From Brachionus manjavacas (lineage: Eukaryota > Rotifera > Eurotatoria > Ploima > Brachionidae): a DNA stretch of 64,000 nt. The notes below the pieces were generated by a model. The model did not search any database. It was given only the letters and a program-made list of their open reading frames with translations, and was not told the DNA's origin. Both the position numbers and the translations under genes were made by a program. This document shows positions 1-64,000 of this stretch, in pieces (within the stretch, counting starts at the first letter, position 1; each line of letters starts with the position of its first letter). The stretch lies in NCBI GenBank assembly GCA_019054805.1, contig JAHQIY010000037.1, positions 124,001 to 188,000 of the forward strand, in the 5' to 3' direction.

Positions 1-66
1 AAAAATATTAAAAGTTGTTTGAATAATGACTAAAATTTTACTTCTAGGAATGTGTTCATTCAGCTT

Positions 67-348
67 TTAAATGCTTTCCGTAGAACTATTATGCTGTTTT
101 GAAGACTTAAGTAAATAGAGGTAGAGTAACCAATTTGCTGTTTTAAAATTTAAATTAAAATTCGAACTATTAAGTGGAATAGCATGCTCAACTGAAATAT
201 ATAGTTGATTGGAAAAATTATCACTCAACTTATCATCATCTATGAGAATCTTAAAGTTGACAACTCTATCTGAGATTGAAGATGGTATAAAAATCTTGGA
301 CTTAAAAATATTCCACTTTAGATCTATTATAAGTTGGTTTCTTGTCAT
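67..348 (-). pseudogene. LINE endonuclease-domain remnant (tentative)
   Basis: An open stretch of 93 codons whose C-terminal half reads like the end of the apurinic-type endonuclease domain of non-LTR retrotransposons: an S-D-N-F region where SDH is usual, then a linker N-F-N-L-N-F-K-T-A-N-W as often seen before the reverse transcriptase. It has no continuing reverse transcriptase next to it and no promoter. It lies just left of a host gene on the other strand. The assignment rests on weak motif resemblance only; it could be chance open sequence. Confidence 0.3.
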
Positions 349-403
349 TAATTATTGAGAGGTTGAGCTTTGTGAATTTTAAATTAAAATATTGAAAATT
401 TAG

Positions 404-2604
404 GAGGGATCCATGACCACTTTAGGACAGACACTCAGAAACTCTTTGTGGTTGTCAGCCTTTCTAATGACAGCAAAGAATGAAGATATAAGTATGGTTT
501 TTTTGAGTTATAAAAAAAAGTTTCGAATTTTTTTATGCTAAATTGGTCTTTACTAAAAATAAAAGAAAAAATCAAACCTGAGAAAAATTCTTCTTCATTT
601 ACATTTATTCACTAGTAAATTTCTTAGAAAAAATCTGAAAATACAAAAACAATTTTGTGTTAAAAAAATTATTTTCAAGAGTCCATTGAAGAAGTTAGGT
701 TATAGTAAAATTTGGTGCAAAAAACAAATTAATAATAATTTTACTCCATATTTCAATATACCTTGTAGAAGATGGCATTTAATTAATTGTTTCAATTTAG
801 AATTGTAGTTATGGGAACACCGCTTGGATGGTTCAAAAAAATAGCCACCCGAATTCACGTTGATCAAATAATCGAATCTTTTGCAATTAATTGTCCCAAT
901 TTACAACGCTTAGAAATACAATGGGATCCGGAGACAATTCGCTTTAATGAAAACAGTCGAAAATTCATTGACCATATAAGGTAAAAATTTAGTAATTTCA
1001 ATTTTATTCTCTTGAAAAAGCTGTCAAAATAAAAAATATAAATTTAAATAAGAATTTTAAGATCAGAACGATCATTTAAAATTTTAAAACTTAATTAATC
1101 TAATGATTTTGATAAGTAAAAAAAATAAAATTTAATATTTTACTATGACATACGATGGCTAATAATGGTTCATAGTAAACATCAGAATGATTGGTATCTA
1201 ATTTATTTAACAAAAAAAATCATTAAATAATTCAGGTTAAGTTAAATCAGAAATTCAAATTCATTGATTCAAATTTTAAAATAATTTTATTTTTGAGCTT
1301 ATACAAATTTTATTAAAATTATTTAAAAAATTTTAGCATAATAAAGTTCAAAAAAAAATTTTTGAAAATTCTTTATATGAAAATAAGCTTGACATTTTCT
1401 TAAAATTTTTTTTTTCTCTCTATTATTAAAATGAAATATTAAATTTTATATTTTGATCTTTTGATCTTGATCTCAAACATCAAATTGTCCTAAATTTTAT
1501 GTTCCGTGCTTAATTTGTTAATTAACGGGTGATTTTAAATTTTTGGAGATTTTGAAATAAGTCGATACAAAAATTAAGAACAGGATAAACCCATAACTTT
1601 TTTTCTAGATAAAAATAATTTTTTAAGTGAAAAAGCACTTTTACAACTAAAGAAAAAAAATTATTCGTTTCAAATTTGAAGGGTTTTTTCAAGCAATGAC
1701 TCGAAGTGAATTTATGTTTTTGTAATAATTTCTAAAATGAAAATTAAAATATTTACAAAATTAATTTTTTAAATTTTTTTAATTAAATCATTCCTTTTTT
1801 TACCATTTCTTTCCTTCTTTTCTCACCTTAAGTTAAAAACTTATAATATAAATTTTCAGCAAATTCTTAAATGCTTGATTTGGAAAAACCAAGTCAAAGA
1901 CTTCAATTTTTTTTAAAGTTCTGACTTGGAATTTAACTAGGCCACCACAATAACTACCTTGAAGGGCAAAAAATTAATGTGGCCGGACTTTAAAAAAAAT
2001 TAAATTCTTTGACTTTGACTAAAATTTGACTTGACTTTTATTTGACTTTTAAAAAACTCTGTAAAATTTAAACAGATAAAGTTGAGTTGGTGATAGAAAA
2101 GGGGACTGTGATGCTCGTTTAAACCGTAGGGTTTTATCGCTTCCGAACAATTCTGGCAGATTATTTTTTATTAAAAAAGTTTACGGCTAGTAATTACATT
2201 AATTTTTGTTCAAATTTTAAAAAATCAAAATTTTCATGTGAGCACAAAAACTTTTATTTGACAAATTTTTATTCAAGAATTTGATAATCACTTTAAATTT
2301 CGATTAAAGAAAAATTATTTTTGAATCAAATTGGTATCAATATAAATTATCTGATATTAAAAATTTCGAACCAAGATTTAATATCAAATATTCTACTTTG
2401 ATTTTAAATATATTTTTTTATTTTTTTAATAGACTAAAATGTTCCAGATTAAAATCATTGGTATTGTCTGATGGTGAATATTATGAAATGGTCAAGTCAA
2501 ATTTTGAACGAGCAGAACGTTTCAAAATAGTTCGCACTACAACATCTTACCACACAAGCATGGTCAACCTATTGAAATATTATCATCATTTGTTATTTAA
2601 TTGA
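404..2604 (+). CDS. F-box/LRR-like protein, last three exons (5' part outside or not found)
   Basis: Three exons join in frame: 404-491, 809-980 and 2433-2604, with GT..AG introns of 317 and 1452 bp. They encode about 143 residues ending at a TGA (2602-2604). The middle exon carries a leucine-rich-repeat-like stretch (CPNLQRLEIQW), continued after the splice by RLKCSRLKSLVLSDG, typical spacing for LRRs of F-box proteins that choose substrates for SCF ubiquitin ligases. The C-terminus (NLLKYYHHLLFN) is not LRR. No F-box is visible because the 5' exons are missing; the first exon opens in frame without a credible start. The 809 acceptor was preferred over one at 801 because only it keeps the frame with exon 404-491. 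The exact family member is not recognised. Confidence 0.6.
985..2432 (+). other. Intron of the F-box/LRR-like gene
   Basis: Large AT-rich intron of 1452 bp (981-2432) with donor AG/GTAAAA and acceptor TTAATAG. I see no ORF, RNA gene or clear repeat inside it. Confidence 0.5.
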
Positions 2605-3539
2605 TCATGATGTGTTTCTTTTTTTCTCTAATTTTGCATTATTTTAGAAATCAACATTCGAAAATTTTCGAACACTACAAATATTTAACCAAGTTTATGA
2701 AGTCTAGTATTTAGTGACATTTAATAAAAAAATTCATTTAAGATAAAAAAGACTTTGCGAAAACCTTTGAATTTAATTTGCTTTAAATATTTACCTTTTG
2801 TACATTTTTTACAAAAATAATTAGGTTTTTAAAGAAGGGTAGGTGAAGTCTATTTCAAATCAGATAAATTCTAATAAATTTTTGAAGGAAAATACAACAA
2901 AGTCAATATATAACTTGTTTTAATCTTTTACGAAATAAAAATTAAATTAGTGAATTGAAATTAATTTTACTTACCCTCTAAAGTGTTTAATTTTATCAAA
3001 GTTTTTATTTATCATTATAATTAATTTGATTCAGTTGAAATTCACTTTCTAGTTGAAACATTTTTTTGAAATTAAATAAAGTTTTTATTATTTTAAGCTA
3101 ATCCTTTTTTTGATTTAAAATCAGCTTTGACAAAAATAAAGTTGAAAAAAAACATACTCGTGAGTAATGTCTCGAGTTTATATAAACACTTAAAAATATT
3201 ATTTAATTGTAAATTTCAAAAGACAATTAAGGTAAAAAAATTTGAATTTTTGTTTTTAGCACTAACATAATCAAGCAATTTGACTGCTTTCTATTTATCA
3301 TTTATTGAATTAATAAGATAAGGTAAGTTTTATTTGAATGGAAAAAATGTACCAAAATTCAAGTTTAAAAAAATTTTTGAAAATTTAAAAATATTGTCTC
3401 TGTAATTGAAATTTAATTAATAAAATTTGGCTATTTTTAAATGATTATTTTTACCATAAAAAATTATTTCTGCCTCTCATCGATCTTTAATCCATAAATT
3501 GGAATTTTGATTGATACTTTAATTTGGATTTTAATAGTA
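2605..3539. other. Intergenic AT-rich stretch
   Basis: Follows the stop codon of the F-box/LRR-like gene. I see no gene or structured repeat here. Confidence 0.4.
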
Positions 3540-4470
3540 GTAGGAGTAGTAAAAATAACTGCAACTCAAATGACCAGTAAAGCCATATGGCTGTGGCAGT
3601 TCTTTGCTTTCACACCATTTTCTGCTCCATAAACCATGTGTCAAGTTTTGCTTTGAATGAATTTAGCGAAATTGCTTCAACGACTCTTTTTGGTAATCGC
3701 TTCCAGGAATTTACAACCCTATTTGTGACAAAGTTAAAACTTGATGGAACATTTTTGATAAATTCTCCTTTAATCATCTTAGTGTGGCCTCTGAGCTTGC
3801 AATTATTTCTTTCAGCATATCTAATTCCACTTTCCAACCTGATAGATTCTAGACTATTGATAATTTTAAAAATTTGTATTAAGTCGCCTCTTATTCTTCT
3901 AGTATTCAGTGATGTAATTTTTTCCAAGTATGGATTCCAAACATTGATTCCATATTCCATTAGGCATAGAATAACTTAAATACATTGCTATTCAAAAATT
4001 AAAATTTTTCCCAATCTTCCCAAAACTTTATTCGCTCTGCCAGAAGAGTAGCTAACATGAGCACCCCATTTTAGATTGATTTGAAAAAGACACCCAAATC
4101 CTTCTCTTATTTTGTGTTAAGAAAAATTTTGCAGTCAAACTGATGATTTTTATTTCCAATTTGCATAACTTTACATTTCCTTAAGTTTAAATCAGTAGCC
4201 CACGTAATCGCCCAGCTTGAAACGGAATCTTTTTGTAAAGCTAAATTATCAGAAAGTTGGTTAATCGCTACAATTATTTTCATATTGTTAGCATATACTT
4301 TTGTTTTATTGTTTAAAAATTCAGACAAATCGTTTTTAAAAATAACAAAGATAGACTGAGTCTTGTTTCTTCCTCTCAAAAAACTTTTTACCCAACTTCT
4401 CAAATCAATTGTTTCTAATAAATTGGTGGAGCACGACTTTTTTGGAACGAAACCATGCTGAGAGGTTAAT
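3540..4470 (-). pseudogene. Decayed CR1/Jockey-type LINE (RT fragment and 3' end)
   Basis: Minus-strand remains of a non-LTR reverse transcriptase. Around 4390-4460 the frame reads QHGFVPKKSCSTNLLETIDL, a typical RT motif. ORF 4107-4403 continues with a deletion, and the catalytic YADD box reads YANN. ORF 3610-3960 holds the C-terminal domain (EYGINVWNPYLEK, then RRIRGDLIQIFKI, then SWKRLPKRVVEA). The 3' end runs into a TACTACTCCTACTACTATT tail (about 3530-3555). The same C-terminal block and a CTA-rich tail occur in the GC-rich LINE at 40799-42127, so this looks like an old AT-drifted relative. Stops and deletions make it non-functional. Confidence 0.8.
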
Positions 4471-4559
4471 AAAACAAATGGATCATCATTTTTCTAATGG
4501 TAAATGAAACAGGACGATAATTCCCAGGATCAAGTTAAGACCCAGTTTTGTATTATAGC

Positions 4560-7500
4560 GAGGAGTCAGAAAAATAAAATTGGTGTTAGTATTTAAGGGC
4601 AGAGGCAAAAATTGAGATTAAAAAATATTTTTTGTTTTTTTTTTAAATCCTTGTTTTTAATGAGTATAAAGTTATAATGAAGAATGTATCAAATTAGATC
4701 TTCCAAGATTTTTAATTTAAAAAAATCTCATTATTAATTAAAAGAACGAAAAAATTAATTTTCGAATATTTTAGATTCTGGTTTTTCAAAATTTGATGTA
4801 ACGGTATGAGGAGCGAATTAAAGCTACCAAATAATTTTAGTAATATGATTTAGTGTAATTCATTGCAAAATACCACTACAGAATGATAAAAAATAAAAAA
4901 TTTTCTTTAGGAATTAAAAATTTAGTTCTGTTAATTAAAAAAGATTCAATTGTTAATTTAATTGATTATCAATTGTTCAAGTCTGTAAATGACGGCCAAA
5001 ATCTCTTCAAAATTCACTTCTCTTAAGTATGTGATGAATTTCCTTTTAAAGCTGAATATTTAAGAATGCTATAAATTAGCATGTTAAATAATCAAAATTA
5101 CATCTATGTTTTTGACTAACTGACATTTATATATTTTTAAATGTTTAAAAGACAAATTGCTAAATAATAAATTCTGTCGCAATTCTGTTGTCAATTTTTT
5201 TTTGAAATTTTTTAGATTTTTATCATTCCGTTTAGTTGATTTGTAACAAATTTTGCAGATTATCAGAAAACAAACGGTAAAAATATTATGTTTTTTTAAA
5301 ATAGAAAAAATTATCGTCATCAGTTTACTTAACCGAAATAAATGATTGTAAAGGGTTTGCTTTAATAATTTGAATAAAAAATTCTTAAAAATTTATTTTT
5401 TCTTCTTAATTAAATTTAAAAAAAAAGTGTGAGAAGTTTTATTTTCTTAAATCACAACCTTAAAATATAAATATTCAAAAATTTAATTTATACGAAAAGA
5501 TACTTTTTTCTCTTTTCTTAATCAACTTTACATAAAACTGAGGTAAATTTTTTTTAAATTGATTGAAACTATCGAAACAAAAATTTTTCAAAATAAAAAA
5601 TGATGCTTCGAATCAGCGTAAGCTTAGTTTCTTATCAAAAAAATCAATTTGTTTTTATATTTCATAAATTTTAAAATTTTTTTACTGAAAAATACTCGAA
5701 AATGGCAATTTAACAATCTAATTTTAAATTCCTCATTTATATTAATTCTTTTCTTTTTTAAACAGTGAAATTGTTTTAATTATTATTATTATTTTTCTGA
5801 ATTCAAATAAACAATTAACAATTTAATTTAAATATATGAAATAAAAAATTTTTTTGGGTCGATCTTGGTAAGATTGATTAGAGTCCCGGTCCAAGCTTCG
5901 GTACCCACATGGATTGACAAATAGCTTGTTTTTAATACTAAAAATTTTTTTTGTCCTTTTGGGACGAGGTAGAAAAAAACAAATTAATTATGTTTTACAT
6001 TTTATTAATTTTTAATTTAATTAAAATTATTAATTTTCTGAGATATAATTAAGTTTTTTTGTCCTTGAAAAAAATTGATTTATCTGACACCTTCTCTTTT
6101 TTTATGTTTTAGTATCTTTTTTATATTTTTTTCTTCTACCTCGTTTCGTCCGACGGTGTAGTTTAGTTTTTATTAATTATTTAATCGATCTCTTTAATTA
6201 TTTCAATGATCTCAAAATTTTATATAAAATAAAATTTTATTAAAATAAGTAAGTTAAAAAAAAATAAAAAAAAAAGTTTTCTTTATTTTTTGACCGAAGT
6301 CGTCTACTTTATGTGGTATTAGGTTTCTTTTCAAATTCATTATTATTTGAATTTGAATTGAATTTGTCGCTTTTAAATTATTTAAAGTTGATAGAATATT
6401 TTTTGGCATACAGTTTAACTTTAAAAGCTGGTAAAAGGGATTTAATATAAAAAATTAATTTTATTAAACAAAATATTTAACTGACTTCTTAATTGCAAAG
6501 GTTCCTTAAATAATTGATATTGAAATTTCAATATCATTGTATTCAGGTTTGATGATCCTTAAAAGCTTATTGATCTCTTTTTTGTTTCTCGCTTATTGAG
6601 TTTTATTAAAATAATTTATAAGAATTCATTAAATTTTTTGTATTTTTAAATAAATTATTAATAGATTAAATTCTGCATTCTAATTAATGTACTATTTTTT
6701 AATATTTCTTTTATCCGAATTTAAATTATCAAAATAATTTTATAAAGTATTATAACTTTTCTTTTTCTTTTACATTTTATAATTTTACTTAATCGCCAGA
6801 ATTGGCGTTGCATGAGATAAATTAATAGATAAAATAGAATTCATTAAATAGAAAAAATGCATAGAAATAAATCTTAAGTGCCATTTGTCAACAATTTAAT
6901 TAATACTTTAATTTTTAATACATTAATCAATTTGTCAAAAAATAGATGAAAATTTTTTCTTTCATACGACTTACATAATTTTACAATTGCTATATCTCTA
7001 TCCTTTTCTCGCTTATCTTTTTGAAAAAGATTATTTTCTAGATAGATAATAAATAATTACTAAGCAAAATTGAATAGATTAAGCTTTAATATTTTTCTAT
7101 TAGAAATTTCAAATTTCTATGAGAAGAACATATCTGTATGATTATTAAAAGAAAAAAATTTGTATAAATAACACGTTGTCTTCTTTACTAAAAAGAATGT
7201 TTAAAAGTTTTATTATTTTTTTACTTGTTTTTGACTTAGTAAAACTTGATATTTTTTGGCAAATTGAAGCTCATGATCATAATCAAATGATCAAAATTTA
7301 ATTGATTAAAATCAAAATAAAAATTATAAAATTAGATTTTTTTAATCTTTTTAAAATTAAACATAAGATGCTTATTATTTAATTAGAGAAAAAAACAGAT
7401 CTTTTTTTCTCTAATTGACCTCTAATTGATTCTTCTAAAATCTTTATTTGGAAACTTTAAAGACAAATTTAAAATCGACATTTATTAATTAGTCGTCGAA

Positions 7501-9090
7501 GTATTTGTCGTCTTTATCACAGTCAAATCCATAAAGATATGCGTAATTACAGTCTAAATAACCAAAAAATTCAGTAAACTCCATTCGATTTTTTCCTTAA
7601 AATAGCACCAATTTCATAAATACATTCTTCTTATTTTACATTATTGAATTTAAATTCAACTTTTTTTACTTAAAGTTTACATAATGAGTTTTTTATTCTT
7701 TTTATATAAATTTTTGAAAATTGTAAATTTCTTTTTTAACATTCAAAATTTAAACGCTTAACTCAAACTAAATTAACTTAACTTTTTTTGTTATTTTGCT
7801 ATATTGTGCGGAATCAAAAATCAATCATGTTGCTGAAAGGGAGGACTAAGTCTCCATTCCTACCGACCAAGGCTTCGCCTAAATTATTTTTAAATAAATA
7901 AATAAATATTACGGCGAAACAAAGTTAAATTTTGTATTGCAAAATTTCAAAATATTGATTAAGTATTCAATTTACGTCAGATAAAAATTCATATAATTTT
8001 CTATCTAAATATTGATTGAACAAATAATGTTTAATAAGGTCATTTTTTATTTAAAAATAGATAAAAAATACCTTTTTATTTAAATCAAAAACTTAAAATT
8101 TTGATTTGAAATTTACATTTGATCATGAACTTCAATTTGCCTATTTTTTTTGTTTCTAATGATAAAAATTTTCAAATTTTCAATTATGATTTAATTTTTT
8201 AAATATTTTTTTGCACCGTAACTTTACTACCGCCTTCTTTTTAATGTGATACTTCTAGTCATAAGCAAATTTTCTCTGGCGTTTTGAAGTTTCGTGATCA
8301 AAGCGTCTAGTACTTGAGTATAACAAGGGTTTCCCAATCCCATCAGAAAAAAAAATATTTATAGCATAAAATTAGATTAAATTTTTAAAATTATCATAGT
8401 ATAGTAAATAAATGTAATTTCAATAAAGCATTATCTTTAAAAAATCCAATTAAAAAAAAAACATCTGCATCAAAAGTCATTATTTCTAGAGATTCAAGCA
8501 TTTTTGCAACAAAATAAATATCAAATATAAGATAATAAATATTCACCATGAAAACAATATTTTATCAATCAAACATACATTTTTGTTCATTTATCATATG
8601 AAAAATGTAATAATAATAATAAATATAATTAATCCAAAAATTATAAAAAAAAATTCTTTTCAAAACTTTAAAATCAATATATTTGAGAGGAGGGAGTCTT
8701 GAAAGATGTATTGATTTTTTTTATATAAAACATCTAATAATACATGAACATAAAATAATAAAGCAAACTTTTTTTGGTTATTGTAGATTTTTGTATTAAA
8801 TTTTTTTGCAAAAATTAATTCAAAATAATCAAATGGAATTTACATATATAGTAATAGTAAGTTAAGCATTGCTATCTCTTCTTATCAAATGAGGCATATT
8901 ATGCATGGATAAAACAAGCGTTTTAAATCTTATCTTAGTAGATTAATTCCTACCAATTTGCGCAATTTCAATTCCTCTTTGAATAATGCAATGAAAACAA
9001 CGCTCTTTACTTTGAAAATCCTCCTTGAAAACCAAAGCTTTTGAAATCCATAAATCCTCAAATTCTTAAGTTTATTAAAACGTTCTATTA
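4560..9090. other. Gene-free AT-rich region
   Basis: No credible coding exon was found. Local oddities are a less AT-rich block at 5850-5935 and another at 7835-7880. The latter has small hairpin-like words (GGACTAAGTCTCC) and runs into AAATAAATAAATAAAT, resembling a retroposon 3' end. Neither can be assigned. Confidence 0.4.
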
Positions 9091-9100
9091 GATTAACAAT

Positions 9101-12100
9101 ATGCTAAGACATGAAGATCGATTATACCATATTGTAGTATCGTTCCCATCGGTTTGTGCAAGACAATTCTTTATCTTTAAATGTAAGTACCATTTTTTTT
9201 AACATAAATTTAAATGCTCAATTTTAGGGAAGATTTGAATCAAATGTCAAATTGAAGTTGCTAATAATTTTAAATGTTAAATTTCAATTTGATAAAATTG
9301 GAAAATTTTGCTAAGCTAAAAGTCATAAAAAACTAATTACGGAAATAAAAAAACTTATTCCCTTAATTAAATTTTTATGTTTATTGCTGAATTTTTGTTA
9401 ATTCTTTTTTGATAAACAATTACTGAATTTACATCTTTTTTTTTTAATTTTTTTCTTCAACTAAAAAAACTTAAAAATTTAGAAAAAAATTCATTTCTCC
9501 AGCTAGAACAAAAAAAAATGAAAAAATTTTTCCTAAATTCCCCTTTGGCTGCATAAAAATAGGCCATTTAGTACAAAATTTTGATTTATTAAAAATTTAT
9601 GAAGATTTAAGGCCTTGAATAAAAGCTGAACTTAAAAAGTAAAAAAAAACGCTCCTTCTATTTTCAAAATAATCAGACTTCAAGATATTCTGGACAAAAA
9701 AAATATTTCCAAGGTTTTCATATGCTTAGATTACTACTGAACTTGGTTGACAGTTTGCCAAGGGTAAACCTTAACACTGGAAGCACCAAACTTGTCGCTT
9801 GACTAGTTAAAAAAAAATTAAATCCTCGTTTCTCTTGAAGATATTTTTAAAATAAATAATTTATTTTTCATAAACATTTACTTAAATTTTTTTTGAAAAT
9901 TTTGATTAGAAAAAAAACATTTGGTGCTTCTAGTGTTCAGTAAAATATTATTTTTGGTTAATATAAGACCTAATTTTTATATTATCTCCAGAAAAAAAAT
10001 AGATTATCCCAAACTCCGATCAAAGTTGGGTTAGATATTTATTAAAAGAAAATTGGTGAGAAGTTTTTAAGTTTTTCATGGCTAAAAAAGCAAATGCTAA
10101 TTAAATGAATAAAGGACGAGTTGGAATTTTTTTTTTCCAATAATTAAAAAATTATATAATTTTTCAAATAAACTCAAATTTTTTTTATTAAAATTTATGA
10201 AACTTTTTATTCTGTCTTTTTTGTTTTTAAATTCCAATCAGTAATTTAACTTCACCCAAATAAATAAATTAACTTAATCTACAGTGATGTTCCAGATTTA
10301 GCAATTTACGATAATTTACGTAAAAATTAGTAAATGTACCGAGTTTTACGAAAAATTTGGTGAATTTCGAGCATTTTACGTAAATTTATGAAAAAAAAAA
10401 TGTTCAAAAAATTGAAATAATTTAGTACTTTATTTAAAAAAATGAATTTTATTCATCCGTAAGTATTTTTTTCTAAATTATGTAAAAAAAATTTACCGTA
10501 ATTTACGTAAATTTTGATAAAATGCAATCAATTTAATGGCTTAAAAAGCTAAAATGTCGAAATTACATTAAACATTTAAAAAAGGTTAAAATTGAAAATA
10601 TAAAATAAAATTATAATTTATTTAAAGAAAATCTAGACAATAATAAAATTAATAGAAAATCAAAGGGGTTGGTTAAACAATTAAAAAGCATTAAAACTAT
10701 TTAAGATATTTTTTTAACCTTGAAAAAATGTAAATAAAAAATATTTTTCAATTTAATTAAAAATTTTATTTAACCATTTTATTTTTGATTACATTTTACC
10801 AAAATTTACGTAAATTATGCTTTTTTTTTTCAAATAATTTTGAAAAAAATATTGAAGGATAAAAATAGCCAAATTATTTTAATTTTTTGGATTTTTTTTT
10901 TTAATAAATTTACGTAAAATGTTCGAAATTCACCTAATTTTACGTAAAATCAAGTAAATTAACGTTTTTTTACTTTTGTTAATTTACGTAAATTTACAAT
11001 ATTTTGCATAAAATTCGGTAAATTTACTATTTTTTACGTAAATTATCGTAAATCACTAAATCCGGAACACCACTGTATATAAAATAAAATCTATATGATA
11101 AAAATTAAATAATTCTCATGTCAAAAAAGGTATTCCGTATACCGGGCAGCTTTCGAAACTTTTTCTTCATTTTAATTTAAAAAGACTGACTTACTCGTGG
11201 TCATCCACCGGTCAGCCAAACATTTTGCCTGAAAATAGTTTATTCAAACCAAAAAAAATAAATTAAGTAAAAATTAATTTTAAACTAGATTTTTAGTCAG
11301 TAATTGTTTCTTCAGAAATCGATTCTGTAAAATCATTCAGTAATAAAGTTCATTGAATCCTTGAATTTGTAATTCCTTCAGCCTAATTTGGAAGTGTTTT
11401 TGCTTTTAGTTCGACGAAATGAAGCTATTTATTGTTTGATCGGCTTTGGAATTGGAATAGGATGCTGCTTAGTGTATAAATGGTTTCGGACCACATTGTT
11501 AACTTTCAGCTACATTGACACAAAACCGTTTGTCGCGTCCCAAAACAATACTCTAAATAAAAAAAATAATGAAAATGGTTTATTGTTAGTCAATAATGAC
11601 AAGAAAAGGATACGGTCATCTTTTTCAGAATCCGTATTTAAACGAAAAAAATCACCTAAAACAAAACGGGTCAATAGAGCCAGCAATTTGAATGTGAAAA
11701 TAAACTTTAGCCAAGGTTTTGGCTTTAATTTGATCAAATATTTGAACAGACTGTCATTTAAAAATTCTAAAAGACCTTTGTGTCGCTTGAAACAATTTCA
11801 GATTAATAAAAAAAAGAGGAATATTTTTCAGAAAGGTGATCTTGCATCTCCGATTCGCGACGATTTTTTGAGTTTGGATCCAGCATCGTCTTTTGATTCA
11901 AAAAAAAATGTAGACAAGACTGATAAAGATAATGATTTAGAGAAAAAATTGTTGAGTTTTGATTACAAAAATACTTTGGACAATCTGAATAGAAATGGGA
12001 AAATTAATAATTCAATTATTGACTTCTCCAACTATTTTGCAATTAAAGAAGAAAACAAAAATAGTATTTTTTTTGGTGATGATGATGACTTATTCGACAT

Positions 12101-15100
12101 TCAAACCAATTTAACCAAGCAAAATTTCAATTTTGACATCGACAATTTATCAGGTAAATAATGATTCTATTTTAAAATTGATTTTTTTTCCCAAAATCTA
12201 AGGGTTTTTCTCTAAATAAGGAAGTATTTTAAAATATTTATTAATCTTATGCACATTTCAATGGAAATTTGCACCATAATGTTCCTTTTAAATTACATAT
12301 ATTATTTCAAATGTTCAAATTAATTGCCTTTATTTTCTTTAAAAAGTTCTATCCTTTCAATTCACTTAAAAAGTATTATATGACACTCTTCTTTGGAAAT
12401 GAAATTAAGTATCTCTGTAATTTGGGGAGTCAATTTTTTTTCCTTCATTTGTACGATTGAGCAAGCGCTTTTTTAATTCACTGAACAACCAAAAACAATC
12501 ACATAGACTAATGGTCAATTTACTGTTATTATTCAATTATTCAAATAATTGAATTTCTTTCTTTAACTTTTTCAACTTTTTCAATTTTTATCAATATAAA
12601 AACCCCTTCAATTATTTCAATTATTCAACTATTACAGTTTTTCGACTTTCTTCAACTTTCTTCAACTATTTCAATTCTTATCCATAAAAGCCCCTTCAAT
12701 TATTTCAATTATTCAACTATTCAACTTTTAAATTTTACAACTCATAATACTCTATTCATTATCCTAATCATATATATAAAACATAATCCGCTATTTATTT
12801 TATCTTTTTCATGCGTTTCATTATATATTTTTTGTATTAATAAAGTTTTAAAATGGAATAAAAGAAAAATTGAATATTTAAATTAGTTTTAAAAAAAGAA
12901 AAGTTGAAGAAGGTTGAATAATTGAAATAATTGAAGGGGCTTTTATGGATAAGAATTGAAAAAGTTGAAGAAAGTTGTACATTTGGAATAGTTGAATAAT
13001 TGAAATAATTGAGAAAATTGTTAAATCCAAATTGGCCCAAAGTTGAAAAAACATTTTTCAAATTGCCCATGAATGATCACATAGTAAGGAAGAATGGTTT
13101 AACCATTTTGATTAAAAAGTTCTTAGTGTTTTGATGAACATGAGATTAAGCGTCGTCATATTTTTGGTACCTGATGCCAGTCTTTGGGTATTAATCTCTT
13201 GAAGAAGAGGACCCAAGCAGTTTTTAATATTATAAGTGTTGTTTGTGGTAATTTTTTTGAGAATAACATGCACTAATACGTCACCTGTTGTTTTGATGAA
13301 CACTCATATCATCAATTTAGACTCAGATTGATTGCGACTAACAACAGTTTGGACACTTTGGCCTACTGCTACCCAACCGAAGTTAGACGCCTTGTTCCCA
13401 GTTTTTCTGTGAAACATCCATAACTCATCCTCTATTACCATATTGCATAATCGTCATTTTCAAATTTTTTTTGATATTACCTCTCTTTTTTTCTTTTAAC
13501 TTTCAATTAATAAAAGAGGGGCTCAACGAGAAGAGAGATGCTCATACAAAAAACGTCAAATAGCTCCATAACTAAGTCATGCCACTTGTAAACTTTTGTG
13601 ATCGTAAATCAAACAATACAGTATTTTTTAAAACTTTATTTTCACAACTTTTAAAAATCAAATATTAGTTTTTAAATAGTGATATTTTCTATCGAATACT
13701 TGGCATGATCAATTATTACTTCATACCTTTTCAAAAAATTAATCTAATTCTAATTCAACTATTTTTAACTCTGGGCTTTCTTCACTTGAATAGTGATTGA
13801 CATTACAAGACGTTCTCCTAGTCTCCATTGATTTCTGACTTTGAACAGCTTTGTTAAAACTTCGTCTACTTTCATTTCCATGATCACTTAACCGTACATA
13901 CTATCTATGTCTACCTTCTAAGCTTCTGTATGCCTCACTTTGTTCATTTGCCTTTTTTAACCTAAAACAATCTCGTATCTAATTCCCTGCAATCTTATGG
14001 TAAAAAACAGTTCCTGAAAACTTTGTTAGTGACTGGACAAAATTCACATCCACAACATTTCGCTCGGTTCCATTTTCTCAAATTTAAATTGTGTCACTCC
14101 ATAGGCCTCTGCATTCTTTTGACCACCACTACATGCCTTAAATGTGGAAGAGTTTCTTCCAAGCAGGTCAAAAGTTCGTTCATTTAGTCCGAGAAAAGAC
14201 TTTAATTTTTTTTTTCAAAAAATAAGTCCAAGTCCGGACTTTTTTTTATTTTTTTTTTCAAAAGTAATGTGTTTTACGTTTTTTTTTTGCTTTTTTTCCA
14301 AAAGTCCAAAAACTTAACAATTTTTTTTTGATGAATATCATTGCTAAATTGTGTTAAATTAATAATTGTCCAAATCTAACAAATCTCCGAAATTCCAAAT
14401 GCCTAAATTTTTGTTCACATAAATTAATTAAGACGACTTTAATTTTGTTAAAATTAATTATTTTATAAGTTTTTGTTTAATAAGAAAATGATGCGAATTT
14501 TTTTCGAATATTAGTTTCTCTTTGAAAAGGAATTTTCCAACATCTATTTCTTCTAATCGTTTCAGCACATCCTTAAAACCTAACATAAACACTTTACTTA
14601 ATAAGACCCCTAAAAAAAAAATTTTTAAACCGGAAAAAAAATTAACTTAATTTTACAATTTTTGAAGTTCTACTTAACACACTTTAAAAATTTGAAAAAA
14701 ATTTAAAATTTTAAGCTTTATTTTTGTTAAAAAAAAAACAACCAAAAAAAGTTTTTTGAAATATTCAAATGAATCACATTCAATGTAAACTCAGGCCAAG
14801 AAATTCTTCAGAAGCCTTAGAATATTGAATAAATTAGATTAAAATTAATAATAGAACTAAAATTTGAATTTTTTTTAATTTTATTTTTTAATAATTAGTT
14901 TTTCTATGAATTATTCTGGATCTTCAAAAAATTACTAAATAAAGGTGTGTAGAACAGTGTTAAGGGTGTTTTTGAGTAAAAAGTATTTTTTCGGATTTTG
15001 ATTTTTTCTGGTCAGGTAGACCCATATAAAATTTGCAGATCACCATGAACATTGGTGCTGTGTCAAAGCAGTCCTTACAGTGTTCAGATCCGATAATTTT

Positions 15101-15661
15101 TTATGGCATTCTGTTTCTTTGGTTAAGAAAATTTCATGAAGACAATTTTTTTTAATGAAAGATCAAATTGAAAATCAGGTTCAAAATTTAGTTACATACT
15201 AAAGGTGATTTTTTTTAGATACAAAACTTGGTGCTTCAAAGAAAAAGTCACAAAATTCGGTAGACAAAAGCTTAGACGAAGCCTTAGAGCACATAGACCG
15301 GTTAAAGAAGGACATGAACCATCTATGCAGTGATTTGGATTTGTTATATAATAGCAAAAAGGATGTAAATGAATCAACTAATGACTCTTATCAATCAAAT
15401 GCATCAATAAATTCAAGCTATTCAAATTTGAATTTCGAATTCGACGATGATCTCATAGAAGATTTTTCGTCCTTGAACGAAAATTGTCGCCTAAAAACGC
15501 CTTTTCGCGAATTAAATGTACCAAAATCTGTAAATATTTTTTCAGCTGAAAAGTCAACACAGACAAGTGGAAGTGGGCCAAAAGTTCTGACCATTAAATC
15601 AATGAAGAGAAAATCGAATAGAAAGATGAATAAAATTTATAGAAATAGTAATCAATTTTAA
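9101..15661 (+). CDS. Unrecognised single-pass membrane protein, three exons
   Basis: Exons 9101-9182, 11410-12153 and 15219-15661 join in frame to 422 codons. The start ATG at 9101 is followed by 27 open codons and a strong donor (AT/GTAAGTAC). The two later exons are long open frames with clear acceptors (TGCTTTTAG and TTTTTTTAG). Residues about 33-51 (AIYCLIGFGIGIGCCLVYK) form one hydrophobic segment near the N-terminus, flanked by arginines and lysines, so an N-terminal membrane anchor is likely. The rest is polar and low-complexity: basic around residues 80-170, acidic around 230-270 (FGDDDDLF), then a short helical, possibly coiled-coil stretch (LDEALEHIDRLKKDM). No known domain is recognised. 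The first exon rests on phase compatibility and the donor alone; the other two are firmer. Both introns contain transposon debris. Confidence 0.6.
10282..11075. mobile_element. Mariner-type foldback element, copy A
   Basis: Starts CAGTGATGTTCCAG and ends in CGGAACACCACTG, flanked on both sides by TA, as expected for Tc1/mariner-type insertion. Both ends are packed with TTTACGTAAA-like words and are inverted with respect to each other for about 300 bp, with many mismatches. It has no transposase ORF. It lies in intron 1 of the membrane-protein gene. It is a diverged relative of the element at 24617-25840. Confidence 0.85.
12540..13050. repeat. TTCAATTATT-rich foldback repeat
   Basis: Short imperfect tandem units of TTCAA(C/T)TATT type. 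A near-exact inverted repeat of about 75 bp links 12655-12725 with 12902-12977; both contain TTATCCATAAAAGCC or its complement. The structure would fold into a hairpin. It lies inside intron 2 of the membrane-protein gene. No coding content is seen. Confidence 0.75.
13110..13470 (-). pseudogene. Decayed mariner-like transposase fragment
   Basis: Read on the minus strand, an interrupted frame gives an EDELWMFHRK block, a NFGWVAVGQSVQT block and a VFIKTTGDVLVHV block. This order resembles the DDE catalytic core of mariner transposases, where DE.W is followed by WV.PG and a MVSVWW-like strand. In-frame stops and a missing final acidic motif make it a fossil. It sits in intron 2 of the membrane-protein gene. 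The family assignment is an inference from motif order only. Confidence 0.4.
13742..14120 (-). pseudogene. Unidentified decayed coding sequence
   Basis: The minus strand shows interrupted coding-like frames less AT-rich than the surroundings, including a cysteine cluster (CCGCEFCPV) and a polar tail ending ELKIVELELD before a stop near 13742. It is probably transposon-derived and continuous with the fossil at 13110-13470, but no family is recognised. Confidence 0.3.
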
Positions 15662-16096
15662 AAAAGAAAATTAACACAAGTCCAGTGGATTTTTAAAAAA
15701 TTTTTGGTCAAATCCCGATACATAAGATTCCATATTTTTAAATGTAAAAAATGTCCTTGCATCTGTTTAATCTAATCAATAGATTAATCAAGCGCTTTTC
15801 TTAATTAAATATATTTTTTACAATTTATTAGATTTTTACCAAAACCGGTACAATTAGTTCATTATAACTGTTAAATAATGTAATAAAATTTAAATTTATT
15901 TCAAATTATTTGAAACTTTCGTTCAGATATTTTATTCATTTGATCTCAAATCACCATCAGCAATGATTACTTTATTTTTTGAGATGGTTTTAATTCTCTC
16001 GTTTGAGAATAAATAATTAATTAATTGATCAATTTAAATTTAGGACTATAAAAAACTATAAAAAAAAATTTTATCAAAATTAAATTATTTTTAAAT
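15662..16096. other. Convergent intergenic gap
   Basis: A 435-bp AT-rich gap between the 3' ends of the membrane-protein gene and the GALNT gene. It must contain both 3' untranslated regions; AATAAA words occur, but no site is decisive. Confidence 0.4.
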
Positions 16097-19000
16097 CTAT
16101 ATCTTAAAATCGCGTTCAATCATTGTCCGGTTGACGGATTCAAATTGCCACTTTTGACTGTCCAATTTTGTGTCACAGTTATTCATAAAAATTTCTCTGC
16201 GTTCTCCATTTGAATCTAGACAAAGCTTGCTTATTGAGTGAACTATCTGCAAATGCTTCTGTTTAATCATTTAAAAAGTTAGACTCAAAGAGTTTAAAAT
16301 TGTTTCAACTGAAAATTACCGGACTATATTTAAACTCCTGATTTCCGTGCATTCCGTGGCATTCAAAAAGCAACACTGGACTGCCAGGATCGCTTCTACT
16401 TACATCCCAGCAAACATTTCTGGATTTGGGCCTGATGTCTTTGTGCCATGTTAGCTCAAAATTTTGCTCACCCCCAATGTCTTTGTTTGAACTTTGGCAA
16501 ACTTCGAGGCCGAAATTACTCTTAGAAGACTTGAATTTTGTGTCAATGCACAAATTGGTTTCAACGTTTCGGATTTCTCCGTAAGCGTAAGGTGCAGGTA
16601 TAATTGGCGGATAATAGTTTATCATGTCAGGAGCCACATTTTCCATAAACCACTTGAATGGCTTACAGCTTAATGATTGTCTTATATCGATTTGTTTTTT
16701 CAAATCACCGGTCTCTATGCTTTTCATATTAGGCAATCGCTTGTAAACATATTCTTTATATTCGTCCATCCATGTTTCGGCGACTCTTTTGTGATTCTAA
16801 ATTTTAAAAAAATGAATTCAAAGCATTTTTAAGCTTTTAAAATGTTAAAGACCCTTGAGACGTAGTCGCCAGCTCCAAAGGCACCAAATGGATTAAATTT
16901 TCGATAAACATGACCAACTCTTGAACAGGGAGCTTAATTTTCAAGTAAATAATTGAGATTATCATTCATATAAGCATCTATACCATCAACTATTCTGCCT
17001 CCACATTGCCATACTTTGAATGATAATTCATATTGTTCGCCGCCCCATACATCAAGACCCTCATCGTATCCGTCAAATTTAAAGAACCATTTTTTGCTGA
17101 TGGCAAAAAGTCCACCTGCCATTACAGGACTCCTGGAAATTTTAGAATCATCAGAAAAAATAAAGATAAAAGTGTTGACATCATCGCTGAAATTTTACAA
17201 GTTTTATGCATAAAATATTTACTAAATTTTTGTCAAAAAAATTTCAAAAATAAAAAAACTTAAGATCTAAATTTTATTGAAAAATTCTTAGAAGATTCAA
17301 GATTTTTTTAACTTCTACAAACCTGCAAAATATCGCAAAAAATTTAAAGATCACTTAACATTTTTAAAGGTGCAACGTATTTTGCATTTTTGCAAAGTCT
17401 AGGTAATTCAATTAATAAATTTTAGATCTATTTTTAATGTATCAAAGGATATTTTTTTTGAATTTTTTAATGAAAATTTACCATGAACTACGTGAAAAAA
17501 TATTTGTAAATAGAGTCATAGCGATTATGTGAACAATTGATCATCAAAAAATGTGATCATTTATGTTCACAAAAAATGGTCACATGATTACATATATTTT
17601 TATTTTTTTTAAATAAAAAAAAATTAAAATTTCATTAATTTTTTATAATTTTGATATTTGAGTCCAAATTTGCATGCTTTAATGTTTAATTCTTTTTTGA
17701 TATAATATCAAAATAATCTGAATATCATAAAACACACTTTACTAAAACATATCTTTGACCAAGAAATTAAAATTTAAAAAAACGATTTTTTTAGCTAAAA
17801 TGAATGAAAATGAAGATATTAAGCTCTTTAAATATGCGAGCAAAATTTGGTTTTGTCTCAACAATTTTGTTATAGTCCTAAATGTCCAAAATTTGGTAGT
17901 GTAATGAAAATGGTTAGCCGTAAAAGGGATAAAAATGCTAAATATATGATATTGTCTTGGGGATGTTCTGCCTGTGGATCTTTTGGATTACCATACGATC
18001 AAAAAATTTTCTGGTTGTTCAAAAAACCTATTAAGATCATTTTAGCAGCATTTAAGTTTTGGTCTGCAAAATTGGCAAAAGCGAAAACTATGTCAGAGTT
18101 AAATGGTAGAGTTAAATTTCGAACACAAATTGACAGGCCGAGGCTAGGCTACCGATCTCAAACGAGACCAAGATGATTTCAAAAAAAGCCTTAAGTAAAC
18201 ATACCAACCCAGTACCATGTAATATATGGCAATGTGAAATTTTAGTACAAAAATTAAAAACTTTATAATTTTTTTGATTGTGCAAAAAAGGTTTTGTAAA
18301 CAGTTCAATATTGTATAATTTTGTACAAACGAATTCTAAGCTCTGCAAGAACTCTGCATTTTTCTGTAAAATGCACACCATCAAAAAATATTTGATTAAA
18401 ATATTTAATAAGTTGCAGAGTTTTTGCAGAGCCTAGAATTCGCTAGTACAAATTTGTACAATATTGTACTGTTTACAAAAGCTTTTTTTGCACAATTAGA
18501 AAAAAAATTATAAAGTTTTTACTTTTTGTACTGTAATTTTTGAACTAAAATTTCACATTGCCAAATATATGTGGAGAATTGATGAAGAATGAAAGAGGTG
18601 TTAAATTGCATATTGCAAAAATGCCCAAAAGCAAGACTTTTTTATTAAATTATATTATTTAGACCTTCGTTTCGGTGTATTTTATTATTTATCATATTTC
18701 TTTATTGATCACAAAATAAAATTTTTTGTACAAAAATTTTCTACATTTTTTTTTCGTTTAAAAAATGATCACATTTTTTGGTGATCAATTGTTCACATAT
18801 GACCCTATGCTCCACAAGGAGTGAATAAGGAAAAAAAAAAATTGTTCACATAATCGTTATGAATCTTTAAATTAGTTTAAAAAATAGGGTTTAGATCTAA
18901 TTTTGTCATTTTTAAGGAAAGACATAAAAAACACAGAAGGTTTCCAAAGAAGGGCGACTAAACTAATTACAAAATTAACTTTAGAGAAGATAAATAAACA

Positions 19001-22000
19001 GTTTAAAATTGTAAAATGTTTTGACAAGGTTAAATGGCACTACCAATTGGTTTAAATACCTGAACATTTTGTAGCAAGAAGTCATAGTTATGTTTTTGAA
19101 ATACGGTCTGTCAGAAATAGATTAACCAGATAGAAATTCTTAAAAAATCGAGTCCTGAATGAGTGGAACAAGTTTCCAAGAAAAATGTTAACGTTAAATG
19201 AATTTAAAAATAAAGTTGATACCTTTATTTTTTGTTAAGAAAAAAGGAAAACTAATGCTTGTGCTCCGTTTAAGGATAACTGAAAATGACGCTATTATTT
19301 ATTTTTATTATTATATTATAACAAGTTAAACTATTTTTTTTATGCTTCAACACTTTGTCGAGATAGAAATGTGCTGATAGCCCATAGAGGGTCATATATT
19401 ATTAAATTAAAATTATTCTTAATAAAAAGGTCAATGTTCAATTATTAGAATAATATTTCGTAGAATTATGTAAAACTTTAAATGGGTAAGGTGCCCCAAG
19501 TCATAAACACTAGTTTTGGATTTAAAATTTTTAGCTTTTCCAAAAATTTGAAATCTAATGTAATTTTGTGCGTAGAACTCGAATCTGAAATCATTTTTTT
19601 CATATGTCATCTTATTTTTGCTGAATTGCATGAAATAAAAATACAAATCTAGTGCATAAGTTTGAACTGATTTTTTCGAAAAATTAAACTGACTTGGAAA
19701 CTCAATTTTTTTTTCTTCAGATAGTAGAGGAAATGTACTTTCTAATCTTGTGTATTTTTTTTCACCCATTCAATAAAAATCCCTAACAATTTAAACGCAA
19801 AGTTTTGAAAAAATTCGATGATTTAGCATTTTTGGCGTTTTATTTCTCCCGTAAAATTATTTCAAAATAGATAATTTTTTTTTATTTAAGAGAACTAAGT
19901 CTCTTCTATAGAAATAGATGGGGGTTTGTTGATATCTTGTCTTAAAAGCATTCTATTTAGATTTAAAATCAGTAAAATATTAAAAAAAATGATCAAGATT
20001 TCAACAAGTTCTTAGACTTAATTTTAGAGGCCATAAATGAATATAAAAATATAGATTTGAATATTAAGCTATGGAATAGATTCTGGAGAGCTTTGGAAAT
20101 GTATCAAAGTGGTGCAAGCTATCAAAATGTCTTAGAAAAGCTATTTGGAGCAAAATCGAGTAGTAAAGTTATTTCTCATAAAAAAAGCAAAGATTTTAAT
20201 ACATTAATATATTCAGAACAATAAATTTCCTATATGAATCTATCTAAAAACTTTATATTTATTACATAGGTATCTTTAAATGCTTGTATTTTACTAAATA
20301 GACAATATTATCCAAAAAGCCCACCTATTCCTATTTCTTAATAAATTAGCTTTAATTTAAGCCCAAAATCACCCTACTTGAAAAGAGTCTTATATACGAA
20401 ATAAAATTTAAAGGCATATTTTAAAAAAAAAAACATTTTTTTCTAAAAATCGCCAAAAAAAAAGGGAAAATAAACTAATGGATGATAAAAAACGACGAAT
20501 CCGAGTAAATTTAGGGTAAATTTTCATAAAAAAAAAAAAAAAAGGAGATTTCTATATGCTTCACATTTTATGAAACAAAACGTTTTTTTGAACCCCCCCC
20601 TGAAACTCGGCTATAAGATATAAGAACCCAACTTTTTCACTAATAAAATCGAATTCTGCGTCATAATTAACCTAAATAAAGTTTTTGGGGTGAATTTTTG
20701 ATAATCCTAGCTAACTAGTGTTTATGACTTGGGGCACCTTAAAAATAGAAAAAATAATTCATAGAAAAGGAGTATTAATTTTTGGAATCTATTTTAATTT
20801 TATTTTTTTGGAAATTTTTGGAAAATTTTTAATAATTTTTCAATTTTTTGTCTGTGAAAAATAACGAAAGATTATTATTTTTAAAAAAATTCTTTGATAC
20901 AGAAGTAATGTCCGATAAGAGTCCATTTTTTGTCTTACTCGAATTTTGCCCAAGATTTAGAAGACAAATTTTAGCTCATTTTGTAGCTCATGAGACAGGG
21001 ATACAAAACTTTATTTTTGACAACTTTATGAGTATTTTTTTTCATTTCATTTTCTAAATCTTTGTCTCATGAGCTTCATAACAAAGTATAATTTGTCTTC
21101 TAACTCTTGGGCAAAATTCGAGTAAGATAAAAAATGCACTGAGAAAATAAATTGAAAAAATTTTAAATAATCACAAAAATCTACAACTGATTAGATTCGG
21201 AAATGAATGGAAAAAATTAATTAAAGAAATAGCTTTTTTGGAGATGATGAAATTTTGGAGCAAAAACTTCAACAAAATTTATTTTAGTAGATTGAATGCC
21301 AGTTTTATTCCAATTATTGAAAATTACTTAAAAATATTCCTGTTTAAATCAAAAAAAAATATAAAATTAAAATTTTTAGAGAAATGACCGAATGTTGATA
21401 TAATTGTTAAGTTTTTTTGACTTTTTTTCTGACACAATAAAGCTTTAAGCAAAATTATCAATTTATTTTTTAATTTCAAAAATATTTTTCCTTGTATTAA
21501 TTTTTTTGTAGCTTCAAACTTCACCGCCGCCTCCTATTGTTTTATTCATTTTGTTTTTTATTTATCCTGCAAATAAACTTAAAACTTTTTCTAAAAAATA
21601 ACTTAAAATTTTAACAAATTATGTGTTTTTTTTCTAAATATTTTTCTATTTAAATCCATTTCAATTGATTGATACATCACCAAAAAAAAGTAAAAAAAAA
21701 CTTGAAAAACTTAAAAATTTTTCAAGACCATAAAAAAGCAGGCTTCCTAACTTATTTCTAAATAAAAAAAAATACTTAAAAATGTTGAATTCATTTGATC
21801 ATGTCAACATTTTAAATTAAAAAATTTCAGTATTACTCAAAAGGTTCAGTGGGATCACGCTTGTGTTCATCTACGAGTGGAATTCGTTTGTATAATAAGT
21901 CCCAGTCAAATACACCCCTGGCACCGTTGTCTTGAGCAGTATAAGCAAAGTTTTCTTCATTAATGACATCAATTAAAGGACAAACAACTGTTGTATAATT

Positions 22001-23046
22001 CAGAGCAATAGGTTCAAGTAATGGTGGAAGCCAATTTGTGTTGCATTCGATGTGTGAATCAAAAAATACCAAAACTTCAGCTTTGGCTTGACGGGCACCA
22101 GCCATCCTTGTTCTAATCAGACCTTCTCTTTTTGTTAAGCGGACTATTTTGACTAATCCTTTGAAATTTTCCGAAATGTAATCATCCAGTTTTTTTTTCA
22201 AAAACTCTTTAAAAAATTTCATCTAATTTTTATTTTAATTTTTGGATTGGGTTCATTCACCTTTTTTACTAAAATCATCCACCAGAATTATTTCTTCCAA
22301 TAATTCAGCTGGGGAGCGCCTGATTATGCTGTAAATTGATCTTAGAAGAACGGAAAAATGTTCGTCATGAAACGGAATGATAACACTTATTCTTGGCAAA
22401 TTCGACAGATAGAGTTTTTTTTTGCAGCTTAAAAAAAAATGTCGGTTTTCCATATTCTATTTGAAACAAATTTACTCAGAGTGGCGAATATCATTTAAAG
22501 ACCTTTCCAGCGATATTTTGTCGCTTGCCAATGCATTAAAACCATTTTGAGAATACAAAGTTTGCTTCAAGTTTGACCTTGCATCCATTGTGTCTAAGAC
22601 AAATCCTTGACCTTGTTCGCCAGCGCCAGTTCGCTGACTTTCACCAGCTATCTGGTTATAGTTGTGCCAATCTTTTTTTTCATTTTTTTTTTCTTTTTTT
22701 TTTTCGAAATTGTCTAAAATTTCGAAATTTTCTTGAACTCTTTTTTCTATTTGGTTTTCATCAATTTCATAATCATTTTGATTTTTATTAAATTTATCAA
22801 AATGATTCAAATTCTTCAAGTTTTTTGTATTTAAAGCATTTCTAATACAACATTAGTTAAAATTTTAAATTTTACCTGAATATTTTGGTTTTTAAGGTCG
22901 ACACCGTTTGCTTCATCATTTAGAAATTTTTTCTCCAGATTTTTTCTTGCTAAATTTTTGTTCTTAGTATAAAAAATGGAGTAAAAACAGTACACTAATA
23001 ATACGACGATAGATATTTTGAAAATTTGACTTCTAATTTTTCTCAT
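16097..23046 (-). CDS. GALNT10: Polypeptide N-acetylgalactosaminyltransferase, GALNT10-like
   Basis: Eight exons join in frame to 637 codons: 22876-23046, 22476-22813, 22261-22427, 21837-22206, 16984-17132, 16853-16932, 16320-16796 and 16097-16258. The product would start mucin-type O-glycosylation in the Golgi by adding GalNAc to Ser/Thr. A short basic N-terminus precedes one type II membrane segment (about residues 9-26), then a lysine-rich stem. The GT-A catalytic half shows [13 protein letters not shown], the metal-binding DSH and the Gal/GalNAc-T motif [13 protein letters not shown]. The last two exons encode a ricin-type lectin domain ([14 protein letters not shown], then HGNQEFKY). Human GALNT10 has about 600 residues. 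The WGGEQYE form and the lectin spacing suggest the GALNT10 group, but the paralogue call is uncertain. Intron 4 (17133-21836) is 4.7 kb and full of mobile DNA; the others are 48-62 bp. No frame damage is seen. Confidence 0.9.
17515..18866 (+). mobile_element. Merlin-like DNA transposon remnant in the GALNT intron
   Basis: Ends are inverted copies of TCATA(G/A)CGATTATGTGAACAATT, and a second inner inverted copy ends near 18805. Inside, ORF 17847-18176 encodes a zinc-ribbon-like CPKFG...CSACG pair followed by a hydrophobic helix ([13 protein letters not shown]), the N-terminal layout of IS1016/Merlin-type transposases. A homologous protein fragment lies in the element at 36709-37373. No DDE core remains. 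A palindromic element (18222-18570) is inserted in it. The target duplication is not clear, so the exact ends are uncertain. Confidence 0.65.
18222..18570. repeat. Palindromic MITE-like insert
   Basis: Long inverted repeat: ATATATGGCAATGTGAAATT at the left is mirrored by the right end, and arms of about 150 bp continue inward through GTTTACAAAA-type and GAATTCTA-type words. The central part carries CTCTGCA words on both sides. No ORF of its own. It lies within the Merlin-like remnant. Confidence 0.75.
18925..19395 (+). pseudogene. LINE reverse-transcriptase C-terminal fragment and 3' end
   Basis: The plus strand reads [20 protein letters not shown] and later [20 protein letters not shown], matching the C-terminal region of CR1/Jockey-type reverse transcriptases (compare RVARMWNKLPDSVIDAPSVN in the LINE at 40799-42127). 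A stop interrupts the frame. The 3' end near 19380-19395 (CCATAGAGGGTC) resembles a word near 34045 (CCATTGAGGGTC). It is 5' truncated and inside the GALNT intron. Confidence 0.65.
19489..20739. mobile_element. Non-autonomous TA-flanked DNA transposon with AGGTGCCCC ends
   Basis: Terminal inverted repeats of about 25 bp, AGGTGCCCCAAGTCATAAAC at the left and its complement at the right, are flanked on both sides by TA. The interior is AT-rich and has no convincing transposase, so it is probably a non-autonomous derivative of a Tc1/mariner-type element. It lies in the GALNT intron. A similar end (AGGGCCCCAAGTCTTAAAC) occurs at 45145-45168 without a visible partner. Confidence 0.8.
20919..21140. 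repeat. Foldback repeat of about 220 bp
   Basis: Arms 20919-21000 and 21061-21140 are inverted copies; each contains GAATTTTGCCCAAG or its complement and a central CTCATGAGAC-type word. The loop is about 60 bp. It looks like a MITE or foldback element in the GALNT intron. It explains the short ORF seen here. Confidence 0.75.
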
Positions 23047-24616
23047 TGTTTTTTTTTAACGAGCTCTAATAATGATCTTTTATCATTGTTTAAAAGGTGC
23101 TTAAGAAATTGCAATTTTATAAATTATTTGAATTAAAATATTAAAATATTTTTCTTTATTAGTGCAACACAAATTTTTTTTGTTGGATTCTTTTGGACAA
23201 GTGAAATATAATGACTTAGTGAAACAATTTATTAATTTCGTGAATAAAATGTAAAGATAAAAATTAAATTTTTGCTATTATAATTAGACTAACATGTTTT
23301 AAAATTTGGCTCTCAAAATTCTTAAAAAAAAATTTGAATAATAAACGTCTTACACTTTGAAAAAAAATTTTAAACACATAGCTAAATTAATTTTTGAATA
23401 AATTTTCATATTTAATTTACAACAATCCTCAATTAAATGCGGCGTATTGAGGTTGCAGATCAGTCTCGTTTTATTTTAAATTTTTTCGTTTAACTTTTAA
23501 ATTAAAAACTTGATTCCGAGACCAACTTGCTTAGTTCAAAGCTAAATTCTGCTCATGTTTTTTCTAAATAAAAAACTGAAAAAAAAGATTTTTTTTTCTA
23601 AATAGAAATAGTATTAAAAAATTTTAAAATTAATAATTTTTTTTTTCTTTTTTGTTTGGGGAACTGTGAAATTCAGTATAAATTAGACCATTTAATTTTA
23701 ATTTTCAAGAAATTCTTTGTGTTACCTCATATAACTCATGCTCAGCGTGTTTAGACGACCATAATAAAAAGATCTCCTTAATAGGATCAATTTTGGATTA
23801 TTCTTTTCCTTGTTTAAATTCATTCTCAGCAACTAACATCGAAAAAATACAAGTTATTCAAGATTCAGCATATTTTTTTTTAAATTAAAAGTTGAATTAA
23901 TTAATTAATGTCAAGTCAAACAAAAATAAAAAAATGGTGATTATTTTATTGATATTTTTATTAAATTGGTTGCCCTAGAAAAATTTAAGTCTTTAACAAA
24001 AAAATTCACAAAACTAATAACAAATTGAACGATTCTTGATATCATACTGACTTCAATTGAAATGCTTTTGTTGGTGATGTTGTTGAATATTCTTGTTTAT
24101 TTGTTTCTGAGTCAGCTGGCTAATCGTAGGGCGGCCAGTTAGGTAGCTTTTAGATCCACCTTTGTTGCTGAGAAATTTAACTGTCAAAATCCATGTTTTA
24201 TCAGATTTCTCACTATCTTATTTATTCGTTAGATTACGTTTTGGTTTTAACCGAATTTTTGTACAAGATTGATCTAATAAAAAAAATTTAAATAAAAGTT
24301 GAATTGTGGAAAAGTGTAAATGTTAAAAAAATGAATATTGACATGTCGCTTTTGAATTATATGAAAATTTAACGGTCATTTTCGACTTTAAATTTTATGT
24401 TAGTTTATTGATTAATGTTATAAAAAGGGAATGTAAGTTTTAATTGGTAGCTTAACATGTCAATACATGAGAAGTTTTAATCAATAAATCAATTACGATT
24501 TAACTTATATCAACTACCAAGGATTGTCTTTTTAATTGGATGTATCAGCATGCTCAATAAAAGCTTTAATCCAATTATTTTTCCATTCATGAAGAACTTT
24601 TAACATTCTACATATA
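23047..24616. other. Gene-free interval upstream of the GALNT gene
   Basis: The GALNT promoter and 5' UTR should lie at the left edge, just after 23046, but no element is recognisable. The rest is AT-rich without a supportable gene. Confidence 0.4.
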
Positions 24617-25840
24617 CAGTGGTGTTCCGGATTTAGTAATTTACGATAATTTACGTAAAAAATAGTAAATTTACCGAATTTTACGTAAAATATTGTAAAT
24701 TTACGTAAATTTACAAAAGTAAAAAAACGTAAATTTACTTGATTTTACGTAAAATTTGGTAAATTTCGATCATTTTACGTAAATTTATGTAAAAAAAAAA
24801 TGTCCAAAAATTGAAATAATTTGGCACTTTTTAAAAAAATGAATTTTTGTTAACCTTCAATATTTATATCCAAAATTATGAGAAAAAGAAAATTACCATA
24901 ATTTACGTAAATTTTGGTAAAATGTAATCAATTTAATGGTAAAAAATAGTAAAAAATGGTAAAAAATGATTATTTAAAATTTTAAATTAATTTGAAAAAA
25001 AATTTTTATTAGGTTGGTTATAATTTTTCAAACACTTAAAGGGTGAAAAATTAATTTTAATTTTCTTTAATTTTTATTATTTTTGTTGAAAGGCAAAGAT
25101 TTAAGTAGAGAGCGCATTTGGGTATTTGAAATTGTTAAAAGAGAAATACCAGGTCAAAAAGATCAGAGAAAATTCTAAGCTATTTCTAAAGCTCCTTCAA
25201 AAAATAAAAAAAAAATAAAAAAACTATTAAATAATTTTTAAATCATTAATTTTTGAAGGAGCTTTAGAAATAGCTTAGAATTTTCTCTGATCTTTTTGAC
25301 CTGGTATTTCTCTTTTAACAATTTCAAATACCCAAATGCGCTCTCTACTTAAATCTTTGCCTTTCAACAAAAATAATAAAAATTAAAGAAAATTAAAATT
25401 AATTTTTCACCCTTTAAGTGTTTGAAAAATTATAACCAACCTAATAAAAATTTTTTTTCAAATTAATTTAAAATTTTAAATAATCATTTTTTACCATTTT
25501 TTACTATTTTTTACCATTAAATTGATTACATTTTACCAAAATTTACGTAAATTATGGTAATTTTCTTTTTCTCATAATTTTGGATATAAATATTGAAGGA
25601 TAACAAAAATTCATTTTTTTTTAAAAAGTGCCAAATTATTTCAATTTTTTGGACATTTTTTTTTTTACATAAATTTACGTAAAATGATCGAAATTTACCA
25701 AATTTTACGTAAAATCAAGTAAATTTACGTTTTTTTACTTTTGTAAATTTACGTAAATTTACAATATTTTACGTAAAATTCGGTAAATTTACTATTTTTT
25801 ACGTAAATTATCGTAAATTACTAAATCCGGAACACCACTG
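24617..25840. mobile_element. Mariner-type foldback element, copy B (near-perfect 590-bp arms)
   Basis: Begins CAGTGGTGTTCCGGATTTAG and ends with its complement, with TA on both sides. The two halves (about 24617-25202 and 25250-25840) are almost identical inverted copies around a loop of about 47 bp, so a strand could fold into a very long hairpin. The outer ends are rich in TTTACGTAAA words. The inner arms carry a sequence absent from copy A. There is no ORF. The near identity of the arms suggests a recent origin or gene conversion. Confidence 0.92.
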
Positions 25841-25844
25841 TAGT

Positions 25845-26525
25845 TATAATAAATTAAAAACGCTTCAAGAGATCAACTCTTACCGGATACCTCCACTATG
25901 TATTTTTTACCAGTAAAATACCATATTCACCAGTCTATTAAAAAATTGTATGATTAAAACTATATTTTCTTTTATGAATCTTTTATCAAATAATAAATTT
26001 AGAGAAATCTTTAATTACGTTTCCTTCTTATTTTGTTTTATTTTTTGTTAATTTACGATGAATAAAAAAAGCATCATTTCAATAATTCTTAAAAATATTA
26101 TTAAAATCACTAAAAACCATTCATAAACACAATTGTTTTTTTTTGAAAAAACAATCACGTCAAAATATCAATCAAAATAATCAATCTTTCATTATTTTTT
26201 GCTGAAAAATATTGAGCTCTCATTTTAGTGCGTAAATACACATAACTCCACTTTTCTCTCAAAAACAAAGGAGAGGACGATGCGTAAATACACAAATTAT
26301 TTTTAAATCTAATAATATAATTTTTAAAAATATTTTTTTATGCTTTCAAAAATAATAAGATATTTTAAATTTCGTATGAAATCAACTTTAATGATTATTT
26401 ATTTATATTTTGAACTTTTGCCATTAATTTTATAAAATCTTAAAAAAAAGTTAAAAACGCGTTTTTGCATAAAAACAGGCGTTTATTTGTAGATGCGTTT
26501 TTTTGAGTGAAATTTTGCATTATTT
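25845..26525. other. AT-rich spacer
   Basis: No gene or clear repeat. A direct repeat of GCGTAAATACACA occurs at about 26231 and 26281. Confidence 0.4.
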
Positions 26526-26529
26526 AAAT

Positions 26530-26875
26530 CCCGGGATGTCAGAGCGGGATTGAGTCATTCTGTTCCACTGGTCGTCAGACTGGTGGAAGAATATAGAGAA
26601 GGTTTCGAATCAAGATATATCGAATATCCAACTCCATTGTCTAATTGCTACCTTACTATTTCTTCTTTTTTTCCTGAACTATCAAATATTTAAACATGTC
26701 TTAACTCTAGTTTTTTAAACATATCGTTCTAAATTTTCTTTTGACTTATTTATCCTTTTTTTACTTATTTTTTCTTATTTTATTTTAACTTATTTGACTT
26801 AATTTTTTTTTTTTTTTAATAAACTGAAGGAGCATTAGCTCGGTACAGATAAACAAATTAATAAATAAAATTACG
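26530..26875 (+). pseudogene. LINE C-terminus and 3' UTR signature, copy 1
   Basis: Plus-strand frame ends GLSHSVPLVVRLVEEYREGF...SSFFPELSNI with a stop at 26691-26693, then an untranslated tail containing CTGAAGGAGCATTAGCTCGG at 26824. The same C-terminal peptide pattern and tail appear on the minus strand at 46255-46676, which shows one LINE family. The 5' part is missing. Confidence 0.8.
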
Positions 26876-26993
26876 TTCAAGAGTTAAGAAGTAAAAGAAG
26901 AAAGAAATTGTTTTGATTAATTTTCTTTTTTTGTTTTTTGTACATATTTTATTAAGTTTCCTTTTCTTTAAATGAAAATACAGTCTTTAAAAA

Positions 26994-27627
26994 TTGTCCA
27001 CTGGAATTGAAATTCCATTTCGAAAAAAAAGGAAATTCTTGAGCTTTTCCTCTAAAGACGTCAACCGGAACATGTTTCTATTAAATGAAATTAAATTAGA
27101 TTCTTTTAGAGCAAAATTTGTCTTAAATTTTTTTGGTAATGTTGGTATTCATAAATGTAGAAATTCAAAGGGAGGTGGTGTTGCAGTTTTAGTCAAAAAA
27201 ACAAAAGAATTCTATCAGCTAAATGATCTTGACTTTTTTAACTACGAAATTCTTGTCATTTAAGTTCCGGTTACTTCTGGTTCTGTTAAAAAAGATTTTC
27301 ACGTAATTAGTATCTACCAACCCCCTCCTAACTACAAAAACAAAACTCCAGTTTACTTAAATCCGAAAGTTTTTGATTATATCGAGAAAAAATACGATTA
27401 TTTTGTAGTTGGTCGTGATCTAAACGCCAAACTTACCTCTCTAGCTTCTGATAAAGCAAGCGAGAATGGAAAAATTTTGGAAGAATTAATTGAAAATTCA
27501 AGATTTATTAGTTAATGCCGAGTCTCCAACTTTTAGCTTAAATTATTGGGATTACTCTGCTATCTTAGACATGTTTATCATATCCAACAATATTCAATGA
27601 CGATTTGGCATCTTGAAGTTGATGATC
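26994..27627 (+). pseudogene. LINE endonuclease fragment
   Basis: Frames across 26994-27263 and on to about 27600 encode an apurinic-type endonuclease. It shows TKLNS-like EIKLDSFRAKF, the NSKGGGVAVLVKK strand, VISIYQPPPNY and VVGRDLNAKL (GDFNAK-like). It is interrupted by stops and then by foldback elements at 27628. The matching reverse transcriptase resumes near 29930, so the LINE body was probably split by later insertions. Confidence 0.75.
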
Positions 27628-28462
27628 AATTCAAAATAATTATCCTTAGATATTAAACTTTAGGGGTTGTGAAGTTCATTTCAATTCGATCGTTTCAATT
27701 CAGAAAAACTTGAATAACTTTTTGACTAAAAAAGATAATTTAGTTCTGTGAAATGCTCAATGGTTAAGCAACTTTGCTTAATCCAAAAATATATGTCTGC
27801 AAAAACTCTGCAATGTAATTGCACACTTGATTGGAATACTTTTTAATGGCGTGCAAAATGCAGAAAATTGCAGAGTATTTTGCAGACTTATTTTACTGCA
27901 TTAAGCAAATTTGCTTATAATTAAGCATTTTACAGAACTGAATTATCTCTTTTAGTAAAAAAGTTCTTCAAGTTTTTCTGAATTGAAATGATCGAATTGA
28001 AACAAACTTCACAACCCCTAAACTTAATCTTTGATTTAATTTAAATAATTTTAATGTAATATGTTTTACATGCAATGTAGATTTAGAAAATTAAAAAAAA
28101 TTGAAAAAAAATTTTCTCAATTCATTGATAAGATCGATTTACAATTTAGTTAACTGATTTTTTGTAAAGTTTAATTTAATCTTATTACTTATTTATAATT
28201 TTTTTAATTTGAATTTCTTTTTTAAATTTAATTGTGAATGCTTAACACAAATACTTTTGAAATTAAAAACTCAAATAAACTTTACAAAAAATCAGTTAAT
28301 ACATTTAAATATTAAAATCAATTATCAATGGATTGAGAAAACGTTTTTTCAATTTTTTTTTTTTTTTTCAAAATCTACATTGCATGTAAAGCAAGTTACA
28401 TTACAATTATCTAAATCAAATCAAAGATTAAGTTTTATATCTAAGGATAATTATTTTGAATT
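27628..28462. mobile_element. Foldback element with a second MITE inside one arm
   Basis: The outer ends (AATTCAAAATAATTATCCTT at 27628 and its complement ending at 28462) begin arms of about 200 bp that continue at 28021-28220 and 28260-28462, including TTTTTTGTAAAGTTTA-type words. The left arm is interrupted by a separate 360-bp palindromic element at 27661-28020. No transposase is present. Confidence 0.8.
27661..28020. mobile_element. 360-bp palindromic MITE with 5-bp target duplication
   Basis: Ends TAGGGGTTGTGAAGTT and its complement, with long inverted arms. It is flanked by direct AACTT copies at 27656-27660 and 28021-28025. The uninterrupted sequence in the opposite arm of the host foldback confirms the empty site. 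The core carries TCTGCAAAA and CTCTGCA words like those of the element at 18222-18570. Confidence 0.85.
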
Positions 28463-28775
28463 GAAATGATATTTTGAATTGTTTGAAGTTGTCTTTTTAA
28501 GCTTTGATTCAAAAAATTTGAATCTAAATAATGAAATGGCTCACTATTTAAGTTAAATAGAAATCTTTTTTTAATAAATAGAAATAATAATTTTTTAAAA
28601 AGAAATAATCTTTTTTTAACAAATTTATGCAACAAATAAACAAAAAAATTCTTTCCTAAAAAATTTATTTTTGCAAGCAAACATTTTTTTTTCTATATAT
28701 ACAAATTAATTGTTTGATAAATAAACTTACTTTGACTTTAAATAAATTTAAATTTTAGATAAACAAAAATATATT

Positions 28776-29651
28776 TTGACAATGTTTGATGATGATTCGC
28801 AATCTGCCATCCAATCCAACTCAGATAATTGGATAACGGTAGAAGAAAATATATCAAAGGCTGAGATAGACGAATTTATACGTACGCAAATGCCGATTAA
28901 AATTTCTTTTCAAACTAATCGCTCAACCTATTGCACTTTTTGTGACGATATTTTACAGCGACACAAGTATAAAGAGCAATTGAGGAAATGCAAAGAACTC
29001 AAATGTCCCGTGAAATATAAAGTACTTTTTTGTGAATCCAAAGAAATTGGTTCTATCGCACAAAAAAATGATCACAATCATAACATTGAAACACAATATA
29101 ATAACGCCAACGGTCTGCCACAAGTCATCGATAATAGGGTACACAGCGTGGAAAAGTATCTTAGAAGCTTAAAAGCCAGTGGATGAATTGGAAGCTTTTT
29201 ACTCGTCCATATGGTTTTTCAACAACCAACAATAATACTGAAGGCTTCAATCGAATAATCAAACTGATTTATACAAATTAAGAAAGGTCAACTATTTTAA
29301 ATGCTTGCAAAACATCAGAAAAGATGCTCACTGATTTAAGCAAATCTCAAGAGAGTTTCGTTCTGAGACTCGTTAGGGATAAACTTGCTGATTTTTTAAC
29401 TTTAAATGATTTTGTTCTTACTAGCCAAATGACAGCTAATCGCGTGCTTAATGGTCAAATTAAATATTCGGTCAGTGTAAATCCAAAATTTTGTACATGT
29501 TCATTTTTTGGAATACGGTATTTGCAAACATTTTATCTCACTTTGCAAGCTTTTGAATCTTCATTTTGACGAAAATGATCGAGAATTTGTTCAAGTAAAA
29601 AAGAGAGGTAGACCACCTAAATCTAATAATGGGGCATTGAATAAGAATTAA
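28776..29651 (+). pseudogene. MULE transposase, internally deleted
   Basis: ORF 28776-29186 starts at ATG and encodes a WRKY/FLYWCH-like zinc finger (CTFCDDILQRHKY...KCPVKYKV...DHNHNI). The catalytic middle is missing. Afterwards the frame reads FSTTNNNTEGFNRIIK, the C-terminal catalytic region of Mutator-like transposases. Then follows a SWIM-like finger (FCTCSFF, then after a frameshift YGICKHFISLC) and an AT-hook (KKRGRPPKSNN) before the stop at 29649-29651. Stops and frameshifts make it inactive. It is inserted between LINE fragments. Confidence 0.75.
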
Positions 29652-29929
29652 TGTAAAATTATAAATATAAAAAAAATCAATTTTAAATGAGAATTATTTT
29701 TATTTAACTTACGAAAAATTCAATTTAAAAAAAAATTTAAACTATTTATTTTTAAATTAATTTATTTATATAAAAAACTATTTGTATAATAAAAAATAAA
29801 TGTATTTAATTTGTTATATTTTTTGTGTTAAAGACTTATTTAACTATTTAGAAAAAAATAAAATCTTTTTAATAAAAAATTTTAGCTATTTAAGTTAAAT
29901 GTTATTTAATAATGAAATACCGAAAGCAT

Positions 29930-31760
29930 AATAGACGCAGCTGAATCTGCTGTTCCTAAATTTCCGTCCTAAAAATTCAAAAATTCACAGCCTCTAAAGA
30001 CATAGTCTCACTGATTCATAAACGTAAAAGTCTAAAAAAATTAAAATACAAAACCATAGAAAATCTAAAAGATTCTAATAAATTGACAAAATATGATTTG
30101 ATTCAATATTTCAAAATATAAAAATGAAAAATGGGAAAATTTCCTCAAATCTTTGGGTTCAAACCCAAACTCTTCTAGACCTTTTTTTGAAAAAAATTAA
30201 TTCCTTCAAAAAAAGAACTTCCTCGAATCATATCCTTAAGCTAATTTTAGTCTCAAATGAATTTGAAATATACAAAGAGAAAGGTGAATTGTTCAAAAAT
30301 ATGTTAAGTAAGACCTTTTCTCAAGAAAAAGATAATACATTTGATCGGTCATTTTTTGATGAGATGGTCGAAAAAAATGTAACTGAAAAAGAATATCTCA
30401 ATTCGGAATTATACAAAAATTAAAGCATATATTAAAAAACTGAAAGACGACTCAGCTTCTGGTTCTGACAATATTAGCAATCGAATGTTAATAACCTCCC
30501 TGAAACCTCTCTTATTAAGCTTTTAGAATTATTTAATCTATGTCTCGAGAAGAATGATATACTTGACAGTTGGAAAATTTCTAAGATAACAATGATCCCA
30601 AAAAAAAACAATAAGCCATTATCCTGCAAAGTATACACCAATAAGTTTTACCAGCTGTCTGGGTAAAATCTTAGAAAGGATAATTAAAAATAGACTTTAT
30701 TCATTTCTGGAATCCAAAGGTTTTATATTCATGGAACAGTCTGGTTTCCGACAACACCGTCGTACCTCGGAGAACCTTGTGTTCTTAAGCCAAAAAGTCT
30801 CTGAGACTTAAGTTCGGAAAAAAGTATGCCCCTTTTTCTATGACATTTCTCAAGCCTTTGACAAGGTTTGGCATAGCGGTATCATTTACAAGCTAAGTAA
30901 AGCTGGAGTCCCTCTCTATATTCTTGTTTGGGTAAAGTAGTTCTTAAACGATAGAATAGAAATTTTTATAACAAATTAAATAATTATGAATCTTGTCACT
31001 TTTGGGGAAATAGCGACTGGCGTCCGCCAGGGTGCCGTTATTAGCCCTCTTTTATTTTCAATTTTTATTAATGACGTACCAAAACAGCACAAAAAAAAAC
31101 AATTCTTACTCCTTGATATTTGCGGATGATTTAGTCACTTCTTTATATTTAAAGAATATGGTAACATTTCCAAAGTTATAAAAAGCTATTTTAAAAAAGT
31201 CGAAACTTGGCTCTACTAATGGAGACTAAAAATGGGTCCGGATAAGTGTAGTTACTTAATCTTTTCTGGAAATTTATCAAAAAACAGGATCTTGTTCTAA
31301 ATCTTCTTGGTAAAAAAATCCCAAACTGTGATTCTCCAATTTTTTTAGATATAAAAGTCTCAAGTCGAGTTTATCTGATCTTGGTGTCAAGATAGACTAA
31401 ATATTATCAAAATTCTATCCCATAAATCTTGGAAACTCAATGGTTTAATAGGAGTTTATAATGCTCTCATAGGTTCGATTATTTATTATTTTTTTTTTCA
31501 TAAATCTATTTTCAAAAACAAATATCCAAAGGTTACAAGTACTTCAAAATATCTCAATCAAGTCAATTTACCATCTTCCTTTTGACACCCCGCCGGAAAT
31601 TTTCTATAATTTTCTGGAAGAAATTGAATTAGATACAATAAAGTTAAGGCTAGAAAAATTGTTTATTAGATGCTTGAAAAATTGTTTCAGTCACAAAAAT
31701 ACTTTGATAGCCAGGCTTTCCAAAGAATACGTGGATGTCTTTTTATGCTTCGCGTGAGTT
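29930..31760 (+). pseudogene. LINE reverse transcriptase, decayed
   Basis: Successive frames give KKLKDDSASGSDNISNRML, YTPISFTSCLGKILERII, SGFRQHRRTSENLVFLSQKV, YDISQAFDKVWHSG, GVRQGAVISPLLFSIFINDV and an FADDLV catalytic box, the ordered motifs of a non-LTR reverse transcriptase. At least four frameshifts or stops are present. The 5' linker (ORF 30124-30423) precedes it. It probably belongs to the same LINE as the endonuclease at 26994-27627. Confidence 0.8.
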
Positions 31761-32263
31761 TCTGATCCGTCACGGTTGAGTGGTTTTTGATCGATCTTCG
31801 ATTATTGATTTGCTTGACTGATATACGATCGAAAGAGGGGTTCCTATGGCATTTCTCAATGCCTTTTTTGTATACTTTTCAATATACGGAAAAACTAGAC
31901 TACTCTGTGCTTGAGTTGGTCGGCTTAAAATCAAGTCTTTCGTTTAGTCCCTAGGGCCTCAAAGAAGGAAGCAATATGATTTTTTAATAATAGGATGCTT
32001 TTCAGTAACCTAATAGACTTTTCAATCACCTATAAAATTGAACTAAAAGATACTTTTCAATATCCTATTCCGGAAAGTAAATTAAGATATAATTTTCTTT
32101 CTAAGATTTTATTTAAGTTTTTTTTTATTAGTTATTTAATATTCAAAAATACAATTAATATATATATGAAAATTACAAAGTTATAAGAGTTTTTCTCATT
32201 AACTTTTCTAAAAATAACTTTAAGGTAAAATTTATTAAAATTTTCTTTTTTTCTTTTTTAATC

Positions 32264-32700
32264 TTGAAAATACATCTTTACATCTTTGTTGAAAGCTCAA
32301 GAATACCCGACTTAAAAATCCATTGTCACTTGTCTCAAATACTTTGCAGCGGTGGAAAATTCGAAGCTTGTAACTTTTCAAAAATGTATTTGAAATTTGT
32401 TCTTTTTGTTATTATTAAATCTTTAATTCTATTTAAAAAATTTTTCAATCAATGCAGAAAGGAGTTTGATTACTCGGAGCCATTCAAAAATTTATTAAAT
32501 AAACTATTGAGAAAAAAAATGCCGATTAAAAAAGGCATTCCAAGCAAAACCCAAGAGAAAAAATATATTTATTTACCAAATTGCGATTAAATTTTGTTAT
32601 TATCTTTTTAATTTTATTTATTTTTTTTTTTTTATTTTATATATTTTTATTCTGAAGGAGCATTAGCTCGGTACAGATTTACAAATAAATAAAAAAATTA
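32264..32700 (+). pseudogene. LINE 3' end with signature tail, copy 2
   Basis: A 108-codon open frame ends just upstream of CTGAAGGAGCATTAGCTCGG (32652) and an ACAAATAAATAAAAA tail. The signature identifies the 3' end of the same LINE family as at 26824. The peptide itself (LRKKMPIKKGIPSKTQEKK near its end) is not recognised. Confidence 0.55.
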
Positions 32701-35906
<3,206 letters not shown>

Positions 35907-36700
35907 ATTAAGAAACAAAAATTTTATTTTACCTTTACTAAAACATATTCTACATTAAACCTTATTTCAGCCCTAATTTTGTCTAGTGTTTCCATTAGAA
36001 GAATTTTATGTTTTTTTAGATTTTTGCAGGAGAATTTAAAAAGAAAGGAACGATTGTTTGTTGCAAAATTTTCAATCTTGTGAGCCATGTTAGGACGAAG
36101 TTTTACGTAACGCATTTAGTTTTAATAATTCGATTCTAGTCTATTCTCAAAACTTGATTTATTTGGTAAAGGTTAAAAGTTTTAATTGTTTATTTATTCG
36201 ATCACCACTTTTGTTCTATAGAATTATTTTCATTTAATAAAAATTAATAAAAAGGTTTTTTCTAATTTACATTTTGGATATTTAATATTTTAATTTGTTA
36301 AATCGAGCACGCTGTTTTGACATTTTAATTTAAAAAGTTTAATGGTAATTAAAATACAAAACTCGTTAAAAAAATTGAATAGATTAAATTTCGGCATTTA
36401 ATTCAACAAGAAATTTTATGCTACAAATTAAATTCATTTACACTTAATACATTTTGGTTAAAATTGAAGAAATTGGCCTGTTTCTAGAAAAAAAAACGAT
36501 TTTTTCTAAATTATTTTATTTATTTTTAATGAATTTTGGCTCTGTATTATTTGAGCCAATATTAAAATAGCATAATTAAATTAGCAGATAATTTCAATTT
36601 GCACATTTAAATAAGCAAGATAAAAGTTCGAAATATTTACCTGTAATTTTTTTTCACAAAATAAAATAGCAGAATTAAAAAAGCAGAAAATAAATAGCAA
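35907..36700. other. RAB14 3' flank
   Basis: AT-rich sequence holding the presumed 3' UTR; AATAAA-like words occur near 36230. No other feature seen. Confidence 0.4.
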
Positions 36701-36708
36701 TAAAGTTT

Positions 36709-37373
36709 GGCAATAGTCGAATATGTGATCGGACAAAAAATGTCATGTGGTCTTAAGTCTAATTTGTGATCGCTGTTAAGATCGCGATCACAAATTTTAA
36801 TTGATAAAAAAATGTGTGATCGTAATTAGATCATTTATTTACAAACAAGTCAATTATCTAATAAAAAATTAAAAATTGTATATTATTTTTTTCCTTTTAC
36901 ATTTTTATCTTTATGACACCGACTCTTATGTATTTTTAGACCCCAATCATTTTGATATTGTAATTTGAGCACACCAAAACTTTATTATCTCAACGATCAA
37001 CAACAGTGGACTCTTAAACAAACTAAAAAATGAGTTTCTACAGACGCTTTGGTATTTTTCACATTTAGGACAACGAAAAGAAGCCATTATTCTAGCGTTT
37101 AGGTTACGACGACGTCCAACAAGTTTCAATTTTGTACAACAAAAATAAAAATTATGATCTTTAGTTAAAATACCATTTGTTTGAAATCGTTCGATATAAT
37201 TTAATTCTAGTTTATCAATTTCATGTCTCATTTTTAAAAAAAATAATAATGCATAATTTTTGTGATCACATTTTTTTTTGTTAAGAAATTATGTGATCGC
37301 CAGATTAGCAAAATTTTTATGCGATTTTTTTTGGAAATTATGTGATCGAGCGATCACATATTCGACTATTGCC
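36709..37373 (-). mobile_element. Merlin-like DNA transposon with 8-bp target duplication
   Basis: Ends are GGCAATAGTCGAATATGTGA and its complement, flanked by perfect TAAAGTTT copies at 36701-36708 and 37374-37381. The minus-strand ORF 36947-37231 encodes the N-terminal zinc-ribbon-like region (YFCC, then FRCPKCEKY) and the following hydrophobic helix (LLLIVEIIKFW). It matches the fragment at 17847-18176 in layout. The DDE core is missing, so the element is a 665-bp non-autonomous derivative. The 8-bp duplication and zinc-ribbon fit the Merlin superfamily. Confidence 0.85.
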
Positions 37374-37381
37374 TAAAGTTT

Positions 37382-38979
37382 TTATTATTAATTATATATA
37401 ATAAAAGTTGTAAGTTGTCTAATCAAAAATAAATCTAATTAATCTAATATTCTAAAACTAAAGTAAGATTATCAAAAAAAATTTCGAAACTATCCTTTTT
37501 GTACTCATTTATCAGCATTTTTAATCTTTCATCTAATTTGGCATATGCAGGTTTCCTTTTAGGAATTACCTAAAAGGAGTTATGCCACGCTTCAACGAAA
37601 AAAATGTCCTTTAAAAATAGTTGCGGTTAATTTTTTTGAGAAAGTGCGACATAACCTTTCTCTTCTAATTCGAGATTATTTAAATTATCAATTAATTGGT
37701 CCATTAAACTCTAAAAAGGAAAATTTAAACCTTTTAAATTTTTAAAAATTTCAGATTTTTTTATATTAAATGGTTTTATCAGTGAATAATATAAAAAATA
37801 AAGGTCAAAAAGGGTTAATAGGGTGTTAAAAAGTGTTTATTCTAAAAAGGAAGATAATTTGCTTTTTTGAAACAAATTTTTTATTAATTGAATAATTTTT
37901 AGTCGCGTGTTTGATATTTTGTACTTACTTTTTTGAATCGTAAAAATTAAAGTTAATAAAATTAGATAAAAAAAAAAAAAAAAATAAAGATATTTTATTG
38001 TTTGCTTTTTTAAAATACTCCCATGAATTTTTGAGGTAATGATGACGGTCCTTTAATCCGACGTTCTGTCTTTAGTACATTCAGATTGCTAATTCTATTA
38101 AAAAAGGCCTAACATATAAATCGTTCAAATTATTCATTTTGTTCAGTTTGTTCAGTTTGATCTTTTTTAGATATTTTGCTTATTTGGTCTTTTAAAAATT
38201 TCAATAAGAGATAATTATTTTTTTAATTTTTATTTATTAATTTACAATTTTTCTTTGTTATAAATATTTAACAAAGAATAAATAAAAAAATGATAAAACT
38301 TCGAATTCCTGTGTTTTAAATTATTTTTTACTTTAAATTTTGATAATTTTTACAAAAAAAAATAAAAAAGAATAAATGATTAAACATGATATTCCGCTAA
38401 ATAATCAATCTTTAAAATAAAAACAACACAAGATTCAGTTTGTCGGATTGTATTCAGATCGTCAATACATATAGTAAGCTATTATTCACATCAAGAAAAT
38501 TCTTTATATTAAATTTGTGTAAAATTAGCACTGAGTTTATTTATTAGTTTTCAAAATTAATCAAAATATAATCAAAATATTGTAGTATTCACTTAAAATT
38601 ATTTTCTTATTTGAAACATCGTACTCTATAAGCATTTCCTCGGAAACATGTTGGCCATAAAAAATATTCAAAATAAACTGCATTGTCTGTTTTCATTTTC
38701 ATTGCATACACTGAATCAAATTTTAATTAATCTATTTACGTCTTAATTATATTTTCAATAAAATTACTTAATAAATTCATTTAATAAACTTTTTAGCTCC
38801 TGTTTGATTTGGCATTGGATTAACTTTATTAGATAAAAAGATGAAATTTCCTAGATATTTTTATTAACTAATAGAAAAAAAAGACAAAACACTTTATAAA
38901 AATATTTTTTACTATATAAAGATAAAGAAATTATTTGATAGACAATAAAATGAAAAAACTAAATAAAATAAATCAGTAC
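37382..38979. other. Gene-free interval
   Basis: AT-rich sequence without a supportable gene. Around 37560-37700 there are less AT-rich words (AGGAGTTATGCCACGCTTC) without an open frame. Confidence 0.4.
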
Positions 38980-39337
38980 TTAATTTTTTCTTCGTTTATT
39001 GAGCGACTCGAGAACATGTTCAGCATTAATTTGAATAATCTTTTGGGGCATTCTTTTAAGCAGGTATAGAATCTTTTTCGCCCTCTTGAGTTTTTCATGT
39101 ATCTCTTCTTGTCCATTTTACAGAATCTAGTTGAGTAATGAATTCGTTTGCTTCTTTTAATTGCAGGCCTTCAAACATTAATTGATAGTCTCTATTTTTT
39201 CCGCGACTATTCTTGACATTCTGTTGAACGATTGCTGTTTTATTGAATCCAGCTAGGTTCGGTGTTCTCGGAACAACTCGTTTTCGAAGAGTCGGTGTCT
39301 GGATACATAATCTTTTGATCGAGTTTAAAAAATTCAT
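38980..39337 (-). CDS. Small unrecognised protein, two exons
   Basis: Exon 39122-39337 starts with ATG and is open for 72 codons. Joining it at GT (39121) to an AG (39085) gives exon 38980-39084 and a 106-residue protein ending NKRRKN. The implied intron is only 37 bp, shorter than any other here. Without it the frame closes after eight more codons. The N-terminal third is basic with threonine-proline pairs (IQTPTLRKRVVPRTPN); the C-terminal part looks helical (KRAKKILYLLKRMPQKII). No family is recognised. A one-base error or decay instead of a tiny intron is possible. Confidence 0.4.
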
Positions 39338-39391
39338 TAATTAATCAAATAAAATATTGAGTAACCATTCAATTATATCTAGTTAAATATT

Positions 39392-39475
39392 AAGATTAAG
39401 AGCCCGAATATCCGAATGATTTGCTTGTTAGTCATGCAAGCAAAGGATCGAGGGTTCAAAACCCGCTGAGGGTGA
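39392..39475 (+). other. tRNA-like sequence (possible tRNA-derived SINE or pseudogene)
   Basis: Contains a B-box-like GGTTCAAAACC and a stem TTGCTTG...CAAGCAA at the anticodon-arm position. The loop is 9 nt instead of 7, the T-stem has mismatches and the A-box is poor, so a functional tRNA is unlikely. Confidence 0.3.
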
Positions 39476-39656
39476 AAAAATCTTCAAAATGTCTTTGAAA
39501 TACAGGGCGAATGTTTAAAACCTCTTTCATCATAAAAATAGTTTCGACATAAGAATAATTGCAGTGTAGATGATCAACTCGATTATTTTTATTAATTAAT
39601 AAGGTTATCAAGTAATTTAATTTTTTTCTCTGTGAATGCGTTTATTAATTCTATTA

Positions 39657-40640
39657 CAGTCGAGTCTTGTTATAACGATGCTGATTAATACGATATTCGC
39701 TTTATAACGATATTTTTTTTCATAATTTACATTCCCCAATATAATTACATGTTAAATTTCTTTGTTAATACGATGTTTCTTTAATACGATATCTAATTAA
39801 TACGATAGGTTTATTCAGAAAAAAACGTTCAAATCAGTGCTAATTGATCGTTTTTAATACGATATTGATCTTTTAAACAAAAAAATAGAAGACCTATGAA
39901 ATCCAGTTATAATTAAATATAATTAAATATTAATGCTAATTTAATTGCTTGTGTGTATATAAAGGTAATTTTATATATGTAAACAAAAAATGTCCACTCA
40001 AATTAAAAGAAAACCTTTGTCATTAGAAGAAAAACTTGAAATTTTGAATGATTTTAAAAAAAATAATCTCACTGTCACAGAACTTGTGAAAAAATATAAT
40101 AGACCTCAGAGTACTGTTTCTTCTATTCTTAAGGCAGAGAATCAAGAAAAGATAAAAAACTTATATGAAAATAATTTAATCAATCCTAGCTCTAAAAGAA
40201 TGAGGGGTTCTAATTATGTTAAAATTGAAGAGGCCCTTGATCACTGGTTCAAATCAGTTATGGCATATAAAAATATTACTCTTAACGGTCCAACTTAACG
40301 GAAAACGCATTGAAAATTTCAAAAAAAGAAGCAACGGACTGCATAGATAAACTAAGATTGTATTTTGCCCAAAAGAACGAAGACTGTTCTTTATTCATTG
40401 ATCAGTTGTCTAAAATGGATCAATTTTGTAGCGTCGATCAGTCTTTTCAAAGTAAAATTGATAAATATTTTTCCTTTTAATATATTTATTATTTTTAAAT
40501 AAACAATAATTCCTTTAAAAAAATTTATTTTCAATATTTTTCTTCCCATCCTTTAACATGCAAATTTGATTAATACGAAATTCGTTTATACGATGTCCTT
40601 TTTTTCCGCCCAAACACATCGTATTATCCAGACTCGACTG
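39657..40640 (+). mobile_element. Tigger/pogo-type element with internal deletion
   Basis: Terminal repeats CAGTCGAGTCTTGTTATAAC and CAGTCGAGTCTGGATAATAC (complement of the right end) are flanked by TA. ORF 39990-40298 encodes the CENP-B/Psq-type N-terminal helix-turn-helix (KPLSLEEKLEILNDFKKN...TVTELVKKYNRPQSTVSSIL). After a deletion, the frame 40296-40480 gives the transposase C-terminal tail (DQLSKMDQFCSVDQSF...). The DDE catalytic domain is gone. A second derivative lies at 54200-54700. Confidence 0.9.
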
Positions 40641-40798
40641 TAGTTAATAATTTTATCTAGATGTCAAATTTATTATCTAGTAAATAATTGTATAATATGG
40701 TACATGTAATACATTTTATCTACTAAGTTCATCTTTTTATATAGTATACATTAATTTATTGTGGTTTGACTTCTCTTAGTTTCACTCTTCCGACTAAA

Positions 40799-40835
<37 letters not shown>

Positions 40836-40836
40836 T
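40799..40836. repeat. TAG microsatellite at a LINE 3' end
   Basis: About 12 copies of TAG (CTA on the minus strand). It directly follows the 3' end of the minus-strand LINE, so it is probably the element's tail repeat, not an independent microsatellite. Confidence 0.85.
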
Positions 40837-42127
40837 GGATGACTGCGAGTTGCCGGATGACTCCAGCAAGAGAACCTGAGTCCTATGAGCAGCCTGTTCT
40901 TTGGTCGTCAATCCTCTTCTTGAAAGAGTTGACACTTGGTGCGTCAATGACTGAATCGGGTAGCTTGTTCCACATTCTTGCTACCCTGTTGCGGAAAGCG
41001 TTACGTCTGATTAGACAGTCCTTCACTAGCTCTGGTCTGATGTGCCCTCGATGCCCGCTTCTGGGCGGTCCAACTTGTAGAGAGGAGTGCCATTCGATAG
41101 TGTCCAGTCCTTTCTGAATTTTGAACATTTCTATCAAATCACCTCTGGCTCTCCTTTCCTCCAGCGTTGTCAACTTCAGTTTTAGGCACCTGTCTTCGTA
41201 TGTCATGTCGCGGAGTTGAGTTGGGACTTTGGTGGCACGGCGCTGAACTTTTTCCAGTGTGTTTATCTCGCCGAGGCGGTGTGGTCTCCATGCTTGGATT
41301 GCATACTCGAGATGCGGTCTGACGTACGTAGTGTACATTTGTTTCCATATATACGCATCCCTCGAAACCAGCGTCTTGCGAAGCACTCCGAGCATGGAGT
41401 TGGCTTTTGCCGCGGATTTATCCACCTGAATCTTTGTGTCCAAAGTGTCACTCACATGGACTCCCAGGTCTTTTTCCGTTTTAGTAACCTCAAGCTCGTG
41501 TGGTATACCGGTCGACCTATCTAGGATGTGGTATTTATTCCCGGGGTTACGCTTTCCGTAATGCATGACCTTACATTTGCCGAGGTTCAGTTTCATCAGC
41601 CATTTGTCGCACCATGCTGCTAAGGCTTCCAAATCGCGTTGCAGTTGCTCACTACAGCTGCTCGTGAGTAAGCGCACGATGATCTTGCAGTCATCTGCAT
41701 ACATGGAAAGCTTATATGTTCTGGTAGGTCGTTTATGAAGACCACGAAGAGCGTTGGACCTATGACTGAGTCCTGAGGGACCGAGCTCGTGACTGGTGCC
41801 CATTCCGAACAATACTCGCCGAGGACAACTCTTTGCCTCCTGCCCGAAAGGAACGCCCTGATCCATCTGAGTACGGTTCCTTCTACCCCGTGAGCCGAAA
41901 GCTTGAGCAACAGTCTTTGATGTGGAACCTTGTCAAAAGCCTTCGCAAAACCGGTGTAGATGACATCTACTGGGCACTTGTCTGCGATTGCTCTTGTCGT
42001 CAAATCGGCTGATTCTAAGAGGTTCGTCACGCAGGCCTTTCTAGGGACGAAACCGTGTTGCTTCTTACATATCAGGTCGTTGGCTACAAAATGTCCAACC
42101 AAACTGTCCCTTACCATGCTTTCCATG
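40837..42127 (-). pseudogene. GC-rich CR1-like LINE, 5' truncated, frameshifted RT
   Basis: Minus-strand reverse transcriptase in two frames. 41620-42126 gives KKQHGFVPRKACVTNLLESA, FAKAFDKVPHQRLL and VPQDSVIGPTLFVVFINDLP. 40883-41866 continues with YADDCKIIV, WCDKWLMKLNLGKCKVMHYG, DLGVHVSD and the C-terminal WNKLPDSVIDAPSVNSFKKR. A frameshift near 41710 separates them, the usual LDFAKAF reads TGFAKAF, and SGVPQGS reads SSVPQDS, so it is inactive. Endonuclease and ORF1 are absent. Base composition is close to half G+C, in sharp contrast to the very AT-rich flanks. Confidence 0.93.
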
Positions 42128-42969
42128 ATTTAAGTTCCACTGAATTGTTTTTTTAGTCTACAATTTTCTAATTTTAATTCAAATTAAAAAAAAAATCGTC
42201 TGTCAATTTTAAAATACTTGGAACATTTATTTAAACTATTTATTTATTATTAAGTAGCTTTAAATTTTATACTTAAAGCATGGAGAAGGAATATCAAGAT
42301 TAATTTTTTAGTTTTATATTAAGATTAAAGTTTTAGGAACTGATTTTTTAAATCAAATTGAAAGAGTTTATATGTTAAAAAAGCGTCACATTATAAAAAT
42401 CATTGAAAAAAAGATAACTAAGACTTTATTGAAAGCTTAACTATTGGGATCGCATCAAAAATTAAGATTAAAGTTTTTTTTTAATAAAAATAATTTTAAA
42501 ATAAAAAAAAACAAATTTAGTTTTCGATTTTTTCTCCTGGAAAAATCGGCTTTTGAAAGTGTAATTTTTAAATTGAATTTTTGGATTTTTATGTTTAATT
42601 AAAAACTTTTTTTTTTTGATTTTATTTTAACTTTAGAGTTAAATGCATTAATAAAATATTTGCTAAAAGAAAAGTTTCTTTGGAATTTTTCTCATTCAGA
42701 TTTAAGCGGATTTAAACAAGTCGAACTCTCTTTTGCTAACTTATGCTATTTTAATTAAAAAAAAAAACTAAAACTGTAAAACTAATATCTTTTATTTAAT
42801 CTGATATTTTATAAAAACAAATATTCTCATACTAAATAATTATTTCCAACTATAGAATAATGCCAAAAAAAGTGTAACCAACAAGTTCCAGTAATTTATT
42901 TGGATTCTTGTTTAGTTGTTTTTAAGGACGACTAGACTTTTAACTTAAGTTTAAACATATCAAATTAAT
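42128..42969. other. Intergenic AT-rich stretch
   Basis: Lies between the LINE and the PHF12 stop codon and includes the presumed PHF12 3' UTR. No other feature seen. Confidence 0.4.
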
Positions 42970-44619
42970 TCAAATAATAAGATTTTTTTTGTTTGAATTA
43001 TTGATCAATTTTTGTAAAGCAGTTATTTGTTGACCAAGTGAGCCCGATGAGCATCCGCCTAACTTCCTCACTTGTTCAAGTTTATCGATCAGATTGGCCT
43101 TGAAAAACTTTTTTCCTTCATTGTTAGCTTTGAGAGGTTTTTTTTTCACTTGGTTCAATTTAAGGCTTGGCACGTCTTGCTGACTTGCATCACAGCTCAA
43201 CTCGTAATCCATGACAACAAACAAAAATCTAAAGCATCCAATTTGTATCAAACTTCCATGCTTTAATTCAACCGAGCCTTCATAGGCCGCCGAGGGGCCC
43301 TCTCCACCCTCTTCCTCAAACACATCAAGCTCAAAACCCAATCTCACACAATCCACTTTGACACCGTGTTCGCTATAGTTCAAAATCTCATACCTCCCGC
43401 TGCAGCAGTCATAGAAAATTGTCGCATGCTTATCAGACAAGTGTTTACATTGAACAAATTCATTTGCCAGACAGACATCATTTTTGGCCGACTTGCCAAT
43501 ACTTGTGCAACTCTTGGTCAACGGTATCGGACACTCAAACAAATCATACTCATCAGACGCATATTTTAGCAAGGCCTTTGGCTTCACTAAATCCTCGCGA
43601 CTTAGACTCGCAATTTTTATCTTAATTTCTTTGGTCTTGTTTGACAGCAAAGTCAACGATTTGGCAGCGCAGAAAACTTCGCCAAAACACAATGGCACTA
43701 AGTCATCTGGCCGACAAGTTTGCTTGTACAAGTTCTTGATTGTTCGGGGCACACTGGAGGCCAGAATGGGCTCTGTAAAAACATTTGTGCTCGATTTGGA
43801 ATTGCATCTGCTTATGAATTCTTTTTCTATTCTGTTTTGCCTTCTAAAGTGAAGCTCAAAGTCGTTCCAGAGCTTGATGCGGTCACTGAGCTTTTGGCTC
43901 TTGAGAAACTTGGTGTTCAGCAGATGCTCGCAGTGCATGGGGCACATCCAAATTTTGTCCTTGGTCGGAATTGTGTCTATTAGCATAAAAAGACAATCCT
44001 GGTGATAACTAGATTCACAATAGTCGCATTTGATCAGTTTTTTGCTCCACTCAAACTTGGAGCATATTTGGCACATGCGGCGGCTGTTCGGGCCAGGGCT
44101 GCTCGAACTCTTGTGCTGAAGAGACAATGCCTTTAGCTTGTATTCGCTGGCAAACCATTTGATGCGTGACAGACCCGGAATGCTAAATTCACAGTGAAGA
44201 TTCATTTCGTTCGAAAGACTCATCTCTTTTGGATTGAGGGATTTGGCCATTCGGCACAAGGTGTCCAGTGCGCTGTCTGTCTCGTACTTTTCAAAGTGAA
44301 TGGTGGTCTTTTTGTTCTCCGCATGATCAACTCCGATCATTGAGTTGTTCTTGCATTTGTTGCACAAAAATTCGCCCTTTGGAATTTGGTCGATGTCAAG
44401 AGGAGGGTTGTGGCACAAGAGGTGGAACGAAGCGGGGCACCGGTCGCAGTTTATCAAGTTGCCGCCTTCATTGCAGTTGTAGCAGTACTCGTCATTGATC
44501 AAAGAAGATGAGTCCTTTGAATTTTTCTTGCTCTTCTGGCTAGGGTTGAGGTTAAAATTGAAAATGCTGTTTAAACTTGTTATATAGCTTTCTGCGCTGG
44601 CAATTTTTTCCAAACTCAT
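42970..44619 (-). CDS. PHF12: PHD finger protein 12-like (two PHD fingers plus FHA)
   Basis: One uninterrupted frame of 549 codons. PHF12 is a nuclear scaffold of the Sin3/HDAC corepressor complex that reads histone H3. PHD1 spans about residues 46-89, with ligands C46, C49, C58, C61, H66, C69, C86 and C89. PHD2 spans about 183-230 (C183, C186, C198, C201, H206, C209, C226, C230). Between them is the conserved linker with IPGLSRIKWFASEYK. An FHA domain lies at about 355-470, with SIGKSAKND and LSDKHATIFYD core strands. Human PHF12 has about 1000 residues; the shorter length reflects missing low-complexity linkers and C-terminal region. The ATG is followed at once by the conserved N-terminus. 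It lacks introns, unlike the other host genes here, but has no poly-A tail or decay that would prove retroposition. Confidence 0.92.
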   Translation of the reverse strand: MSLEKIASAESYITSLNSIFNFNLNPSQKSKKNSKDSSSLINDEYCYNCNEGGNLINCDRCPASFHLLCHNPPLDIDQIPKGEFLCNKCKNNSMIGVDHAENKKTTIHFEKYETDSALDTLCRMAKSLNPKEMSLSNEMNLHCEFSIPGLSRIKWFASEYKLKALSLQHKSSSSPGPNSRRMCQICSKFEWSKKLIKCDYCESSYHQDCLFMLIDTIPTKDKIWMCPMHCEHLLNTKFLKSQKLSDRIKLWNDFELHFRRQNRIEKEFISRCNSKSSTNVFTEPILASSVPRTIKNLYKQTCRPDDLVPLCFGEVFCAAKSLTLLSNKTKEIKIKIASLSREDLVKPKALLKYASDEYDLFECPIPLTKSCTSIGKSAKNDVCLANEFVQCKHLSDKHATIFYDCCSGRYEILNYSEHGVKVDCVRLGFELDVFEEEGGEGPSAAYEGSVELKHGSLIQIGCFRFLFVVMDYELSCDASQQDVPSLKLNQVKKKPLKANNEGKKFFKANLIDKLEQVRKLGGCSSGSLGQQITALQKLINNSNKKNLII

Positions 44620-46254
44620 GTTGCATTATCAGACATTCTTTGTGTGTTTTTTACTAGCTCTAAATTAAAAATTTATTTTAATTTGAATATTTAGCTATTT
44701 TTGAATGGTAACGTTAGATATTTTGTCTGATAAAATAAAATATTTATTTTTTTATTTCTAAAATTACGCCAGATTTGGCGATATTAAAAAAAAATAATAT
44801 TAAAGAGAAATATTAAAAAAGGGAAATTTTTTTAAAATAAAAACTATTTTTTGTCTCTTTTTGGGATTCAAGAATACATGCTATAAAAAAAAAAAATTTA
44901 CACAATTTCAATTTTTACAATTAAAAATAATTTCTTTATCAACTTGTTAAATTTTTTTAAGAAACATAGAATTTCAGGTCGTCATTAAGAGGTCGTCGTT
45001 AAAGTAGAAAGGTCCGCTGTACCCATTCCAGCACCCCTTATAAACAATTCTCAAGTCCGCTCTGAGAGAATACCGATCCAAACTGACTGGATCCAGGGTA
45101 ATATATACTTTATTTATAGAATAAAATAATATTTTATTTTGTTAAAGGGCCCCAAGTCTTAAACCCTAGAGTGTCGAATAACTTATTCGACAATTATTAA
45201 ACCAACTAATTTTTCCTATTTGGTTGATGAATCTTGAAAAATAAAAGCAAAAATTTTGGGCTCGTTCGCTTAAAATAGATAAAATAAATAAGCTTAAAAC
45301 TAGGAGATTCAATTTTTTTTAACTATTAAGACCCGAAAAGTCTAAAAAACTTTTTTGTAGAATTATATGAAAAAAAAAATGCAAATTTTACAATTATTGC
45401 AATTATTAATTGTTTTTAATAGATCAATTCAAACAGTCTAAAAATTTCTGAATCTGAATCTATTCTTTTTAACTACCAAAACTTCCATTTATTTTGAATA
45501 AAAAAACTAAAAGTTTATGGCTAGTTTTTTTTATCTTTTTTTGTACAATTCTTTGTTATCATCAATATAATAATAATTAATTAAGACTTATAATATTTTA
45601 TTATATAACTAATTTTGTAAATTCCCAAAAAATTCATTCAACCGAAAAAAAATTTATTAAATCAAACTAAATATTTTTTTCAGAGAAAAAAAGAAAAACA
45701 AAAATTTTTTTTTTAACATTTTACAAAAAATTTAATTGATAATAACCTTTTTTCTTTTGCATAAAAGCGTTGCATTTTACACATAATTTATTAGCAGTTT
45801 CAGTATTCTCTGAGAATTTCGCTTTTTATGAAGTGATTTCTAACTATTCATCGTCTGATTCTTTTATTAAATTTTCAGTCAATTGGACACAATCAGCCGG
45901 TTCATCCTGTAAACAAGGTCTAGTTGCTTTTTGGTCCCCTTTTTTGGTCTGTTGTTCAATGGAATATTCATGCCAATATCATTAAAATTTACCATTTCTG
46001 AAAAAAATTAAATATTAGCAAATAAAAGAAAAATTAACAAAAAATAATTTGGCATCATCACGTAAAAAACTTGAATTTTGGCCCCTTTTGACTAAATAAT
46101 TGTCCTTTATGTGTTGAAATGGTTTTGATTTTTTGTTTCAATCGTACCCATGTAAGAGATCGCTGTGTTCGATGATAGATTCTGTAAAACATTCTTTTTG
46201 ATTTTCATTCTCAATTGTAATTGTATTTTTATTTTTTTTTATTTTATTTTTTTT
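44620..46254. other. PHF12 upstream region with an isolated transposon end
   Basis: No gene supported. AGGGCCCCAAGTCTTAAAC at 45145-45168 resembles the terminal repeat of the element at 19489-20739. No right partner is visible, so it may be a truncated copy. Short open frames at 45770-45985 have no recognisable content. Confidence 0.4.
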
Positions 46255-47361
46255 ATCTGTGCCGAGCTAAAGCTCCTTCAGATTAAACAAAAAAATAAAA
46301 TAAAATAAAAATGTAAAGAAAAAATATAAGAAAAATTAAAATAAGTTAAAATATAATAAAAAGACTATTAAAAATTGATAAATTGTAAGAGATGACATGT
46401 GCAAAGTATTTAAGTATTGAACAGTTCAGGAAAGAAAGAAGAAATAATAAGATAGCAATTACACAATGAAGTTGGGTATTCATTATACCTTGATTTAAAA
46501 CCCGCTTTATATTCATCAACCAGCTTGACAACCAATGGAACAGAATGACGCAGTCCTCCTGCTACATATCTTTCGCTCAATTCAAAAAGTCGATTCGAGA
46601 CAGTTAGGAATTTAAGTTTATTAAAGGCTTCATGATGCAAAATATTAGAAGGAGTATCATATTTTAGTTTAAGCATTTACATTTACTGTAAATGATCTTG
46701 AGACTAAAAATGAATTAATCCAATGTATTAGATAAGAGGGTAGGTTATAAATAGTGTTGGTCGGCGGCCAAGCCTGGCCGGTCCGAACGTGGCCAAAATA
46801 AGGCGGCCACTTTGGCGGCCAGGCCAAATCGTTGACGGCCGGCCAAATGTACGGCTAAATTTAAAACGATTTAAAAAGATTTAACGCACTTGGGGGCTGG
46901 CGTTCCTAAAACTTGGTTATTTTAAACCAATTCGAGTCAATTGTTAAATGACACTGTGTTGTTTTTAACAAAAAAGAAAAGTAAAATCCTCAATTATTTA
47001 TGGAATATATTTTTTGGTAGTAGCTAATTTTATTCTTTCGTATATAATTTTAATTATAAAAAAAGATAAATAATTTCAGGAAAACAGATATTTAATTTAA
47101 TTAGCATATATTTGTTTTTTTTTTTAACAGCAAATTAAATCACCCGAAAAAAAAATAATAATAAAAAAATGAGTATATTTTTTGTTAGGAGATAAATATT
47201 TTTTTTAGTGTATAATTTAATTCATAAAAAGTAGATAAAAAAAAAATAAAAGTGTATAAACATTTTTTGCAGAATATATTTATTTTTTAAGAAGAGACAA
47301 TTAATAAAAAAAATTACAAAAATAAAATACAAAAAAAAAATACAAACAAAGTAATTAACAC

Positions 47362-48801
47362 TTATTTTCTTACTCTTTTTGACAATTGCTCGTTTTCATT
47401 GCTTGATTTTTTTGGTCTTCCGCGTTTACGTTTCTCAGAAACTTGAATATTATTTTCGACTTGATCTGCTTTCATAAAGTCGTTCAAACTTAATCTGTCT
47501 CGATTGGTACCCTCATCTTTGATTGTATTGTTTGTAGACTCAAGACCGTTGTTCGTGCTTGGATAACCATGTGCGTAAGTTTCATACCAGCCCAATGTGT
47601 ACTCGCTCATCCATTGTGTTTTGAAATAGTCGAAAAACTTCTTGATGTTTTCGTCATTTCTCGTGCACCACTTTTGCTCTAAAAGATCGAACGCTGTACT
47701 AAAAAGCCGCTGTTGAACACCGCCTTGAATCGACTTGAAATCGGTCTTAATTTGAACTTTTGAATCTTTGTCGACTCCTTTAAGGTTTTCATCAATTTTT
47801 CTCTCAACGTGAGCCCAACATACAATTCGTTTTTCGAGACGAAAGACTGATTTAAAACCGTTCGTTATTGCGCCTGCTGCATCTGCTAATAAAACACTTG
47901 GATCCAAATCGTGTCCATAGAGTTCGAACGATAAGTTCTTACAAGTTCTAAACATATAAGCGAATTCTGACTCGGTTTCGTATCGTGACAATAAAACGCC
48001 GAACGGATGAAATGTATTGTCACTGTCATTTGTCCCACACAATAACACCGGAAAATTCAACCACAGCAACTTATAAGTAGCGTCTGTTGCAATGTGTTTA
48101 CACTTAGTTGTAAAAGAAATTAAGCGTTTGGTGGTTAAAAAAATTTTGAAAGTAAGCTCGTCAGGTGTAATCTTGAACTCCGAGACCGCAAAAACTTCGT
48201 CAAGATCGTCCGGGATCGCATTGTGTGAATCACACCAGTTTTTCAGCATCTCAACTGTCATCGTCGGTTCATCATGTTTTTTTACTCTTTGGATGAGATT
48301 TGTAATTTGAGTTTGTGAAATCTCTACAAAGCCTTCCGATAAATGAAGACGTAACCATCGCGAGATTTCTTTCGGTTTTTTGCCCTCTTTTTGGTACATT
48401 TCTACGACTCGGTTTTTGCTTTTTTCCCAAAATTCTTTTGATGGTCCGTCGGTATGCAAGTGAAGACAATCTTCAATACAGACTTTAACGTCTTGACTTG
48501 TGCGAAGCTTAAGCGAAAACATTTTTTTGGAACACGACGAACATTTGTAAAATTGCTTTTCACCTTCTTTTGTGACTCTTTTTGCCTTTTTTGCCCATCT
48601 ATTTCCGTCGATCTGACCACCTTCAAGTGATTCAACAAATTCGGCAAAGTTGGAATAATTTGCGTATTCGTCGTAGACTGTGTTTGAACCACGTTTCGAT
48701 TGCACTTGCTCTATCTCTTCAACATCATTATCAGTATTATCAAGTTGATTTTCTTGATTATTGACCGATAAAAGAACAGAAGTTGAAGAGGCTTCAGACA
48801 T
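47362..48801 (-). CDS. MULE transposase
   Basis: A 479-codon frame from ATG. It encodes a Mutator-like transposase that would cut and paste the surrounding element. After an acidic N-terminus there is a zinc-finger region (YKCSSCSKKMF...EDCLHLHTDG, about residues 84-114). A helical DNA-binding segment follows (EISRWLRLHL...QITNLIQRV). The catalytic core shows first Asp in ATDATYKLLW (about 240), second Asp in LLADAAGAITNGF (about 310), a WAHVERK block (about 330) and the third acidic site in STNNGLESTNN (about 418). The C-terminus is an AT-hook (KRKRGRPKKSS). The SWIM finger usual before it, and present in the copy at 28776-29651, is absent. The frame is intact, so it may be recently active or complemented. 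Confidence 0.88.
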   Translation of the reverse strand: MSEASSTSVLLSVNNQENQLDNTDNDVEEIEQVQSKRGSNTVYDEYANYSNFAEFVESLEGGQIDGNRWAKKAKRVTKEGEKQFYKCSSCSKKMFSLKLRTSQDVKVCIEDCLHLHTDGPSKEFWEKSKNRVVEMYQKEGKKPKEISRWLRLHLSEGFVEISQTQITNLIQRVKKHDEPTMTVEMLKNWCDSHNAIPDDLDEVFAVSEFKITPDELTFKIFLTTKRLISFTTKCKHIATDATYKLLWLNFPVLLCGTNDSDNTFHPFGVLLSRYETESEFAYMFRTCKNLSFELYGHDLDPSVLLADAAGAITNGFKSVFRLEKRIVCWAHVERKIDENLKGVDKDSKVQIKTDFKSIQGGVQQRLFSTAFDLLEQKWCTRNDENIKKFFDYFKTQWMSEYTLGWYETYAHGYPSTNNGLESTNNTIKDEGTNRDRLSLNDFMKADQVENNIQVSEKRKRGRPKKSSNENEQLSKRVRK

Positions 48802-49221
48802 TTTTTTAATCAGATTTAAAGTTAAAATTTTATTTATTTCAAAGTTTAATTTTCAAGCAGTTTCAAGGAATTCATTTTTATATAAATTATGTAACAAGCT
48901 GATTATTTACTCAATTAAGAAATTAATTTAATTGAAATTGATACATTTAAGTCAAATTGTCAAAAATCAAAAAATAAACACTTATATGATAAATATCTAC
49001 TTCACAAATTAATTATCTACCTTTGAAAATAATTATCAATTTTAGTTTATATTTATCTCCTACAAAAATAATTTATCCACTTATTTTTTTATCTCCTTTT
49101 TATTAATAAAATTATACACTAAAAAAAATATTTATCTCCTAACGAAAAACTAAGCCATAAAAAAATCAAAGATATAAAGAAAAAATATTGACACATTTTT
49201 GTTATGATTTGACAACTAAAT

Positions 49222-49581
49222 TTAATTATTTTTACGTCTTTTTCTTGTGGTTGGATTTGAATGAACAATTTCGGCGTCAGTATTTTGAACATTTAATGAC
49301 TTTGGGGGACGTCCTCTTCCGCGTTTTTGAGCTAATGGTTGAACTGATATGCTTGAAGCTACTTGATCTGAATTACTAAGAGGCACCGGTATTGAATTTT
49401 CAACAGCTTCTTCAATATTATTTGATGTTGATGGCATAACAGGCTGTAAACTTGTGGGTTGATTAGGCTCTTGAATGTCATTATATTCTAAAATTTGATT
49501 CATCCAATGATTCGAATTTCTTGAAAGTCCATTTATAGCTTTTTTTTTTCTACCACGTTTGGAATTTCCTTCAATATTCAA
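49222..49581 (-). CDS. AT-hook accessory protein of the MULE
   Basis: A 119-codon frame starting with ATG, lying 5' of the transposase on the same strand inside the element. It has two AT-hook-like motifs, KRGRKKK near the N-terminus and KRGRGRPPK at about residues 87-95, and a low-complexity serine/proline-rich middle, ending in RKRRKNN. It could be an accessory DNA-binding protein, a 5' exon of the transposase, or a leftover of a second MULE. Preceding sequence has a plausible acceptor (ATATTCCAG near 49592). Confidence 0.5.
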   Translation of the reverse strand: MNIEGNSKRGRKKKAINGLSRNSNHWMNQILEYNDIQEPNQPTSLQPVMPSTSNNIEEAVENSIPVPLSNSDQVASSISVQPLAQKRGRGRPPKSLNVQNTDAEIVHSNPTTRKRRKNN

Positions 49582-50706
49582 ATCTAGACCTGGAATATCG
49601 TTTAAGTGTCAATTAATTTACACGTTTTCTTTTTATTTCAAGCATTCTCTTAAAAATAAATGTTATCTTTTAACTGACAACATTTATCTACTGAAGAATA
49701 AATTTATCTGCTAATCAATTAATTTTGCTACTAAAAAAATAATTTTCTACAATATTTTTATCTACTAAAAATTAGATACTATAAAATATAATTAGCTGCT
49801 ACCGAAAAACTAAGCCATTATTTATGCATGGGATCAGCAAAAATACACTTTTTATTTATTGCATAATGAACCTGCATTATTTTTATTTTATCTGAATTTC
49901 AAATATTGGTTACCTTTAATCTATATAAGAGGCTTAATTTTAAGATTTACAAGATTTTAGGGAAATTTCCGTAATTTTTCCGAAAGATTTAAGTTTTTGG
50001 CCGCCGGTCTGGCCGCCAAATTGGCCGTCCGTTTTAAAATTGGCCGTACATTTTACCGGCCGTCCGCCTTTATAACCTTCCGTCAAGACGGTCTTGTTCG
50101 CGGTCAAAAAAATTTTTGTACAGTTCCCAACACTATTTATAAAGACTATCATGCCAAACCCTATCGAACGCTTTGGAGATATCAAAAAATACGGAACATA
50201 GTAATGTTAGCTGATTTCCATGCATAAGGTATTTTACCTTCTCTTAGACTTAAACTAAAAAGATAAATTATGTCTTTTAGAATATTTTGAGGTACATTTT
50301 TTTACATAAAAGCTGCTTCCTCTTTTAACCTTTTTATCGCTGATGTAATCTCTTAAGTGCCAACAGGCTCGTCAAATTTGCATTGATTTTCCTTATTAAA
50401 AACTCCAGATTATAATCAATTATTTCTTTATCTTTTCGCGAATTAATTAGATCATTGTTCGAACTAAAAGTTTTTTGAAAAAATTCACTCAAAAAGGGAG
50501 CCTTTTCTTTATTAGTTCTAAGTTCATTATTATTAGAGATTAAAATAGCTTTCCAATTACTTTTATAAGAGATGTACTTTAAAGAATGTTCCAAAGCAAG
50601 CCCTCTTATTATTTTATTTGTTGTTCTTTTTTCTTTTTATTTGTTTTTGTTGACTCAATTGCTAGAATATCAGTTTAATTTATATTAGCCTTTTATTTAT
50701 TTGTAA

Positions 50707-50733
50707 ATCTATACCGAGCTAATGCTTCTTCAG
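50707..50733 (-). repeat. LINE 3' signature, copy 4
   Basis: Minus-strand CTGAAGAAGCATTAGCTCGG followed by TATAGATTTACAAATAAATAAA. This marks another 3' end of the LINE family, with no recognisable coding body to its right. Confidence 0.75.
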
Positions 50734-50739
50734 AATAAA

Positions 50740-51993
50740 AATAAATAATAAAAATAAAGTAAAATAGGATAAAATAAAAAAGAAAGAATTAAATATTGAA
50801 AAAAAAAATTATACTGCCTTAATATTGGGCGCTTTTAAATAAAAAAATTTTAAAAAATTAATCAAATTAAATATGCACCTTTTTAAATTTATTAGTCGAA
50901 TTTGAATAATTCGAAAAAATTTGAATAATTATAAAAAACTTCAACTGGAAGCAAAGATTTTTTCTTTAGTACAGCCATTGAAAAAAAATTATTTTTAGAT
51001 ATATATGTGAATTAGGTACGAAAAAAAACATTTTAGCTCCTTCAAAATTATGGTCATTATCTACATGCAAATTAAAAGTACATATTTGAAAATAATTTAG
51101 CAGAAAAAAAATCAAAAAAATTTTATTAGGCTTTTATTTTATTTGGCTTTTGATAGTAGTCTAAAAAACTTCTCGGTTCTGCTGGTGTTAATGAGGTTTG
51201 TTTTTTTATTTGTGATTTTTTGGATTATTAATTTTAGATAGTTAGCTTTTGTCAATGGCTTTAATTTACCAGGATACTAGGTGCTTTAAAAAAATTTTGA
51301 AGCAATAAATATTAAACACTTTTTAAATGACTCTAGACAGTGAGATTAAATTTTTAGAACTGAATTTTAGTTAGCATTTATTCAAATCATAATTTGAGCA
51401 TTATCTTAAGTATACACACCCAATTGGGTGTCGACGCCTTCAAATCTTATGCTATAATCAACATAAAATATTCTCTTTTAGCAACATACACACGAAATTC
51501 GCTTAACCTAAAAAGTGAAAACTAATCATTGATGACGTATAGCATTAACTTTTATATATTGACTTAGTTATAAATTTTCAAATGGTAATATATACACCCA
51601 TTTCAATTAGTCTAGCTCTAGCTAGAATATAAAATTTCGTCTTCTCTCCATCCGATCAAAATGATTGTGTTCATTTTAGCATTCGCTATTTGAGTAGCTT
51701 TAAGCATGGCCAAATTTCCAAAAAAGCGTGTTTGCTTTCTGCACAAACTTCACGAATGTATCTAAAAGTAGTGTGATTTAGTCAAGGTGTATATTGAGGA
51801 CCCACCCTTAAACAATTTTACCTTGCTTTTTAATTATTGTTGAAGCGTTTTTTTATTTATAAAAAGCACTAAAAGCATTGAACTCAAATTCTGGATTTTT
51901 TTTTACTAGTTTCTAAATAGAAGATAGCTGAATAGATTTTGTTGAAAAAAAATAAAAAAAAATTTTAAATTTTAGATATTTTTTCTTTTCAAA
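50740..51993. other. Upstream region of the GLUD gene
   Basis: AT-rich with no gene seen. An AG preceded by AAATTTT at about 51974 lies 20 bases before the ATG and could serve as a 5' UTR or spliced-leader acceptor. Confidence 0.4.
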
Positions 51994-53672
51994 ATGCTAA
52001 ATCAGGCTATTAGATCAACCGTGTTTAATTGCAGCGTGCTCAAGACTTCGCTGCTGAGAGGACAAGCGGCCATTTTGAACGGATCGTACAGCACTTCGGC
52101 CGAGGTGGTGGACGACGTGAATTTTTACAAAATGGTCGAGATGTTCTATGACAGGGCTGCGTCTATTGTGGAGGACAAGATGGTCGAGGAAATGAAGTCT
52201 CGCGAAACTCCTGAAGTAAAGCGCAACAAAATAAAAGGAATCCTGAAGGTGATAAAGCCATGCAATCATGTGCTGGAGATGACTTTTCCGGTCAAGAGAG
52301 ACAACGGAGAATTTGAGATCATCGAGGCTTGGAGAGCGCAGCATTCGCAGCACCGTGCGCCGTGCAAGGGAGGCATCCGCTACTCGAAAGATGTGTGCAT
52401 TGACGAAGTAAAAGCATTGTCGGCTTTGATGACATTCAAGTGTGCATGCGTTGATGTGCCTTTTGGTGGCGGCAAAGCAGGCGTCAAGATCAACCCAAAA
52501 GAGTATTCGGAAGGCGAGCTGGAAAGGATTACGCGCCGTTTTGCTGTCGAACTGTCAAAAAAGGGATTCATTGGGCCCGGCATTGATGTTCCAGCGCCGG
52601 ACATGGGCACTGGCGAACGAGAAATGGCATGGATAGCCGACACCTATGCCAACACTCTTGGCCACTCTAACATAAACGCATTCGCCTGTGTAACTGGCAA
52701 GCCAATTTTGCAGGGAGGCATCCACGGAAGAACATCGGCAACTGGCCGTGGCATTTATCACGGCATCGACAACTTTGTCAACGAAGCCTCATTCATGTCC
52801 CAGGTCGGTCTCTTGCCAGGTCTTCAAAACAAAACCTACATCGTGCAAGGCTTTGGCAATGTTGGTCTTCATTCAATGAGATACTTGACCAGACATGGCG
52901 CAAAGTGTGTGGGCGTTCTGGAATGGGACTGTGCCATTGTCAATCCGGACGGAATCGACCCCAAAGAGCTTGAAGACTACAAAATTGAGCACGGCACAAT
53001 TAAGGGATTCCCGGGCGCCCAGCCATACGCCAAAGAAAACATCGCTGATCTGCTCACGGAAAAATGTGACATCTTGGTACCAGCTGCAAGTGAAAAGCAG
53101 ATAACTAAACACAATGCCGAAAGAATACAGGCTAAAGTAATTGCCGAGGGCGCCAATGGTCCCGTCACCCCCGAAGCTGACGAAATTTTAAAAAAGAAAA
53201 ATGTTCTTGTAATTCCAGATCTTTACATAAACGCTGGTGGAGTCACCGTCTCGTACTTTGAATGGCTCAAAAACTTGAACCACGTCAGCTATGGCCGATT
53301 AACATTCAAATACCAAAAAGACACTAATTATCATTTGTTGGGAAGTGTCCAAGATTCGCTTGTCAAGCAATTTGGTGGCAAAATAGCCATTGAGCCTAGC
53401 ACAGAATTTCTCAAAAGAATGGCTGTAAGAGATTTTTTGCTTATTTTGGATCAAGAGGCAAAAGTTGATTTTTGTTTTGTTTTTTTTTTAAGGGCGCCTC
53501 TGAAAAAGACATAGTTCACTCAGGTTTGGAGTATTCAATGGAACGATCTGCCAAAGCCATTATGAGAACTGCTATGAAATATAACCTAGGCTTGGACATT
53601 AGAACTGCCGCTTATGTGAATGCAATCGAAAAGGTCGTTAAAGTTTACGAGAGTGCTGGATTTACATTTTAA
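51994..53672 (+). CDS. GLUD1: Glutamate dehydrogenase, mitochondrial
   Basis: Exons 51994-53424 and 53493-53672, with a 68-bp intron, give 536 codons; human GLUD1 has 558. It interconverts glutamate and 2-oxoglutarate with NAD(P) in the mitochondrial matrix. The N-terminus (about 30 residues, Arg/Ser/Leu-rich, no acids) is a likely transit peptide. Substrate-site and catalytic motifs are PCKGGIRYS (about 124-132), the lysine in [17 protein letters not shown] (about 149) and [17 protein letters not shown] (about 193). The nucleotide fold has [14 protein letters not shown] (about 285). Residues about 430-470 ([15 protein letters not shown]) are the antenna that carries allosteric signals in animal GDH. 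The second exon restores the conserved [12 protein letters not shown]; without splicing the frame closes soon after. Richer in G/C than the flanks. Intact. Confidence 0.97.
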
Positions 53673-54199
53673 AATTATGATAGCAAAATTTTTGTTAGAG
53701 ATTATTTTTGAGATCTTGTTGAAAAAATAGATAATATTTACAAAAAAAAAAGAATGCAACAAGTCGAAAAATATTTGGTACTTTTAGTCTAAAATAAAAA
53801 ATGTTTTACTGAATTTTTGAGATTTTAATTTTGAGAAAAAAAATAAGTTGTGTCTATGATGATGTTGATTTTTCAAAATCGGCTAAAAATTATTTTCGTA
53901 ATTTGACTACCTGTTTAGAAAAAGGAAAATAAAATACGTAAAAAGTTGAAACAAAAATGCTGAAAATTAAAAAAAAAAGTTTTCTTTTATCATCATTTTT
54001 GGGCAAAAAAAATGAGCAATTATGCTGCGTTGCATAAATGAAATTTTTTGAATATTGAAATCTAAAGCTTCGAAAAATTAAGCTTGTTTGTAGATTGCAA
54101 TGCGAAATAGGCAATAATTGAAAAGTAAATTTTTTTTTTAATTTTCGACCCCAAAATTTCGCCCTCTTTATTTTTTTTTCATGTTTCATAATATTTATC
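53673..54199. other. GLUD 3' flank
   Basis: AT-rich sequence with the presumed 3' UTR. The minus-strand open frame 53890-54255 has no recognisable content and overlaps the Tigger end, so it is not called. Confidence 0.4.
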
Positions 54200-54700
54200 T
54201 GAGTCTGGATAATACGATGTGTTTTGGCGGAAAAAACGGACATCGTATTTACCAATATTGTATTAATCAGATTTGCATGTTAAAGGATGGGAAGAAAAAA
54301 ATTGAAAATTAATTTTTTATCAAGGAATTATTGTTTATTCAAAAATAAAAAATAGATTAAAAAGAAAAGCGTTTATCAATTTTACTTTGAAAAGACTGAT
54401 CTACGCCACAAAATTGATCCATTTTGGACAACTGATCAATGAATAAAGAACAGTCTTTGTTCTTTTGGGCAAAATACAATCGTAGTTTATCTATGCAATA
54501 GTTTTAAAGGTAATATTATGCCTTTTTTTAAAACCGTGTAACCATCCATTGCTAGCTTTAAAATCAGTTTGATTTAACATAGTTGCATATTTAATAGCCT
54601 GGGATTGAATCAATGGACCGTTAAGAGTATTATTTTATATGTCATAACTGATTTGAACAATTGATCAAGGGCCTCTTCAATTCTTGCATACATATCGAGA
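54200..54700 (-). pseudogene. Tigger/pogo transposase fragment, second derivative
   Basis: On the minus strand this matches the right half of the element at 39657-40640, ending in the same terminal repeat (GAGTCTGGATAATACGATG at 54204). Its frames retain an extra helix-turn-helix of CENP-B type (FKASNGWLHGFKKRHNITF) absent from the first copy. They then join the C-terminal tail (DQLSKMDQFCGVDQSF-type). The DDE domain is missing here too. The other end is cut off. Confidence 0.8.
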
Positions 54701-54727
54701 TTTTTATGACACTTTGATCATGCGAGG

Positions 54728-54769
54728 TTCTAAATGAGAGGTTCTAAATGATTTAGAACCTCTCATTTA
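54728..54769. repeat. Short hairpin with a repeated word
   Basis: CTAAATGAGAGGTTCTAAATG is followed at once by the complement of its first half (AACCTCTCATTTAG). It lies at the junction of the Tigger and LINE fragments. Confidence 0.7.
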
Positions 54770-54779
54770 GAAGATTTTT

Positions 54780-55830
54780 ATCTTTTATTTATTTTTATTT
54801 ATTTGTTTTCTGTACCGAGCTAAAGCTCCTTCAGAATAAATTAAAAATAAAATTAAAGTTAATAAAATTAGACAAAAAAAAAAGAATCAAAATAGAGTAA
54901 ATAAGCTAAAAAAATGAAAGTTGAAAAGACATAAATTGGAAAAGATTGTTACATGTGGCACATGTTTAAATAGTTCAAGTTTCAGGAAAAAAAGAAGAAA
55001 TAGTAAGGTAGCAATTACACAATGGAGTTGGGTATTCAATATAGTAATTTAAGTTTATTAAAAGGCTCATGATTCACCATGTTGGAGGGAGTATCATATT
55101 TTAAATTTAGGATAGATCTGACTGCTGTATTCTGAATTGCTTTAATTTTTTTAATATTTTTTTCTGAAAATGAATTCAAGCAAGGAAAAGAATATTTTAG
55201 TATTGAAACGACTAAAGATTTATATAAATTTCCTAGTGTGTTTTGATTAAGACCCCATTTTTTGTCTGATAATTTCTTAATAATATTTAGCCTTTTATTG
55301 CAATGTCTTTAATTTCCTCTACCAGTTTATTAAAATTAAACTCAGAATAAAATTTAATACCAAGAAACTTGATTTATTTTTGGCTCACTATTCTGTTTCC
55401 ATAGATTTTTAAGTTTAGATCATCACTCTCTTTTTTGTACCTAGAAAAGACTACTGAACACGACTTTTCAACTGATATCTTCATTTTCCATTTAATAAGC
55501 CATTGTTCTAGTTCGTTGTTCTAGTTCATTTAATAAGCCATTGGTGTATTTATTAATCTTATTTTCTAGGTTCCCTTTCTTGTTATAAATGAAGAATGTA
55601 ACTAGATCATCTGCGAAAAGCAGAGAGTATTCATTATTTGTTTTGTTTCTTTTGGGGATGTAATTAATATATAAACTATATAAAAAAGGACTTATTACTG
55701 ATCTTTGAGAGATACCTGCGGTTATTTAGTATTCTTCGCTCAGGTGTTCATTCACATTTACCTTAAATGTCCTAGAGTTCAAAAAAGGATTTAATTCAGT
55801 AAGTCAAGTAATGAGGTGGGCACCTGGATA
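54780..55830 (-). pseudogene. LINE fragment with signature 3' end, copy 5
   Basis: Minus-strand remains. From 55780 down they read a conserved block around GISQRS-like and FINYIPKR, then a FADDLVTFFIYNK-type catalytic box near 55590-55620, then EKSCSVVFSRYKK-like sequence near 55460 and the C-terminal region. The 3' tail has CTGAAGGAGCTTTAGCTCGG on the minus strand (54811-54834). The same block occurs on the plus strand at 63590-64000. Stops are frequent. Confidence 0.75.
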
Positions 55831-55839
55831 CAATGTGAA

Positions 55840-56445
55840 CAAAAAAATACTTTCCAGTGGTTGCGAAAAAAACTAACGTTGAACTAAAAAATGAATTTGA
55901 ACAATTAAAAAATGAAACAAACTTCAACAACGGCAAACTTCTAAAATTATTTTATTAAAATAAAATATTTTTTTAAATAGATAAAGGTTCGTTTTTATTT
56001 AAATCAAAAAGGCCGAAAAAATTATTTTTTTTGACAAGTTTTTTTTTTTTTTGAATTTTTTTTGCTTCTCAAGAGATATTTTCAAGTTTATTGTTAAAAA
56101 AGCAAATTTTAGTTTAACATTTTTATTAGTTTCATTTTTGTTTTATAATTTTCTTATTTAATCAAAAAGTTACGCGTAAAAATTTTTTTTTTCCTTTTTT
56201 TATCTTAATAAAAATTTAAAAAATTGGCACATGATTTTCAAACTCTTATCATATAAATAAATAAATCCAGAATAAAAAGGCTCAAAATTTATTCTAGCTA
56301 TTAATTGGGAAAGAATTAAAATGACAATGATCATTCTTAGTTTTTATTCAACTTAAAATACACATACTAATTTCAAATATTTATAAGACTTGTGATCAAT
56401 AAAAAAGATTATCAATGCAATAGAATTGCAAGAATTTATCTGAAA
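55840..56445. other. DHX15 3' flank
   Basis: AT-rich sequence between the LINE fragment and the DHX15 stop codon; no gene seen. It includes the DHX15 3' UTR. Confidence 0.4.
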
Positions 56446-63075
<6,630 letters not shown>

Positions 63076-63580
63076 TTTAAAATATAGCTCAAATCAGTAT
63101 TTTAATTTAAATTAAACTTTAAATTTTTAGAATAAAATTTATTTAAAATTTATTGAATTTAAGATTGCTTAGAATTTTTTAATTTCTCTTTAGGACTTGT
63201 ACATCTAGTGTATGAGTAGGAAAAATTCTGCAATCTAGCTGAAAATTTGTTAGAAAAATTTTGAACTTTTTATTCAAGTTGTTCAAATCAGCAAGTTGAT
63301 TTTTTTTTGTTAAATTTTTTAGTTTTTAGCCGATTGATTGATATTAATACTTTTTTTATTTTGAAAATAATTTTGGAGTAAGACTCCGGAACGGCTTCGA
63401 GCGCCAAAGAGCCCTCTTTTCAGTCCTCATGTTTTCAGTCTTTTGAATTAAATTAAAATTCAAAAGAGTCAAATAAATATAAGTAAAAAAAATTAATATA
63501 AATTTTAAGTTTCGTTTAAAAATTCATTTAGAAAAAAAAATGGCTAACCGAAAATGAAATGTTTTTTTTTGAACTCTAGG
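63076..63580. other. DHX15 upstream region
   Basis: AT-rich sequence upstream of the DHX15 ATG, presumably with promoter and 5' UTR; no motif is decisive. A less AT-rich word occurs near 63380-63420. Confidence 0.4.
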
Positions 63581-63584
63581 ACAT

Positions 63585-64000
63585 TTAAGGTAAATTTGAA
63601 TGAACACCTGAGCGAAGAATACTAAATAACCGCAGGTATCTCTCAAAGATCAGTAATAAGTCCTGTTTTATTTAGTTTATAAATTAATGACATCCCCAAA
63701 AGAAACAAAACAAATAATGAATACTCTCTGCTTTTCGCAGATGATCTAGTTTCATTCTTCATTTACAACAAAAAGGGGAACCTCGGAAATTAGATAAATA
63801 AATACACTAGCGAACTAGAAAAATGGCTTATTAAATGGAAAATAAAGATATCAGTTGAAAAGTCGTGTTCAGTAGTCTTTTCTAGATATAAAACAGAGAG
63901 TGATGATCTAAACTTAAAAATCTATGGAAATAGAATAGTGAGCCAAAAGAAATCAAGTTTCTTGGAATTAAATTTTATTCTGAGTTTAATTTTAATTTAC
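63585..64000 (+). pseudogene. LINE reverse-transcriptase fragment, cut by the window edge
   Basis: Plus-strand copy of the same reverse-transcriptase segment as the minus-strand one at 55330-55800. It has ISQRSVISPVLFSL, then INDIPKRNKTNNEYSLLFAD with the catalytic DD, then LEKWLIKWKIKISVEKS. Stops are present. Both copies begin at the same sequence (GAACTCTAGGACATTTAAGG), which suggests a shared truncation or a natural block boundary. Confidence 0.8.

Follow-up and report, generated by a model that had tools for sequence, protein, structure and literature searches.

A TA-flanked palindrome is very probably a non-autonomous Tc1 element whose longer coding relatives carry a second gene head-to-head with the transposase

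The 64,000-nucleotide stretch of DNA analysed here (the window) contains, at 24617-25840, a sequence (copy B) that is nearly its own reverse complement, which raised the question of what kind of element it is, how it could move and how its two arms could arise and stay alike. Self-comparison of the window bore out the near-exact inverted duplication with TA flanks that had been proposed in an earlier, sequence-only reading. Copy B spans 1,224 bp and has a TA dinucleotide directly outside each edge. Either end carries the tip CAGTGGTGTTCCGGATTTAG, the two tips being in opposite orientations, and over the full 1,224 bp the identity of the element with its reverse complement is 97.3%. The inner inverted arms, separated by 38 nt, matched each other over 380 nt at 99%; further out, an ungapped inverted match of 214 nt (95%) extended 30 nt beyond either edge of the element. 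The near-perfect, TA-flanked palindrome at 24617-25840 is real, and the following features were recognised in it:

24615..24616, no strand: TA target-site copy to the left of copy B, read from the sequence
24617..25840, no strand: copy B, the whole palindromic and very probably non-autonomous Tc1 element, 1224 bp
24617..24636, plus strand: left tip CAGTGGTGTTCCGGATTTAG
24640..24793, plus strand: left subterminal array, in which 20 GTAAA/TTTAC half-sites, 5 TTTACGTAAA among them, follow a 5/10-bp lattice
24617..25207, plus strand: left arm of the palindrome, from the inverted self-match
25028..25207, plus strand: inner left arm, matching the interior of non-coding relatives of the L039/L088 type
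25208..25245, plus strand: loop, into which the match to the L039/L088 type runs on from the left arm
25246..25840, minus strand: right arm, an inverted copy, from the inverted self-match
25664..25817, minus strand: right subterminal array
25821..25840, minus strand: right tip
25841..25842, no strand: TA target-site copy to the right of copy B

No transposase was found in copy B by tblastn with the family transposase (E 1e-3), which matched the window only in a second element, copy A, in agreement with the earlier statement that the arms carry none. The window had no Rfam match at gathering scores. A transcript of copy B would be double-stranded, because its predicted fold reaches -840.6 kcal/mol, so that the long double-stranded RNA foreseen in the earlier reading stands as a prediction; any such RNA would be a by-product of the hairpin. 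Descriptively, copy B is Foldback-like, almost all of it consisting of the arms.

Long perfect palindromes are a known type of artefact, and the structure could in principle reflect a fold-back produced in the library or during assembly. In order to look for further copies, the 114-Mb eukaryotic assembly (61 contigs) was searched with a pattern of CAGTGGTGTTCCGGATTTAG in which two positions were allowed to be A or G. The pattern occurred at 182 places, 172 of them preceded by TA, with 0 in both counts for the reversed control, and the further TA-flanked copies on which the earlier reading had been made to depend were thus found. The DNA search with copy B gave at least 114 matches; only 40 of its 1,271 candidates were scored, so the family counts derived from it are lower bounds. 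Elements with both ends seen had TA on both sides in 35 of 36 cases (a 249-bp element in L027 fell below the size floor and was left out of the measurement), although 172/182 is the fairer figure, since most of these 36 had been chosen with the TA pattern. Seventeen palindromic copies, whole or in large part, were examined; all had TA at each outer edge, and they differed in their arms, including hybrids of two arm types, and in their central types, which makes an assembly artefact unlikely by sequence. Flanks of at least 60 nt were available for 13 of the 17, and when these 26 flanks were compared, two matches emerged: two different copies shared 52 nt at 88%, and in a single copy the left and right flanks matched each other, so that palindromic copies mostly lie in unrelated surroundings. 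Moreover, non-palindromic members with the same tips exist alongside the palindromic ones. Taken against these observations, an artefactual origin of the palindrome is extremely improbable.

The kind of transposon was recognised through larger relatives bearing the same ends. Three of the tip pairs listed lay about 2 kb or more apart, and transposase exons were present in two such pairs, L037 (2,278 bp) and L038 (3,529 bp), as well as in L093, L094 and L095. The transposase of these coding elements is spliced, with several exons read by eye; for L037, exons and splice sites were read in this way and the catalytic exons were joined before searching. The joined exons matched Pfam DDE_3 with 38.7 bits (cut-off 28.6) and the catalytic domain of Sleeping Beauty (SB100X) with an E value of 8.9e-16, and 34 residues separated the second D from the E when counted on the SB100X alignment. 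Because of these two matches and this spacing, the family was classified as Tc1, DD34E. Each end of L037 and L038 is a terminal repeat of 470-490 bp, and the arms of copy B were 87-95% identical to the outer part of these repeats. Through these coding relatives with the same ends, the hairpin family can be assigned to the Tc1 (DD34E) branch of Tc1/mariner. The earlier description of a mariner-type element was correct in this sense, with the TA target seen at 172/182 tips as expected of Tc1. The DD34E spacing was observed in the coding relatives and not in copy B; a single transposase gene, which is typical of Tc1 and not strictly defining, was not what we found, because the 3.5-kb form has a second gene. 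Copy B shares terminal sequence with the coding members and lacks the transposase, as a non-autonomous derivative does. At the level of sequence, therefore, copy B and the coding elements have their ends and TA target in common, palindromic copies are many and the gene pair of the 3.5-kb form is conserved; with the steps proposed below included, the best explanation is very probably that copy B is a palindromic, non-autonomous member of Tc1 (DD34E).

Copy A had been taken for an older relative of the hairpin, a view that did not survive comparison with the coding elements. Its features are:

10282..11075, plus strand: copy A, internally deleted derivative of a coding element, with TA flanks
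10551..10752, plus strand: retained transposase tail together with the sequence after it, matching L037 1615-1816

The tips of copy A differed from CAGTGGTGTTCCGGATTTAG at 2 and 0 positions, TA was present on both sides and the terminal inverted repeat was 86% identical over 86 bp. Positions 270-471 of copy A corresponded to L037 1615-1816 at 90%, and a transposase remnant of 18 codons was detected by tblastn at 10552-10605 (94%). As judged from this L037 match and the 18 codons, copy A is therefore an internal-deletion derivative of a coding element, and the possibility of an eroded, older hairpin was ruled out by the same two observations. The inner arm is indeed missing, as had been noted, but copy A is more than a hairpin without it, since its interior keeps the transposase remnant.

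Several other transposon-like sequences were observed. The left flank of L038 (L038 409-799) contained pieces of another Tc1-like transposase, 53-54% identical, as if L038 had entered an older element. Five short transposase-tail matches about 7.5 kb apart were located in G000:C10:2735846-2765887, as if an A-type copy sat within a tandem 7.5-kb repeat and had been multiplied with it. Unbroken Tc1-like transposase frames of 536 and 433 aa were found in L057 (C35:298047-298649) and L060 (C32:511995-512603), respectively; they were 37-39% identical to the transposase of the hairpin family, and no accessory-gene match was present in the flanks examined. In the window itself, open frames at 47362-48852, 39969-40298, 40883-42129 and 3610-4493 had the look of transposable elements and were read by eye as a MULE-type transposase, a pogo/CENP-B-type helix-turn-helix and pieces of LINE reverse transcriptase. 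The only COX1 match, in G000:C21:120555-121901 (L087), lay by eye in a bacterial cytochrome bo oxidase operon, with a 667-aa open frame and neighbouring subunit-like frames, and contig C21 may therefore be a bacterial symbiont or a contaminant.

The ends of copy B are made of a repeated word whose arrangement was analysed in the window and in the assembly. TTTACGTAAA occurred five times in each outer 200 bp of copy B and twice more in its middle; copy A contains the word as well, and the remaining 61,982 window bases have none. Five TTACGTAA were counted in the first 200 bp of copy B; in 5,000 sequences simulated with a first-order Markov model, the mean was 0.10 and the highest count 3. GTAAA/TTTAC half-sites numbered 20 in the outer 180 bp, their density being 100 per kb in the first 200 bp of copy B vs 4.2 per kb elsewhere in the window, and 18 of the 19 successive steps between them were multiples of 5 bp. 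L037 keeps 19 of these 20 half-sites. With half-sites defined on copy B, agreement with copy B over 40 ends was 0.908 at half-site positions and 0.844 in spacers (p 0.0004). When five coding copies were each compared with copy B, changes were seen at 0-1 of 99-100 half-site bases, and in the spacers at 4-7 of 58 bases (p 0.0007 to 0.017; the copies are related and the tests not independent); in L093, for example, 0/100 half-site and 7/58 spacer bases were changed (p 0.0007). The excess was absent in L039 (9/99 vs 5/58) and in the dead copy A (7/100 vs 2/58 in spacers). The array of half-sites is thus conserved, as far as base changes tell, between copy B and the coding copies, and the earlier suggestion that the repeated word is a protein-binding site agrees with this constraint, but finds no counterpart in L039 or copy A.

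In the whole assembly, TTTACGTAAA occurred 4,193 times compared with 921 for the reversed form, and TACAGT followed by TTTACGTAAA after 8-34 bases was found 804 times compared with 13 for the control. Among 100 such places listed, the tip-to-word span was 45 bp in 64 and 35 bp in 14, and 78 were without the exact tip of the hairpin family, some of which may differ only slightly. A clearly different tip, CAGTAGCGCTACGCCACATGG, with TA outside, was present at both ends of an element at C1:478546-481181 whose arrays, likewise on a 5/10-bp lattice, contain the same TTTACGTAAA word, and TTTACGTAAA is therefore common to at least two families with different tips. The closest relative of copy B, L002 (C35:263625-264839), had TTTACGTAAA-type words directly on both sides, as if nested in an array-bearing element. 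An array of this kind could serve a host protein, for instance a bZIP factor, or could impose DNA curvature through phased AAATTT tracts. The exact palindromic TTACGTAA words, which would be sites of PAR/E4BP4 type, would suit such a role, and so would the 5-bp phasing, which fits binding on one face or curvature; a host site would nevertheless by itself leave the near-fixed distance between tip and word unexplained, even if shared descent contributes to it, and we regard this reading as unlikely.

A second gene came to light in the longer coding elements. About 1.25 kb present in L038 and L094 were missing from L037 and L093. This extra sequence contains a putative first transposase exon, itself without a Pfam match, and bears, on the strand opposite to that exon, a second gene in several open stretches, one of which is interrupted in L038 and open in L094:

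L038 1277-2535 (L038 = C7:5056391-5059919), opposite strand from the putative first transposase exon: second gene, head-to-head with the transposase; also in L094 (C3, right end 722214)

Both genes were kept in the same head-to-head layout in L100, an older relative with 66% DNA identity. Between L094 and L100, exon A of the second gene had codon-position differences of 7, 7 and 30, with 39 of 53 residues equal, and the neighbouring transposase exon had 16, 3 and 30. An excess of third-position changes in the second gene was found in 9/9 comparisons among four loci (p 2e-6 to 0.04), comparisons that are not independent of each other, and this codon-position bias indicates selection on the gene.

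The whole assembly gave 64 matches to the second gene at E up to 1, from which 36 accessory clusters were kept once those whose E exceeded about 0.0014 and any repeated match at one place had been removed. A DDE_3 match lay within 4 kb of 10 of the 36, 9 of them head-to-head, where 0.36 were expected. When the family transposase was used (at least 150 matches in the assembly underlie the count), 18 of the 36 clusters had a match within 4 kb, compared with 0.25 expected, and 18 had none, both among the matches listed. The head-to-head arrangement was scored in 16 of the 18 linked clusters; the C7 locus, that of L038, was scored as "other" only due to the separate transposase fragment in its left flank, and at C8:1148816 the accessory locus is truly on the same strand as its transposase. 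Several of the linked clusters are close relatives, so that they do not represent 18 independent cases. Two elements bounded by tip-plus-array ends contained accessory matches. The one on C2 (2438361-2441812, TA included) is bounded in this way at either side; its transposase exons lie on the minus strand, and the plus strand encodes its second gene. The C1 element with the CAGTAGCGCTACGCCACATGG tip carried arrays together with the second gene; among the transposase matches listed, none fell within 4 kb of that gene.

The accessory protein had no Pfam match at the cut-off, the weak matches to FTA4, Med19 and RRP14 falling below it and being set aside, and no match in PDB by phmmer (best E 0.75) or by profile; in viral contigs, 124 stretches fitted a pattern and none was confirmed. 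In the titles and abstract openings searched, no second gene in an animal Tc1 element was described, though such a description may still exist in print, and in passages from some of the papers the terms "second ORF" and "two ORFs" referred to other element types. Elements that capture fragments are common, and the second gene could be a captured piece of a host gene which is not a working part of the element, as its lack of a known domain and the 18 clusters without a nearby transposase might suggest. Against this, the association with the transposase far exceeds the 0.25 expected and is mostly head-to-head, the third-position excess recurred in every comparison (with the dependence mentioned above), and the layout was kept in L100 in spite of its divergence; a captured fragment is thus very unlikely.

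That the second protein binds the array is a guess prompted by their co-occurrence. Tentatively, we propose a two-component Tc1 system, to which we would give somewhat less than even chances: the second protein would sit on the helically phased TTTACGTAAA arrays, the transposase would cut the family-specific tips, and the arrays would fix the pairing of ends, so that palindromes produced by snap-back would be mobile and would keep regenerating. The accessory proteins of the ciliate TBE elements, made in E. coli, are described as having no specific DNA binding (PMC12242761). The arrays might instead be bound by the N-terminal helix-turn-helix domains of the transposase itself while the second gene does something else. 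The half-sites are constrained in the coding lineage, which would agree with this, and the DNA-binding domain of the Galileo transposase is described as having many sites in long, internally repetitive ends (PMC3688188). Conversely, the C1 element combines a different tip with the same word and accessory matches and has no transposase within 4 kb among the matches listed; since its tip differs while its array word is the same, the word goes with something more broadly distributed than the tip. Binding by the transposase is accordingly a real possibility which we nonetheless tend to doubt.

How the palindrome was formed was approached by comparing its inner arm with non-coding relatives bearing the same tips. 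From 25028 onwards, the inner arm of copy B matched the interior of L039 (1,973 bp) and L088, obtained in a search with 40 of 680 candidate places scored. In these relatives the sequence following the arm is the loop of copy B, after which, in copy B, the arm returns inverted; this polarity of arm, loop and inverted arm is the one that snap-back or template-switch repair would leave. The inner arms of the 17 aligned palindromic copies were of two types, X and Y. Copy B and L002 were X/X, as were five further copies in which one arm lacks about 42 bp; L009, L040, L041a and L099 were Y/Y; L097, L098 and L041b were Y/X hybrids, all with the short loop seen in L040; and L046, L050 and L054 had lost part of the middle. 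The occurrence of symmetric X/X and Y/Y copies beside hybrids means that either repeated palindrome formation or copying from arm to arm is needed.

Minority variants were common to both arms of one copy at a frequency of 0.299, against a mean of 0.089 and a maximum of 0.202 in 500 shuffles with random pairing. Private variants, in contrast, were found on both arms in 4 cases and on one arm in 29, and arm-to-arm copying is therefore rare or old. In a tree of arms, each of L037, L038 and L039 had its two ends grouped together with starred support, and little was resolved within the palindromic group (26/37 inner branches open). An exchange between ends, like the one considered here, has been proposed for Galileo (PMC3573991).

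According to the proposed mechanism, repair synthesis inside a non-coding relative would snap back onto its own strand and copy the left part outwards to the tip, giving the palindrome two perfect ends. Copy B would be moved, or would have been moved formerly, in trans by the tip-binding transposase of coding copies, and the protein of the second gene, or else the transposase or a host protein, would load on the array in order to pair the ends. The likeness of the two arms would be kept up by occasional copying from one arm to the other, or by palindromes forming anew. The X/X, Y/Y and Y/X palindromes together with their non-palindromic relatives offer a naturally preserved history of the way in which perfect palindromes originate in a genome and keep their arms similar.

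Tc6 and Tc4 of C. elegans are long, nearly perfect palindromes related to Tc-type transposons, Tc4 having a TNA target; by description, they resemble copy B in being palindromic or fold-back, and differ in host, tips and sequence. In CACTA / En-Spm elements, a second protein, TnpA, binds repeated subterminal motifs. This offers an analogy of function only, since the transposase belongs to a different superfamily and binding of the array is, in our case, a proposal. The hairpin family shares with Tc1, Minos and Sleeping Beauty the TA target, the CAGT... tips, the DDE_3 domain and the DD34E spacing, and differs from them in its 470-490-bp ends with dense palindromic arrays, its multi-exon transposase and its second, head-to-head gene. 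Tc1 elements are described as having mostly ends of about 30 bp, with some, such as Minos, having long ones (PMC7325037), and a single ORF as a rule (PMC7325037, PMC12242761).

Galileo and Tetris, which are Foldback-like, also have long, internally repetitive ends and derivatives consisting mostly of ends (PMC3573991, PMC3688188, PMC4079207), those of Galileo with many protein sites and a proposed exchange between ends (PMC3573991, PMC3688188). Neither is, by these descriptions, a Tc1 element, Galileo having a P-type THAP transposase and Tetris being described as non-autonomous (PMC3688188, PMC4079207), whereas the partner transposase of the hairpin is of the DDE_3 type, which does not place it in the P superfamily. 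The exceptions named to the single-gene rule of Tc1 are the ciliate elements Tec and TBE (PMC7325037, PMC12242761), whose layout was compared by description only. Tec of Euplotes is akin to the present family in being a DD34E Tc1/mariner relative whose ends are very long (about 700 bp) and which carries more than a single gene, one being in complement, and differs in its ciliate host and its three genes, including a site-specific recombinase (PMC7325037). TBE of Oxytricha is likewise DD34E Tc1/mariner, with accessory proteins described as under purifying selection, but is a ciliate element with three genes, ends of about 80 bp and different accessory proteins, namely a zinc-finger/kinase protein and a 22-kDa protein (PMC12242761, PMC7325037).

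The hairpin itself is of an already known kind, a palindromic non-autonomous Tc1 element; its 3.5-kb coding partner, in which a conserved second gene goes together with phased arrays common to families with different tips, departs from the usual form. If the proposal is true, a second gene coupled to a subterminal array that crosses families would be a further exception to the single-gene Tc1, with a testable prediction of binding.
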